A stretch of 64,000 bases of DNA from Selaginella tamariscina. Its lineage: Eukaryota; Streptophyta; Lycopodiopsida; Selaginellales; Selaginellaceae. The notes beneath the pieces are model-generated. The model saw nothing but the letters and a program-made list of their open reading frames with translations. It had not been told where the DNA came from and did no database searches. Positions 1 to 64,000 of this stretch are shown piece by piece; position 1 is the first letter of the stretch; each line of letters starts with the position of its first letter. The stretch covers positions 1-64,000 of the forward strand of contig PUQB01000353.1 of NCBI GenBank assembly GCA_003024785.1, read 5' to 3'. Position numbers and translations under genes: made by a program.

Positions 1-178
1 TCTTGGACTTGGAGGAATGTAAAATTCCACTTCTGAAACAAGTTATGAACTCAAAAAATATTATTTTAATTTTTAAAAAAAACAAGAAAAACAAGAAAAT
101 AAAGATTTACCTGGTGTGGTCGATCAACTACAACAATGGTAAGAGCAACAAAGCATCTTCTCATGTTATTCACTGATC
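1..178 (-). other. Possible exons of a gene cut by the left edge
   Basis: On the minus strand a stretch from about 178 to 112 is open, is preceded by TTTAG and ends CACCAG followed by GTAAAT, a good donor. A second piece below about position 35 follows TTGTTTCAG. They could be terminal exons of the neighbouring CBP60 gene or part of another gene running off the left edge. Too little is present to name a product. Confidence 0.25.
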
Positions 179-500
179 TAAAGATAACTTCTATGACAAG
201 AAGTAGCATAAAACTGTGAGGTGAGATTATGAGTCAAGCACCTTGCACAGAAGCTTGTAAGTCTACTGTTGGTGCAGACTCCATAGAGTATCATTTTAAT
301 TTAGCTTGCATTTCTATTATTGTAATTGTTACTTCAAAACGTACACACACGCACACATCTCTTGGTACATGTACATATCAGAGGGACGGTTGTATGTACA
401 TAATGTAATAATATAAATATATTGGCGTGGGTACAATACATATACAGAACTTAAACCTTATGATAAATGAGTAAATATTGATAAATACATACTCAAAGCT

Positions 501-1470
501 TCACTGCATATAATATCTACCCATGGAGTTACCAGCTGAGCCAGGTCTCTGCAAGTTATTAGTAAGCAAGGTCTGTTGCTGGCTTGTCATACGTGAGCTC
601 TGCCCACCACGTGGACCCGAACCCTGAACCGGATCCTCCGTGTGTGCATCCAATCCTCTAAGAATATACGGTTTTGGTACTGCTAGGGCTTCTCCGTCAT
701 ACTCTACTACCCTCTCCCAGTTCTCATATGCAACCTTTACCAACTTGTCCACGTAGACCTGCAAAAATGCATCATAGATTAATATACTGCTGTACATATA
801 TATACACCACACATACATAGGAAACTACGAAACTGTGTGTGAGAGAGAGAGGTTATGTCCCTACATATAAATTCTATGGGTGCGGTACACACACCACACA
901 CACACCTTTTCACTGTCAGAAAGGGAGTCTGCGGATACATATTGGCCGTCGGCGATGAGACCCATGAGCTGGAAGATGTTATTAAAGATAACACCAATGT
1001 TATGTTGCTCATCGGCGTAGTATACGTGAAGCTTTCCACTCAACACACATGTCTTTGCATGCTCTACTGTGCCTTCCCACATTTTATTCGACATTCCGTT
1101 CCCCAATATCTGTAAACATAGCTTGTTATAGTGTGTGTGTGTGTGGTATGAATGTATAGCTTTGTATGTTGTGTGCCTATGCACAGTGTGTTTGCTGGTG
1201 TCTATTATCTATATACCCTTGTCAATGTAGTATGTTATGGCTGAATACATGTAAAGAGGTATTTCTTACATTTCGGAGCTTTTGAGGGTCCATAACAACC
1301 ATACGCAGGAAATCCTCCACTGTATTAATTGAATGATGGTTAAGCCGCTTATGGAAAGCCCCGTCTTTGCCAATCTTATCCAGTCTCCACACGTCGTCTG
1401 TCAATGCTGGTGGATAGTGCTTCTTATACACTGCAAACGAATAACACAACATAAGCACTTCTGCACACAC

Positions 1471-1504
<34 letters not shown>

Positions 1505-2650
1505 CACATTCTCCACGATGGTCTTTCACAGTGAAAGACTCAGTTTTGGCTTCACGAACACGGATACTATCCCCGTTACTATTTGATATTCGAACACCAA
1601 GCCTAAATTTTCTGCTCCTTATCCAGCTAGAGTTATCCGTGAAGGTTAACTCTCCTAATGCACCGACTCCCTCCTTCAGGGTTACATGGGATTCTCCGGT
1701 TAACAATGGTCTCTTCCCTTCACGCTCCTTTACTACGTGGTTCTCAAAATCTTCTTGTGTCCAGTCCTCCTCGTCGTCCACGTTGAAGTCCCCTGTTTAT
1801 CACGGCATAACTAACATCACTCACATGCTCATCACTTTAATATCACACACACACACACACACACACACTTCAAGGACAACAATGTCAAGTTTAGCAGATG
1901 CCTCGAGTCCAGTGGTTACAACTTGGCCAGTAGTGGCATCTTGTAAGACAACATGAATTGTAGAACCTTGTTCGCCTTCTACTTTGCTCCCTGTGAACAG
2001 CGGAAGAGCCAACTTGTTTCTAAACTGTAGTCTAAGCATTCTGTCGTTAGGACCCGGTATTTTCTTTGCAGTTGATGCCCTGCAAACATTCTTATATATA
2101 CATTTGCATATACGTATATGATCATCATATATATAATGTATACTAGCAATATATATAAACATACGTATATTTAAAAAGAGAAAACTTACTTCATGCCAAG
2201 TTTTGATGAAGGAAACTTCGACAAAGCACGTTCAACTTCTTCACCAACCTGATAGAGAGGTGTTTAACGTTTGCTGTGGTTTCTCTCTCTTTATGCATGT
2301 ATGCATGATTACAAAATACATGAACACTACTTACAACTTTGCGAAGAAAAGGTTCCAGCGTAGTGCAAAGCTTCTGCATGCTATCCATCTTCACAGCCTC
2401 AAAAATAACACTACAAAAGATGCTAGTGTTTATACTGTATATACATGTGACTTAAGACGCACTTGTGTATATCCACGTAAGAAGCAACACCAGCATATGT
2501 ATACATATATAAATAAATATAAGAAAATACGTACCCAGCAAGTGAAGAAGTCTTTTGCCTTTTATCCTCAGGCAACCCTCCATCTCTGTTGAAGCTTGCC
2601 TGCTTCTCAAGGGGTCTCTTCTCCCTCATTGCATTAGGATTCAACGTCAT
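501..2650 (-). CDS. Calmodulin-binding protein 60 (CBP60) family transcription factor
   Basis: Plant CBP60 proteins (including CBP60g and SARD1) are nuclear, bind DNA and control defence genes; many bind calmodulin. At least eight exons can be followed on the minus strand: 2650-2535 (start [14 protein letters not shown]), about 2412-2336 ([18 protein letters not shown]), 2250-2190, 2080-1870, 1790-1505, 1432-1270, 1112-907 and 762-501. The family core is clear: [18 protein letters not shown], then VHVVLQD-like and LDIVVLEGDF segments, [20 protein letters not shown], a [16 protein letters not shown] block, [18 protein letters not shown] and the C-terminal [11 protein letters not shown] region. 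All exons stay in frame, unlike most genes further right. The start is the ATG at 2650; the open frame above it has no ATG. The stop at 501 is the end of the last open exon, and a further spliced exon to the left cannot be excluded. Confidence 0.9.
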
Positions 2651-2699
2651 AACTACCAATTTCACACTAAACCGCTAATCCTGCTCGCATTTTTTCCGC

Positions 2700-2940
2700 A
2701 ATTCGGTCTTGGGTAACTCCTGTTGAATTCTTCAATGGGTTCTTCGAATTCAATAATTCTGTTAAAATCCTCAATGGGTTCTTCAAAATCTTCAATGGCT
2801 TGTTCACAATTGGGTAAAATCTTCAATGGGTTCTTCGAATTGTGCAATTCCCGATCAAATCCTCAATGGGTTCTATAATATCTTTGCCAATTTTACAATT
2901 CCTTGAATGGGTTTTGTAAAATCTTCAATGGTTCGTAGTT
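2700..2940. repeat. Degenerate short repeats in the CBP60 leader
   Basis: Immediately upstream of the CBP60 start the motif TCAATGGGTTCTTCGAATT and close variants (CTTCAATGGGTTCTTC, CCTCAATGGGTTCT) recur about seven or eight times at irregular 20-40 bp spacing. It lies where the 5' untranslated leader or promoter should be. No protein function is proposed, although one frame reads as EEPIEDFNR-type repeats. Confidence 0.6.
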
Positions 2941-3099
2941 CTCTCTTTCTCCCCAGGATTTGGAAAGAGGATTGAAACCTGAGATTGAATCAACAGAAAC
3001 TGAATTCACCTGGAAATTTGGAGGAATCACGACTGAAGATCGAACGCGGTTTCAAAGAAGGCTCCTGCTGAAGCTTTCCTTCAGCCTTCCCTAAAAACA

Positions 3100-5267
3100 A
3101 AAGTATAAAGTTACTTCGAGCTCAATTATATCCGGAACCGGTTCGCGGTCTAAACACGGTTCTCTGACTGTCAACACTATAACGCGTCGAGCTGGCATAC
3201 GTCCAAAAGTGGAGCAATCGGCTACTGCCACGCGTACAATTCCTTTTATTAAAGTCATACATTATTGATGTGCTTAAATGAAATTATGCTATTAATTGAC
3301 TGATTTATTTATCCTTCTAGAGTTTTTGAGCAGCGTGTTTTAATCAAACATCTTGATGTTTCTATTATTAAATCCTATGCAGTCGCTTTCTATACTGCAA
3401 ATTAAGTCAAATATAGATCGTGAAAATATGAAACACTCCAAGTTTGGTGGCAAACAAATATGTAGATTAATAATACATATAAATATCAATAAAATAATAT
3501 AATATAAATTAATAATAATTAAAATTGCACGGTCCCAATAAAATTATTCTATGCAAAACAACCTAAAATTTGGAGGTTTGAAAACACATATCTGTGATCT
3601 GGCACGTTGTTGGAAACAGTCTGTATATCCATTCAACTCCACGTGGACACGTGATCAATAATTCTCTAGCATATTCTGTTAGTGTCTTTCTAGATAATTG
3701 TCATATTCTGTTATTGTCACACACGTAATTATGTCTTAGCATGTCACTGTGTGTGTGAGAGAGAGAGTTCATTGTATAACCGAACACATTCCACGTGTCT
3801 AGTTATATGTTAACTATGTTAAGACTGCATCTGGATCGTTTCTCCTGTTCTGTTCTGTTGTCTTGTCCTGCACAGCAACAAATGTCATGTTATACGCATA
3901 CTCTCTCTCTAGAAAAAAAAACCACTTTTATTCGAAGAATAACACATACACGCGTATGTGTCTGCATAATACACATGTAATGAATACACACGTATATGTG
4001 TCTCGTGTCACAGTTAAGCAATTGCCAACACCGGCTACGAAATACTTCGAGTCTTCAAGGCTTCAAGTAAATTCACATGATTCCACTGCAGATTAAACAG
4101 AACATTCAAAGCTTCACACTGCAGTTAATGTATAAAGTGAGGTGTATATTTTACGTGTGTGCACGCACTCGCACACACACGGCACACAATGAACTTTAAC
4201 GTAAAATATGATGAACGTTGTAAGTAAAATGGGAATGAAAATTAGAATATTAAAAAAAAATTAATTAATATTTATATATTAATTATTAATATTTTAAATA
4301 TACATTTTAAAAAATATTCTTTCTTTAAACCTATATTATTCTAAATTTATTTTTTTATATTAAAAAATGCCAATTAAATAATAAAAATTACTAATTATTA
4401 AAAAAATGGCAATAGTTTAGTTACAACGTTCGTTCAGATAATTATATATTCATATACAATATACATATATATGCAGTTTATGTTAAGAATATATATTGCA
4501 TTATGTATGCACATCACATATATCACGCCTTATATTTGCACATCATTACAAATATATTCTTTACAGTGTTAAAAGGGATTCAGCTTTCCGTGTCAACCAC
4601 GGCCAACTTTCAACTCAAAACCTTTAGAATCTCATATATTAAATATTTATGTTATTATTATATTGTTTATTATTAAATCGTTATTTAAGTTAGTTGGTTA
4701 GTTTAGAGCATTCGGTTTAATATTTTATTAATGCTCATATATAATGCATTTATTAATGTATTTATAAATATCAATGTATATGCACTTGTAAACACTATTT
4801 ATACTTATAATTTTGAAAGTTAATAACTTTTATTTAAAGATAAATAAACGTTTATCTTGGAAATACTTATAAATAAACATTAAATAAACGTTTATCTTGG
4901 GATGAAGTATATCATAACTAATAATATATAGTAAACAAATATGTTATGTACAAATATAGCTCAAATGAAGTAAATTTTTATCAATAGTCTTCTTTCAAGT
5001 ATATGCACACACACACATACCTGAGTTGTGATGCCAAACCTCCACAGTTGTAGACACTATGTACGCATCATGTGCTTCTAGATCTCATTTGGTTTTCTCA
5101 TTTAAAAAAAACGAAAAGGTCAAGCACTACAGTTACATACATGATTTTGCACGCACACGCACATACAAACGTATGTATAATGTATACAGTACCTCTACAC
5201 AACTCAAGGCTTATAATTTACCTACTTCATAGTACATACTACTCCACTGTCACATGTAACCGAGCAC
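3100..5267. other. AT-rich intergenic region with a paired G-box
   Basis: No convincing coding exon is seen on either strand. Long AT runs fill 4240-4960. Two CACGTG cores lie close together at 3640-3645 (within CCACGTGG, 3639-3646) and 3648-3653, with another CCACGTGT near 3792. They are upstream of CBP60 and could be G-box/ABRE-type sites, but motif presence alone is weak evidence. Confidence 0.4.
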
Positions 5268-6428
5268 TTACAACGCTTGAACCAAACAGAAGTTTTCGAT
5301 CACACACGTGCACTTCATTTCCAGTTGTGCATGTTGCTTATTGATCGTCCAACAGATGCCTTGTAACTAAAAGAACAAACAGTATATGCACACACACACA
5401 CACACACAACAGTATTTACTTCGTGGTCGCAAAAGTTGAACCAAGGAGATTGCTTAAATCCCGACCATCCTATATCCCGTTCCAGGTACCTATTGGTTGC
5501 CATCCGTAGGATATTGAGAGATTTCAGATAAAAGCACATTCCTTTGCTGCTAGTAGTGATGTTTACTCCCAAATTCTTCAACTCCCCTTCAAAACAGCAA
5601 GTAATGGTTTAGTATAATTTACACACACACTCTTACCACTTGTATTGAAGGTGTAAAATGTGTGATATTTATGGGCTGTTCCATACACACAATGGTGACT
5701 AGTGAAAATGAATCCATGCCTATGGTAAATCACATCTGCTTCAGAGGTTTTCTTGTCTTCATCGATTCGATGCCCCAAAGCAGTCCGAACCTAATAAAGA
5801 AAAAACATCATATATGTAATTATATATATGTTTGTATCTGCGAAAATATGTGTATATATTTGTATAAATACATCGTGAATGGTTTATATGAAACACATGC
5901 CATGGAATAAAAGAACATATCACTACGAGCTCCTAGTTGAGAGAGAATTGTCAACAATTAACAGTATATACATGCTATATACACACAGACGCAAAAGATT
6001 CCAAGGACTACATTATACAAACAAAGAAACACACACACACACACACACACACATGTATTAAATGCTGGTGTATGCAAAACGTACAAGAAAATGTCTACCT
6101 CATAGTCCTGGAAAGTGGAATCAATGCCAAGCGGGAGGTAGTGTTTAAAGAAAGACATGGTGTCAGCCAGAAGCACCATCTCCCCTTGAGCCTTATTACT
6201 AAGGAACCACTCTCGGCCTCTGTTGCAATCGTCGGCAAGCTCGTAGTCGTGCGGTCGAATTCCATTGAGAACTTTGGTCAGGAAATCGTCTTCCTCCACT
6301 GCCGGAGATGCTCGGAATATGCTTGTGATGAGATCTATGTCCTTGGAACTCACCTTGGAGCCACAGTCGATCGCCTTCTTCTCCTCCGATTTCTCCAATT
6401 CCTCATGAGCCTTCTTGCTCAGCTTCAT
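5268..6428 (-). CDS. Unrecognised four-exon plant protein
   Basis: Exons on the minus strand are 6428-6099 (start MKLSKKAHEELEKSEEKK), about 5790-5637, about 5586-5420 and about 5358-5268, joined by GT/AG introns that keep one frame and give about 250 residues. Recognisable local features are a charged N-terminus, a histidine- and aromatic-rich stretch (VIYHRHGFIFTSHHCVYG) in exon 2 and WSGFKQSPWFNFCDHE in exon 3. No signal peptide or membrane segment is evident. I do not recognise a family. The introns carry (CA)n repeats. The clean splice sites and frame continuity support a real gene; the final exon is the least certain part. Confidence 0.6.
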
Positions 6429-6452
6429 CCTGACCAGAACCTTAAACCTAGA

Positions 6453-6455
6453 AAA

Positions 6456-6517
<62 letters not shown>

Positions 6518-6518
6518 G
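6453..6518. repeat. Compound (TG)n(AG)n microsatellite
   Basis: About 20 TG units followed by about 11 AG units, just upstream of the start of the unrecognised gene that begins at 6428. It is one of many such compound repeats in the window. Confidence 0.9.
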
Positions 6519-6815
6519 TTAATTAGCACTTGCTCCATTTAAGTTATATATCGCATATGTATACTCATAAGTATAACACACACACACCTCTTGTTTACTT
6601 CCATCAGCTCTGTGCACATATTCTCTCTACTCCACGGAGAATCCATGGAGAGCTCATGTATAGCTATAGATCTCAGGATATACGTATATGATGCTTTCTC
6701 TCTCTCACACACACACACACGACTTCTGGTGGCTGGACGTGTGTGTTTGTGTGTCCATATATACAACAATTTTTAAGCATATGGTCAGTGTGTTGATAAC
6801 AGAAAAGCGTGTATA

Positions 6816-7710
6816 TTATTGAGGGAAGAAAATGGGAGCAACTTGATTGTACCCAAAGACTAGGGATGTGACCAGAAGGCCCAACAAGCCAAGCACATTC
6901 CACATTCCTCTCATTCTGTTGCTCGGGTCTCCAGTATAACCTGGGATTTCAAAAATGTAAACACGTAAAAAAGAATACGCTTCATGATTATGTGCTCACA
7001 TAGAGTTATTGGTATTGCCACTTAAGTATGTATGAATATATAAGTCATAAGCTTACCCAAGGGAGTAAAAAAACCGTCCGAGAACCCAAACCATTCCACA
7101 ACTGCGATAAATAAAACAAAAACTCAACAAGACTGCTCTGTTATAATATTTGTACAATGTTACTTAGTTACTTACATGGATGCAGTAGTTGGATATCCCA
7201 GACCTGATACCAACAGCAAAGCTAGGAAAGATGGGTAGCTTTCTAGTGTGTTTTGATGTGCTCTTTGATAGCAGTTGAACACGGACTCTTCAGCATCTTC
7301 ATACATCTGCAATAAACATTATTATATATAGATTCCCAAAAGTGTATAAATACGCGTTTCACACACACACACACACAAGCATACAAAGACATAGCAATAC
7401 ATGTAAATGAGTTTCAAGCATTACCTTTGGATACTTTAATCCAATCTTCCTGCGCTGCATTCCCACCTGAAATGTAGATTTGTTAGCTTGCAAAAATTTG
7501 CCACTTCTCAAGCAAATCTAATCGAAGGAAACATACCTGAATAGCTTGCCACTGCACAAGAATAGCACTGGATGCCGCAGTTAGGGCAACAAATCCAAAC
7601 TGCGCAGGCAATGCGATAGCGCTTACTGTCACATTTGGACGCCGGCGGATCGATTGTCTCAACTTTGGAAGGATCGATCTTTCAGCAAGACTGAAACTCA
7701 CACACAGCAT
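6816..7710 (-). CDS. Microsomal glutathione S-transferase 3 (MAPEG family)
   Basis: MAPEG proteins are small four-helix integral membrane enzymes of the ER that conjugate or reduce lipid hydroperoxides with glutathione. The N-terminal exon contains [20 protein letters not shown] and VQWQAIQ. Middle exons encode the [20 protein letters not shown] and [14 protein letters not shown] segment characteristic of the family. The last exon, ending at a TAA at 6816-6818, gives [20 protein letters not shown] and then [14 protein letters not shown]. About five exons are present and all stay in frame. The nearest in-frame ATG is at 7710, which adds about 28 residues ([20 protein letters not shown] and following) before the usual start; the frame is closed by a TGA just above. 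The upstream region is shared with the divergent RPL10 copy. Confidence 0.85.
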
Positions 7711-7973
7711 TGATATTGCCGCAAACCGCCATAGCCGGGAGGAACAAAACACTCAATATGTTCATCCTCCATCCGAACTTATCCGTACGATCACGATCGC
7801 ATCAACGGTTAAAATCACGCCAGTTGGCAAGTTCCAGGGTTTATAACATGCCATTCGATTTGTAATCGACGGTGTTATGCATGTGACACGTGCGCAATAA
7901 CCCAGCGGAGCCCTAAGCTTCCTCTCTGGAAAATGCAGCAAAGTGCCAGCAAGCTCAGAGCTAGAAGAACCTC

Positions 7974-8964
<991 letters not shown>

Positions 8965-9030
8965 ATTATGTTAATGCAAACCCTAATTGTTAGTGTTAAA
9001 CATCTTTTATATTCAATTTGAAAATGCGGC

Positions 9031-11507
9031 ATGTTCACAAGATTTCTGCAGAAGAGTGGCGTTATAGAACAGACCTTGGTGACTGTAACTCCCTCAGTTC
9101 ACAACTATGCATCTCTCTTGCGAGGAACAAAGGACTTCATGGAAGGCAAATGCATCCACGACCACATGGTTACAAATGGTTATGGAAACCATAGTTTTCT
9201 AGGAAACCTTCTTGTTCAAATGTATGGGAAAGCTGGCAGGGATGACCATGCAAGGAGCGTATTTGATACCATACAAGAGAGGAATGCTTTCTCATGGACT
9301 CTCATGCTTTCTCGTATGCCCACAACGGTCATTACACACAGTCCTTGGAGCTCTACCATACAATGCTTCTCGAGGGATGTAGAGCTGACGAGTTTATGCT
9401 TTCTACTGTGCTCGGTGTATGCTCGGTCATCGGCAACATACAAGAGGGAAAGCGTATCCATACACATGTACTGGAACTCGGGCTCGAATCCGACACAGTA
9501 GTGCAGAACTCACTGGTGAGCATGTATGTGAGATGTGGGTGTCTAGAGTTAGCAAGACGCGTGTTTGATGCAACGGAAAAGAAAGACATGGTCTCGTGGA
9601 ACGTAGTGATGGCTGCATATAACCACAACAACAGGTACGCTGAGACTCTTGCGACATATCACCAGATGGTACAGCAGTACGAGGTTAATGAAGTGGCGTA
9701 TGTGGCTGCGGTCTCTGCCTGCTGTGGTCTGGTAGACCTGGAACAAGGCAGACAGATACACGCACAGATGCCCGGGAATGCTTATCCATTGTGGAAGTTC
9801 GAAACGCACTTATCAACATGTATGGGAAATGTGGGAGCTTGAGTGAAGCACAAAGTGTGTTTGATCAGACTGTTGAGAAGAGTTTAGTGTCGTGGAACGC
9901 GCTTGTTGCAGCATATGCACATTGTGGGCATTCTAGAGATGTGTCGTATATATGCTGCAGAATGGACCACGAAGGAGTGGAGATGAGCAAGGCAACTTAT
10001 GTTTCAATAATATCATGCTGTAGAGACCGCAAAGATCTCGAACGCGTCCATGCTCGTGGGTTGGCTACTGGGCATGTACTAGACGTGGTGGCTACGTCTC
10101 TCATAGATGCATATGCCGGACTTGGTCTCTTAGGCGACGCTAGACAGGTCTTTATATCGGTTCCTAAGAACGTTTTCGTGTGGAACTCGATGATCGGAGC
10201 CTGCGTACGGAACGAACGAAACGTCGAGGCACTTGCTTGCTTCCATGAGATGGAGCTGGAAGGAGTGAGAACCACAGAGATTACGATGCTCGAGGTCATG
10301 GGGGCGTTCACGGCCCCACCATCTCAGTTACTGTGAGGAGATGCATGCCAGGATATCCGCGTGTGGGTACAAGTCGAGCATCCTCGAGAACACACTTATC
10401 AATGCGTATGCCAGATGTGGGAGCATCGCAGACGCCAGAAGGACCTTCGATGCGATGGAAGTCGACTCTAGAACGGCTGTCTCATGGAATGCCATGATAG
10501 GTACATACATTCAGAACTTGCAGGACCGGGAAGGACTGAGGTTGTACTCGGAGATGGAGGCCGAGCCAGACTCGTTCACATTCGCGACCGTTCTGGGTGC
10601 CTGTGCAAACCTTGAAGATCTCTTCCAAGGAGTGCTTGTTCACAGCAGGATAAAAGAATACCAAGTGGACGATGTAATCGCCACAGCATTGATTAACATG
10701 TATGGCAAGTGCCGCGATGCACACAATGCCCGTCTGGTCTTTGAGAATAGGAACTCTTCAAGCGTTGTAGTGTGGAATGCCATGGTATCCGCTTATGCGC
10801 AGTCCGACAGAGAGACACAAGCGCTCAAGATTTTCAAGCGGATGGACTTGGAAGGAATCAAGCATGTTCAAGCAAGCTATGTATGCATACTAGGTGCGTG
10901 TAAAGGAGGAGGATCAGGGCAAGAAATACACTCACGAATAGGTGTTCTCGACGAGGAAGTCGCCGCGGCACTCATAAGCATGTACAGCAGGTGCGGAAGC
11001 CTAGAGAGTGCACGACTTGTGTTCAAGGAGGCGTGTTTTAACATGGCGGCCACCGCAATGCTTGCGGCGTATTCCCATCATGCGTGTGGGAATGATGCAC
11101 TGGAGCTCCTGTGGGTGATGAGCGTGGAAGGCTTGAATGTGAGTGAGATGAACTTCACCAGCATTTTGAACGCTTGCAGCCACGCGGGAATGACGGACGA
11201 GGCGTGTGCGAGCTTCCGGGACATGTACAGTGAGTTTGGTATCCAGCCTGCAGTGGAGCATTACGTGTGCATATGTGACGTGCTAGCGAGGGCCGGGTTG
11301 TTATCCCAGGCCGAAGAGCTGATGAGGAACTCACCTTTTCAGCCTGATGGTGTAGCCTTGAAATCTCTATTAAATGCTTGTAGAGTTCAGGGGAATGCCA
11401 TGCTCGCTGCACATCTCGCTGGAACAGTTGCTGAGCTCGAACCCGCCGTGTCTGCTCCATACATTCTGCTGTCTGATATATATATGCAGCCTTCTAGTCC
11501 AATCTAA
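9031..11507 (+). CDS. PLS-class pentatricopeptide repeat (PPR) protein, frame interrupted three times
   Basis: PPR proteins bind single-stranded RNA in plastids or mitochondria, one repeat per base, and act in processing or editing. The single-exon coding region begins at an ATG at 9031 and ends at a TAA at 11505-11507, about 820 residues. Repeats carry the expected signatures: GNLLVQMYGKAG, NSLVSMYVRCGCLELARRVF, NALINMYGKCGSLSEAQSVF, VSWNALVAAYAHCGHS, TLINAYARCGSIADARRTF, ALISMYSRCGSLESARLVF and FTSILNACSHAGMTDEA. The C-terminus reaches the E-type region (YILLSDIYMQ) but has no DYW domain. The frame changes near 9313 (one base missing), within CCCGGG near 9773, and within GGCCCC near 10315. 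Each break lies inside well-conserved repeats and could be an assembly indel; otherwise this is a recent pseudogene. Confidence 0.85.
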
Positions 11508-12198
11508 AGGATGTAAATGACTACGTTGCGTATGCAGTGTATACAACTTCCAATGACTAGTGAAGATGGAAACAAGCTCTGTAGTGATATGCACACACAC
11601 GTCGCGCTTACAAAGGAGTCACATAAAACGGACGATATAAAAACGAACTTCTGCAAGTTCTACATTTGTCTTTATAGCAATTAATGGCAGAGAGAAAGAG
11701 AGAAAGAGCACGGCTACCATACATTAACAAAACTATGCAAATGTAACGTAAGTAAATGGTTAATAAACAGCTGGGATTCATAACAGACAGGCCATGAAAT
11801 GTTGAAGTTATATTAGCGTTAACCGTATGAAAGCTCCAAACCTGAGACCTGACACGTCAGGAGTTCTTTCGTTCATGGTACAAAAGTTGCAACAAAATTT
11901 TGCAGCCTCGGGGATCAGAAAGACATGAATGAATCAAGAGGTCCAAATAACACCTGCAAAAACGAAAGTTTCAGTGCGTCATTATAATATGGACATAATA
12001 CGCATACACACACCACACAAGTAACAGAAAAGAAAAAATCTTCTTGCCTTGGCCCAGGATTCATGTTCAATTCTTGGCCTTTATCCGGAATGCGGTAGCG
12101 TCATAAGTCAATCAAACAATATCAACTGTAAAATCAAGAACATATTGATCAATAAATCAATCGAATTAAGTTAGAGATTAATAACAAATCATGAGGCA
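11508..12198. other. Convergent intergenic spacer
   Basis: Lies between the 3' ends of the PPR gene (+) and the kinesin gene (-). No coding exon is evident. It probably holds both 3' untranslated regions. Confidence 0.4.
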
Positions 12199-15100
12199 TC
12201 ATATCCACCTTTTAGTTGGTTTAGCAGCTGGGTTAGCGAACAAATGCCGAGCAAACGCAGGTTTGTTACTTTCAGCAACTGCATGGAATCCCGTCAGAAT
12301 GCAACAGGTACGTACATTAAGCATCTATATTGTATATATAGAATACAAGACACAACAGTAATTTTTAAGAAAGACCACCACTGCATAGCACAACATATGT
12401 ATGCGTATGCATATGAACACGAAGACATATCAACACCGTACATATACAAATACACAATATGCATTTCTGATGCTTTGTGTATACCTGGTTTTTGAGAACT
12501 CTCCTTGGATCCTAGTGAAGAACGCTTGACGCTAGAACAGTCAGGAGGCAGACCGATATTCGAATACCTTCGTGAAGATTGGTCACACGATAGTCTTGGA
12601 TCCGATGGTCTCAGCTTTTGAGCTTGCAATGGCGTTCTGAAACAACAATCATAAGTTAAACAGAAAAAGAGGATCTAATTGGAAACGCACAGACGCACAC
12701 CTACGTGTTTATGTGTGTGTAACTGACCTCCATTGTTGACCAGCCTGAGGTTTTCTTATGCTACCAGGCGACGATCTTCCACCAGTGTCGGAGTTATGAT
12801 CCAAGTAAAGAGAAGCCTTCAAATATGCACTCTTTCTTAACAGCTTTTGACTTGCTGAAACTCAAACAGAAATATAAGTACAATCGTACATCCCAATACG
12901 CATATACTTGTACATACACACATATATGTTTATGTGTGTTATGTACAGATTTGTCTGTATGTGTGCATGCGGTGTGTATGTGTTACACTGACCGGTAACA
13001 TCTGCAGGTCTGAGCTTCGGCTTCAACGATGTTGTGCTTAGTGTCACAGCCTTGGAGTTCATAATCTTCTCTTGTAATATTCTTTGGGGTGTAGCCCTGG
13101 GTGAAGCAGATAACATCAACGGAGGACATAATGTATCTTCCTGCATGGAAGTTTAAACATGAGCAACAAGATAATGGCCTCTATTGGATGCATTATTAAC
13201 TTATGCGTGTATGCTTCTAAATCCATGTGTGTATCGAATCCATCCATACATGTCTAAAGGTATAAATAACGTCGTAAATTATATACAAATATATGGATAT
13301 CCTCCACACGCATGGACAAAGTTTTCAATATGTTTATTATTTAAATGAATAATAACTCATGAGCAACGTCTCCAGTTTTCATGTAAATTAATACGATGTG
13401 TGCGTATCGTAAATTTATCCATCATATCACTGCAATCCCGAGTGCGCGTGTGTATGTGTATTATTTATACCAGTTATACTTGTATATAGGTCTACTTGTT
13501 CATTTATATTTACTTACTTTCCCACTGTCACTACTGAGGCAGGATTCGAATATGTCCTCTTCGGGGCTCAGAGTTGACGAGTAGGAGCTCTCCTCGGTCT
13601 TGATTTGCCATTCTGCAACGGTGCTTCGTACTCTTGGTCTTTGAGCATAGCCAGTTTTGAGCTTCTCTATTTCGGATTCTTTCCTACTTAATGCCTCCTT
13701 CAATGCTGCAACCTGAACAACACGTACACACCCCTTTCACGTCTTATCAAATGGCTTCATATTGTATAAAAATAGGCCTCTAGTAATGACATCAAAGTGA
13801 AAAGGTGGACGTGCATACTGAATTGCGTATTAAATACGTCTATAGCACATGCTCTAAATATGTGCGTGCCGTGCGTGCGTGCGTGTACATATGTCACTGT
13901 GAAAAACATCATCTGTAAGACTCTATGATGCACGAACACAAAATGATATAAGTATATTCTCATACAGTATGAAGTAATTTAATACTGTGTAAGAAAGTCT
14001 TTGACGAGATGGATGAAATACCAATTGTTATATGTAATACCTGGTCTTTTAACTCTCGGACATCACCGCTCTCTCTATTAGTGCGTGCAGCTCCTAGTTC
14101 AACAGTTGCTACTCGCTCTGCAAACTTAAGTGTGCTTACTGTCTCACCATAGGACTCCACTTCCGGGCTCATATGTACAAACATAAGAGTTTTGGCTTGA
14201 CCACCTGTGTTTTAAAATTAAACAACATAACAATCAAGGTAGAAAGAGCATTTTATATGCTAGCTTATTATAATATACAGTTTATGGTCTACACGATACA
14301 TACGCTGAGTGGACATTCTAGTTATAAAGCTAGTTATTGCCACATACACTCTTAAAATATACAGTAGGAAACGAGTAAATGAGCCTGTATGTCAATTGTA
14401 AGAGCATATATCTGGTGAAGATACAGAATATAAACATACATATACAACTATATTCAGAACATACCTAGAGAGTCTTGGAGGAGTTGGGTGAGCTTGCTGT
14501 TTCTGTAGGGAATGTGCGAGCTTTTGAGACTCAATGCGGATATAACATCACCGAGAGCTGCTAGTGACTTGTTTATAAACTGTGCCTCTTTCAGCCTCTC
14601 TCCTGTTGCCTCGGATTTGTCCACTCTCTCACTTCCCGCTAGGTCTACTAGGTGAAGAGATCCATGCAATACGGCTCCCGTCGCCAAGTCCGTACCATGA
14701 ACGTGAATCGTTAACACGCTGTATTATTAAAGTATAAAAATAAACGATTTAATAAACGATAAAATCAGTTTATGATACTTGATAGCTGACTATATGAGGT
14801 AATAAAGTCAAAGATTTATGCGTATGGATGTATGCACGTATATATCTATGTATTTATTACACACACACACAAGCGGACCTGTGAGAACGAGAGCTTCTTT
14901 CGTTCATGGCAGTTGAGCCAACAGATCGGTTCTTTTGGCCAAGCTTCATCAGCTGCAATACATCGACTGTGGAGTTTACGGGCATCATAGTTGCATCAGG
15001 AACGTTAATACCATTCTTTTGTGAAGAGTTTCTAATCTCCAGCGTAGAAAGCAAGTAAAGGAAAACTTAAATACAGCCAACGGATTGTTAATCATGCGCA

Positions 15101-17922
15101 CTCACCACACACACACAGTATTCAGGATATTTTTTGCCACTGTCTGTAGAGAGCAAGTCTCTAAGCTGTTCGTTGTAGATCTCAAGGAACTGAACAACGA
15201 TTTCATATCGAATAATGTCCTTACGATTGGAAGATATTCCGAACAAGTCATGCAAAGCTCGGTAATTAACTCCCCATGTCTTTTCTGTTAAATTATCTGG
15301 TCCACTCTGACATCAACAATCGTCAGTAAACGCACGCGAATTCATATGTATCAGTGTGCGTAAACGTGCATATGGATTTATTTATGAGTGTACATGTACG
15401 TAAATAAATGTACATGTAAATAAACAGATGCACACGTACACATAGATATCACACGCATATTACGTCTGTATGTACAAGCAGCTACGAAACCCACCATAGT
15501 GTATGTCTTTCCGGATCCTGTTTGCCCATAGGCAAAGATGCAAACATTGTAACCATCAAGTACCGAGCGAATAAGTGGTTGTGTGTCGAGGTACACCGAC
15601 TCTAAAGAACTCGAAAAGTGAATAAACTTAAAGAATATGTCAAATAGTACAAACGAAACACACACACACACACACACATACGAACCTTGCGTTGCAGAAG
15701 GACCAAAAATCTTGTTAAAGCAGAATGTCTTGCGAGCATCCTTATTAGCAATCATAATCTCCCCGCTTTCACCAATGAACTCAACGATTCCTTGGTCCGA
15801 CGATGGCCTTACTCTACAGTACACCCGTATGCTTCCTGTACGCTTTTAGAGAAGTTTAGTGACTTCGTTAGAATGTGTGTGGTGTGTAACTCTATACATG
15901 GAATAAATGTCACCTTTTAAATCTTGAACTTCATTGTAGAGCTTCCTATTTTCAGCGAGTGCTTTACGATATCCTGCAGCATCAGCAGCAAGCTCCGTGA
16001 TATTATTTTCTGAATTCACATAAAGGGTGTGTCAGTAAATGTGTAAGATTAATTCTATTACGTATGGATATTACCGAACAACTGCACGTCGCTTTTCCAT
16101 TTTTGTTGCATCACAAGTGCTTCTCCTTTAACACTGTCAAACGCGTACCTTAGGCTCTGCAGGTTATAGTGGGTCAGTAAACACGCAGTTCAGCTACACA
16201 AGCGCGCGTGTGCGCACACACACACACGATCGGTTCTGTTATTATTATTATACGGCTACCGTTATTATTACTAAGAACACTTACCTTGATTTCCTCCTTT
16301 GCATCGACTAGCAGTTGCTGCATTTCTTTGCTCCTTGATGGTTTTTCTCCACGCACATTAGCATTGTTTTTCATCTAGAAGAGCAGTTTAAAATCATCAA
16401 AACCTTCGTATCAACACGGATGTATTTAACTGTGCTGTGTATAGTTTGCCTACATACTTATACACGAGAGAGAGAGAGAGATCTTGTGAAATCCGTACCT
16501 GTTCGGCATGCAAATAAAGTCGTTTCTGAAACTCCTCTATAACCTTCTTTATCATCACTTCTACTAACTGCAGATTGGATTATACAGGTTAGATTTATCC
16601 ACGCACATACTCACACACACACTCACTCACACACATAGACACAAATACCGCTGGGATTTCGTCTGTTTGCTTTCCACCGATCATATTTTTAACGAGTGCT
16701 GAAAGAGTTGCGCCCTGCAAGTATACAACTCTCAAACAAGTTCTCTGAACTGCATTAAGCACCTTTACCTCGATGCCATTGAGAACGGAATGATTTCCGT
16801 TCAGCGTTACGTCCTGCATCGGTTTTGACCTCATTTGAAGGAGCTCACGAAACTTGCCGGCTAAATGATTTATCCAAGCAGATGTCGAGTCTGTTCATAA
16901 TTAACAGATTTAAACATAAGTTCTAAATTTGTATGTACTACACACACACACGGACACAATTAGACATCACACACACACACACACACACACACTACATATA
17001 TAAACCAAGTACCTGTTGCAAGAGGGCAATTCTCAATGTCCAAGGTGGGGTCATCCTCAGTATGATTCTCATATGTCCGTACCTTTGATCCAACCAGACC
17101 TGTTGTTTCTTCAGCAAAGAGGCTGCTGGGCTTCCAAGTTGTCGGGAGGGAATTAATCTCTTCCTTGAATTCTTGCTAACTTCTGATGGGACTGGCCGTC
17201 CTTTAGGATAAACATTTCCCCGAAGCGGGATCTCAATGAACCGGCATATTTCCACGAACCCAATGCCCCTGTCTGCTTCCATTCGTTGTAAGATTTCAAT
17301 GCTAGTACACAGTCTACAACTTTCGTCATCGAAGCAGTAACCTGACGAGACCGAGTTCATATATGAGTTTATATAGATATATGGGTTCGTACCTGCTCCA
17401 CATCAGAAATTTCAAATGTGGGTAGCCGCATTTCTTGAGCAGCAACAAGGAAATTCCGCAAATTCTCGAAGCACTGGAATGCGGACAAGCTTCCATCGGA
17501 TGAAGTTGTCTCCACGACCTGTCCTAAAACGCAGTGAATCAGGGATTTTCAGCAGAAATCGGGGAAATGTACAACCTTTGATACAGCGCCGGGCTCGATT
17601 CTGTTCATGAGCCTGCATAGCAAAGCACCATTTCTCAAGCACAGCCGCAGCTCCTCTTCCGATGGCTCTGCGGGTATTTTCGCACAGCCGACGACTTTTT
17701 TGATCCAAGAAGCGGCTTGAAATCTCCTGGCCGCTGAAATCCGATAAACCCTAAGCTCCAGAGGAGTACAAAACAGAGACAATCCATACCTGCTTCTTCC
17801 GCTTTCCTGGATGCCATATTGACATCGCTCACTCTTCCAGCGGCGACTTCTACTACTGTCAAATGTCGATCTTCTGCGGCGTATTCATCGCTCATTCGCG
17901 AAGGCGCTTCCGGCAAATGCAT
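12199..17922 (-). CDS. Kinesin-14 with calponin-homology domain (KCH type)
   Basis: KCH kinesins are plant-specific minus-end-directed motors that link actin, through an N-terminal CH domain, to microtubules. The start is the ATG at 17922; the open frame above it has none. CH-domain exons include [20 protein letters not shown] and [14 protein letters not shown] (17735-17571), [19 protein letters not shown] (17522-17415) and [20 protein letters not shown] (about 17341). The motor follows a coiled stretch: [10 protein letters not shown] at about 15830, the P-loop [11 protein letters not shown] near 15500, [20 protein letters not shown] at 15290-15240, switch I NERSSRSH near 14890, switch [10 protein letters not shown] and [16 protein letters not shown] (14717-14464), and LMFVHMSPE with TLKFAERV (14205-14040). 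A serine-rich tail extends through 13700-12490 to a likely stop at 12199. One base appears missing near 17170, where the frame jumps before [10 protein letters not shown]. Tail exon boundaries are the least certain. Confidence 0.87.
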
Positions 17923-18072
17923 TGTGGATTTCACTTCCGATTCTTCTCCGACACTATGAACAGAGATTATCGCAAATGTAGCATGAAGACCAGGGCGCAG
18001 CAGCCGCTCTCCGACGAACCCTAGGAACTGAGCTTCTTGAGTTCTTTCTTCCCTCAAGCAAACCAAAACCAC

Positions 18073-18570
18073 ATTGCCCGCCTAATACTTAGCTATGGTT
18101 GCGAACCTACATACCGTGGCAAAAATTTGGCTGTTAAATTAGGTTTGACATACCGAACCGTTTAAAACAGCTAGGTTAGGTACCAGACAGATGCCCTGAC
18201 CGTTTAAACCGGTCAATCGACGGTAAAAGTTATAAATTTGCAGGTAAAGGTGCAGAGTTGGCGTTTTGCTAGGTTTGGGGCTGTGACTAGATTTAGCGGA
18301 ATCTTTGCCACGTGGCGGAACGTAGTTGGTAGGCGGAATCAGGCCGTTGTATGTTGTGGGTTTTTAAGAAGAATTGTTTTGAATCTACCGACTTCACATA
18401 CTGCATTTGTTAAATATTTTAATCGGTAAAGAATAGTCTTAGGATTGTAATCTTTTCATTGATATTAAATTTAAAAACCTTTTTTTTTTTAAATAAATCT
18501 TAATGAGGAAACATCCACCTGATTAATTTTCTTTATAAATCCTTTTAGGGTTCGTTGTACTTTTAGGGCT
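18073..18570. promoter_or_regulatory. Shared upstream region of kinesin-14 (-) and ABHD11-like gene (+)
   Basis: The two genes are divergent with about 650 bp between their start codons. The spacer contains several AAACCGG/CCGGTTTAAA-like words (18150-18225) but no motif I can assign with confidence. An open minus-strand extension above the kinesin ATG reaches 18072 but has no ATG. Confidence 0.35.
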
Positions 18571-19426
18571 ATGGAACAATCACTACTAGCATTTGATGAG
18601 TTTCCCAAGGTAGCAGGTCCCGACAAGACGGTAATGTTACTCCACGGGATTTTAAGCTCTGGCAGGAATTGGCAAAGCTTTGGAAGGCGGCTGGCAAAAC
18701 AGCTCGGTCCGACGTGGAAATCAATCACCATAGACCTGCGAAACCATGGTAGGTCATCGAAGAGAAATTTTGCACCACCACATAATTTATCATCAGCTGC
18801 TGGGGACTTAGCCAATCTGATAAGAACACATCCGAATGTTGTTGAACCGGATATTCTCATTGGGCACTCCATGGGAGGGAGAGTAGCGTTAGAGTTCCTC
18901 AGGGATGTATGGAATATGGGGAAAGTTACTGCCAGAAGATACCGAAACAGGTGTGGGTGTTAGATACTTATATAGGTGTAAACGAACAACACGACAGGAT
19001 TAAGGAGCTGGTTTCATTGATACCGGCCTTGCCCATCTCTGTTCCATCTAAACAATGGTTAATGAACAGGTTGTCAGAGCTTGGATTATCGACAGAGCAT
19101 GCGAAATGGCTGGCAAGTTGTGCTAGAGGGAAGGGTACAGGGACTGAGGAGTGTGTATGGGACTTTAACCCTGCAGGCGTGACGGAGATGTTCAAGGCTT
19201 GTCGGGAAGCAGATTACTGGGATCTGCTTAGCCATCCACCAGAGACGAGTAACATTGGGATTATCTGCGGGGAGAGAAGCGATATATGCCCTGGGAGTGA
19301 TAAGGAACGACTGGAAACTATCTCAAGAGACGGTAAGATTGCATACAAAGTTCTTGGCAACGCAGGACATGCACTCCATGTTGATAATCCTAAGGGTTAT
19401 TGGAGTTGCTTACGACTCCTGTCTAA
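18571..19426 (+). CDS. Alpha/beta hydrolase, ABHD11-like, two frame breaks
   Basis: ABHD11-type proteins are alpha/beta-hydrolase-fold esterases, often mitochondrial or plastidial. The intronless region starts with ATG at 18571. The oxyanion strand reads VMLLHGILSSGRNWQSF, followed by SITIDLRNHGRS and the nucleophile elbow DILIGHSMGGRVAL (serine in GHSMGG). The histidine motif is NAGHALHVDNPKG near 19360-19395. The frame shifts near 18908 (before EYGESYCQKIPKQVWVLD) and at AAGGGTTATTGG near 19398. With the second shift the protein ends LLELLTTPV and a TAA at 19424-19426, the family's usual end. Both breaks are one-base changes, so the gene may be intact in the organism. Confidence 0.82.
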
Positions 19427-19646
19427 AATCTTATTACATGGATTCTCCTTTCTGCTCTACATCCTATGAAATAACTTTTTTGCAAATGCCTCTTATGGGC
19501 ATTCACGCTTTAGGTGAATGTTTGTGTATGATTTTGTGTACAATGCAAACACACGCATCATGTATGGCATAACATATGTGGTATATGTATATTTATCATG
19601 CAGCATGGTGAGAGATAGTCAAAACCATTAAGTTTTCTTAGTACAT

Positions 19647-21999
19647 TTAAACAAGGTTCTTAAGTTCACGACGAAGGACTTTGCCTGTAGCCGACTTCGG
19701 GATCTCGTCAATGAATATGACTTTGGACAGGAACTTATACGTGACCTTAACCTGTAAGAAAACGAACTGTTCAAACAATGTATACGTGTGTGTGTGGAGG
19801 TATAACCTTTGATGCCACGTATTGTTTAATGTCATCGGCGGTTATCTGGACCTCTTTGTTGAGAACGACGAACGCCACGGGAATTTCATCAAGAACGCCT
19901 ACAACTGCCACATCAAGTACTCCTTGGAGGGTCAGAACGATTCCTCTAGCTCAAATTAAAAGAAAAATTAACGACATACTCTCTCACTCTCTCTCTACTT
20001 GTACATAAGCTATATAACAAAGAAATGAAGGTATATACACTCTTTATTACACACAGGCATGCACCTGAAAGCCACGGTTCTTAAAGACATCTTTGGAACG
20101 GTCAGTTATGTAGAGATCGCCTTCAGCATCCAGATAGCCCATGTCTCCGGATTCCCCAAAGTCATCATTGGGTAGTAACCTCTTGCACACCCATATATTC
20201 CCTTGTGTCCCTTGCTTCACGTCGCTGCCATGCTCGTCCGTAATCTTGATCTCAGTGTTACGTAGCAATTTGCCAACCGAGCCTGGTTTTGAGCCGAGTT
20301 GGCCTCCCCCAAGCTCTAGTGGCATGGCTAATGGTCCGCACGCCTCCGTCATACCGTATCGCTGCCAAAACAGACATGTATCACGCAGATATAGTAATAT
20401 AGATAAGTAGAGTGTGTTCTCTTACGTACAAGTATCTAAAACAAGAGCGCCTGTAATGCAAGGGCTTAATGCAGACTCCAACACACATACACACAGAGAG
20501 ACACACACCCGCAGATATAGTGATATAGAGAACTTGAGAGACACACACACGCAGATATAGTAATATAGATAAGTTCTCTTACGTGTATGGATACACAAGT
20601 ACATTTACAAGAGCATCTGTAATGCAAGAGCTTAACGCTGGCTCCAACACACATACACAAGAGAGAGAGACACGCAATTACTATAGATAAGTAGAGTGTG
20701 TTCTCTTACGTGTATGGTACACAAGTACATTTACGATCTACAAACAGAGCAAAGGCTTAATGCAGTGCAACTGGCTCCAACACACATACACACACACGAC
20801 ACACACCATCACATACGTTTAGAAAATATATCACAAACAGCCACCAGTATGCTTCTTTTTAGACATATATACACAAATATGTGCGACAGAGGACTTTGTT
20901 CGATGTTCAAAATGCACTCTTATCCCAAACTAGCACTCTCACGCACACACACAAACCTGGGCAATGATCTTGTCGGGAAATGATGCTCGGAGCTCCTGTT
21001 GGAGATTAAATGACATTGAAGCTCCTCCACTCACAATGACACGTACAGACCTTAGCTTCTCCTTAGGCATCCGAGGGAGAGGCAGCTACATGTGGTACGA
21101 GTGGCAGGATTGTCACTCCGTGGTCGAATATGGTCCGAGCTAGACTTGCCATTGCCTCAAGCTTAGGCAGAATCACTATCTGAGCTCCCTGACGAATTGC
21201 AGCCATGATAGTGTGCATACCAAAGATGTGATACATGGGCAGGAAAACAAGGAATACATCCTGAGAGGTGATTTGCATGTGGGCGTCCGTTCCTTCCACG
21301 ACTTGAGCTACACTGGACACCAGATTGTTGTGATTCACCAGAACGCCTTTGGGAGGGCCGGATGTGCCGGATGAAAAAGGAATCACCGGGAGCAACTTGA
21401 AACGACTTGAGTACAAGGGTGCGGAAGGACCCGAGAGTATCACAGGAGGAGGATGAATAACAGGGACAAGGAAGTGGGCTGCTATTGCATCTGACGTTTG
21501 ATAAGAAACCACCGTTGTAGCTCCTGATTTCTTCACTTGATCATTGATGACATCCGCGGGGTATCCTGGATTTGCAGGGCTGAGGTACTCCCATTGATAA
21601 GCTTGCTAGAAGAAGGACAACAAACTCAAAAGAATTGGGCAGCAAGCAAAGCACCACATCACCGTGGGAAATGCCGTTTGCTAGCAGCCAGTCTGTGTAG
21701 TACTGCACATTTTGCTGGAGCTCCCCGTACGTGATATCTCTGCTGCAGGAAGCGTCCACCATGCACCTCATGTTCTGGCGTTTGCTCTCCAGTATGTAAT
21801 CCGGGAGTATCACCTTGGGAACTTCAATCGGAAGAAGCTGGGAGGCCGATGTACAGCTGCACAATTTATTGGCACTGGATGTCAACGAGAGCTTCCATGG
21901 AAGAGGAAGAATGGGAGGAGGAAGAAGAGGAGAACGTAACCAGAGAACCGAGAAGCCATTGGAAAGGTAATGAGACAACGCGCCAATGTATATCTGCAC
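19647..21999 (-). CDS. 4-coumarate:CoA ligase-like acyl-activating enzyme, frame interrupted
   Basis: Members of this ANL superfamily adenylate a carboxylic acid and load it on CoA; plant 4CL-like enzymes act on phenylpropanoid, fatty or oxylipin acids. The minus-strand 5' exon has LPDYILESKRQNMRCMVDAS, ITYGELQQNVQYY and GDVVLCLLPNSFEFVVLLLA. The ATP-binding box is PFSSGTSGPPKGVLVNHNNL near 21390-21330, followed by FLPMYHIFGM. Later exons carry RYGMTEACGPLAMPLELG, GDMGYLDAEGDLYITDRSKD, DIKQYVASK and finally KVIFIDEIPKSATGKVLRRE, with TAA at 19647-19649. There is no SKL-type peroxisomal signal. The frame breaks near 21572 and 21085, and a segment before GDMGYLD looks shortened, so this copy may be damaged. 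Its first exon overlaps a repeated segment next to the transposon; the true start codon is uncertain. Confidence 0.8.
20400..20800. repeat. Intronic minisatellite in the acyl-CoA ligase gene
   Basis: A unit of roughly 170 bp, containing TAATGCAAGGGCTTAATGCA-like and GGCTCCAACACACATACACA blocks followed by GATATAGTAATATAGATAAG and TTCTCTTACGTGTATGG, is present about two and a half to three times in direct order within one intron. Confidence 0.65.
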
Positions 22000-22085
22000 A
22001 ATTTATTGGCACTGGATATCAACAAGAGCTTAGGATTGATCCATGGAGGAGGAAGAATGGGCGGAGGAAGAAGAGGAGAACGTAA
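21849..22085. repeat. Tandem duplicate of the acyl-CoA ligase 5' exon segment (two copies left of the transposon)
   Basis: A segment of about 100-140 bp beginning TGTACAGCTGCACAATTTAT is present at 21849-21985 and again at 21986-22085. Both include TTATTGGCACTGGAT, GAGGAGAACGTAACC and the purine-rich GGAAGAATGGG block. A third copy lies at 30297-30445 on the other side of the transposon. The array therefore predates the insertion. Confidence 0.85.
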
Positions 22086-22095
22086 CCATAACGAG
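22086..22095. repeat. Left target-site duplication of the 8.2-kb transposon
   Basis: CCATAACGAG here is repeated exactly at 30281-30290. Ten base pairs fits the 8-11 bp duplications of Mutator-like elements. Confidence 0.8.
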
Positions 22096-22130
22096 GGTCT
22101 CGGCGAAAAGGAGGCTCCGGCTCAGGAGGC
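22096..22130. repeat. Left terminal inverted repeat of the transposon
   Basis: Begins GGTCTCGGCGAAAAGGAGGC. Compared with the reverse complement of 30280-30246, roughly 27 of 35 positions agree with one gap, including GTnTCG, GGAGGCT and CAGGAGGC. Confidence 0.65.
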
Positions 22131-22139
22131 TTCATATTA

Positions 22140-22212
22140 TTCTAGTATATTCGCGGATATTCTAGGGTTATTCTAGCATATTCTAGAATATTCTCAAGAA
22201 TATTCTAGAATA
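22140..22212. promoter_or_regulatory. Left subterminal heat-shock-element-like array
   Basis: The stretch 22181-22210 reads TTCtaGAAtaTTC, a four-base gap, then GAAtaTTCtaGAA, that is, six alternating nGAAn/nTTCn pentamers, with further ATTCTAG words from 22140. The minimal HSF site needs three such pentamers. A matching array lies near the right end at 30215-30237. It might equally be a transposase-binding repeat. Confidence 0.5.
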
Positions 22213-22309
22213 TATAAGTTTTTTTAATATGCCGACTGGTTTAATATACGCCGACTGGCTTAATATATGCCACTGGCTTAATAAAACATTATCCTAAACC
22301 CTAAACCAT

Positions 22310-25300
22310 TTATCCTTGTAGCACCGGTGGGTCATGAACTCTGTTGCAATTCACCAGCAAACGGTGGACCTCCATGTCACTGAGCGATCGCCTTTGTAGA
22401 AAATATGTGACTTCCGGGTTCAAGCCAAGCACACGGCTATAGACGAAGTACATGTGTACACATGGGCTCCAACTTTTGCTCTTCTGAAATGTAGAACAAC
22501 TGCATGAAGGATAAGTATTAATAGTCACCTTTGCAGAGTCATTTCCTGCCGACACAACGAAAGCCTCCTTCCGTCCTCTAGCTGTCACTTCAACATTTCG
22601 CACACAACCTAAAAACGTCTTGGCCTTGCGGAAATTCTTCTCTTGTTCCTTAGACATTTTTGTTGGAGTCCGACCATACGTCCTTCGAAAGGTGGAATTG
22701 TTGTAGATCCAGCTCCACGTGGTGGCGATGGTGTTTTGTCCTTCTGACCCTCATCTACTCTTCCTGCCATCCCCTGTAAACCTTCCAGAACAAAGCCTGC
22801 ATCCTGTAGTTCTCTGACCTCCTCACTTGTCAGCTTCGTTTCCTTGAGCACAGGCCAAACCGTTGGTGGTGTTGGAATCGTGACCGAAGAATTTTGCCGT
22901 TTGGCCGCGTGAAACACCCTGAATCTTTTGGGCAGAACCACATCATCTGTTGTACATACTCCTCATTCCCCAAGGCATCAATGTACATTCGTTTTCCATA
23001 GAATCCTGGTGCTGGCACTCTGCTTGGATAACCGATTGGTTTTCCACACAGAGCAGTTCCTTCCTGATTCATCCCCAAACACTTAACCTTACTGGATGCT
23101 CCGATTCGTCTGATGGCCCACTCTGTTTGAGCAATCTCTCTCTCCGAAACCTCTTCGAACCTTAACCTCTTTCTCCTGTTGTTTTGGACCACCCGCTCTG
23201 TGTACTCTACATCATGTCTGTGTGAACGTCGAGCATCAGACTGTTCTGTTCCTGTGACTGTTCTCCTAACAGTTTGCACTCGAACGTTAGTGGTACTCGT
23301 GAACTCCGGGCTGGTCAAGTGTTCCTCGCCTTCCACCAGATTTGATAATTGTTGATGGAGATACACTTTTCCCCTCAGAGAGTTTGCGTTGCACTCGTTT
23401 CAACAGAGTTTCCTTCGAAGGCCCTGACCCTGTATACCTCCCTTCTATTGCCGCTTTCACCTTCGCACTCTGCATAACTGCATCGGTGAGGTCTAACATT
23501 GTCGCCTCCAGCAGTGGTACTCTTTTGGCCAATCTTGCTCTTCTTGCTCTCGCGTGAATCACTTCAGCATTGTTTGTAGTTGGAACGCTCGCGAGTCCTT
23601 CTTCTGTCATGTCTCCCAGTTCCGCCATGGAGATGTGGTCCTCATGCCTGATCCACCAAGACAGCCATGTCTTCAAAGCTCGAATGTTTGACGCTCGTCC
23701 TTCCCAAAAAGACTCGAGAATTGCCAGTTGTTCTTTCTTAGATTGTTCATTCAGTGCTGCAGGCCAGGCACGAGCAAGCTTCATGTGTTCTTCGCGATGT
23801 TCTTCTGCGATCCATTTCTTTGTCACCTGACGCACGGATTGCATAAAGTGAAACAGACAGCTTCTTTCCCTCCCTTTCATCTTTGCTCCGTTGTTGAATA
23901 CTTGGCGCAAGGCTATCCATATCGCTCCAGCCTCATCCGACATGAAACCAGCAAAGTTGACATTCTCCAAACCCTGCTTCTTACAAACCTCTAGCATTGT
24001 GTTCAAGAACTTCAGCACTGCAACATTATCTTCGCGGCACATATCTGCGTAAGCTATAGTCACCATGGATCTGACACTGCAAGAGAGCGTTAGATAACGA
24101 AGATTAGAAAGTGTTATGAAGAGTTTTACAACTTACAATGGGTCATAAAGGTGTATTCCAATTGTCGCCCAGTCTGGTATGCGGTGCGTGTGGTCCAGAA
24201 CAACCCATTGATCATGAAGGTCTCCTCCACTTTGACACCTTCTGATGTACTCAACTCCTGAACCCGGTCCCTCAACTGTCATTTTGAAGATCAGAGGCTG
24301 CTCCTCAGCACCATGCAGTTCCATCCCTGGAACATGTATGACGTGAATGAAAGGTATTGGCAGCTTTGTCTTCAGCTCCAGAAGACCCTCGTAACCCTCT
24401 CTAAAGTGTGTCTCCTTCTGTCTTGATTGTGTAATCCAGTCCCGAGTCCTAAAGAAAAGGTCACGTCAGTGTGTAGAGATCTAAAAAAAATACCTTCGAT
24501 GGTTTGTTAGAGGTTCAAGTTTTGAGAGTAAACCAGTGTACGAGACTTCTCCTTCTTCCTTGAAAAGTTCTTCAAAGATGAGCTCACGCGCGGCTTGAAA
24601 CTCAATCACTCGTTGATTGGTTCGCGGACTGCTCTTTACCACGTTGCTGACACTAGATCTGGCTCGCTGAACGTTTGAAGCTGACACTGAGGGGCTGACT
24701 GGATGCTGATGAACACCTCTGTGAATGAACAACCTTGTAAAAGAAATGTCGTCTGGCAGAATGTAGTACACATAAGCCGGACAAGTGTGCACCAGCAATG
24801 GCTCCTCTCCACAATGCTTACATTTATGCCTATTACTTTGCCTGTCTCAGTTGTCTTTGCCTTCTCCACAGCACCCTTGAAGTGACATTCATTTGCTTTC
24901 TTCTCAAAAGCCAAGTAGGGGCAGTAGGATTGATGCATTGGAGATGTCCGACACATGAACTTCGACTGACTCGCGCCGGAACATGCCAGTGTGTTGTGCT
25001 CGGGTGTGTCCAATGGTAGCAGCCATCCTTGCGATTCATCCCCGAGTACTTCTCTGTGCTTTCTGTCTTAGGGGGAAGTTCGTAAATGACATTTCCATTG
25101 TATATCTGCGGTAGTTCAGAGACTCGTTTAACTTCAGACGAACCAATGAGATCCTTCCCTATCCTACATTTGTCTGCTCTTAGAAGACACACCAGCATGG
25201 ATTCCTCACGCTCCTCTGTCCGCAACCTGAACAACGGGCCCTTTGCCGGGCACAATGTGTAAAAGACAAACTGGTTTGATGCATTGCCTTCTGGTAACAA

Positions 25301-25468
25301 CTCCACATCTTCTCCAGAACTCGCAGAAACTGACATCAATTGAACCACATGTATAAACCAACAAGGAATGTTGAAAGCAATGTGAAGATCATGTTCAAAC
25401 ACAAAAGCATTTCCATCTTCATCGACTGGGAAATCTTTGTCAATGCCTTCATAGGTAACTCTGGCCAT
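22310..25468 (-). pseudogene. MULE-type DDE transposase with zinc clusters and SWIM finger, frame interrupted
   Basis: Mutator-like transposases cut and paste elements by a D-D-E RNase H-fold nuclease. The frame opens with ATG at 25468 (MARVTYEGIDKDFPVDEDGN). Next comes a C/H-rich region (LACSGASQSKFMCR, SYCPYLAFEKKANECH) and a WRKY/GCM1-like finger (HKCKHCGEE, then FIHRGVHQHPVSP) around 25010-24690. The catalytic core has VVLDHTHRIPDWATIGIHLY (first Asp, near 24200), FAGFMSDEAGAIWIALRQVF (second Asp), SCLFHFMQSVRQV and PTTNNAEVIHARARR (Glu, near 23580). A further cysteine cluster includes CLGMNQEGTALCGKP and WFCPKDSGC. The C-terminal SWIM finger CSCSTFQKSKSWSPCVHMYF has the CxC...CxH pattern. 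Introns lie near 24490 and 24100. One-base shifts occur near 25020, 24830 and 22920. Confidence 0.75.
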
Positions 25469-25929
25469 GACAACGCAAGGAGAAAGCTCGGTGGTTTAGG
25501 AAAGCAAAGCAAAAGATTAAACACACTTTCTCTTACCAAAAAAAAATTACAATCGTTAACAATAAACGTGAATACACGTTTGTATATAATTAATTCTATG
25601 CTGCCCAGTTCACAGTGTTCTTAATGATGTCCTCTCTAGTATCACCGATTTAATTTAATTTCTACCTTTTATGATTTGAAATATCTTCACATTTACCAAT
25701 TATTCACATATTTTAAAATAAACCCTAAATATTAATGTCACATTTATTCCGTAGGGTTCACTGTTTTCATTGCGGCTAGGGTTCTTTCAATCTCAGATCT
25801 GTTTCCACTACGGCAGATCCAGAGGGTTTCTTCAATTTCAGATCTCAGAGTTACGGTTTCCACTGCGGCGCCATCCATTTCGACTCGATTCGTGCAGCGC
25901 CCAAGTATAACAATGGAGATTTCTGTTTA

Positions 25930-26790
25930 TTAGGGTCTTCTTATTTGTGCCGACTAAGAGCAACGGCACCATCCTGGTTCAGTCGGCAAACACAAGGTAT
26001 CGTCGATTTATTTATTTTTTTCCTTGCGGCTCAAGTATACGTGTCACATATTTTTTTTTCAGAGTTAATGGGTCTTTCCATTTGTGCCGACTGAGAGTGA
26101 CGGCACCATCCTGGTTCAGTCGGCAAAAACAAGGTATTTTCGATTTGTTTTTTTTTTGCTTTCTGGCTCAAGTATTTGTATCACAAGGTTTTTATTTTCA
26201 GAGTTAATGGGTCTTCCCATTTGTGCCAACTGAGAGTGACGGCACCATCCTAGTTCAGTCGGCAGCCACAAGGTATGTTCGATATATTTATTTTTTGCTT
26301 TCTGGATCATGTATTCGTATCACATTGTTTTTTTTAGAGTTAATGTGTCTTCTCATTTGTGCCAACTGAGAGTGACGGCACCATCCTTCTTCAGTCGGCA
26401 GCCACAAGGTATTTTGAATTTGTTTATATTTTGCTTTGCGGCTCAAGTATCCGTATAACAATGTTTTTTTTTCAGAGTTATAGTGTCTTCCCATTTGTGC
26501 CGACTGAGAGTGACGGCACCATCCTTCTTCAGTCGGCAGCCACAAGGTATTTTGAATAATTTTTTTTTTTTTTGCGTCTCAAGTATTTCTTTTAAAACAG
26601 TTAATGGGTCTTCCCATTTGTGCCGTCTGAGAGGGACGGCACCATCCTATCTCAGTCGGCACCATTATCTCTTCAGTGCCGTCTGACAGAGTCGGCACAA
26701 ACTATCTCAGTCGGCAAGTTTTTTCTTCTACATCTCTCTCCGACTGAGAGGGTCGGCAATATTTAGCTTGAGTCGGCAACCACAGGGTTA
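25930..26790 (+). repeat. Central array of ~135-bp repeats with TGCCGACTGA/TCAGTCGGCA dyads and exon-like borders
   Basis: Six units start near 25931, 26070, 26205, 26342, 26482 and 26607 (spacing 139, 135, 137, 140, 125). Each contains TTGTGCCGACTGAGAGTGAC, GGCACCATCCT and TTCAGTCGGCA, giving an inverted repeat of TGCCGACTGA with TCAGTCGGCA about 20 bp apart. The first five end ACAAG followed by GTAT, and units two to five are preceded by a poly-T tract and an AG, so each looks like a 60-70 nt exon between introns. The last unit degenerates into clustered CGACTGAGAG and TCAGTCGGCA words up to 26790. The array separates the two divergent genes of the transposon, so it is probably their shared promoter/leader and may bind an element-encoded protein. 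Confidence 0.8.
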
Positions 26791-26874
26791 GTCATCTTTG
26801 TTTTTTTTTTTTTTTTTGTCTCCTAATTAATTGACTTGTGTGTTTGCTTTCCAGAGTTTACAAAATGGTGAGAG

Positions 26875-29800
26875 CTTCAAAACGTCTACTAGAGACTGCG
26901 CCTGATGAAGAGCCACGGGAAGAGAAGAGGATATCGAAGTAGAAGCGAGGCAAGAGAGGAGAACCATCTAATGTAGCAAAGGAGGATCCTCCAGTGACTC
27001 AGTCTGGAGTAGTAGCAGTTGAGCAAGAACAGCCTCCACCCAACAATCACAGATTTCCCGGAGAGCTCGTCGCAGTTGCCTCCTTCATCCGCTGAGGTTG
27101 CAGTCCTGAACGAGCAAGTGCAGATGACAGAGGCAGCTGAAGCTAGCAAGGACGACTTGGAGGAGGCAGTCAGCAAAAATAGAGGCCGCGGGAAAGCTGA
27201 TTCAAAAGGCAAGAAGGCGAAGAGCGATAAGGAGCCGAAGGTGTTATACAGCATACCGGCTAGCCTGCATTTGGAGAGCTCAGCGAACCTGCTCGACAAA
27301 ATTACTATCAAGGGACTTGGTGATCCTCCTGATGTGCCCATCTGCAGAATACATTCCAACGAGGTGGTTCGACGAGTGAACCCAGGGGACTTGGACAGGC
27401 TGGTGTCATCATTGAAGAAGGCTGGTTATCTACGCAACACGGCCTTGTTCATTCTGTCCATCGGAGATCGACTCACTGCTGAGGAGCTATCGGAGCTGTC
27501 GAAGGACACGATTCAGTACGAGTAGCACCGGTCTTTCGAGCAAGCTCTTACTCAGCCGGAGTACAAACAGTGGGCTTCAAGGCTCTCAAACAGGAAGTTT
27601 AGCTGCTGGGACGGGAACCATAGGCTACAGGCTTTGCAGAAGCTGTACCGAGAGGATGCAGAGGACAACCAGCGATGGGCTATTCGCGTTCGATCGAGTT
27701 TCATCTCCACGGAGAACCTCGACATTCTTCAATTGGTTTCGATGTTCCAATCAATTAACATGTGAGTATTTTCTTTTCTTTTTGTTAAGAGTTTAGACTT
27801 ACAGTTTTCGTTGAACAGATCTTCAGCAACATCTGTGGAAACAACGCCCACATATTCTCCTCGCTGTAAAGGCGGTCTGCACTAGTACAGAAGGAACTCA
27901 GAAAATCCTCGAGTCACTCACGGAGGTTGATCATCTTGAGGTGCGGAAGTGGAAGGAGAGTTCATCAGGAAAGACGGTTGGCATCCTCTTCCGAACCTGA
28001 TCTGCGCAAAGATACTTTTCAAGGTAACCTCCGATTTAATTTATAGGAAAGAAATTTTTAACTTGTTCTATGTGCAGAACGAGATCGACGATGATCTCGA
28101 CAGAGCAGTCACCAGTGCTAAGGGCAATTCACAGGTTGAGGTGAACCTAAGCAGCTAGTGTACAAGAAGCATGACAAGCGTATGCACAAGTTCCTCTCCA
28201 TCATAGACCCAGACTTGGGGGAGGAGTGGTTCCAGAAGGTGACAAACATCTCTCATAAGCAGTGTCGCTGGATGGGCATTGAGAAGCTGTATGCGATGTC
28301 AAGGGCGAAGATTCCAAACATGCTGCGACTCCGATACCTGAACAAGCTCACCCGTCTCGAATCCAAGGCAGAACAACAGACACTTGGGCTACCGGGCATG
28401 CAGGACAAAGAGTGGATCAAGTGGTTCACCTTGGACTTATATTGGAAGGCTGTGCGCGAGGAAGCCATTCAGATCCTTAAGGGGTTGCGAGAGGATGGTG
28501 AAGAAGTTGGAACGGATGTCGACTTCATGAGCTGGTTTGACGAGATGAGAATTCGGAGCAAGTGCCTGGTCTTTCAGCCCTTCCATGACTGCATACGGTT
28601 CACTTATTCGATGGAGCCGAATGAGTTTCTGGAGCGTGAGGAATCTGCGCGTCGGATGATATGGAGGTAAGCTTTCAATCCAGCATTGCTACTGTCTGAC
28701 TTTGTGTTGCAGGTTCATACTGGCGAAGCAAATGACACCGTCCCATACGATGAAGCTGTGGACAGATCATACAAGCGAGCCTCACATGTGGTCGAAGAGC
28801 AGAGGAGCTCTAACACCGTTCGAACGGGAGCATGTTCCATTCTGGCTCGACTGTCCGTCGCAACAGCCACCAGCTTGGGAGAGCACACTATTCGACATGC
28901 ACGCCAATGATCTACCAGCGATTGTTTGGGAGCCAGAAGTAGAGGCTATCAAGAAGAGCAAGATGAAGAAGACGGTGCGGAAGACAACTACACCTGCAAA
29001 GGGATCGGGAGCGGGACCAAGCTCTTCTACAGCACCTCCGCCGGCATTCGACTTTACAATCAATGAGGTACAGCCACTTGTAGCTAGTTTGGACATCAAG
29101 GACGACCTGATGACCTTCATCCCGACCCTGGCTGCATCCCGTGGATCCTACGACCTAGCTGTGTGCGACATGGAGGAGATGAGCAGGTCTTTCTTCGAGC
29201 CAGGTGCTTCCCAGACAGAGGTGTACACCAAGCTCCGAGAACAGGTTGACAGACTACATACGGTTGAGTCACAAACGTTGTTCCAGGAAGTGGTAGGTGA
29301 ATACGGCTTCAACCTCATCATCCTCGACTTGCCCAATGAGCTTGTATATGGAGGTGCTAGCATCAACAAGGACATTGTGCAGCTAGATCCGGTGAAGTTT
29401 GAGGAGGCCTTGCAGTTCAGTGGAATGCACTTGGCAGCGAGTGGTTTCATGGTCGTCTTCGCGAGTTCTCCTTCTGTTTCGGCGGTGATTCAGGCGGCTG
29501 CAGTAATCAACTTGGAGGTTGCAGGGACTTACAGCGTCTACCGTGCACGAGGCTGGGGATACCGTGACAAAATTAAGGTAAGCTAGCTATTCAAGTTCAA
29601 GTTTAACTTGGTCTATGTGGCAGGATAACTTGTTAGTTCTCTTGGTGCTGCAAAGCTCTGAGAAGAAGTCGAAGAGGCCAAACCCTCTGGCGTTGACGAA
29701 CACGATCCTCGTCGACACTGCCGACCGTTATCAGGAGGCTTGGTAAGGAAGTGCTTTGCTATGTTTATCCTAATGGAAGATTGTGCAGGATTATGATTCA

Positions 29801-30086
29801 ACCGAAGAGTGTTCGACTCATGCAGCTTTTGATCGAGCGTCTCAGTAGACCTGGCGACCTAGTCTGGGATATTGGTTCCGGAACCGGGTCATCATTGTTA
29901 GCTGCCGTCGAGCTCGGAAGGAATATTATAGGAACCGAGAAGAGTTTCGAACTCTCTAGGTTGGCAACAAACAAGCTTGCAGAGAACATTAGACCAGAAG
30001 AGTTACCTACTCAAACACCTCCACGTCCAAGCGTAACTGGTGGTTCGAGAACTGCAGCTTTACTTAAGATGAAGAAGAAACTTTAG
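26875..30086 (+). pseudogene. ParB-like domain fused to beta-class N4/N6 DNA methyltransferase, transposon-encoded
   Basis: The ATG at 26875 follows an AG acceptor (CTTTCCAG, AGTTTACAAA). A basic, low-complexity N-terminus leads into a ParB/sulfiredoxin-type domain: VPICRIHSNEVVRRVNPGDL and LDRLVSSLKKAGYLRNTALF near 27340-27450, then FSCWDGNHRLQALQKL near 27600, the hallmark GxxR-type motif. A long middle region (28160-29040) is unassigned. The C-terminus has FNLIILDLPNELVYGG where methyltransferase motif IV is expected, and after introns PGDLVWDIGSGTGSSLLAAV and ELGRNIIGTEKS, matching motif I and the following strand. Motif IV before motif I defines the beta class, typical of bacterial and phage ParB-methylase fusions. 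Motif IV reads DLPN rather than DPPY-like. In-frame stops at about 26940 and 27525 and a shift near 27045 break this copy. Introns lie near 27763, 28024, 28668, 29577 and 29745. Confidence 0.72.
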
Positions 30087-30164
30087 CTAATGTATATTGA
30101 GTAATAAATTAAGCTAATATAAAAAAAAATTAAAAAGAAATACAACAGTTTTAATAGAATTCTT

Positions 30165-30240
30165 TTTTGCCGACTGAGGCCAATACTGCCGACCAGAAAG
30201 AATATTCCAAAATATTCTAGAATATTCTTGAATATTCGAG
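30165..30240. promoter_or_regulatory. Right subterminal region: GCCGACTG words and heat-shock-element-like array
   Basis: TGCCGACTGAGGCC and TGCCGACC lie at about 30168-30195, echoing the central array. The stretch 30215-30237 reads TTCtaGAAtaTTCttGAAtaTTC, five alternating pentamers at perfect 5-bp register. The left end has the same pair of features (GCCGACTGG at about 22233-22262 and pentamers at 22181-22210). Confidence 0.5.
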
Positions 30241-30245
30241 CCCAG

Positions 30246-30280
30246 GCCTCCTGGGCCCCAAGCCTCCAAATGGCGACACT
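30246..30280. repeat. Right terminal inverted repeat of the transposon
   Basis: Reverse complement begins AGTGTCGCCATTTGGAGGCT and continues to CCCAGGAGGC, matching the left end imperfectly. Confidence 0.65.
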
Positions 30281-30290
30281 CCATAACGAG
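30281..30290. repeat. Right target-site duplication
   Basis: Exact copy of CCATAACGAG found at 22086-22095. After it the acyl-ligase exon repeat resumes with ACAGCGCGCCAATGTACATC. Confidence 0.8.
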
Positions 30291-30445
30291 ACAGCGCGCC
30301 AATGTACATCTGCACAATTTATTGGCACTGGATATCAACGAGAGCTTAGGATCGATCCATGTAGGAGGAAGAATGGGATGAGGAAGAAGAGGAAAACGTA
30401 ACCAAAACCGAGAAGCCATTGGAGAGGTAATGAGACAGCGCACAG
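30291..30445. repeat. Third copy of the acyl-CoA ligase 5' exon segment
   Basis: Homologous to 21849-21985 and 21986-22085 and in the same orientation, now separated from them by the transposon. It includes the TTATTGGCACTGGAT, GAGCTTAGGATCGATCCATG and GAAGCCATTGGAGAGGTAAT blocks. Confidence 0.85.
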
Positions 30446-32274
30446 GATTTTAAAGTTTATATAGTTCAGAGAGAATATTTGATATTTGTTCTATTTGAAT
30501 ATGTTTTTAAATATTTTACTGTGAATAAAGTTAATAAAATATTATATGTTTGTGCTTGTTCCAGTTGTTTGAATATTTAAAAAAAATTTGTCGTGAATTG
30601 TTATTTAATATGTAATGAAAAATATTATAAATATAAATTTGTTTATTCAATCGTTAATAAGACATTTATAATTATGATACTTGATTAAGAATTAAAATTA
30701 AAGATATTTATAAAGACTCATTAATTAATGATTAATTTTCTTTATAACGATTTTATAAACTTTTGACACACTTAATAAAAAAATTAAATCATATAGTTAG
30801 AAGAGAAAAAATAAACACAATCTATATGCATACACCAATTAAAAAAAAGAAAAAAATGATTTTTTTATAATGATTTTATAAGCTTTTGACACATAAAAAC
30901 TTAATAAAAAAATCGCATCATATATCAAGAGAAAAAATAAACATAATCAATATGCACACACCTAATTAAAAAAAAGAAAAAACAACTCAATATGCACACA
31001 CCAAAAAAAAAAAATCGTATAATTGAGAGAGAAAAAAACATAATCAATATGCACACACTTTAAAACTTTGTAAAGAATATTTTACATTTGTTTTTTGAAT
31101 ATTTCTTAAAATATTCTGTCGTGAACTGCCATTCAATACGTAATAAAAAATATTACAAATATACATTTATTTTATTCAATCATTAATAAGACATTTATGA
31201 TTATGATACCTAGTTAATATCAAGAATTAAAATTAAAGATATTTATAAAAAGACTCATTAATTAACGATTGATTTTCCTTTAAACGATTTTTAAACATTT
31301 GACACATCAAAATTTAATTAAAAAAATCAAATTATATAGTTGAAAAAAAATTAAATCATATAATTGAGAGAAAAAATAAACACAATTAATATGCACACAC
31401 CCAATTAAAAAAAAAAAAGAAAAAAAAACTCATTAATTAACGATTGATTTTCTTTATAATGATTTTATAAACTTTTGACACATAAAACTTAATAAAAAAA
31501 AATTAAATCAATAGTCAGAGAAAAATAAACATAATCGATATGTACACACCTAATTAAAAAAGAAAAAAAAGACTCAAATTAATGATTGATTTTTTTATAA
31601 TGATTTTATAAACTTTTGACACATAAAAATTTAATTAAAAAAATTAAATAATAATTAAGAAAAAATAATAAACAAATGAATATACACACACCCAATTAAA
31701 AAAGAAGGAAAAAAACTCATTAATTAACAATTAATTTTCTTTATAACGATTTTATAGACTTTTAACACATAAAACTTAATAAAAAAAATCAAATCGTATA
31801 GTCAAGAGAAAAAAAAAAAATCATGTACATACCCAATTAAAAAAGGAAGAAAAAACTCATTAATTAATTATTGATTTTTTTATAACAATTTTATAGACTT
31901 TTGACATAAAAATTAATTAAAAAAATCAAATCACATAGTCAAGAAAAAAAATAAACACAATCAATATGCATACGCCAAATTCAAAAAAAAGGAACAAAAA
32001 ACTCATTAATTAACAATTGATTTTTTTTATAACAATTTTTTAACACAAAAACATAATAAAAAAATCAAATCTTATAATTGAGAGAAAAAAAAACACAATC
32101 AATATGTACACATTCAATTCAAAAAGAAGGAAAAAAAAAACTCAATATGCACACACCTAATTAAGAAAAAAGAGCTTATTAATTAACAATTATTTTTTTA
32201 ATAAAAAAAATCAAATCGTATAGTTGAGGAAAACAAAATAAACAGAATCGACATGCACACACCTAATCGTCCCT
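30446..32274. repeat. AT-rich ~145-bp tandem array
   Basis: About ten degenerate units share TCATTAATTAACGATTGATT, CTTTATAACGATTTTATA, CTTTTGACACATAAAA, TCAAATCATATAGTTGAGAG and ATAAACACAATCAATATGCA followed by CACACCCAATT and an A-rich run. Unit starts can be seen near 30718, 31255, 31430, 31570, 31715, 31857 and 32003. A longer flanking block (30490-30720) recurs at 31075-31260, so a higher-order duplication is present. No coding potential is seen. Confidence 0.75.
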
Positions 32275-34178
32275 TTAAACCACGTCCTTAACCTTCTGAT
32301 CAACAATATGCTCCTGTTCCTCTTTTGGAGAGCTGGTTGGAGATGAATATCCAAACGTGCTTGCAATGGAATGTATGAACCTGGAGGTTATACCTGGCTG
32401 TTCGTGAGTGTTTGGAGCCTGGTTCTCTTTAGAAGGGTTCTCTTCCTGCTCCACCTTTCCCTCGTTACCGCTGCCCTGTTTCGTTACTTCCTCGGGTTCT
32501 TTCGACTCATCAGACAGTGCCTTCTCTTCTGGTTCCACACTCCGTTCCGGACCTTCGTTTGAGGGCTGCATGTCTCTTTGAGCATCAGCAAAGCCTTCAT
32601 CAGTGTTATTAAGCTCGGTGTCCTTATGTGCTTCAGTTGTCTCAGAGAAGTCCTTGCTTGAAGGCTCGGTGTACTTATCTGCTTCAGTTGTCTCAGAGAA
32701 GCCCTTGCCTGAAGTGTCCATGTACTTATCTGCTTCAGTTGTCTCAGAGAAGCCCTTGCCTGAAGGGTCCGTGTACTTATCTGCTTCAGTTGTCTCAGAG
32801 AAGCCCTTGCTTGGAGGCTCGGTGTACTTATCTGCTTCAGTTGTCTCAGATAAGCCCTTGCTTGGAGGCTCGGTGTACTTATCTGCTTCAGTTGTCTCAG
32901 ATAAGCCCTTGCTTGGAGGCTCGGTGTCTTTATCTGCTTCAGTTGTCTCAGAGAAGCCCTTGCTTGAAGGCTCGGTGTACTTATCTGCTTCAGTTGTCTC
33001 AGAGAAGCCCTTGCTTGAAGGCTCGCTGTACTTATCTGCTTCAGTTGTCTCAGAGAAGTGCTCGCTTGGAGGCACGGTGTCCTTATCTGCTTTCGTTGTC
33101 TCAGAGAAGTCCTTGTTTGGAGTATTTATAGCATTAACATTTGCAGAACTTTCGTCCTCCAGCTTTGACTCAGCTGATGGTGTCTCTTGCTCCTTCAGTT
33201 CCTTCTCATCTGGCTTTGCATCCATAATTCCTCCTCCAGATTCCTCCTTCAGTAAAGAGTTCAAGTTAGAGTAAAGACATGCGCCTTTTATACATCTACA
33301 TGTGTACACAAATACATGTGTTCGTGTATATATATAAACATGTACAAATGTTGGAGCTGTCTTACCTGATTAGAGCTTGAAAAACCTGCATCGAGCATCT
33401 GAGAGGGTTCTCCTTCCTACAAGGACGAAGTACAGTGATTTATACAAAAACTCAATATCTGTGTCAGTACTTGCTAATACCTTACTAAAGCTCGGTGCAT
33501 CCACGTCATCTCCTCCAGAGATTCTTTCGTTTTCTCCAAGTTTTGACTGAAAATATTCAGCTTCAGAAAATGTGACACACACAAACACAGAGAGAGAGTC
33601 ACACCTGGTTTTGTTGCTGGCACGTCCTCGTGACGTTCTTCGGAACTTGGCACTTTGTTCTCATTTTCTCCAAAGCTCACCTACAAGAAGTCATCATCCA
33701 AGTTAAGTCGAGAAGTGGTTATGTATATTGAATATCTATGATAATACCTGTTCAGAACTAGGACCTTCAGACTTCGGCATTATGTTAGTGCTTTCACTTC
33801 CAAGACTTGTTTCCTCATGCTCGTTCGCGTCCTTTGCCTACAAGTTAAAGTTTAACAACCTATAAACTACAAATACTTGCAAAACACACACATACACAAC
33901 GCACGCACATTAAATGTTCGTGATATTACCTGTTCAGAGTTTCGGAGCTTCCCCAAAGCTGGTTTTTGCAGGTTCATAAACATCCTTCGCCTACAAACCC
34001 TACGATTTTAATCACACAGACTAGAAAACCAGCTTTCAAAATCTTACCTCAGAAGACATAGAACTTGGAGGCAAATCCATATCACGTGAGCTTTCAGTTG
34101 CTTCCTCATTAGTCTTAGCCGGCTTCTCGCTAGGTTCCTCACTGGCATCCTTTTCCTATGACCGTATAAGTCATTTTC

Positions 34179-34224
<46 letters not shown>

Positions 34225-35686
34225 CAAAAGTTACCTCATTGGACATGGAGCTTGGAGGCATATCCATGTCACGTGCACCTTCAGACGTCATCACATTGCT
34301 TTGGTTGTTAAAGAAATCAGTTCCTTTGTCTCCACCTTCTACAGCTGGCTCTTCCTTCACATCTTTAGCCTGTTAACAAAATTAACTTAACTACACACAG
34401 ACACACGCTTGTGCACGCACACACAGAGAAAAGACTAGACTTTCGTTCTTACCTCAATATCACGGCTTTCGGAAGTTGGTTCCTTATCCTTTGAAGACTT
34501 GATATCAGGCTCACCAGTGTAGAGGTTGCTAGATGACAATGCTTGGACATCTTCATTGCTCAAATCCGGCGATTTACCGTCTTTTGATGCAAAGATCGAC
34601 TCACCTATAGTGTTACCATTATATAATTATATGCTACTATTGTACCGTGTGCTGTGTGCATGTGTGTGTTGTGTAGATATGCTACATAATATATTCTCAC
34701 CTTCAGTGGTAGGACCTGGACTCTGTGGCTCTTCAGGGCTGGGAGCTGGAGTGTGTGGCTGCTCACCACCAGCTTTCTCTTCATCCAATGACTCCGAAGA
34801 TTCATCACGCTGCTCAGTTTCAGTAGCCTTTGAATCACGCGCTCCCTCACCTTCATGTTAATGACATTTTGATTTTATCATACTACTTAGTTTTCATTTA
34901 TCTATGCAATTATGCTACTTAGTTTTCATCTACTTACTTTCATCCTTGTAGTGATACTCCGTGGGAACAGCTTGCAGAGCACCTGGAGGAGCGTCGTGAT
35001 CAGGCTCATGCTCAGCTATAGCTTTAGACGGCAATCCCTCCGTCAGATTATCTCCTAAACCTCTCCCGCACCACTTCCTTCGTGATCTACAAATGTACAG
35101 AGTTATCAATATTACATGAAGTACAAACACAAACACGCACACATGCACAAGCGTATACAAGCAAGAATTATAAGTACCTCTGTTCTCAGCACTCTTCTGT
35201 TCCATAAGGGCCATTTCGTCCAGGGGTACATTGAGATCCTGCAAACACATCGAAAAATATCTACCGTGAGACACAGTATTGTATGTATATATTTCACAAA
35301 TACAGTACACACCCAAATAAATTACCTTCGAATCCGATGCAGGAGCATCGACGGGAGATGGTGTCACTTCATCTTCATATTCCTCCTCTTCTTCGTCCTC
35401 CACAGTTCCTGGAGGGGATTGATCCACAAGCTCCCGCTTCGCTGCTTCCCCACTTTCACCATGACCTTTGGGTTTCAGCTTGGTCCCCAGACTCTTCACC
35501 TTTCTCTTCGCCGACTCCTTCATCTTGTGCAATACTGATTTCTTCTCCGGATCACCCGATCCAGCAGCCATTTGTGGTTCCCCAACTGGAAAACAATCAC
35601 AAATATCTTCAGAAATTTGCATATGAGAGAGAGATTAATATACCAATCGTAGTATTGGATCGCTCACCTTGTGGCTGTTCCTGCAT
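32275..35686 (-). CDS. LTI65/CAP160-like dehydration-responsive protein with 17-residue tandem repeats
   Basis: LTI65/LTI78 (RD29) and CAP160 proteins are hydrophilic stress-induced proteins without a known catalytic role. The start ATG at 35686 opens a tiny exon (MQEQPQ) with a GTGAGC donor. Exon 2 reads KKSVLHKMKESAKRKVKSLG, a basic stretch ending KPKGHGESG, then an acidic VEDEEEEEYEDEV block and SPVDAPASDSK. This basic-then-acidic N-terminus resembles the LTI65 start. Several short Glu/Ser/Pro-rich exons follow (35050-33400). The last exon (33228-32275) has about ten copies of a 17-residue unit, TTEADKYTEPSSKGFSE, at 33120-32625. The protein is very hydrophilic with no membrane segment. 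ACGTGG cores lie upstream (36180-36257). Family assignment is by N-terminal resemblance and composition, so moderate; reality of the gene is high. Confidence 0.6.
32625..33125. repeat. 51-bp coding minisatellite
   Basis: About ten direct copies of a 51-bp unit such as CTTATCTGCTTCAGTTGTCT plus CAGAGAAGCCCTTGCTTGAA and GGCTCGGTGTA. Length is a multiple of three in every copy, so the reading frame of the stress protein is kept. Copies differ by a few substitutions. Confidence 0.9.
34172..34220. repeat. (CT)n microsatellite in an LTI65-like intron
   Basis: About 22 CT units close to a splice donor of the minus-strand gene (GTAACTTTTGGATG, then GA repeats). Confidence 0.9.
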
Positions 35687-36368
35687 GATTGATTTCTCAG
35701 CAGACACGAAAATCTGAAGAACAAATCGGATTCGAGCTACTCACACGAGCACAGAGAGCGAGTATAAAAGCATCCAGTCAGATATGCCACGGGACTACGA
35801 CAGATAAGCGCAAAGACACGCGGCAGATCCAAGTGAAGCCAGAAGATGATGTGGGTCCCTTTTCTAAAGACGCGTGGCAAGCCACTTCATGGATATCTGT
35901 CACGGCACAGGCCAATTAAATTAAAGAATGCAGCTCCCATAATGCAGGATAGATCTTAAACTTGAATCTGGACCGTCAATTTTTATTATTACAATACCAG
36001 CGTGAATTTACACATCCAAAGATTCACTATATGAGGACAAAAGAAATTATATATGTTACAAGTGGTATATGAGGTGGTGATCAGTCTTTTTCAATGCTGA
36101 ATGTAAAGATTCGGAAGCACACATAGAATATGCCTAGAATAAAAATATTCTAGTCAGTGGACATCGCGTTTGCTAGCATGACGTGGATATTTGGTGAACG
36201 TGGCGCATAACGACGGTCCCAAATCTTCTTTTACCCACTGGCATTTTTACACGTGGCGTGATGGCAGAGCTTCTTTTGCTATGGATGCCTAGGGTTAGGG
36301 CAAATGCCGACACAGAGCGTTAGCTGAGAGATGATCTTGATCCGCTCGCCTCTAGCTCGTCTCAAGAA
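35687..36368. promoter_or_regulatory. Bidirectional upstream region with ACGTGG (ABRE-like) cluster
   Basis: Between the divergent LTI65-like (-) and mitochondrial carrier (+) genes. ACGTGG cores occur at 36181, 36198 (ACGTGGC) and 36250-36257 (CACGTGGC, a canonical ABRE/G-box). ABREs bind bZIP factors of the ABA pathway and typically occur in promoters of LTI65-type genes. They are nearer the carrier start, so which gene they serve is not settled. Confidence 0.45.
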
Positions 36369-38449
36369 ATGCGGGAAGATCAGAAGCAGCAGGTCATCAA
36401 TGCGGTCGCTGGAGCAGGCGCAGGTAAGAGAGAGAAAGAGAGAGACTGGGATTGAAATCTATCGAATTCTTGCTACAGGAGCTCTTTCGGCAACATTTGT
36501 TTGCCCTCTGGATGTTGTAAAGACTCGTCTCCAGGTGCACAGAGCTCCTGTTCCGGATGAGGGCGTTAGAGGTACATCGGTGTGTATGTCGATGTCATTC
36601 TATGTTTAATGTGAGAAATTCGTCACTTTGAGTAGAATTACCCAACATTCAATGCTTTAGGTGAGTGATTATTAGAAGCTTAGCGTCTATCTTTAAAAAT
36701 GAAGGCCTCCGCGGCATGTACCGGGGACTATCACCGACGATCATCGCATTGCTTCCAAACTGGGCGGTCTGTATTATGTATATGTAATATTTGCATATTG
36801 ATGTGCACACACATATTTGTTGCTTGACGTTATGTGTGATTCAGGTGTATTTCACAGCGTATGAGCAGATTAAGGGATTTCTACAGAAAAGAGGTAAGGT
36901 TCATTTTTAATGTTGTTTGACAAACTAAAGGTGATGACGAAAGCTTACAGGTCCTGATGATAAGCTGTCACCTGGAGAACACATGTTAGCTGCTGTAGTT
37001 GCCGGCTCTGCAACTAACATTGTTACGAATCCGTTATGGGTGGTAAAAACACGCCTTCAGGCAAGTTAATCATGTATATACGATACATTTTATCACACAC
37101 ACGCGCGCGCGCGCGCGATCATGCATTGTGTGTATCAGAAACCGGACGATTTTATGTACTTAAGTCATATTACTTTCCTGGTTTTTTCAGACACAGCAAT
37201 TGAAACCTGGTGTGATACCTTATGGGGGCACTTTCACTTCAATCCGGCGAATAGGAAGGGAGGAAGGTCTCCGTGGATTATACAGGTCGTTGTGTGTGTG
37301 TTGTGTGTGTGTCTGGGCGGGTCGTGTGTAACTAATAATATTTATTATTGTGGACAGTGGATTGATACCAGCGCTAGAGGAGTGAGCCATGTAGCTGTAC
37401 AGTTTCCGGTCTATGAAAGGCTAAAGGAGAAGCTTGCTGCGAGAGGTTAGCCTGCGTTTGTATATTTTCGGGAGTAGGGTCTCAATTCTAATTTGTAGGG
37501 GGGAAGAGAGCTGATCAATGTAGCTCGGCGGAGGTCGCAGTGGCTTCTGGATCTTCCAAGGTCGTAGCTTCTTGTGTTACTTATCCACACGAGGTATATT
37601 CTATAATTGTGTGTCGCCATGTGTGGGCTGTGTGTATGTGCATAATGCACGTACTGCGTATGTTAATTTAATTACACACTACACACCTTGTTCAGGTTTT
37701 TGTAGCGTGTTTACCATGTGCTGCTTTAATACTGTAATAGCATTTTAGCCACGATATTAATGTGTTTATAAAAAAGTTAAACACACACTATACTGTTTTA
37801 ACATGGTTTTGATGATGTAGGTAGTTAGATCAAGGTTGCAAGAGCAAGGTAACACAGCAGAAGAGGTACAAAGGGGTAATTGACTGTATAGTGAAGATAT
37901 GGAGACAGGAAAAAGTTCCGGGCTTCTACCGTGGTTGTGCAACCAACTTAATGAGGACAACCCAGCAGCCGTCTCACATTCACTAGTTTCGAGTTTATCA
38001 AGAAGCATTTACAGGTGAATAACTAGGAAGTCACACACATGTAACTTCACACATACGCACAATATTATTGCTTAAGAAAAATACCAGATTTATATGCCTA
38101 TATACGTATAATAAATAGATGAAGGCAGACTTTGTTGTTTTATTTATTTCATGTATATTGTATTGGAATCTATTAATAAAGTAATTATATATGTAATACA
38201 CACATGATGCATTCTCTAAGCTGCAGTAGTCGCGCGCGCGCGCTCACACGCATTTTAACAAGTGTTTTTCAGGCAATTATTCCGGGATACTCCACACCTG
38301 GTCCCCAGACGATTCCAATAGTTCAAGAATATCACAAGATATTAAATCTGAAGACAGCAAGTTCAACACGTTTTCTCGGCCACAAAGGATTCTTCAGGTT
38401 GCATTGCCTGATTATAGCGGGGAAGGTAAAAGGTACATTATATGTATAG
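36369..38449 (+). CDS. Mitochondrial carrier family protein, NAD+/folate-transporter type
   Basis: Mitochondrial carriers have three repeats of two membrane helices, each with PX(D/E)XX(K/R). Plant members of this branch (NDT1/NDT2, FOLT1) move NAD+ or folate across organelle membranes. The start is the ATG at 36369 (MREDQKQQVINAVAGAGAG) spliced at 36424 to ALSATFVCPLDVVKTRLQVH. Later exons give GLRGMYRGLSPTIIALLPNW, VYFTAYEQIKGFLQKRG, NIVTNPLWVVKTRLQ, SHVAVQFPVYERLKEKLAAR, VVASCVTYPHEVVRSRLQEQ and VPGFYRGCATNLMRTT. All three signatures (PLDVVKTR, PLWVVKTR, PHEVVRSR) are present. The frame is disturbed near 36665, 37378, 37965 and 37975 by one-base losses, the last two just before TFTSFEFIKKHLQ. 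The C-terminal exon ending at 38449 is less certain. Confidence 0.83.
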
Positions 38450-39106
38450 TGCATTGTTTTTGTAGATGTCTACTTGTTATGAAAATAACAAACTCACAAT
38501 ACAAAGTTTGCGCTTGTGCTTGTTTTGTTTCTGTATTCGCTCTTTATCTTCCTTGAAGTTCGATGTGTGTATGTTTTGATTGTCATAGGTGCTCTTGTGT
38601 GTAAATCAGCTTGAATCTTCCATGGTTGACAACTGTTACGAAAATGAACTTAGTTGCACTTGTGTGTATATATACGTATGTGGTGTGTGTGTGAGTGCGA
38701 GGGATAACAATAATACAAAGTTTGCAGTGTGTATGCGCTTCTTTATTGTCTGTGACTATCGTACAATATAGACGTGTGTACGTATGTGTGGTCTCACTAT
38801 GCATACATACACAAGGATTGGTAGACATTTTTATGAAATCTGTGTGAAAATGGTCAACTGGATATTCTAATGCACAAAGAATCTGCGCCGCGTTTCTAAA
38901 GCTCCAGAAAGAAATCCACGTCTCCTTGACTTTGACAAATAAAGCCAGGTACGTTATAGGCTAGTCAAAACTTAATATATATTATGTTATAATCATATAA
39001 TATTGCTACAGTCATTTTGTTATAATATTTATCTATATATACACAAGCAAGTGAAGAAGTGCAGGTAGCATAACACTTTTGAGTTTTGAGTACATACTAA
39101 GCTGCT
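38450..39106. other. Intergenic spacer
   Basis: No supported coding exon. Holds the likely 3' untranslated region of the carrier gene and the promoter of the GDSL gene; contains scattered (TG)n tracts. Confidence 0.35.
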
Positions 39107-39430
39107 ATGGAATGTTTTAGAATTATTGTTTTGTACCATTTTAGTATTTATCAAGTATCTCAAGCTCAAGTCCCAGCATTTTATTTATTTGGAGATTCTT
39201 TAATAGATCCTGGAAATAATAAGTATCTATTCACAACTGCACAGGCCGCTTTCCGCCCAATGGGATTGATTTCCAAGGTGGGAGAGCAACTGGAGGTTCT
39301 GTAACGGACTCACTGTCGTAGACCTGATTGGTTAAGTAGTTTTATATACTTAATATTCAACATCTAACAAATAAATGTTACAGATATAAACACATACACA
39401 AACCCATATGTAGCTTGCGTAGAGTCGTCA

Positions 39431-39465
<35 letters not shown>

Positions 39466-40504
39466 CACACACGCACACACAATACACACACACACTGTTT
39501 TTTTGTAGTTACGGAGTTTGGGCTTCCATTGACACCACCATATCATGACCCAAGTACAAAGGGAAATGTCATACTCAAGGGTGTGAGCTTTGCCTCTGGA
39601 GGAGCAAGAATTCTGAATGAGGCTGGAAATTTTCTACAAAATGTAAGTATAACTTAAATAAATGTAATATATATGGTGCATATTTATATAAATATTTGTA
39701 GGTGGAGCCCCTTGGCAAGCAAATACAGAACTTTGTTCGAACAAGGTCTGAGATTATTGAATTGTTTAATGGGCAAGAGGAAGCTGCGTTAAATCATCTC
39801 AGCAAGTCCATCTTTATATTTGCAATGGGCTTCCAATGACTACATAAATTACATGAATAGCTCCAAAAGCAAGCCACCTCAAGAGTTTAAGAACCAAATG
39901 CTTACTGCTTATCAACAATATTTGCATGTAAGCGTGCGTGCGTGCGTGCGTGTGTGTGTGTGATAAATATATGTTCTGTAGCAAGTCTATACTCTGGGTG
40001 CTCGGAAAGTGATGGTGTTTGGGTTGGGACCACTGGGATGCGTTCCTTCGAAAAGAGAATCTCATGGAAAAGCATGTCATGAAGAGACCAATACACTTGC
40101 ATTGGACTTTGACAGTGGACTATTACAAATGGTGAAGGACATGAACAGCCAACTTCCAGGTTTGATTAAGTATTTGATTATTATAGATTTAATTGATATC
40201 TAAAATATAACTTACAGATTTGAAAATGGTGTATGGGACTACATATAGTCTTTTCTATGATTTAGCAAACAACCCAGAACGTTATGGATTTTTTAGCTCG
40301 AGTTCTGCATGCTGTGGTTTGACACCAAGGAAATTATTTGCATGTCTTCCCGGCGGGTCTGTATGTCCAAGACGGAATGAATATGTGTATTGGGATGCCT
40401 ACCATCCAACCGAAGCAGCAAACAGATTAGTGGCCAAGGCTATTCTGGATGGGGACTTGAACTATATGTATCCATTTAATCTTCGACAACTTGCAAGTAT
40501 ATAG
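39107..40504 (+). CDS. GDSL-motif esterase/lipase, three one-base frame breaks
   Basis: Plant GDSL (SGNH) enzymes are usually secreted and hydrolyse acyl or cutin-type esters. The ATG at 39107 opens a short hydrophobic leader ending SQAQ, followed by block I AFYLFGDSLIDPGNNKYL with the nucleophile serine. Further exons read FGLPLTPPYHDPSTKGNVIL and GVSFASGGARILNEAG (39510-39642), LGKQIQNFVRTRSEIIELF (39704 on), block III GSNDYINYM, MVFGLGPLGCVPSKRE with the oxyanion glycine region (40010), and block V YWDAYHPTEAANRLVAKAI with the catalytic DxxH (40390-40440). The stop is at 40502-40504. Single-base changes break the frame near 39261, 39295 and 39831 (a TT in place of T just before the SND motif). 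Introns are four and short; the second carries a (CT)n(CA)n tract. Confidence 0.87.
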
Positions 40505-40519
40505 GTAATGCTTGGATAC

Positions 40520-40555
<36 letters not shown>

Positions 40556-41740
40556 ACAACACACCATGTAAACGTCTTAAGTTTGTTAAATTTGGATAAG
40601 TCTTGGGAATGAATCAAATTCAATATACAATATTATTGTTTTTGATACACTTGTCTCGGAAGCTCCATCGTTTGTGGAGTACAACTTGGTCGTTTTTTAC
40701 AGTGGGATTTCCCATAGACGATGCATTCATTTGTGGTTTTTGACAACAAATATTGTATAGTGATATGTTTATTTATATGATAGTTTATTTATATATGTTC
40801 ATAAATTTGCCATCCATGCGTGTTATTGGAGAGTTTGAGATTGCTTTGTATATATTGTGTTTCTTTGGTGGTGAAGAAGATAATCTTCTTGTTTTGGGAC
40901 CTTATTATGTTAATGTTAAGTGCTACAGGTACGGAAGAAGCATTGGTTCCGTATTTCCCCATTGCTCAATAATACAATTAATATTTAATTATGCTTTTTT
41001 AATTAATCATGTTTGTTATATCATAGATAATACTGTATATAAATAATATACAATGTGTAGAGCATGTGTATGTAGATCATATAAAATATAACATAATTAC
41101 ATATTTACTAATGTAGTATTCACATAAGTCCATTAGATAAAACTTTATCTTTACATATATAAATTATAATGCATTACTTTAGAGGATTTTTTGAATAATT
41201 AATTGGCCTTTTTAAGTTTTATATTTACATGTATATGCCCCTCTAAAAAATTTAAATTTACATATATATCCTTTAAAACTTAAATTGTAACATTTTAATT
41301 TTTAAAATAATATTAATTAAAAATATATTTTAAATTCATAATATATTGCAAACGAAATAATTAAAGTTTATTAAATATTAAATGTTAAAAAATTGTCATA
41401 TTAAAAAATGAATATTATATTGTAATATATATGTTAACAGATTGTATTTTGGACCTAAATATATAAATATGAATTAATTATAAATTTTTAGTTATTTTTT
41501 AAAATGTATTCTAATTTTTAATTTTAAAATTTATGAAGTTTAAATTGATATATGTAAATATAAAACTTTTAGGGGTATATATGTAAATATGATAAATTTG
41601 AGATGTATAAATGTAATTTTCCTTAAATTTTATCTAATTAATTAATTTATTCATTAATATCCAATCTTTGAAGTAAATCGTTCATTACAAGAATGTTGTA
41701 CATTGTCCATTATACTCTCTCTCACAACGCGCGCGCGCAC
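40505..41740. other. AT-rich intergenic region
   Basis: No coding exon supported. 41040-41680 is strongly AT-rich with homopolymer-like runs. A (CT)n(CA)n tract follows the GDSL stop at 40523-40562. Confidence 0.4.
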
Positions 41741-41744
41741 ATGT

Positions 41745-41980
41745 TTCATCCAAAGATGCCGAGGAATATGCTCCTGTGATCACATCCGAGCAGCTGCATA
41801 GGTGTCGAGGGCTCGCAGTGGACACCCCGGAGGTGCGCATGGCTACTGCGTGGAGCCGCTGGAGCGTCTCACACACGAGCCAAGGAACTCTACGTCAAGG
41901 TCTATGGGAAAACAGCTCGTTGGAAGGCTTTGCCGCTATGAAAACGACCAAAAGGTACGTATGCACGTGTGTGTGTGTGC

Positions 41981-42015
<35 letters not shown>

Positions 42016-42740
42016 GACGACGATGAGCCAGATAATTATTTCATACATATCAGACCCAACAGGTTGTATAGATGTATCGTATGCAAGTCTATGTGTTATC
42101 CTCTATACACATACAATACACACACACAATATATATATATATGCGCATATGTTGTAAGGTGAACTTTAGGAAGAGGAAAAGGGTGACGTGTAATAGACAA
42201 AGGACTCGTAACAAAGTGGACACTAAAGATGCAAACACTGCAGAGAAGATATATATATAGTGAGTGTGTGTAAGTGTGTGTGCGCGTGTTCGTGAGAGAG
42301 AGGGAGAGGGAGAGAGAGAATGTATGATTAGACCTACATAAATACATGTATTATTCTCTAGCTAGTCAAGAGTATGCAAAGTTGTTTAACACACACACAC
42401 GTGTATATTAAAAACGTTTAATAATGTAATTTAGTTAATGCTTTTATTTGTTTATTTTTAACAAGTGTAAGCACATGGACGATCCAATGAAGAGATTGCA
42501 CAGGAAGAGGCTAAGCACAGGCAGATTCTTCTGGTATTTATCAAATATACATATATATGTATTATGTATATATTTAGTAAATATACTTATAAAGAATTTA
42601 GTTTAATATATATTTTTTAATTCACTAAATCTCAGAGGAGGCCGAGAAAAAATCTGGGGTATATGCACTAGAATATCAGGCATTTTGTAAGCTTATTAAT
42701 GTGAAACACGAACGGATAATTAAGCATATGAACGAGAGGT
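41745..42740 (+). other. Exon-like fragments of an unrecognised gene
   Basis: Several short open pieces could be exons: 41750-41955 (frames containing DAEEYAPVITSEQLHRCRGL and MGKQLVGRLCRYENDQK), 42160-42250, about 42475-42535 (NEEIAQEEAKHRQILL) and 42637-42740 (EEAEKKSGVYALEYQAFCKL, INVKHERIIKHMNER). GC content is higher than in the surrounding AT-rich DNA and possible GT/AG borders exist, but the frames do not join cleanly and I recognise no family. It may be a gene relic. Confidence 0.3.
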
Positions 42741-43049
42741 ATTTCTTCTTAAGTGAAATATTAGTTTTATTTAATTAATATGTATTATATAATTAGGTCG
42801 TATTCTATACATTTATTTATAAATTATATTATACTTATATAGGTACAAATTTATATATACAGTAATAGCAATAGTTACTGAATTTGTAACAATATTTAAT
42901 TTTAAATTTGATAAACTAAATAAAGTTATATACATATTATATATATATATATATATATAATATTTATAATAAGTTTATTGGATATGTGTCATGAGCAACC
43001 ATAAATGTGTGTGTCATTACCCGATTTAACCCACGTGACACTATATGAA

Positions 43050-43590
43050 TAATGCTAAGATAAACTTATCAAAATAAGCATATAATTAAGTTAAAGATAA
43101 ATTAGCTAGGTTAAAGATAATAATTAAGGGATAAATTAGTTAAAAGTCATTAAATATAAGACATGATAAAGATAACTTAAAAGTCATTAAACTTAAGTAT
43201 GGGTAAACCTAAAAAGTAATAAGGATTAGTTTAATTTGAGGATGAATTAAAGATAACAACATACTTAATTAAAAATCATTAAATATTAAATCTAGATATG
43301 GATAAACTTATAAGTAATAAGGATTCTTAAATACTTAAGTTCGGATAATAATTAGGTTAAAGGTCTAATTTAATAATAAATTTATTAAATTAAGAATAAC
43401 AATTAAGTTAAGGTCTAATTTAGAAATAAACTTACTTAAACATGGGTAAATATATAAGCTTAAAGAATAAACTTATTATGTTTTGAGTTAAGTGTTTAAA
43501 TTAGGGTAAAAATGTAAATTAAAGATAAATAAATTAAATTCAAAATAATAATTAGGTTAAGGGTCCATTTTAATAAATCATTTATGTTTA
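43050..43590. repeat. Degenerate AT-rich direct repeats
   Basis: Words such as AAAAGTCATTAAA, AAGTAATAAGGATT, TTAAAGATAA and AATTAGGTTAAAGGTCTAAT recur many times in direct orientation without a clean period. No genes are seen in 42760-44400. Confidence 0.45.
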
Positions 43591-44439
43591 AACTCACCAA
43601 GGAATGGCATGTGTATTAGTCTGTGTGTATATATTTATGTATTTAAAAATTCAATTGTAAATACCTATTTATACAAGGAAAAATTATCAACTGACCCTCT
43701 AATTTAATATAATTATCAATTGTCTCAGTAGTTTTAAAAAATCATCAAATTAATCTTGAGTCATTAGTTACATACACCCCACACACATGCAATGTTATAT
43801 TTTTAACATTAATTAATATTTGTCATTTCTGTTATATATTTTAGTTTTAAATAGTAAATGCAAATGTTGTGGGTGTACCATTGTGTATTATTAGATATTT
43901 TTCCTTACATATATAATGGATAAAATCAAAGACAAAATAAATTATAATTACTTAAATAACTTTGGGTACAAAAGAGTGTATAACATTTTCATTATTATAG
44001 CATTTAATATAGTATTACATATATTTAATATAATACAGATATATATGTATATGTAAAGATCATTTACATAAATACGACAAGTACGAAACAAAATTAAACT
44101 AATAACAAAATGGTCTTTATTTTAATTTTATTTGTGCGTGTTTTTTAATAATTAACAAGTATTATATAATACACTTAACTGTATTAGTGTGCATGTGTAT
44201 CTTAACATTCAATTAAATCGCTATATTACCTTATATTCTTTGTGCATGTTTTAAACATTAGCTGGCATGCCTACATTTTACATTTTCTTTTTCAATGCTA
44301 CATATATAGGTATATATGTGAATATGTAGCACATATATATATATATGCATCATACACACACACATTAGTGTATGTATATATTGACATTTACTTGTTGATA
44401 TACAAGAAATTCCTTAGTTCTCCTCAACCTTTTGTGACA

Positions 44440-44900
44440 TTTTCTTAATTACTTTGATAATTTTTTGGATTCATAATCCAAATATACACAAAATGTACAT
44501 GTATACATCAACATAGTAATGGATGAAGAACAAAGATATAACTCGATCAAGTTGACAATTACTGTTGCTAGATAGGCAAACTTACTAATAATATAATTTA
44601 AAAATGGAAAGGAGACATTGAATATACAATTTACCTTTTCTCTCTCCATTTAACACATACATGTATGGTGACAGAGTATATACTTATACTTTATTTATTA
44701 ATTTTGAAGAGATGCTTTTGAAAATTATATTATGGATCGGGCATAAGACTCTTAATATTTACATAAAAAGTAAATCAGAAAAAACTTTATAGAAGAGAGA
44801 CTTAAATTGTAATGATAAAACAAAAGAACAAGAAAATATAATAGTAAGTGACTATATTTAATTAATCTAAAAGTTTATCAAACATACATGACTTGAAGTA
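44440..44900. repeat. Left arm of a diverged inverted duplication
   Basis: The reverse complement resembles 46090-46470. Strong local matches include AAGAACAAGAAAATATAATA and GTAAGTGA (44828-44858) against its complement at 46109-46145, and the CATTTAACACATACATG block (44648-44665) against 46285-46310. Translations of matching parts both read VSFPFLN, so sequence homology rather than base composition explains it. Confidence 0.6.
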
Positions 44901-45579
44901 TATATATTGTTTATATGTATATTATGTTTATATAATATTAAATATAAATGCACATTATAACCCTTATATGTATGTTTTCATAGAGGACATTATTAAAAAA
45001 ATATATATCTTAACATATTATGTCATTACCCACATCTGCTTCAACCGACAATGAAAATAAATATACAGAAATTTTACACAACGACAACGACAACGACAGA
45101 GATTTTAGTACTCACAAAGTTAATGCTAGTTAATCTTATAACCAAGATAAGCTATTAGTGGTTTCTAAATATATTAAGGAATATATCTTTTCTTTTTCAA
45201 TTTTTAAACCTTTGAAAAACAATTAAAACTAATAAATATATTATCGTTCATATGCAACTTATATAAGTGACAATTTGAAATCATTATTTCAATTTCTTAA
45301 CTCTTTTAATTATTAAAGACAAACTCCATTAAAAACCTTACAATTTATAAAATGTGAGAACTTTGAGACACAACACAATAGATATATACAACAAAAGACA
45401 GAAAACTCAAATATCTTTTGTATTGAAACTTTAGATTTTATATACAGCTAATGATTATTATATTTAAACGATTGAACAACCCATATCTTACACAATAAAA
45501 AATATATTAAAAATTTTTTAAATTAATATATAACACTTACATAATCTTTTTTTAAATTGAATTGTCGTGAATAAATCCC

Positions 45580-45890
45580 AACAATTTCAAGTATTATATA
45601 TATATATATATATATACACACTTGTGTATGTATATATGTGTATTGATGTATACATGTACTTTTGTGTATATCTTATTGGATGCCTATGTATGTCTATGCT
45701 ATATATAAACATATTCTGTGTGAGACAAAGATTAACTAAAGCCAGTGCAATATTCAATAAACAACTTCAGGTATTATATGTGTATATTTGTGTATGTATA
45801 TATATGTATTGATGTCTACACATGTATGTGTATGCTGTATACAAACATATTCTGTGTGAGATATAACTAAATCCATTGCAATAATCACTG
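45580..45890. repeat. Tandem duplication of ~185 bp
   Basis: AACAATTTCAAGTATTATAT...AACATATTCTGTGTGAGA at 45580-45725 is repeated in direct order from about 45762 to 45865 with sequence drift; both copies carry TGTGTATGTATATATG, GTATTGATGT and AAACATATTCTGTGTGAGA. Confidence 0.6.
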
Positions 45891-45960
45891 GAGTGTGTAT
45901 GAGTGTGTATTACAATAAGATATACACAAAAGTAGTGTATACATCAATACACATATATAT
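45634..45960. repeat. Short inverted repeat (about 37-bp arms)
   Basis: TGTGTATTGATGTATACATG...TTTTGTGTATATCT at 45634-45670 is mirrored by AGATATACACAAAAGTAGTG...CATCAATACACA at 45920-45956, nearly perfect, with a 250-bp loop. Confidence 0.6.
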
Positions 45961-46089
45961 ATACACATAATGTTTTGTTATGAAAATATACATTTAAGAA
46001 TTCTAATGTGCATTTATATTTAATATTATATAAACATAATATACATACAATAATATATATTTTCAAGTTATATATATGCTTAATAAATT

Positions 46090-46470
46090 TTGAAATTATA
46101 ATATATAATCACTTACTATTATATTTTCTTGTTCTTTCATTTTATTGCTACGACCTAATCCTCTTTTTCACAAAGTTCTTCTGCTTTGCTTTATATATAA
46201 ACGTTGACAGTCTTATGTCCAATCTGTAACATGGTTTTCAAAGGCACCTCTCCAAAATTAATAAATGAAATATAAATATATATTCTACTACCATGTATGT
46301 GTGTGTTAAATAGAGTAAACCTTATGTTTAGTGTCTCTTTCCCATTCTTGAATCACATTCTTTATAATAAATTTGTTTGTAATCATCGACTCGATCGAAT
46401 TTGTATCCTTGTACTTCGTTCACCATCATATATAACTCCACATGTCCACTTCACGATCTACCACCGACTA
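46090..46470. repeat. Right arm of the inverted duplication
   Basis: Inverted homologue of 44440-44900. The arm overlaps the 3' end of the minus-strand gene that stops at 46451, so the left arm looks like an inverted, diverged copy of that gene's 3' flank. Confidence 0.6.
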
Positions 46471-47600
46471 GAAAATCAATTTCTAAGTTTGGCAACCATT
46501 CATTCGGACCAAGTTCATATGTTGTTTTTCTGGCCTTGTTGAACATTATACAGCACTTGTTGAATATGAACTCAGCGATCTCACTAGGTTCTTCTAGGTA
46601 AGTCGACTGCAGCTTCACTATCATAGCATCCGCTTCATCTGTTGCTCCTAATTTGAAACTTGATTAGTGTGTGTGTGTGAGTGAGTGAGAGAGAAGAGAT
46701 GTGTATGTATGTTTGTGTGTGGAGAGGGATGAATATAAGAATATCTGTATATCCAACATACACAAGGGCATTCGTTTCCTCCCAAGTGTGTACAAGGTCA
46801 ATTTCTTGGACTCTCCTCGATAATGGACAAAAGAGATGACCAACATAGTTAATGTACCTCATGTTCTTCTTTAACATAATCTCTTTTCCGTATATTTTGT
46901 CTCCCGACCAATGTATGTGACCTAGTGTATCAGTAAATAATCCAACTCCACTGTAGCATTTCATACCTATTAATATCGTTCCAGATAAGAAATTACATGA
47001 TCATAAACACATTATTAACATCTTTTAGATAGGAAATTACCTATTCGCATAAACACATATATATTAATTGTGTGTGTATATGTAGAGAGAATACGATATC
47101 TATTCAAATAAACACATATATAATAGTGTGTGTGTATATATACGTAGAGACGATCTCTAAGTAAGTTCATCGGCCGATGACAGCTAGAATAAGTTAACCA
47201 CTCAATCAAGCTCCTGTATGATACAGCTAACTGAAGCTGCAGTCCGTGGCTGTCACAGGCATCTGTGTTACTGTTACTTCGGAAGAGCCCAGCTGGTGTA
47301 ACCAAGACGTGTCAACGACCTCTTGAAATAAAACAGATACATGTGCGGATGATCCATGTAAGCTGGTCTCCTGCTCACCATAAGCCGTTGCTGAATGCCC
47401 CGTAAACTCCTCTTCTCAACTGGGATAAACTCCTCTGCGATTCTAATGTGAGTGACTTCCAACAAATCTACACACTTAACATGAACTTTACCTGAGTTCT
47501 CAAAGATCGCCCTTCCGACGTAAGAATGCCCAATTACAGATCGCCTTCTTCCGCCAAAGCATTCAAGCACTAGCCAGTCAGAGACAGAGGATTTTCAAAA
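46451..47600 (-). CDS. Unrecognised multi-exon plant protein
   Basis: Exons on the minus strand include about 47594-47290 (SDWLVLECFGGRRRSVIGHS, then VHVKCVDLLEVTHIRIAEEF, SRRPAYMDHPHMYLFYFKR), a continuation in another frame to about 47150 (GLFRSNSNTDACDSHGLQLQ), 46966-46740 (MKCYSGVGLFTDTLGHIHWS and VQEIDLVHTWEETNALVYVG) and a last exon 46643-46451 (ATDEADAMIVKLQSTYLEEP ... EWLPNLEIDFLVGGRS, TGA). One frame change near 47300 looks like the one-base breaks seen elsewhere. I do not recognise the family. Splice-like borders, GC content and sensible composition support a gene; its 5' end is not resolved. Confidence 0.5.
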
Positions 47601-48443
47601 GAGCGCCTTCTTCTGCAGGTTACACTGTTCCGACTTACAATTTCTTACACTGAGAAACAATGCAGATTCGACTTGATGAGCCCTTATTCCGTGAGGAATC
47701 CGCTCATGAATACACAGAAAGCTGGAGCTCGATCCTCCGCCCTCTGCACAAGAATTGAATGACAAAAAAACAAGTGTTAGATTAAAGTCATTTGCAACAG
47801 TGGGATGCTAGACGTTCCTCAATCTGTCGCTAGTTCGAATCCCAACCAATCTGGGTTACAGTTTGAAATAGGAAAAACTGGCGCCAAATGCTTTCTGGTA
47901 TATATATATATATATATACTGATTGCAACCTAAACATCTTCGAACGACTTGCATATAGCATTAACATCCTCGTGTATTTCAAGAATCATATACCATTGTT
48001 ATAGATAAATATAACTAAAACATCAAAACTATAAGCTGCACACAACCTAACTGGTACACACACGCACAAACAAACAAACAACGCCACACGTTTAATATCT
48101 ATTTGTTCCAAATGGCCCATTGCATTTAGATATGCAAAAGGTCAGAATTTGATCCTTACTAACTAAAGGTATGAAACCACTTTCACATGAAACTAGACAT
48201 GTGAAACCCACTACATATGACTGCTAAAACGCACCTTGTTACTACCATATCATATTATTAGCTTTGCTCTGTGCATCAAATGCTACAAATGCAACCAATC
48301 TGTAACAAAAGAAAAAAAAAAAACTGTTATAAAAAAAAAGATTTGCTTATGATGTGCATACGTACGTATATGTAACATGTGTGTGGGGGAGAGGGTACCT
48401 CCTTGGTAAGATCGAACGATCGATTAGTGGTCGTCTTTAATTC

Positions 48444-49476
48444 TTAAATTATCCAAAAGCTGCCATAAAATCGGCCTGCTCGTGATGCGCACCATATGTC
48501 GTCAGAAATATCTTTCCCCTCCGTACAACTGTTAAGGATACATTATTGACACGCGCACGCATCCACACACACACATGAATGCATAAGACTAGAATGTATC
48601 AATATATATGTATGTACATTATAAGTAATTATTTTGGTAATTTTCTCGGTAGCTTATGAGTACGTGCCTGAACACGTGGCAACGAGAAGCTTGTCACAGG
48701 TTGTGTGTGTGTGAGAAAGAGAGAGCGAGAACACGTGCATACTGCATGAGTATAAAACAATACCTGCGTATTAATATTAATGTGATTATTATATATGAGT
48801 GTATGTACAAATTGGGTAGAGCAGAGAAGAGTTAATTTTACATGGTAAACATTATACCTTTGAAGTGATAGTGGCTCATTCTTTGGAATAATACAAGATA
48901 GCATACACCTCTCGTATGGATCAAGTTCGACGACCTGTTAAAAAATGATTAATTAACGTTCGACACTTATTATTCACATTATGTTTTATCAAAAAATGTC
49001 ATTATGTATTCATGTATGCCATATAAACCATGAGAATGTATGAGTATGAACAGTTAACCATTTCAATATCAGGTATTAAGGAAATCCCATGAAATCCCGA
49101 TATACTCACCTTCCTACTCTCTCCTTCTTCATGTCTTTCTTGTCTTCTTCACTTTGTTTCGTACCAACAGTAATAGTTCCCATATCCTACATTTCATGAA
49201 AGAATATACTAATGTATGTAATGTTGAGATATACATACATATATATATGTACAACCACACACAAAAACAACACAACACAACACAAGCATATGAATTATAT
49301 ATGGATATTTACACATTATATTGCTTTTTATTGATATCGTTCTTACACGTCGAGAAGGTCCAGATGATTGCAAGTACCCTTATCAACCGCTCCTGATAAA
49401 GCTCGGAATCTGAATAACAAAACTATTAAACTCAGAAACACGCACGCAGACATCTGTGAGCTTATATATAATAAAC

Positions 49477-49527
<51 letters not shown>

Positions 49528-49930
49528 CATTTTCCATATATGGTATATACAGTAGATCTGTAATTGAGTGTATATAATATATATGTTTCTCCAACTATAC
49601 GAGTGTCACACATACTGTAGATACACTCAGGCATGAAAATACACGCACACGCACACGCCTCGTAGAAGAATCCTGTGATTAGTAAGCCGGATCATCAACT
49701 CTGGGTTTCACATATGAGGAAAGGCCATAAAAATGTCATCTTTATAAATCTGGAACAGGGGTAAAGCCAAGAGGCAGTTATATGCACAAGCGAATCAAAG
49801 TAAAGCCGAATAGAGAAAGCTTGCAATAGATAGAGAGACAATGTGATAACACATCTGAGGCAGCTTACCAACAAGCGATGGTGAGTATGTGAGCCGCTCC
49901 GTTACATTCTCCGTGACGCGCTGGAGATGA
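48444..49930 (-). CDS. Unrecognised small multi-exon gene
   Basis: Likely exons on the minus strand: a leader at about 49930-49870 ending in a GTAAGC donor; 49410-49343 after TTATTCAG; 49190-49111 after TGTAG, reading DMGTITVGTKQSEEDKKDMK then KERVGR; 48937-48861 after AACAG, reading VVELDPYERCMLSCIIPKNE then PLSLQ; and 48535-48444 after AACAG. All borders are GT/AG. The reading frame of the second exon and the start codon are uncertain, and the product is not recognised. An (AT)n tract of about 45 bp lies in the intron at 49481-49526. Confidence 0.4.
49481..49526. repeat. (AT)n microsatellite
   Basis: About 22 AT units within an intron of the unrecognised gene at 48444-49930. Confidence 0.9.
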
Positions 49931-50245
49931 AGAACACGAAAACCCTAGTTAATCAAGTCAAAATTTGTGTAAATCACAAGGCTTTATTACGCATATATTA
50001 ACGGTCTTCAATTTTTATTTTTTTTAAATTGCATAATTAACCTTCGATGATATTTAAAATTGAATTAAATTATCAAATGGATACAGAAAATTCTTTAAAT
50101 CAAATTAATGATATAGATAATTATCGTATATATTAAAGAAGTTTAAATAAATAATTAAAATGGAAGTTAATATGATTCATACTTTAAATTATTTACTTAA
50201 ATGAAAATATAAGTAGCATATATTATTGAAGATATAATAAAGCAC

Positions 50246-50406
50246 TGTGAGAGCTCGGAATATAGAAATGTGTATATCTATTAGTTTCAGAAACCCTAAT
50301 TATATACAAGAGCGAGTGGTCCAGATTGAATCCAATTCGACGATTATTAAAATCCACTATGCTAATAATAGTATGTGCACATGGAGCCGTACATGTGCAT
50401 CTTACA
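50246..50406 (-). repeat. 3' LTR of Ty3/gypsy element
   Basis: 161 bp, TG...CA ends (minus strand TGTAAGATGC...CTCTCACA). It matches 54941-55097 with about nine substitutions and a few small indels. On the minus strand it is preceded by the polypurine tract GAGAGGAGGGGATGA (50407-50421). Confidence 0.85.
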
Positions 50407-50593
50407 TCATCCCCTCCTCTCGGAAGAGTGTAAGTTGGTTAGGGTTCTCTTGTAAATGGGCCCGATTTGGAGAGAATATCAGGAAGAGTACTGGTGGATC
50501 TGTAGGCAACACAACTTGTTCCTGTTGCACAAAATGCTTCAACCGTTACACATGTACAATCTCCGGAGGATCGGCTGAATGTCGTGCCGAATC

Positions 50594-53500
50594 TCATAAA
50601 CCTGTGGCCCTACTTGCCGTAGCACTCGATACGGCCTTTCCACTAGGAAGGAGACTCTTAGCTAAACCACGTACCGTAAGCTTGGGAAAACGAACCAACA
50701 CCAGTTCATCAACCTTGTACTCCGTAGGAGGACGATGATGCGAGTTGTAGCGTTGTTGTTGTCCTACTTGTACGCGGCCCAAGTGTTCTGCTGACTCCGC
50801 ACGAACCAATGGAAGAATGCTCGTCAGATACCGATCCCATGACCTAGCATCAGCAGCTCGCGGTAACCGAGAAGGCAAACCCAACTCCGTTGGCAACACC
50901 GGGTCATGACCATACAAGAGCTTATATGGGGAAGTACCAATGGAACTTTGAACTCCAGTGACATAAGCATATCGGAGAGACGGCAGATAACCATCCCAAT
51001 CCGAATGTTGAAAGTTCACATACTTCGCGATCATCCCTTGAAGGTTCTGACGAGCCGTTCCACTAAACCATCCGTCTGAGGATGATAAGCACTTGTGAAA
51101 GTGTGGTGTATCCTAGTCGAGACGTCAAAACATGAAATGCCTCAGCCATAAATGCGGACCATTATCCGAGAGAATTCGCTCCGGACAAGAATGCTGAAAC
51201 ACGACCCGATTCAGGAGAAACTGACCAACAGCAGAAGCAGTCGCACTAGCAAGAGCACCAACTTCTACCCAACGAGTTAGGTAATCAGAAGCAATAATAA
51301 CGTACTCGTTACCAAGTTGACCGCGGAAAAGGTCCCATCAAATCAAATGCCACCAATTCAAACGGACGAGAAACTGCAATTGACTCCAACCGTCCTTCCG
51401 AAGCACATGGGGGAGTATTGCGAGCTTGGCACCACACACAGCTACGCACATACCGAATCACATCTCCTCGCAACTCCGGCCAATAGAAAGATCTGCGCAG
51501 CTTCTCCATCACCCGACGATGTCCCATGTGCCCGCCAAGAATAGGAGAGTCATGGTAAGCATGGAGGAAGCGTGGAATGAAGATTGAAGGCACCACCAAC
51601 CGCAAAGGATCATCTGGATCAGTCCCCACAAAATAAAGAAGGTCATCCTGAAGGCGATACTGTGAATGTAAATGCCTGAAAGGCAAGTCATCAGCAAGTG
51701 ATGCAGGATTCTCAAACCCATCACGAAGCCTTCGAATCCACGGCTCAACCTTTTGAGCTTCCCGAACCTCATCCAAAGACGGCAAATCTAACTCTGCATT
51801 CTGCGGACACTGAACGTCAAGCACAGCAACTGCTGATGGTACGGAATCTTCATCCAAAAAGTCCACTGAAGCTGGAACAACTGGTTCCTCTGGGGCAACA
51901 GAAGAGAGAGAAGGTGGAAGAGGAGCCCGAGAAAGAGCATCAGCATCAGCCATGGAACTCCTGGATGAACAACTTCAAAGTCGTAAATTTGAAGTTTCAA
52001 GGCCCACCGAGCAGTACGCCCAATCAAATTCTTCCGCTTCAACAACGAAGTGACTGCTGCATGATCGCCTTCCAACAACGTCCGCGAACCATGCAAGTAG
52101 GCATGGAGCTTCTCAAAACCCCAAACTGCTGCTAGACACTCCTTTTCAGTCGTGGAGTAATTCACCTCTGCTGGCTGCAATGTACGGCTGATGTACGCAA
52201 TGGGATGTCGTTGGCCAGGAACACTCGTACTCTCCTGCATCAATACACCCCCGAGGCCGATGTCAGAAGCATCTACACGCAAGATGAAAGGACGGGTGTA
52301 ATCCGGGTACGCCAAAACTGGAGGAGTCGTCAACAACTCTTTGAGATCTGCAAATGCCTGCTTGCAATCCTTAGACCAAACAAAAGAAGTCATTGACGAT
52401 TTCAACAACGCGCGCAACGGTGCAGTACGATCTGAAAGATGATCCACAAAACGACCCAGATATTGTACCTTGCCAAGAAAGCGTTGCACATCATTCACAC
52501 ACTTTGGCGTAGGGAACTTCAAAACTGCAACTAGTTTGTCAGGATCGACTTGCAAACCTTCACGTGAAATGCGATAACCCAGATAAGTGGTGTCCTTTGA
52601 TCCAAACACACACTTAGATGGCTTCAACTTCAAACCAACTTCCCGCAGCGATCCAAAACCTTACGTACATCACCGACATGCTCCTCCCACGTTCCATCCG
52701 AATGGATCAAAACATCATCGATGAAATCGGCAGTCACCTCCGGCATGTCGCAAAGAACCTCGTCCATCATACGCTGGAAAGTTGCTGGAGCATTGCTCAA
52801 ACCGAAAGGCATCACCAGGAACTCGTACAGGCCAAATGGTGTCCGAAAAGCAGTCTTGGGAATGTCCATGTCAGCCATCGGAACTTGCCAATATCCAGAT
52901 GCGAGATCTAACTTGGTGAACCAACGGCTCCGCCCCAGTCGATCCAAAAGGTCTGCAGTATGAGGAAGTGGGTACACATCTGAGACGGTTACCTCATTTA
53001 ACGGGCGATAGTCAATGCAGAATCGAACGCTCCCATCAGGCTTCGTCACAAGGTGAGGTTCGCACGCCCAAGGACTTCGAGACTTCCGGATAACACCCTT
53101 CTCCAACATCTCTTTGACATTCGCTCGTAAGATCTTGAGCTCCTTTGGTGACGACGCCGAACAGGTACCTTGATTGGCCTAGCTTCTCCAGTTGGAATAG
53201 GGTGGCGTGTCGCAATCTTGGCCCCAGATGACAAGTCGAAGTTGAAAAGATCAGCATACTCCTTCTTGAGTTGATCAACAACTACAGCACGACGATCATC
53301 TGATGGATCCAAGAAGAAAGGAAGAGCATGAAGGGAAAATGGTTGGAAATAGGGTGAGACAAAAGTGATGGAAGCAGAGGTGGAAGCAGATGGACGAAGT
53401 GGAATAGAAGTAAGAGGAATGGAAGAAAGACGAGGGAGAGTCAAACAAGGGGGAGACTTTTCAAAGTCACACTTGGCATGATTGCGAGTTAACCAATCCA

Positions 53501-53850
53501 TACCAAGAATAAGGTGAAAAGCTTGACTCGGCACCACCCGCAAAGATTGAAGCTCGAGCTCACATCATCCACACGAACAACAATGTCCACTTCATCCGCG
53601 AACAAGCATGAGTATGTCCGTTGCCGTACAGAATGAAGACTGGTTCTACCGCACGACGCAAATGAAGGCTGCAACGTGTAGCAACAGATTGAGAAACAGA
53701 GGACAAACTTGAACCTGTATCCACCAACACTGAAAGGAAAACAGGACGTGGCGTGTGATTAAACGAGCTTGAAAAGTGAAAACCGGATGATTTGGTGCCG
53801 AGTGAACCCCTTGATGATACTCCCGAAAGAAAGATGGAGGGGTCACTAAT
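50594..53850 (-). pseudogene. pol polyprotein (protease, RT, RNase H, integrase), frame interrupted
   Basis: In order on the minus strand: protease with VFLSVLVDTGSSLSSVSQ (about 53730) and FHLILGMDWLTRN (about 53510); reverse transcriptase with WACEPHLVTKPDGSVRFCID, FTKLDLASGYWQVPM, MPFGLSNAPATFQRMM and the active site DFIDDVLIHSDG (53110-52640); connection/RNase H with KLKPSKCVFGSKDTTYLGYR, FILRVDASDIGLGGVLMQES and NYSTTEKECLAAVWGFEKLH (52633-52060); integrase zinc motif HAYHDSPILGGHMGHRRV ... CVWC and first catalytic Asp in VAFDLMGPFP (51620-51310), then the C-terminal GTSPYKLLYGHDPVLP region (to 50594). Frame changes near 53100, 51950 and 51300 separate the blocks. No chromodomain is recognised. 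Confidence 0.85.
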
Positions 53851-53872
53851 TTATTCGCACGAGGACCCTCCT

Positions 53873-54828
53873 CTACTCGTGCGATTCGTCGTTTCCCGGA
53901 AGATCCACCGCATCACAACCTTCCACTGCAGCAGCACCAACCGGACGTTGTTGACGCCATGGCCTCCATCCTGGAAATGGGGGACGCCAATCGGGAAACC
54001 GTTGACAGCGCCGATACGTGTGTCCAACCTCATCACATGCCCAACAACGAACTGCACGTCCACGTCCTCGTCCACGGGCCCCACCTTGTGCTGGTACACG
54101 AGCGGCAACAGCCTCAACCTCCATCGGAGCAGGTCCATCCCCAACATGAGTGGAACAGAGCACGTGAAGGCGCAAGTGGGAGAGGTGACGACTCATATCG
54201 TTGTGCCAGCCTCAAAGCATCGTCAAGAGTCACTGGAGCTAGTGCATGCACAAGCCCCACAAGGTCTTGACGAAGTGCTGGCCACAACATACCTAACTTG
54301 ATGCGTTCCGACATGTTAGGTTCTGCACGCAGCAAAAGGCTTCGAAAGCGAACACCAAACTGCATCACCGACTCAGATGGCTCCTGACGAATACGATGCA
54401 ACTGCTGAAAAGCATCATCACAGTCGTCCGCATGCCCAAATGCACGTTTGAAGATCTCTGGAAGAATATTCCAATCTCCACGAGTTGCAACGTCCAGACC
54501 ATTGTACCACTGCAACGCCGTCCCTTGAAGACAAGTAGGAAACTCGCGCAAACACTGAGCACCGTCCCACGAATGATATGTGGCAACCACAATGAAGTGG
54601 TCAAACCAATGGTACACATCATCTCCAGGATTTCCGCGAAAGAAATCCGGCGGACACGGGGGTTTGCAACATGAGTAGGAGGAGTACCCTGGCTGTGAAT
54701 GCTGCCATCAACTGAGAATGATTGTTCAGTTGCACACGCATGGCATCCAACAACTGCATGAGTAACTGCTCCACAGACAAGGGATTTGCCTGTTGTGGAT
54801 TCATGGACGAAGAAGAGACAAAATCCAC
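53873..54828 (-). pseudogene. gag of the Ty3/gypsy element, frame interrupted
   Basis: Starts near MNPQQANPLSVEQLLMQLLD at about 54806. The retrotransposon gag core follows (FDHFIVVATYHSWDG, GTALQWYNGLDVATRGDW, FKRAFGHADDCDDAFQQLHR, SVMQFGVRFRSLLLRAEPNM). The nucleocapsid zinc knuckle is CWACDEVGHTYRRC near 54040, the CX2CX4HX4C pattern. Frame shifts occur near 54660 and 54130. Confidence 0.8.
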
Positions 54829-54940
54829 AAGAAAGGAATAGATCTAGACAATGGAAAAGCTAGACCTAAGAAGACAAGAAAAAAGACACAAATCCGAGCA
54901 CTCCGTAGGGACAATTAGAGGTGCCCCTCACCTCCACCAA

Positions 54941-55097
54941 TGTGAGAGCTCGGAATATAGAAATGTGTATATCCATTAGTTCAGAAACCCTAACTTATAT
55001 ACAAGAGCGAGTGGTCCAGATTGAATCCAATCCGACGGCTATCAAAATCCACTACGCTAATAATATGTGCACATGCAGCCGTACATGTGGATCTTAC
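54941..55097 (-). repeat. 5' LTR of Ty3/gypsy element
   Basis: About 157 bp. On the minus strand the region just inside it (54939-54920) reads TGGTGGAGGTGAGGGGCACC; the leading TGG fits a tRNA primer-binding site, but it is not the common initiator-Met type site. Confidence 0.85.
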
Positions 55098-56101
55098 GCA
55101 CGATAGATGTAAAATTTAAAATTTAAAGATTATTTAAATCGTTCAATTAGAACATATATTTAAAATATACTTTGTTATTATTAGTACGCAAACTCTCTTA
55201 CCACACATCCACTAGATGATTTTTAAGATTTTAATAATGTGAAAAATTGAGTTAGTAATATCATATGTGTAAGATATGATATGACAACAAGCTTGTTGAC
55301 AAGTTCACGTTTTTCACACAGTTTAATTTAATTTTTATATAATTAAAAATTCTACAAACAAAGTTTAAGGTTAAATAAAATCTATAATGTTTATATAATT
55401 AAAAATTTTATAACAAAGATTAAGGCTAAATAAAATCTATAATTTATATAATTAAAATTTTTATAAACAAAGCTTAAGGCTAAATAAAATCTAAGATGGA
55501 CTTCCATTTTAAACACAGTATATAATTAATCTATTTTAAATAATTTCTTAAATGAAGTGTAGAGTTAAAACAAAATCTAAATTTAATCAAGCCTAAACAT
55601 AAATTATTATTAAGATACTCTTATTTTCTTACATTTAAACGTTTCAATTGAAAGCAAATGTATGCCATCAATACGATGACGGTATTGAATATTAGACTTC
55701 CATTAATATATTTACCTTAAATAAATTAAAATTTTAGATATTATATATATATATATATAATTATTATTATTAATCTTTAAGGTTGTTGGCAGAAGGTGTT
55801 TCACAGCGTTCTTCACATAACATTGATATATACTAATAAAGCTCTTCAAGCTTCGGTTGAAATATACAGACTCACATACTATATGTATATCACACACACA
55901 CACATGTGTGTGTGTGTGCGCTCTCTATAGTTAAATTTGTTTAGGTAAATGTAAATATATATTACATTATTTAAGTAAATATTTCTTAACTCTGCAAGTT
56001 TATAATTCTACTTACATAATAACTGATATATAATACTATATGCCATTATATATGCATCTTTAAAATATATACATAGATTAAAAAATTTGTAGACAATACA
56101 A
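55098..56101. other. AT-rich intergenic region with a threefold ~62-bp repeat
   Basis: At about 55335-55495 a unit containing TATATAATTAAAAATT, ACAAAG and TTAAGGCTAAATAAAATCTA is repeated three times in direct order. No coding exon is seen in the region. Confidence 0.5.
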
Positions 56102-58093
56102 TCAAAAGCCAATCCGACCTAGTGCGAAATAAGTGGCTACGAAACTAAAACAGAAACCTACTCCACACATTACTATGAAATCTGCATGTATAGCATTTGT
56201 GCCATGCTGCTCAACGTGAGGGACCTTGTCATAGGTCGGAGCACTGCAGTTGTCCAATGGAGGTCCACACAAGTTATTACCTTCAAAAGTTGAACTTGGG
56301 AACGTCGAAAACAGTGATGACGGGGGGATCTTCCCTGAGAGGTGGTTGTACGACAAGTCCAAAGCTGTTAAGAAGGGAAGAGAACCGACTGAACTTGGAA
56401 TCTCACCAGTGAGATCGTTATGTGAGAGGTTGAGCATTAAGAGCTCCTTAGCATTTCCCAAACTGAATGGAATTCTGCCGCTAACCACTCAAGTCCAAAA
56501 CTTGCAACCTGCTCATACATCAGGTATCTGTCCGTGTAACAAATCAATGGTAGTTGGCAAGGCAAATCCACAACAACAGACTCGGCGCTCTTATTATAGA
56601 GCAACACATTCTGGAAAAGACCAGATATGCTGGCTGGAATATCTCCAGTGAAGCTGTTGTATGAGAAATCCAATGCCCTCAAATTGGTCATGCTGGGTAG
56701 CCACTCAGGAATCCCTCCGGAGAACTTATTGTTGCATAGAAATAAAAACTGGAGAGACTGAAGCTCCGCCAACACTGCAGGAATTTCTCCCGAGAGATTA
56801 TTATACCCACATCTAGCCCAAGCAATGACTTCATGTTCTTGTAAGTGTTGGGGATGGTACCAACAAGCATGTTATTAGAGAGTGATATCATGAGCAGGCT
56901 GGGAAGATCTCCAAAACTGCTTGGTAATGTCCCGTTGAAACTGTTCATTTCCAGATATAAAACTTGCAGTTTGGAACAGTTGGATAGCTTGGACGGGATT
57001 GCGCCAGAAAGATAGTTCCCATTCAACACTAGCCGACGGAGAAGAGTAAGGTATGGGACCACTCAGTGAGTTGTCATTAAGCCAGAGCTCCTCCAGCAGC
57101 GACCAGTTACCAATCTCAGGTGGAATTTGGCCAGTGAAATTGTTCTTATACAAGAATAATGACTGCAACTTAGTAAAACTCCCGGGATCAAACTCAAGCC
57201 AGCCTGATAGTTTGTTATCCCCAACACTCAATACGGAAAGCTCTGGAAGCCTTCCCAGGCTTGGAGGGATCCCTCCACTGAAGTTATTACTTGAAAGCTC
57301 AAGGTAAGAAAGACCAGAGCAGTTGTTCAAAGCTGGTATTTCCCCAACAAAGTTGTTTCCGACAGAATCAGCTGTTTAAGATTTCTCAACTGCCCAACCA
57401 AACGAATTTCAAATCACTGTACAACAACAAATTTACTTACAACCGAATTCGCTGGCCCAAACACTTCATTTGGAATGATCCCTCCAAGCTCGTTATTAGA
57501 GAGATTAAGAACTTGTATATTGGAATGAAATCGTGAGAGGGAGCCGTTAAACTCGTTATAACTGAGGTCTAAGACTCTAAACTGGACATTGTTCTCAAGT
57601 AATTGAAAGACAAGTTGAGAAAATGCAAGGAACTAAATCTAGGAAATCTACCACTCAAGAAATTATTGCTTAGATCTAAAGACTCTAAAGCCATCAGAGA
57701 GCTAGGGAGACTGTCTGGTAGCTTATGTAGTGAGTTTGACTTAAGATTGAGTAGTTTGAGGCTGTTGCTTTTCTCAGAAATGCAGCTTTGTACAATTGAA
57801 ATGGCATTCTGTGCAAGGTTGATGCTAACTAAGAAAGGTAGTCCATTCCAAACAGAGTTGAGTGTACCTTTCAAGCTGTGGTTTACCAAGCTTTTGCTTT
57901 CAACGTGACCATCTGAATTCCAATATATGCCTTGCCATTGTTTGATATGTGTTGCGCATGAGATGTTTAACCCATATCTCAGTAATAATAAGGCTTCATT
58001 TTCATTGTCAATTACTGGACATTGCATATGAGACCATGATAAATTGACAATGAAAATCGTAAATATCATCAATGAATTCAGTGTTGTGAGCAT
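56102..58093 (-). CDS. LRR receptor-like protein (RLP) without kinase, frame interrupted
   Basis: RLPs are plasma-membrane proteins with extracellular leucine-rich repeats and a short cytoplasmic tail that signal in defence or development with partner kinases. The ATG at 58093 opens a signal peptide (MLTTLNSLMIFTIFIVNLSW). An N-terminal cap (NENEALLLLRYGLNISCATH) follows, then plant-type repeats of about 24 residues: LESLDLSNNFLSGRFPRFSS, LSYLELSSNNFSGGIPPSLG, LQSLFLYKNNFTGQIPPEIG, LRRLVLNGNYLSGAIPSKLS, LNLSHNDLTGEIPSSVGSLP. After FEGNNLCGPPLDNCS, the usual C-terminal cap, one membrane helix (FIVMCGVGFCFSFVATYFAL) and a tail of only a few residues end the protein. No kinase domain follows. 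The frame breaks near 57560, 57360, 57060, 56810 and 56480, which may be assembly indels or real decay. Confidence 0.83.
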
Positions 58094-58354
58094 GATGATC
58101 ACTAACCTTTTGTATTCAGTAGCAAAATTTGTACAACAATGGCAGATTATATATCGAGAGTAACGATGATGTCCTTGTGAGATGTAGTATTCATTACAAC
58201 TCATATGGTTAGAAATATTAAAAAAAACTAACTTCCAAATATTATAAAATTTTGAGCATATGTCATCACATGCACATATGAAGGGACAGGTGTCATTGAC
58301 TTCTTTTTTTTGATAAATTTGATAACAGGAATGATAAAATGCTGCATCGTGCAT

Positions 58355-58913
58355 AACCCAAACAAATTATAATTAAAAATATAAGATTCTATCTATTTAT
58401 GTAATATAGAAAGAATATGCCTATGATCTAAATAGAATATCTATCTTTCTGAATAACTAAACCATAATTAAATACTAAATTTTTGTTTCTTGCATAATGT
58501 AAGTCTGTTGAGGGTTTTATGAACACGGTTGACATACCTTGTAGGAATAGGAGACCTATAATCACATCATCGCATCCAGGTAGCATGTGGAAGAGTACAT
58601 GGTATTCTTTGCATCCCACAGCCAAGCAGGACTTCATGGTGCCATGTCTGTAAGGCTACAAAGGTGAGTGTGTATGTAACTATTCTTCAAATACATACAT
58701 ACATACACACATTGAGTTGCATATCTATACCACACCTACCATAGGTTTATGTATAAAGAAGAGGCTTACACTAGGTTGTGCCTATAATGTAACCACGAGG
58801 GTTCAGAATGAAACTTAGCCTTTAATAATGATTTTACGCTGGAAAAGCAGAGTGTGTGTGTGTTTGTGTATGTGTGTGTGAGGGAAAGAGAACACATACA
58901 TGCAAGTGATGGA
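58355..58913. other. Spacer between the RLP and SAC3B genes
   Basis: Mostly non-coding. A minus-strand open piece at 58637-58512 (CLAVGCKEYHVLFHMLPGCD, then DVIIGLLFLQG, followed by a GTATG donor) faintly resembles a retropepsin C-terminus or could be an upstream exon of the RLP gene; not assignable. Confidence 0.3.
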
Positions 58914-59583
58914 TCACACACCAAAGTACTGTTGTAGCTTCCCGTTGATGCTAACTTGAGCACGCTCGCAACGCTCCAGAAGCTCTTCAAACGTCTTGTA
59001 ACTCTGTGTGCACGACTTATATGGTGAGGGTGACAGGGATACGCCCGTCTCGGAGCATAAATCATGCACGAAGTCTGTAATTATCACCGCACTAGAATCT
59101 GAGATGTTCTGATGTGTTGAATGATTTGCCATGTAAAGTAATCCTGGATTAGGAACTTGTTCCTGCATTAAAATATTTTAAACACACGCACACACAACAC
59201 ATCTATATTTAGAAATACACGTCATATTATGATAAACATATGTTAACTAGTATCACCATAAAGCGCATGTTCGTCACAGAGGTTAAGTTATAATATATTA
59301 AAACTGTTTATTCATTATGTTTTGTGTGTGTGGAGAGAGAGAGAGAGAGAGAGACCTCACTGGATAGTTCTCCTCCCTTGTCTGCTTAGAAGCTCGTGTG
59401 ATATAAATGACTTCTGGATCTTCCAATGACTCGTTTCTACGTAAAATATGAATTAGAATTATATGGACAAATGATGTTTTATGGGGTTTAATGTTATTAC
59501 TCGCGCGTACACACAGTTGTCGGGTTAACATACACATACCAGAATATATATTGCATGGACATAGAGAATGCATATCATCATAA

Positions 59584-59653
<70 letters not shown>

Positions 59654-61590
59654 GTCAGCTCCAAGAACAGCAACCCTGCTTGCATCGAGCTTCTCGTTCA
59701 ACTCTTTAACCAACATCTCCAGATTTGCTTCCGCTTCTGTGGCTGGCAACACTATTTGTTCTTCCCATGAACTCTTTACATTTCCATAAGCTGCTGTTGT
59801 TCTCCACTTTGAATAATTTCCAGCTCCCGCTTTATCAAAAACTCGGCCTCTTTATCAACTTCTGGAAGTTTTATTTAATGTTAGCATACACACACACATG
59901 CACACACGTAATGGTGATATTAAATAAAACTCTACCTTGATCTTGCATTATGTCGAGAGCTTCTTCGGCTTCCTCATCCTGACCTTCAATGGAGCTCAAT
60001 ACTTCCTCTTTGATTCTATCCGGGACATCCAGTTTGGTTTCTGTGAGAGGAATTAGTCTAAAGATTAGAACAAAGGACGACCCATGGACATACAATTTGT
60101 GCATGTGTTATATCTTCATGATTAGTTCTCATTTTATATATAATGCTTCATTGAACCTATACATATGCAGTAGATCAAGGATATGATACCAATATTATGT
60201 ATAATGACACATATAATATACATATACATACATACATACAGATCGACACAGAGAGATAGATCCATATGTATTTACGCATATAATACCTTCGTTTCATGCG
60301 AGCAATATATATCAGTTGTGAGTAAGAACATAGATATTATACCTCTCTATAGATGTAAGCAGGAATATCTATGCACGTACATAACAATTATAATGATACC
60401 TGAAGGGTCCATATGTGTAAGTCGTGTTGCAACTCTGACAATCGTCTCATAGTCATCCAATTTGTCCTCGAGAAACGTTTTCGACTCGAACTTCCTTGAA
60501 ATATGTACTTTAAGGGCTCGTTGTTAAGACGCATCAATCTTGTGAAAAATATGCTGCGAAATACCCTCCACCAATCCGTAACAAGCTTGCAGCCTGGGAA
60601 TATGACGTAATAAATATTATATACAAACATGTGGCGTACGTATTATTATACAAACTATGTACCCATCCAATAATGCATGTATATTACCTTCTTCTGACCA
60701 GCTGAGGCGCACTGAGCTATCCAAGATGCTTTGGGTAGCATGCATGGTGTATAATGGAGCAAAGTCTCCGAGACCTTTCATGTAATTTTCCATGGTGGCT
60801 AGCAACGCGTTATATTCCATTCTCACGCTCTCCAGCAATTCAGACCTGTGTAAAGATATGTTAATTGTGTACGTGCGCGTGTCACTTTTTCTTTTAATTT
60901 ATTTATGTTGAAGGAGAATTTGTTGTGTGTGTATCACATTTATGTGTTTATACATATGCACAAAAGCAGAATGTATATCATTAAAATGACTATGTACATT
61001 GTCACATAAAAATGTGCCAGAGAAAACCAGTATAATCATAGTTTATACACTGGTTTGAATGGAATATGACCGTAGGATAGACAAATGAAAGAGAGAAGCA
61101 AAAAAAGTGTGGAATTTCAGCAGTACAAGTAACATTGCAAACAATATGTTACACATAACAAAATCACACACATTGATGCAGATATTATGTATATCTATGT
61201 ACTAATATGTATAGAAGATATGCATAACTGTGTTTTACGGTGACAAGTTACCTTTGCATTTGTAACGTGCTCGTAAGAGGAAATTGCGGGAGGCGACAGC
61301 GATCTAGAGTATCCAAAACGGGTCTTAAGCGTTCCATAGAATTCCATCCAATATGAGGAACACCATAAAGTTCTTCACCAACGCCTTCAATCTCGGGAGG
61401 CGGCCAATGGCGAGGATTGCTCCTGGCAGCATTTAGAATCTCCGCCGCAGATCTTTCAATTGCAATATTGAACCCGCTGACAAGGTCTGTTGGTCCAAGT
61501 TCCAATTTCCCACCTTCGCAGAAAAACGTTAGTAGCACACACACACACACACACACAGATATATATATATATATATATAGAGAGAGATAG

Positions 61591-61683
<93 letters not shown>

Positions 61684-64000
61684 ATACATAAAAAATCACC
61701 AATATCTGAGAGAATCTGTATGTATTATGTATTATTAATAGTTTCATTATAGTAGAATATTAAACGAATATGTCTATCACGTGTAGTGCCATATCTCTCT
61801 CTGTATGTGTGAGTGTCATTACCTGAAAACTTTATCATCTCCAAGTGCTCAGAGACCAGGTCCCTTAAATCGACTTCATAAACTTGAGGTTGAGCATGTG
61901 ACAATTTAGCAAGCCACTCAATGCCTTCAGCAAGAGCTTCACCACTATAAAACCCCTTCCAGGATTCCCCAGTAATAGAGGATATTCTCCAGCTGCAGAT
62001 CTTCTCTGCGTCTAACCTGTCTAGTTCTAGTCCGGAAACCAGCTCGTCTTTGGACTGACGGCTTGTGAAGATCAAAAGCGGGGCAGAAGCCTTGTATGGA
62101 AGTGTGTCAACTATAGTGTGTGTAGCCTGCTCCGTGTCCAGCTTAATGGAATATCATCTTCTACTAAGAAAAGTACGGCGTCAGTTCCGTCCATACTTTG
62201 TCCTGAGCTGATTTCTGTAGCAACACAGTAGCAATCTGCAAACAGAAGGAGATCATACACGTAAGTTCCGTATGTTTATGTGTGTGTGTGTACATATATA
62301 TATTCTCTATGAATTTGCACCTACGTTTGTCTATATATTATCCACCTTTTATACCTCTGTCTGGGAGATTGTATGCAGACCTAAACAGAGTGAAGTACGT
62401 GTAATATACTCGTATATCTGTGCTTCTAGTGTGTGCGTGTACGTGTGTCGCAGGTTCTTTACATATTATAGAAACCGTATGTAGATATATGACATTTTAT
62501 GCATGGAATCTCTCCCTCTCCCTCTCCCTCCCTCCCCTCTCTCTCTCTCTCTCGACTTCGGTTCATACCTTGTATGTAATTAAACTAATGATAAAGCCGA
62601 TTCTCATGAAAATCAAGGAATCATATGTCTCTTAATCTGTGGGTGAGTGTGCATACATACACATATATTACCTGGACCATTTTCCTCAACGTTCTTAGAG
62701 ATATACGTTCCAGCCTCACAGCATCCCAGTAGCTTCCTACTTATCCACTGAGCTTCCGAGGACTTATGTTTAAACTTCCGATTATCTGCATAAAACACCA
62801 ATTTCCAGAATATGCCTTTGGCATCTGGATTCTTCTCCCTGAGTATCGGGGCCGTCAGATCAGATATCTCCAAGTGGCTCCACATTCTGTGCAGAAGTAA
62901 TACACGTTGAATCCTCAAATGTTCTAAGTTGATTGGTTGGGTTGACTTTTGACTGTATTGAACAATGTTTGACTGAACAGGTAGTCCTAAAGTCAACGAG
63001 CGCAATGCAGCCTCTGCTTCCAGTTTACGCACTCTGGCGGCTTCCACTTTGGCATCTGTTTTCCTTTTCCACCTCCTATAAATAAATAACACATTAAAAG
63101 CATTCTTAAACGGCGCTTAAGAATATAGATACCTATCCGAATCTTCAGTATATATATACAAATGCATATTTAAAAGCCCTCAAATGTTAGATATGAGAGA
63201 GAGAGAGACTATTGCTATATATGTATGTATATACGTGTTGCACATCTGCGTGACTCTGTGATACACATATGATACATATATAAAATGCAAATACATATAC
63301 ACATCAGTACATACATAAGGACATAGGATACGTCTGAGTGCTTATATTAAATATGTATATATTATATACAAACAGACACGTACAATGCATGTATAGACCA
63401 CATGTATATGCATATATACGTCTTTTTTGTGCGCTTGCCAATGTGTCACTACACATCTTTAAGGTACATGTAGTCTATCAAATTCAATACACTACTGATT
63501 ATCCACATATGAACCACATCCACTTCACAGTGAAGTTAACATCAGCATCATTCATCGTGAAGTCATCAGACCATTTACATAAAACCATCGTGCTTAACAG
63601 TGTAGTTGTACATTTATATATTATTTATAATATTGATAAATACGATATGATTAGACTAACCTGAACCATAGTTTTGCTCGGCCAAAGTTAGATTCCTCGA
63701 GCCACTGTTGTTCTTTCTCTAGCTTTGTCTCTCCAAGTCTCTAGCAGCTTCAAGAGCAGCAAGCTCCCCGTTATTCGTGATCTCCTGCCTTTTTGGAGAA
63801 TGTTCAATAAGATGCTGTTCTTCTGAATCGTCTGGACGGGCCCTTTTCCCTGTAAATGTTCTTTCTTGTACGCTCACAGCTCTGACAAAACCCAAAATAA
63901 ATCAATCTTAATCACTTAAGTACTCCTAGATTAACTTACACAGAAATTTTTTCGGTATTAATATAATTAGATATATATTGTGTAATATGACGCGCGCACA
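58914..64000 (-). CDS. SAC3B: SAC3/GANP family protein B (TREX-2 mRNA export scaffold), 3' part
   Basis: SAC3/GANP proteins scaffold the TREX-2 complex at the nuclear pore for mRNA export. Only the C-terminal half lies in the window; the 5' end, with the SAC3/PCI core, is beyond the right edge. Minus-strand exons include 63890-63660 (NFGRAKLWF), 63078-62669 (RRWKRKTDAKVEAARVRKLE, WSHLEISDLTAPILREKNPD, AKGIFWKLVFYADN), 62236-61825 (MDGTDAVLFLVEDDIPL, SWKGFYSGEALAEGIEWLAK), 61510-61250 (FNIAIERSAAEILNAARSNP), 60840-60690, 60590-60400, 60040-59940, 59870-59652 and 59165-58914 (YKTFEELLERCERAQVSING, KLQQYF). The NPDAKxxxWK segment, the FLV strand and the LLE-C-x-x-x-Q...KL-x-YF ending match plant SAC3B. 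One-base breaks occur near 63730 and 62145. Introns carry very long microsatellites. Confidence 0.75.
59585..59652. repeat. Compound (CT)n(CA)n microsatellite at a SAC3B splice donor
   Basis: On the minus (sense) strand the exon ends GCTGACAG and the intron begins directly with (GT)16, followed by (GA)n. Confidence 0.85.
61537..61682. repeat. 145-bp compound microsatellite in a SAC3B intron
   Basis: Consecutive (CA)n, (TA)n, (GATA)n and about 37 units of (GA)n. It is the longest simple repeat in the window. Confidence 0.95.

Follow-up and report, generated by a model that had tools for sequence, protein, structure and literature searches.

A MULE-like transposon of Selaginella tamariscina that carries a conserved gene for a ParB-like/methyltransferase-fold protein

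In the genome of Selaginella tamariscina, we found a MULE-like transposon that carries, beside its transposase gene, a gene for a predicted ParB-like/methyltransferase-fold protein. We put the probability at roughly 60% that this second protein binds the motif TGCCGACT and so keeps the element expressed or mobile, in a manner similar to VANC. The element has well-delimited borders and has been mobile, its gene pair is present in two families (family 1 and family 2), and the second gene has a consistent exon layout and a product under purifying selection. The copy described here lies in a window of 64,000 nt, the whole stretch of DNA that was analysed (assembly GCA_003024785.1, contig PUQB01000353.1). 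It is a decayed member of a high-copy family of cut-and-paste DNA transposons that was active recently. It has the following features:

22096..30280, no strand: whole element, about 8.2 kb, with borders judged against other copies
22086..22095: left target-site duplication, CCATAACGAG, or, taking CACTC as right terminus as in the family, 9 bp (CATAACGAG)
30281..30290: right target-site duplication, CCATAACGAG; judging from other copies, 30281 (C) probably still belongs to the element, as its final base
22096..22213, plus strand: left end, imperfect inverted repeat, GGTCTCGGC..GGAGGC..CAGGAGGC, then AATATTC repeats
30200..30280, minus strand: right end, imperfect inverted repeat, GAGTGTCGCC..GGAGGC..CAGGAGGC on that strand
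22230..22237, plus strand: TGCCGACT site near the left end
30168..30175, plus strand: TGCCGACT site near the right end
25916..26800: central array of tandem repeats, about 137 bp each, located between the divergent genes and containing 12 of the window's 14 TGCCGACT sites
22310..25468, minus strand: transposase gene, with a Cys-rich N-terminal region, D-D-CxxH-E motifs and a C-terminal SWIM-like CxC..CxH
26865..30086, plus strand: ParB-like/MTase-fold gene, six exons, with stops and frameshifts in the window copy
26865-27761, 27819-28023, 28078-28666, 28713-29577, 29624-29742 and 29789-30086, plus strand: exons of this gene
27598..27645, plus strand: ParB/sulfiredoxin-like motif FSCWDGNHRLQALQKL, kept in family 2
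29326..29337, plus strand: motif IV position, where D-L-P-N replaces (D/N/S)PP(Y/F/W)
29868..29891, plus strand: motif I, DIGSGTGS (SAM-binding), inside the N6_N4_Mtase match

The initial annotation described a target-site duplication and imperfect terminal inverted repeats around two divergent genes. This description held, with a duplication of 9-10 bp and with both genes of the window copy broken by stops and/or frameshifts. The sequence CCATAACGAG occurs twice in the window, both times directly at an element border, and is absent from the minus strand. Since comparison with other copies gives ...GGCGACACTC as the right terminus of the element, the window duplication is probably 9 bp rather than 10 bp. 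Local alignment of the two ends, which are AT-rich, scores 76, versus at most 66 in 300 mononucleotide shuffles. The copy is flanked on both sides by a host tandem repeat with a unit of about 137 bp, and the duplication falls at a unit junction of this repeat, which, as judged by eye, does not explain it. An Rfam scan of the window gave no match at gathering scores.

In 20 copies, both ends could be read. Of these, 15 carry an exact duplication of 9 bp or more (9 bp in ten copies, 10-11 bp in five) and the other five lack one, versus 0 of 380 mismatched flank pairs with a duplication of 7 bp or more. By this control, chance duplication is rejected. Both borders of the window copy recur in L039, L040 and L044 (the last with an internal deletion), and L041 has the left border in common with it and a truncated right end. 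The left-end match is missing in 3 of 20 retrieved copies (L045, L048 and L053); the stretch retrieved for L059 ended inside the element, so that its left end is outside the comparison. Mean pairwise substitution over the methyltransferase half is 0.2% (406 pairs from 29 copies, which are the best-scoring ones and hence biased towards young copies). Family 1 is young, large and very recently active.

The gene pair recurs as well. Among the matches listed, with the family of each match presumptive, divergent methyltransferase/transposase pairs number at least 32 in family 1 and at least 17 in family 2, while three other gene arrangements together number 3 and 1, respectively, and cross-family pairs number 0. 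The input to this count was 128 of 130 matches (two second halves left out), 138 of 138 (113 + 25) and 105 of 150, the last picked by hand, mainly on frame length. Between the families, amino acid identity is 47-72% for the methyltransferase protein and 71-78% for the transposase. No target-site duplication was seen in the one family-2 copy examined. As in the class of transposon-borne ParB-MTase genes, the second gene lies inside the borders and on the strand opposite the transposase. A host gene beside a transposon was considered and rejected, because the gene is within the borders and the divergent pair recurs in both families. Since ends, duplications and gene pair all recur in the genome, the arrangement is more than chance. 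The checks named beforehand (more copies with the gene pair, recurring ends and 9-bp duplications) were positive. The case named as refuting, in which the two halves occur apart, is partly present: the methyltransferase half lacks a transposase at the expected place in L042 and in 6 of 8 diverged copies examined, while elsewhere the divergent pair recurs.

MULE transposases are marked by D-D-(CxxH)-E residues together with a SWIM domain. The minus-strand gene, for which three exons were drawn by eye and whose frame is broken in the window copy, encodes D (VVLDHT), D (GFMSDE), CxxH (RSCLFH) and E (TTNNAE), followed by the SWIM-like CxC..CxH; the D, D, CxxH and E motifs are kept in family 2. The MULE superfamily is also characterized by target-site duplications of 9-11 bp, as seen in 15 of 20 copies, and by terminal inverted repeats, which here are imperfect, with ends that recur in copies. 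Duplications and ends fit the claim of a Mutator-like element, and the motifs suggest a DDE/SWIM transposase, but profiles do not support it: the Pfam SWIM match (E=0.0037) is below its cut-off, the MULE transposase domain PF10551 has no match in the window exons or spliced pieces, and none of the 77 matches to this profile in the genome falls in the window. An hhalign comparison with one MULE from this genome was likewise not significant. We thus call the element MULE-like, a label taken from duplication length and transposase motifs rather than from a profile match. The Zisupton/KDZ superfamily, which makes 8-bp duplications, does not fit: all 15 scored duplications are at least 9 bp by exact match, although the last bases of the element are ambiguous for some of the copies.

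The second protein, of about 990 amino acids, appears to consist of a ParB/DGQHR-like N-terminal domain, recognized at the level of motifs, joined to a beta-class N4/N6 methyltransferase fold. CWDGNHRL lies in exon 1 and is kept in both families, and DIGSGTGS lies in exon 6. The motif IV position precedes motif I, which is the beta-class order, and SAM motif I and the motif X region are conserved. The last exon matches Pfam N6_N4_Mtase (PF01555) above its cut-off (E=1.5e-9), and representatives of both families match it too. The proposed fusion of ParB and a beta-class methyltransferase is thus supported on the methyltransferase side by a profile, but on the ParB side by motifs, and motif IV is non-canonical: a ddrB-ParB Pfam match was not significant (E=0.11), profile searches of the protein gave no significant match to the ParB/sulfiredoxin fold, and exon 1 had no match in a PDB profile search. 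That this transposon-borne gene has introns, as the initial annotation stated, is supported by the six-exon layout, in which all 30 loci have AG/GT at the eight splice sites shown, those of exons 2-5. In 9 of these 30 loci, encoding five distinct proteins, the six-exon frame is open beyond about residue 100; of six longer copies, none has it open over its full length.

Similarity to other proteins is concentrated in the motif X/I region, which matches phrog_67 (E=7.4e-12) and PDB 1g60 (E=0.0018, or 0.00073 with both families). A phage tblastn search, run with E up to 10, matched 651 records at a best E of 0.009, and the 12 matches listed all fall towards the end of the query. Neither exon 4, the spliced protein nor the two-family alignment had protein database homologues at E<=0.001 in a search whose candidates must have exact 5-residue words in common with the query, and no relative was found in IMG/VR or GTDB contigs at the sensitivity used. 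These searches bear on the putative capture from a bacterium or phage that the initial annotation proposed.

The second protein is under purifying selection across the two families, as follows from saturated synonymous sites (pS 0.87) with a pN of 0.26 between families. Among 21 aligned rows, dN/dS is 0.24-0.47 in ten better-informed diverged copies, a range that leaves out rows free of changes (L066, L067, L071, L041 and the window), rows with few changes (L042, L044, L069, L075 and L077, with ratios of 0.50-0.74) and L080 (0.57, misaligned after exon 4). In nine copies, 210 of 456 exon-4 differences are at codon position 3. These data bear on whether the gene is a passenger, a captured fragment carried without function. 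Gene capture is common in MULEs, many copies are broken (the window copy included) and the partner gene is gone from its expected place in some copies. Nevertheless, with purifying selection in two families and a conserved pairing, we regard a passenger as very improbable, and a passenger pseudogene is rejected by the dN/dS, codon-position and pS/pN evidence. The long-term conservation suggests that the transposon needs the second gene, perhaps to escape silencing.

Whether the protein methylates DNA is less clear. Catalytically active beta-class N4/N6 methyltransferases have motif IV forms summarized as (D/N/S)PP(Y/F/W). By contrast, this position reads D-L-P-N in 19 of the 21 rows and in the family-2 loci examined (L094, L095 and L097). 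Some of the canonical forms are given in the available part of PMC8885841, where changing SPPY to APPA abolishes the activity of N4CMT. D-L-P-N thus makes methylation by the second protein uncertain; catalysis may have been lost, and marking or protection of element DNA by methylation is likewise uncertain. An active, element-directed methyltransferase, in which the ParB-like part targets element DNA and the methyltransferase writes 6mA or 4mC that blocks host silencing or guides the transposase, would fit the conserved SAM motif I and motif X region, the beta-class motif order, the purifying selection and the known case of a bacterial 4mC enzyme that is active in a eukaryote (PMC8885841, available part). 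Given D-L-P-N in both families and the loss of activity in N4CMT, we consider this possible but on balance unlikely; it is a special case of our preferred explanation, and their odds overlap. The conserved D-L-P-N also raises the question of whether the class of transposon-borne ParB-MTase proteins methylates DNA at all.

All 14 TGCCGACT sites of the window are inside the element, where a Markov shuffle predicts 0.165, although the motif was picked by eye after the repeats were seen and the 12 sites in the tandem array are not independent. The same layout is found in L040 (18 sites), L044 (13) and family 2 (8 in L097, 1 in L098). A short motif, chosen post hoc, is thus clustered in tandem repeats of non-coding element DNA, as for VANC. 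In our preferred reading, the second protein would bind TGCCGACT at both ends and in the array, which is the presumed shared promoter, and this binding would keep the element expressed or mobile, by analogy with VANC and the VANDAL elements of Arabidopsis (PMC5735166, available part). It might do so by writing a bacterial-type mark at these sites or, given D-L-P-N, by SAM-dependent binding without ordinary methylation.

It could instead be the transposase that binds TGCCGACT. The motif would then be its subterminal site, and the second protein would assist transposition, through end pairing, nuclear import or excision/repair. The presence of sites close to either end, and not in the centre alone, agrees with this, as does the lack of cross-family pairs among the matches listed, which is expected if the two proteins cooperate. 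However, transposase binding sites are usually terminal, and most of these sites (12 of 14) lie away from the ends, in the shared promoter region; we therefore think a helper role unlikely. The best reading of the second protein is an element-specific DNA-binding protein with an anti-silencing or transposition accessory role. A more specific and rather doubtful idea is that the D-L-P-N protein, responsive to SAM and sequence-specific, acts as an anti-silencing clamp: it would load on promoter TGCCGACT arrays and spread along the element. If so, a vascular-plant transposon lineage would have kept, through at least one deep split, a protein that does in the plant element what ParB does on parS in bacteria. 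As the element is young and abundant, with two sister families and a candidate TGCCGACT site, the function is directly testable.

The initial annotation knew of no described plant element with this pairing. In the literature searched, we found no land-plant transposon with a ParB/MTase-fold gene, and thus no precedent for one that keeps such a bacterial-type protein under selection, but ParB-MTase genes in algal transposons are already published (PMC12477816, available part). New here are the land plant host, the MULE-like element, and TGCCGACT at both ends and in the putative shared promoter. Sola1-1_Ec32 of Ectocarpus, with similar proteins in green and red algae, resembles our element in its ParB-like and N4/N6 MTase domains, in an accessory gene opposite the transposase strand inside a DNA transposon, and in protein length (1104 versus about 990 amino acids), according to the available part of its report (PMC12477816). 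The algal proteins were compared by description alone, and the Selaginella element differs in its land plant host, its MULE-like rather than Sola or EnSpm transposase, its 9-bp duplications, its six exons and its DLPN.

Beta-class bacterial and phage N4/N6 methyltransferases (M.MboIIA, DpnA, CcrM; PHROG 67) are alike in the motif X/I region, and phage ParB-N6N4-MTase fusions (PMC12704722, available part) also combine ParB-like and N4/N6 MTase parts in one protein. The Selaginella protein differs from bacterial and phage methyltransferases in matching over only about 60 residues of the last exon, and in its DLPN, long extra middle and six exons.

VANC is, to our knowledge, not a ParB/MTase-fold protein. 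The VANDAL MULEs of Arabidopsis are alike in carrying this anti-silencing accessory protein beside the transposase, and the placement of TGCCGACT recalls VANC targets, while the motif itself differs (PMC5735166, available part). Two other kinds of DNA transposon likewise carry a DNA-modification enzyme fold: Mariner elements in giant algal viruses have methyltransferases (PMC3627910), and transposons in fungi have TET/JBP genes (PMC12730594). Their enzymes and transposases differ, and the available parts of these reports do not mention a ParB-like part. Arabidopsis, fungal and algal transposons have thus been reported with genes that possibly act on host silencing or DNA marks.

The element, one copy of a DNA transposon, occupies positions 22096-30280 of the window and is bordered on both sides by the direct repeat CCATAACGAG. 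Its ends are imperfect inverted repeats rich in AATATTC, and its two genes lie on opposite strands, so the arrangement in the initial annotation (a duplication and imperfect terminal inverted repeats around two divergent genes) holds. The genes are as follows.

22310-25468, minus strand, transposase gene, frame broken in this copy
26865-30086, plus strand, second gene (ParB-like/MTase-fold), six exons, frame broken in this copy

Stops and/or frameshifts disrupt both genes. The element sits where two units of a roughly 137-bp tandem repeat of the host meet, and the neighbouring gene is AMP-ligase-like (4CL-like, named by eye). Elsewhere in the window, inspection by eye found Ty3/Gypsy-type retrotransposon frames (reverse transcriptase, integrase and gag-like; 50594-54707, minus strand) and pentatricopeptide-repeat-like frames (9267-11507, plus strand). 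At 32275-33369 (minus strand) about ten KGFSETTEADKYTEPSS repeats lie in one frame, and several frames are open there.

In the genome (300.7 Mb, 1391 contigs), exon 4 of the second gene gave 130 scored matches among 1964 first-look candidates, more than 50 of them at 99-100% identity. Over the MTase half, the 29 best-scoring copies differ from each other by 0.2% on average (406 pairs), and the window copy differs from them by 0.4%. We surveyed target-site duplications in 25 copies (20 left-end stretches, four longer copies and the window). Both ends were readable in 20 copies, of which 15 have an exact duplication of at least 9 bp and five have none of 6 bp or more, whereas none of 380 mismatched pairings of left and right flanks reaches even 7 bp; duplications at the ends of further copies, as had been expected, are thus found. 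Among the other five, L045, L048 and L053 gave no match to the left end where it was expected, and in L059 the stretch examined stops inside the element; L041, a longer copy with a truncated right end, shows by eye a near-duplication of 9 bp with a single mismatched base. The family is real, young and mobile, and sequencing errors could lie behind some indels in its copies. One family-1 copy (right flank L020, left end L052) appears to have inserted into a second copy of this element; by eye, the flanking sequence matches the window element near 22366. The copies L011 and L015, on contigs C607 and C658, have a common right flank and are probably one insertion seen twice, either in a duplicated segment or in an uncollapsed haplotype.

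Among six longer copies, L039, L040, L041 and L044 (the last with an internal deletion) contain both genes; in L043 both genes flank extra sequence and the stretch examined ends inside the copy, and in L042 no transposase half was seen. A genome search with PF01555 gave 150 scored matches among 739 candidates. Eight matched loci were read: six belong to the window's family (family 1) and two (L094, L095) to a sister family with the same gene pair (family 2), which many other matches also look like, judged by frame length. The family-2 copy L097 has the exon layout of family 1, with amino acid identities of 55% in the CWDGNHRL exon, 47% in MTase exon 4 and 72% in exon 6, and the family-2 transposase (L099) is 71-78% identical to that of family 1. 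Between the families, the second gene has a pS of 0.87 (saturated) and a pN of 0.26 over 331 codons. Matching partial lists by position, we found at least 32 divergent MTase/transposase pairs in family 1 and at least 17 in family 2; among the matches listed, the other three arrangements together number three and one, respectively, and no pair crosses families. An MTase partner accompanies 32 of 113 listed transposase entries in family 1 and 17 of 25 in family 2, figures in which, both lists being partial, an entry without a partner does not mean that the partner is absent. Six of eight diverged family-1 copies have no transposase at the expected place, which shows that some copies are MTase-only or rearranged. 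The predicted recurrence of the pair is borne out, most of the listed pairs being divergent, and the opposing case, an MTase half apart from a transposase, is partly present as well.

The second gene is a real gene. Its six exons were projected, from about residue 100 onward, on 30 loci including the window, and the splice sites read (exons 2-5) are AG/GT in all 30. Over this range the frame is open in nine loci, which encode five distinct proteins, one locus being without a stop codon at the usual place. None of the six longer copies has the whole frame open, so no start-to-stop intact gene was seen in one locus. In diverged copies dN/dS is 0.24-0.47 (ten of 21 rows). Since drift in dead copies contributes to these values, they are an upper bound; where changes were few, the rows give 0.50-0.74. 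In exon 4, 210 of 456 differences among nine copies fall at third codon positions (152 expected if even), a non-independent test since these copies share history.

The last exon encodes the motif X/I region of a beta-class N4/N6 MTase (PF01555, E=1.5e-9), with further matches to phrog_67 (E=7.4e-12) and, in the PDB, to M.MboIIA (E=0.0018; 0.00073 with both families). Canonical motif IV is (D/N/S)PP(Y/F/W). The corresponding position here reads D-L-P-N in 19 of 21 rows of the diverged-copy comparison, and it does so too in L094, L095 and L097, the loci of family 2 that were read. DLPN is a lineage feature rather than decay, because it has outlasted a deep split while purifying selection acted. 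Mutation of SPPY to APPA abolished activity in N4CMT, an enzyme of rotifers (PMC8885841). From its sequence, the second protein may be either an enzyme with an unusual active site or a fold serving binding. The ParB-like assignment comes from the CWDGNHRL motif together with the conserved sequence around it. Pfam gave no ParB-like match to the whole protein or to the candidate domain alone from either family; an exon piece matched ddrB-ParB (E=0.11) and a joined 41-residue test piece matched DndB (E=0.014), both below cut-off. Of the proposed ParB-methyltransferase fusion, the N6_N4 match in the last exon thus stands, but motif IV is DLPN and the ParB part is a motif-level assignment.

All 14 TGCCGACT sites in the 64-kb window are within the element: one near the left end, 12 in a central array between the genes and one near the right end. 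A first-order shuffle predicts 0.165 in the element, a comparison that overstates independence, as the motif was picked after the repeats were seen and most sites are in one array. Other family-1 copies have 18 (L040) and 13 (L044) sites; in family 2, L097 has eight, in the central region and right end (array partly covered), and L098 has one near the left end. In the central repeats (25916-26610), TGCCGACT and AGTCGGCA form inverted pairs with a spacing of about 32 bp, and the number of sites varies from copy to copy. The layout of the TGCCGACT sites over the element matches that described for VANC targets in Arabidopsis VANDAL elements, where tandem repeats in non-coding DNA of the element carry short motifs (PMC5735166). 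Alongside the transposition, gene pairing, selection and site array observed here, the second protein may recognise these candidate sites and would then act on the element's promoter and ends, either opposing silencing or helping transposition.

According to the initial annotation, no described plant element is known to have this pairing. Phage ParB-N6N4-MTase fusions are known (PMC12704722), and the Ectocarpus element Sola1-1_Ec32 carries a gene with ParB-like and N4/N6 MTase parts that lies opposite in strand to its transposase, as in the Selaginella element; the paper that describes it refers to examples from green and red algae (Iyer 2011, Petroll 2025) and suggests that such accessory proteins form a class whose members bind and modify the transposon that encodes them (PMC12477816). 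Since such algal genes are already published, the Selaginella element is a variant of the algal class. The main text of a MULE survey mentions no methyltransferase, ParB or Selaginella (PMC6446971). Assignment to Mutator-like elements agrees with the 9-bp duplications, but PF10551, the MULE transposase domain, does not match the transposase, so that MULE membership is likely, not proven. Unlike the algal class, this element resides in a land plant and has a MULE-like transposase and 9-bp duplications; these features are new, and so are the presence of two sister families under strong selection, a motif IV that departs from the canonical form, and the array of sites.
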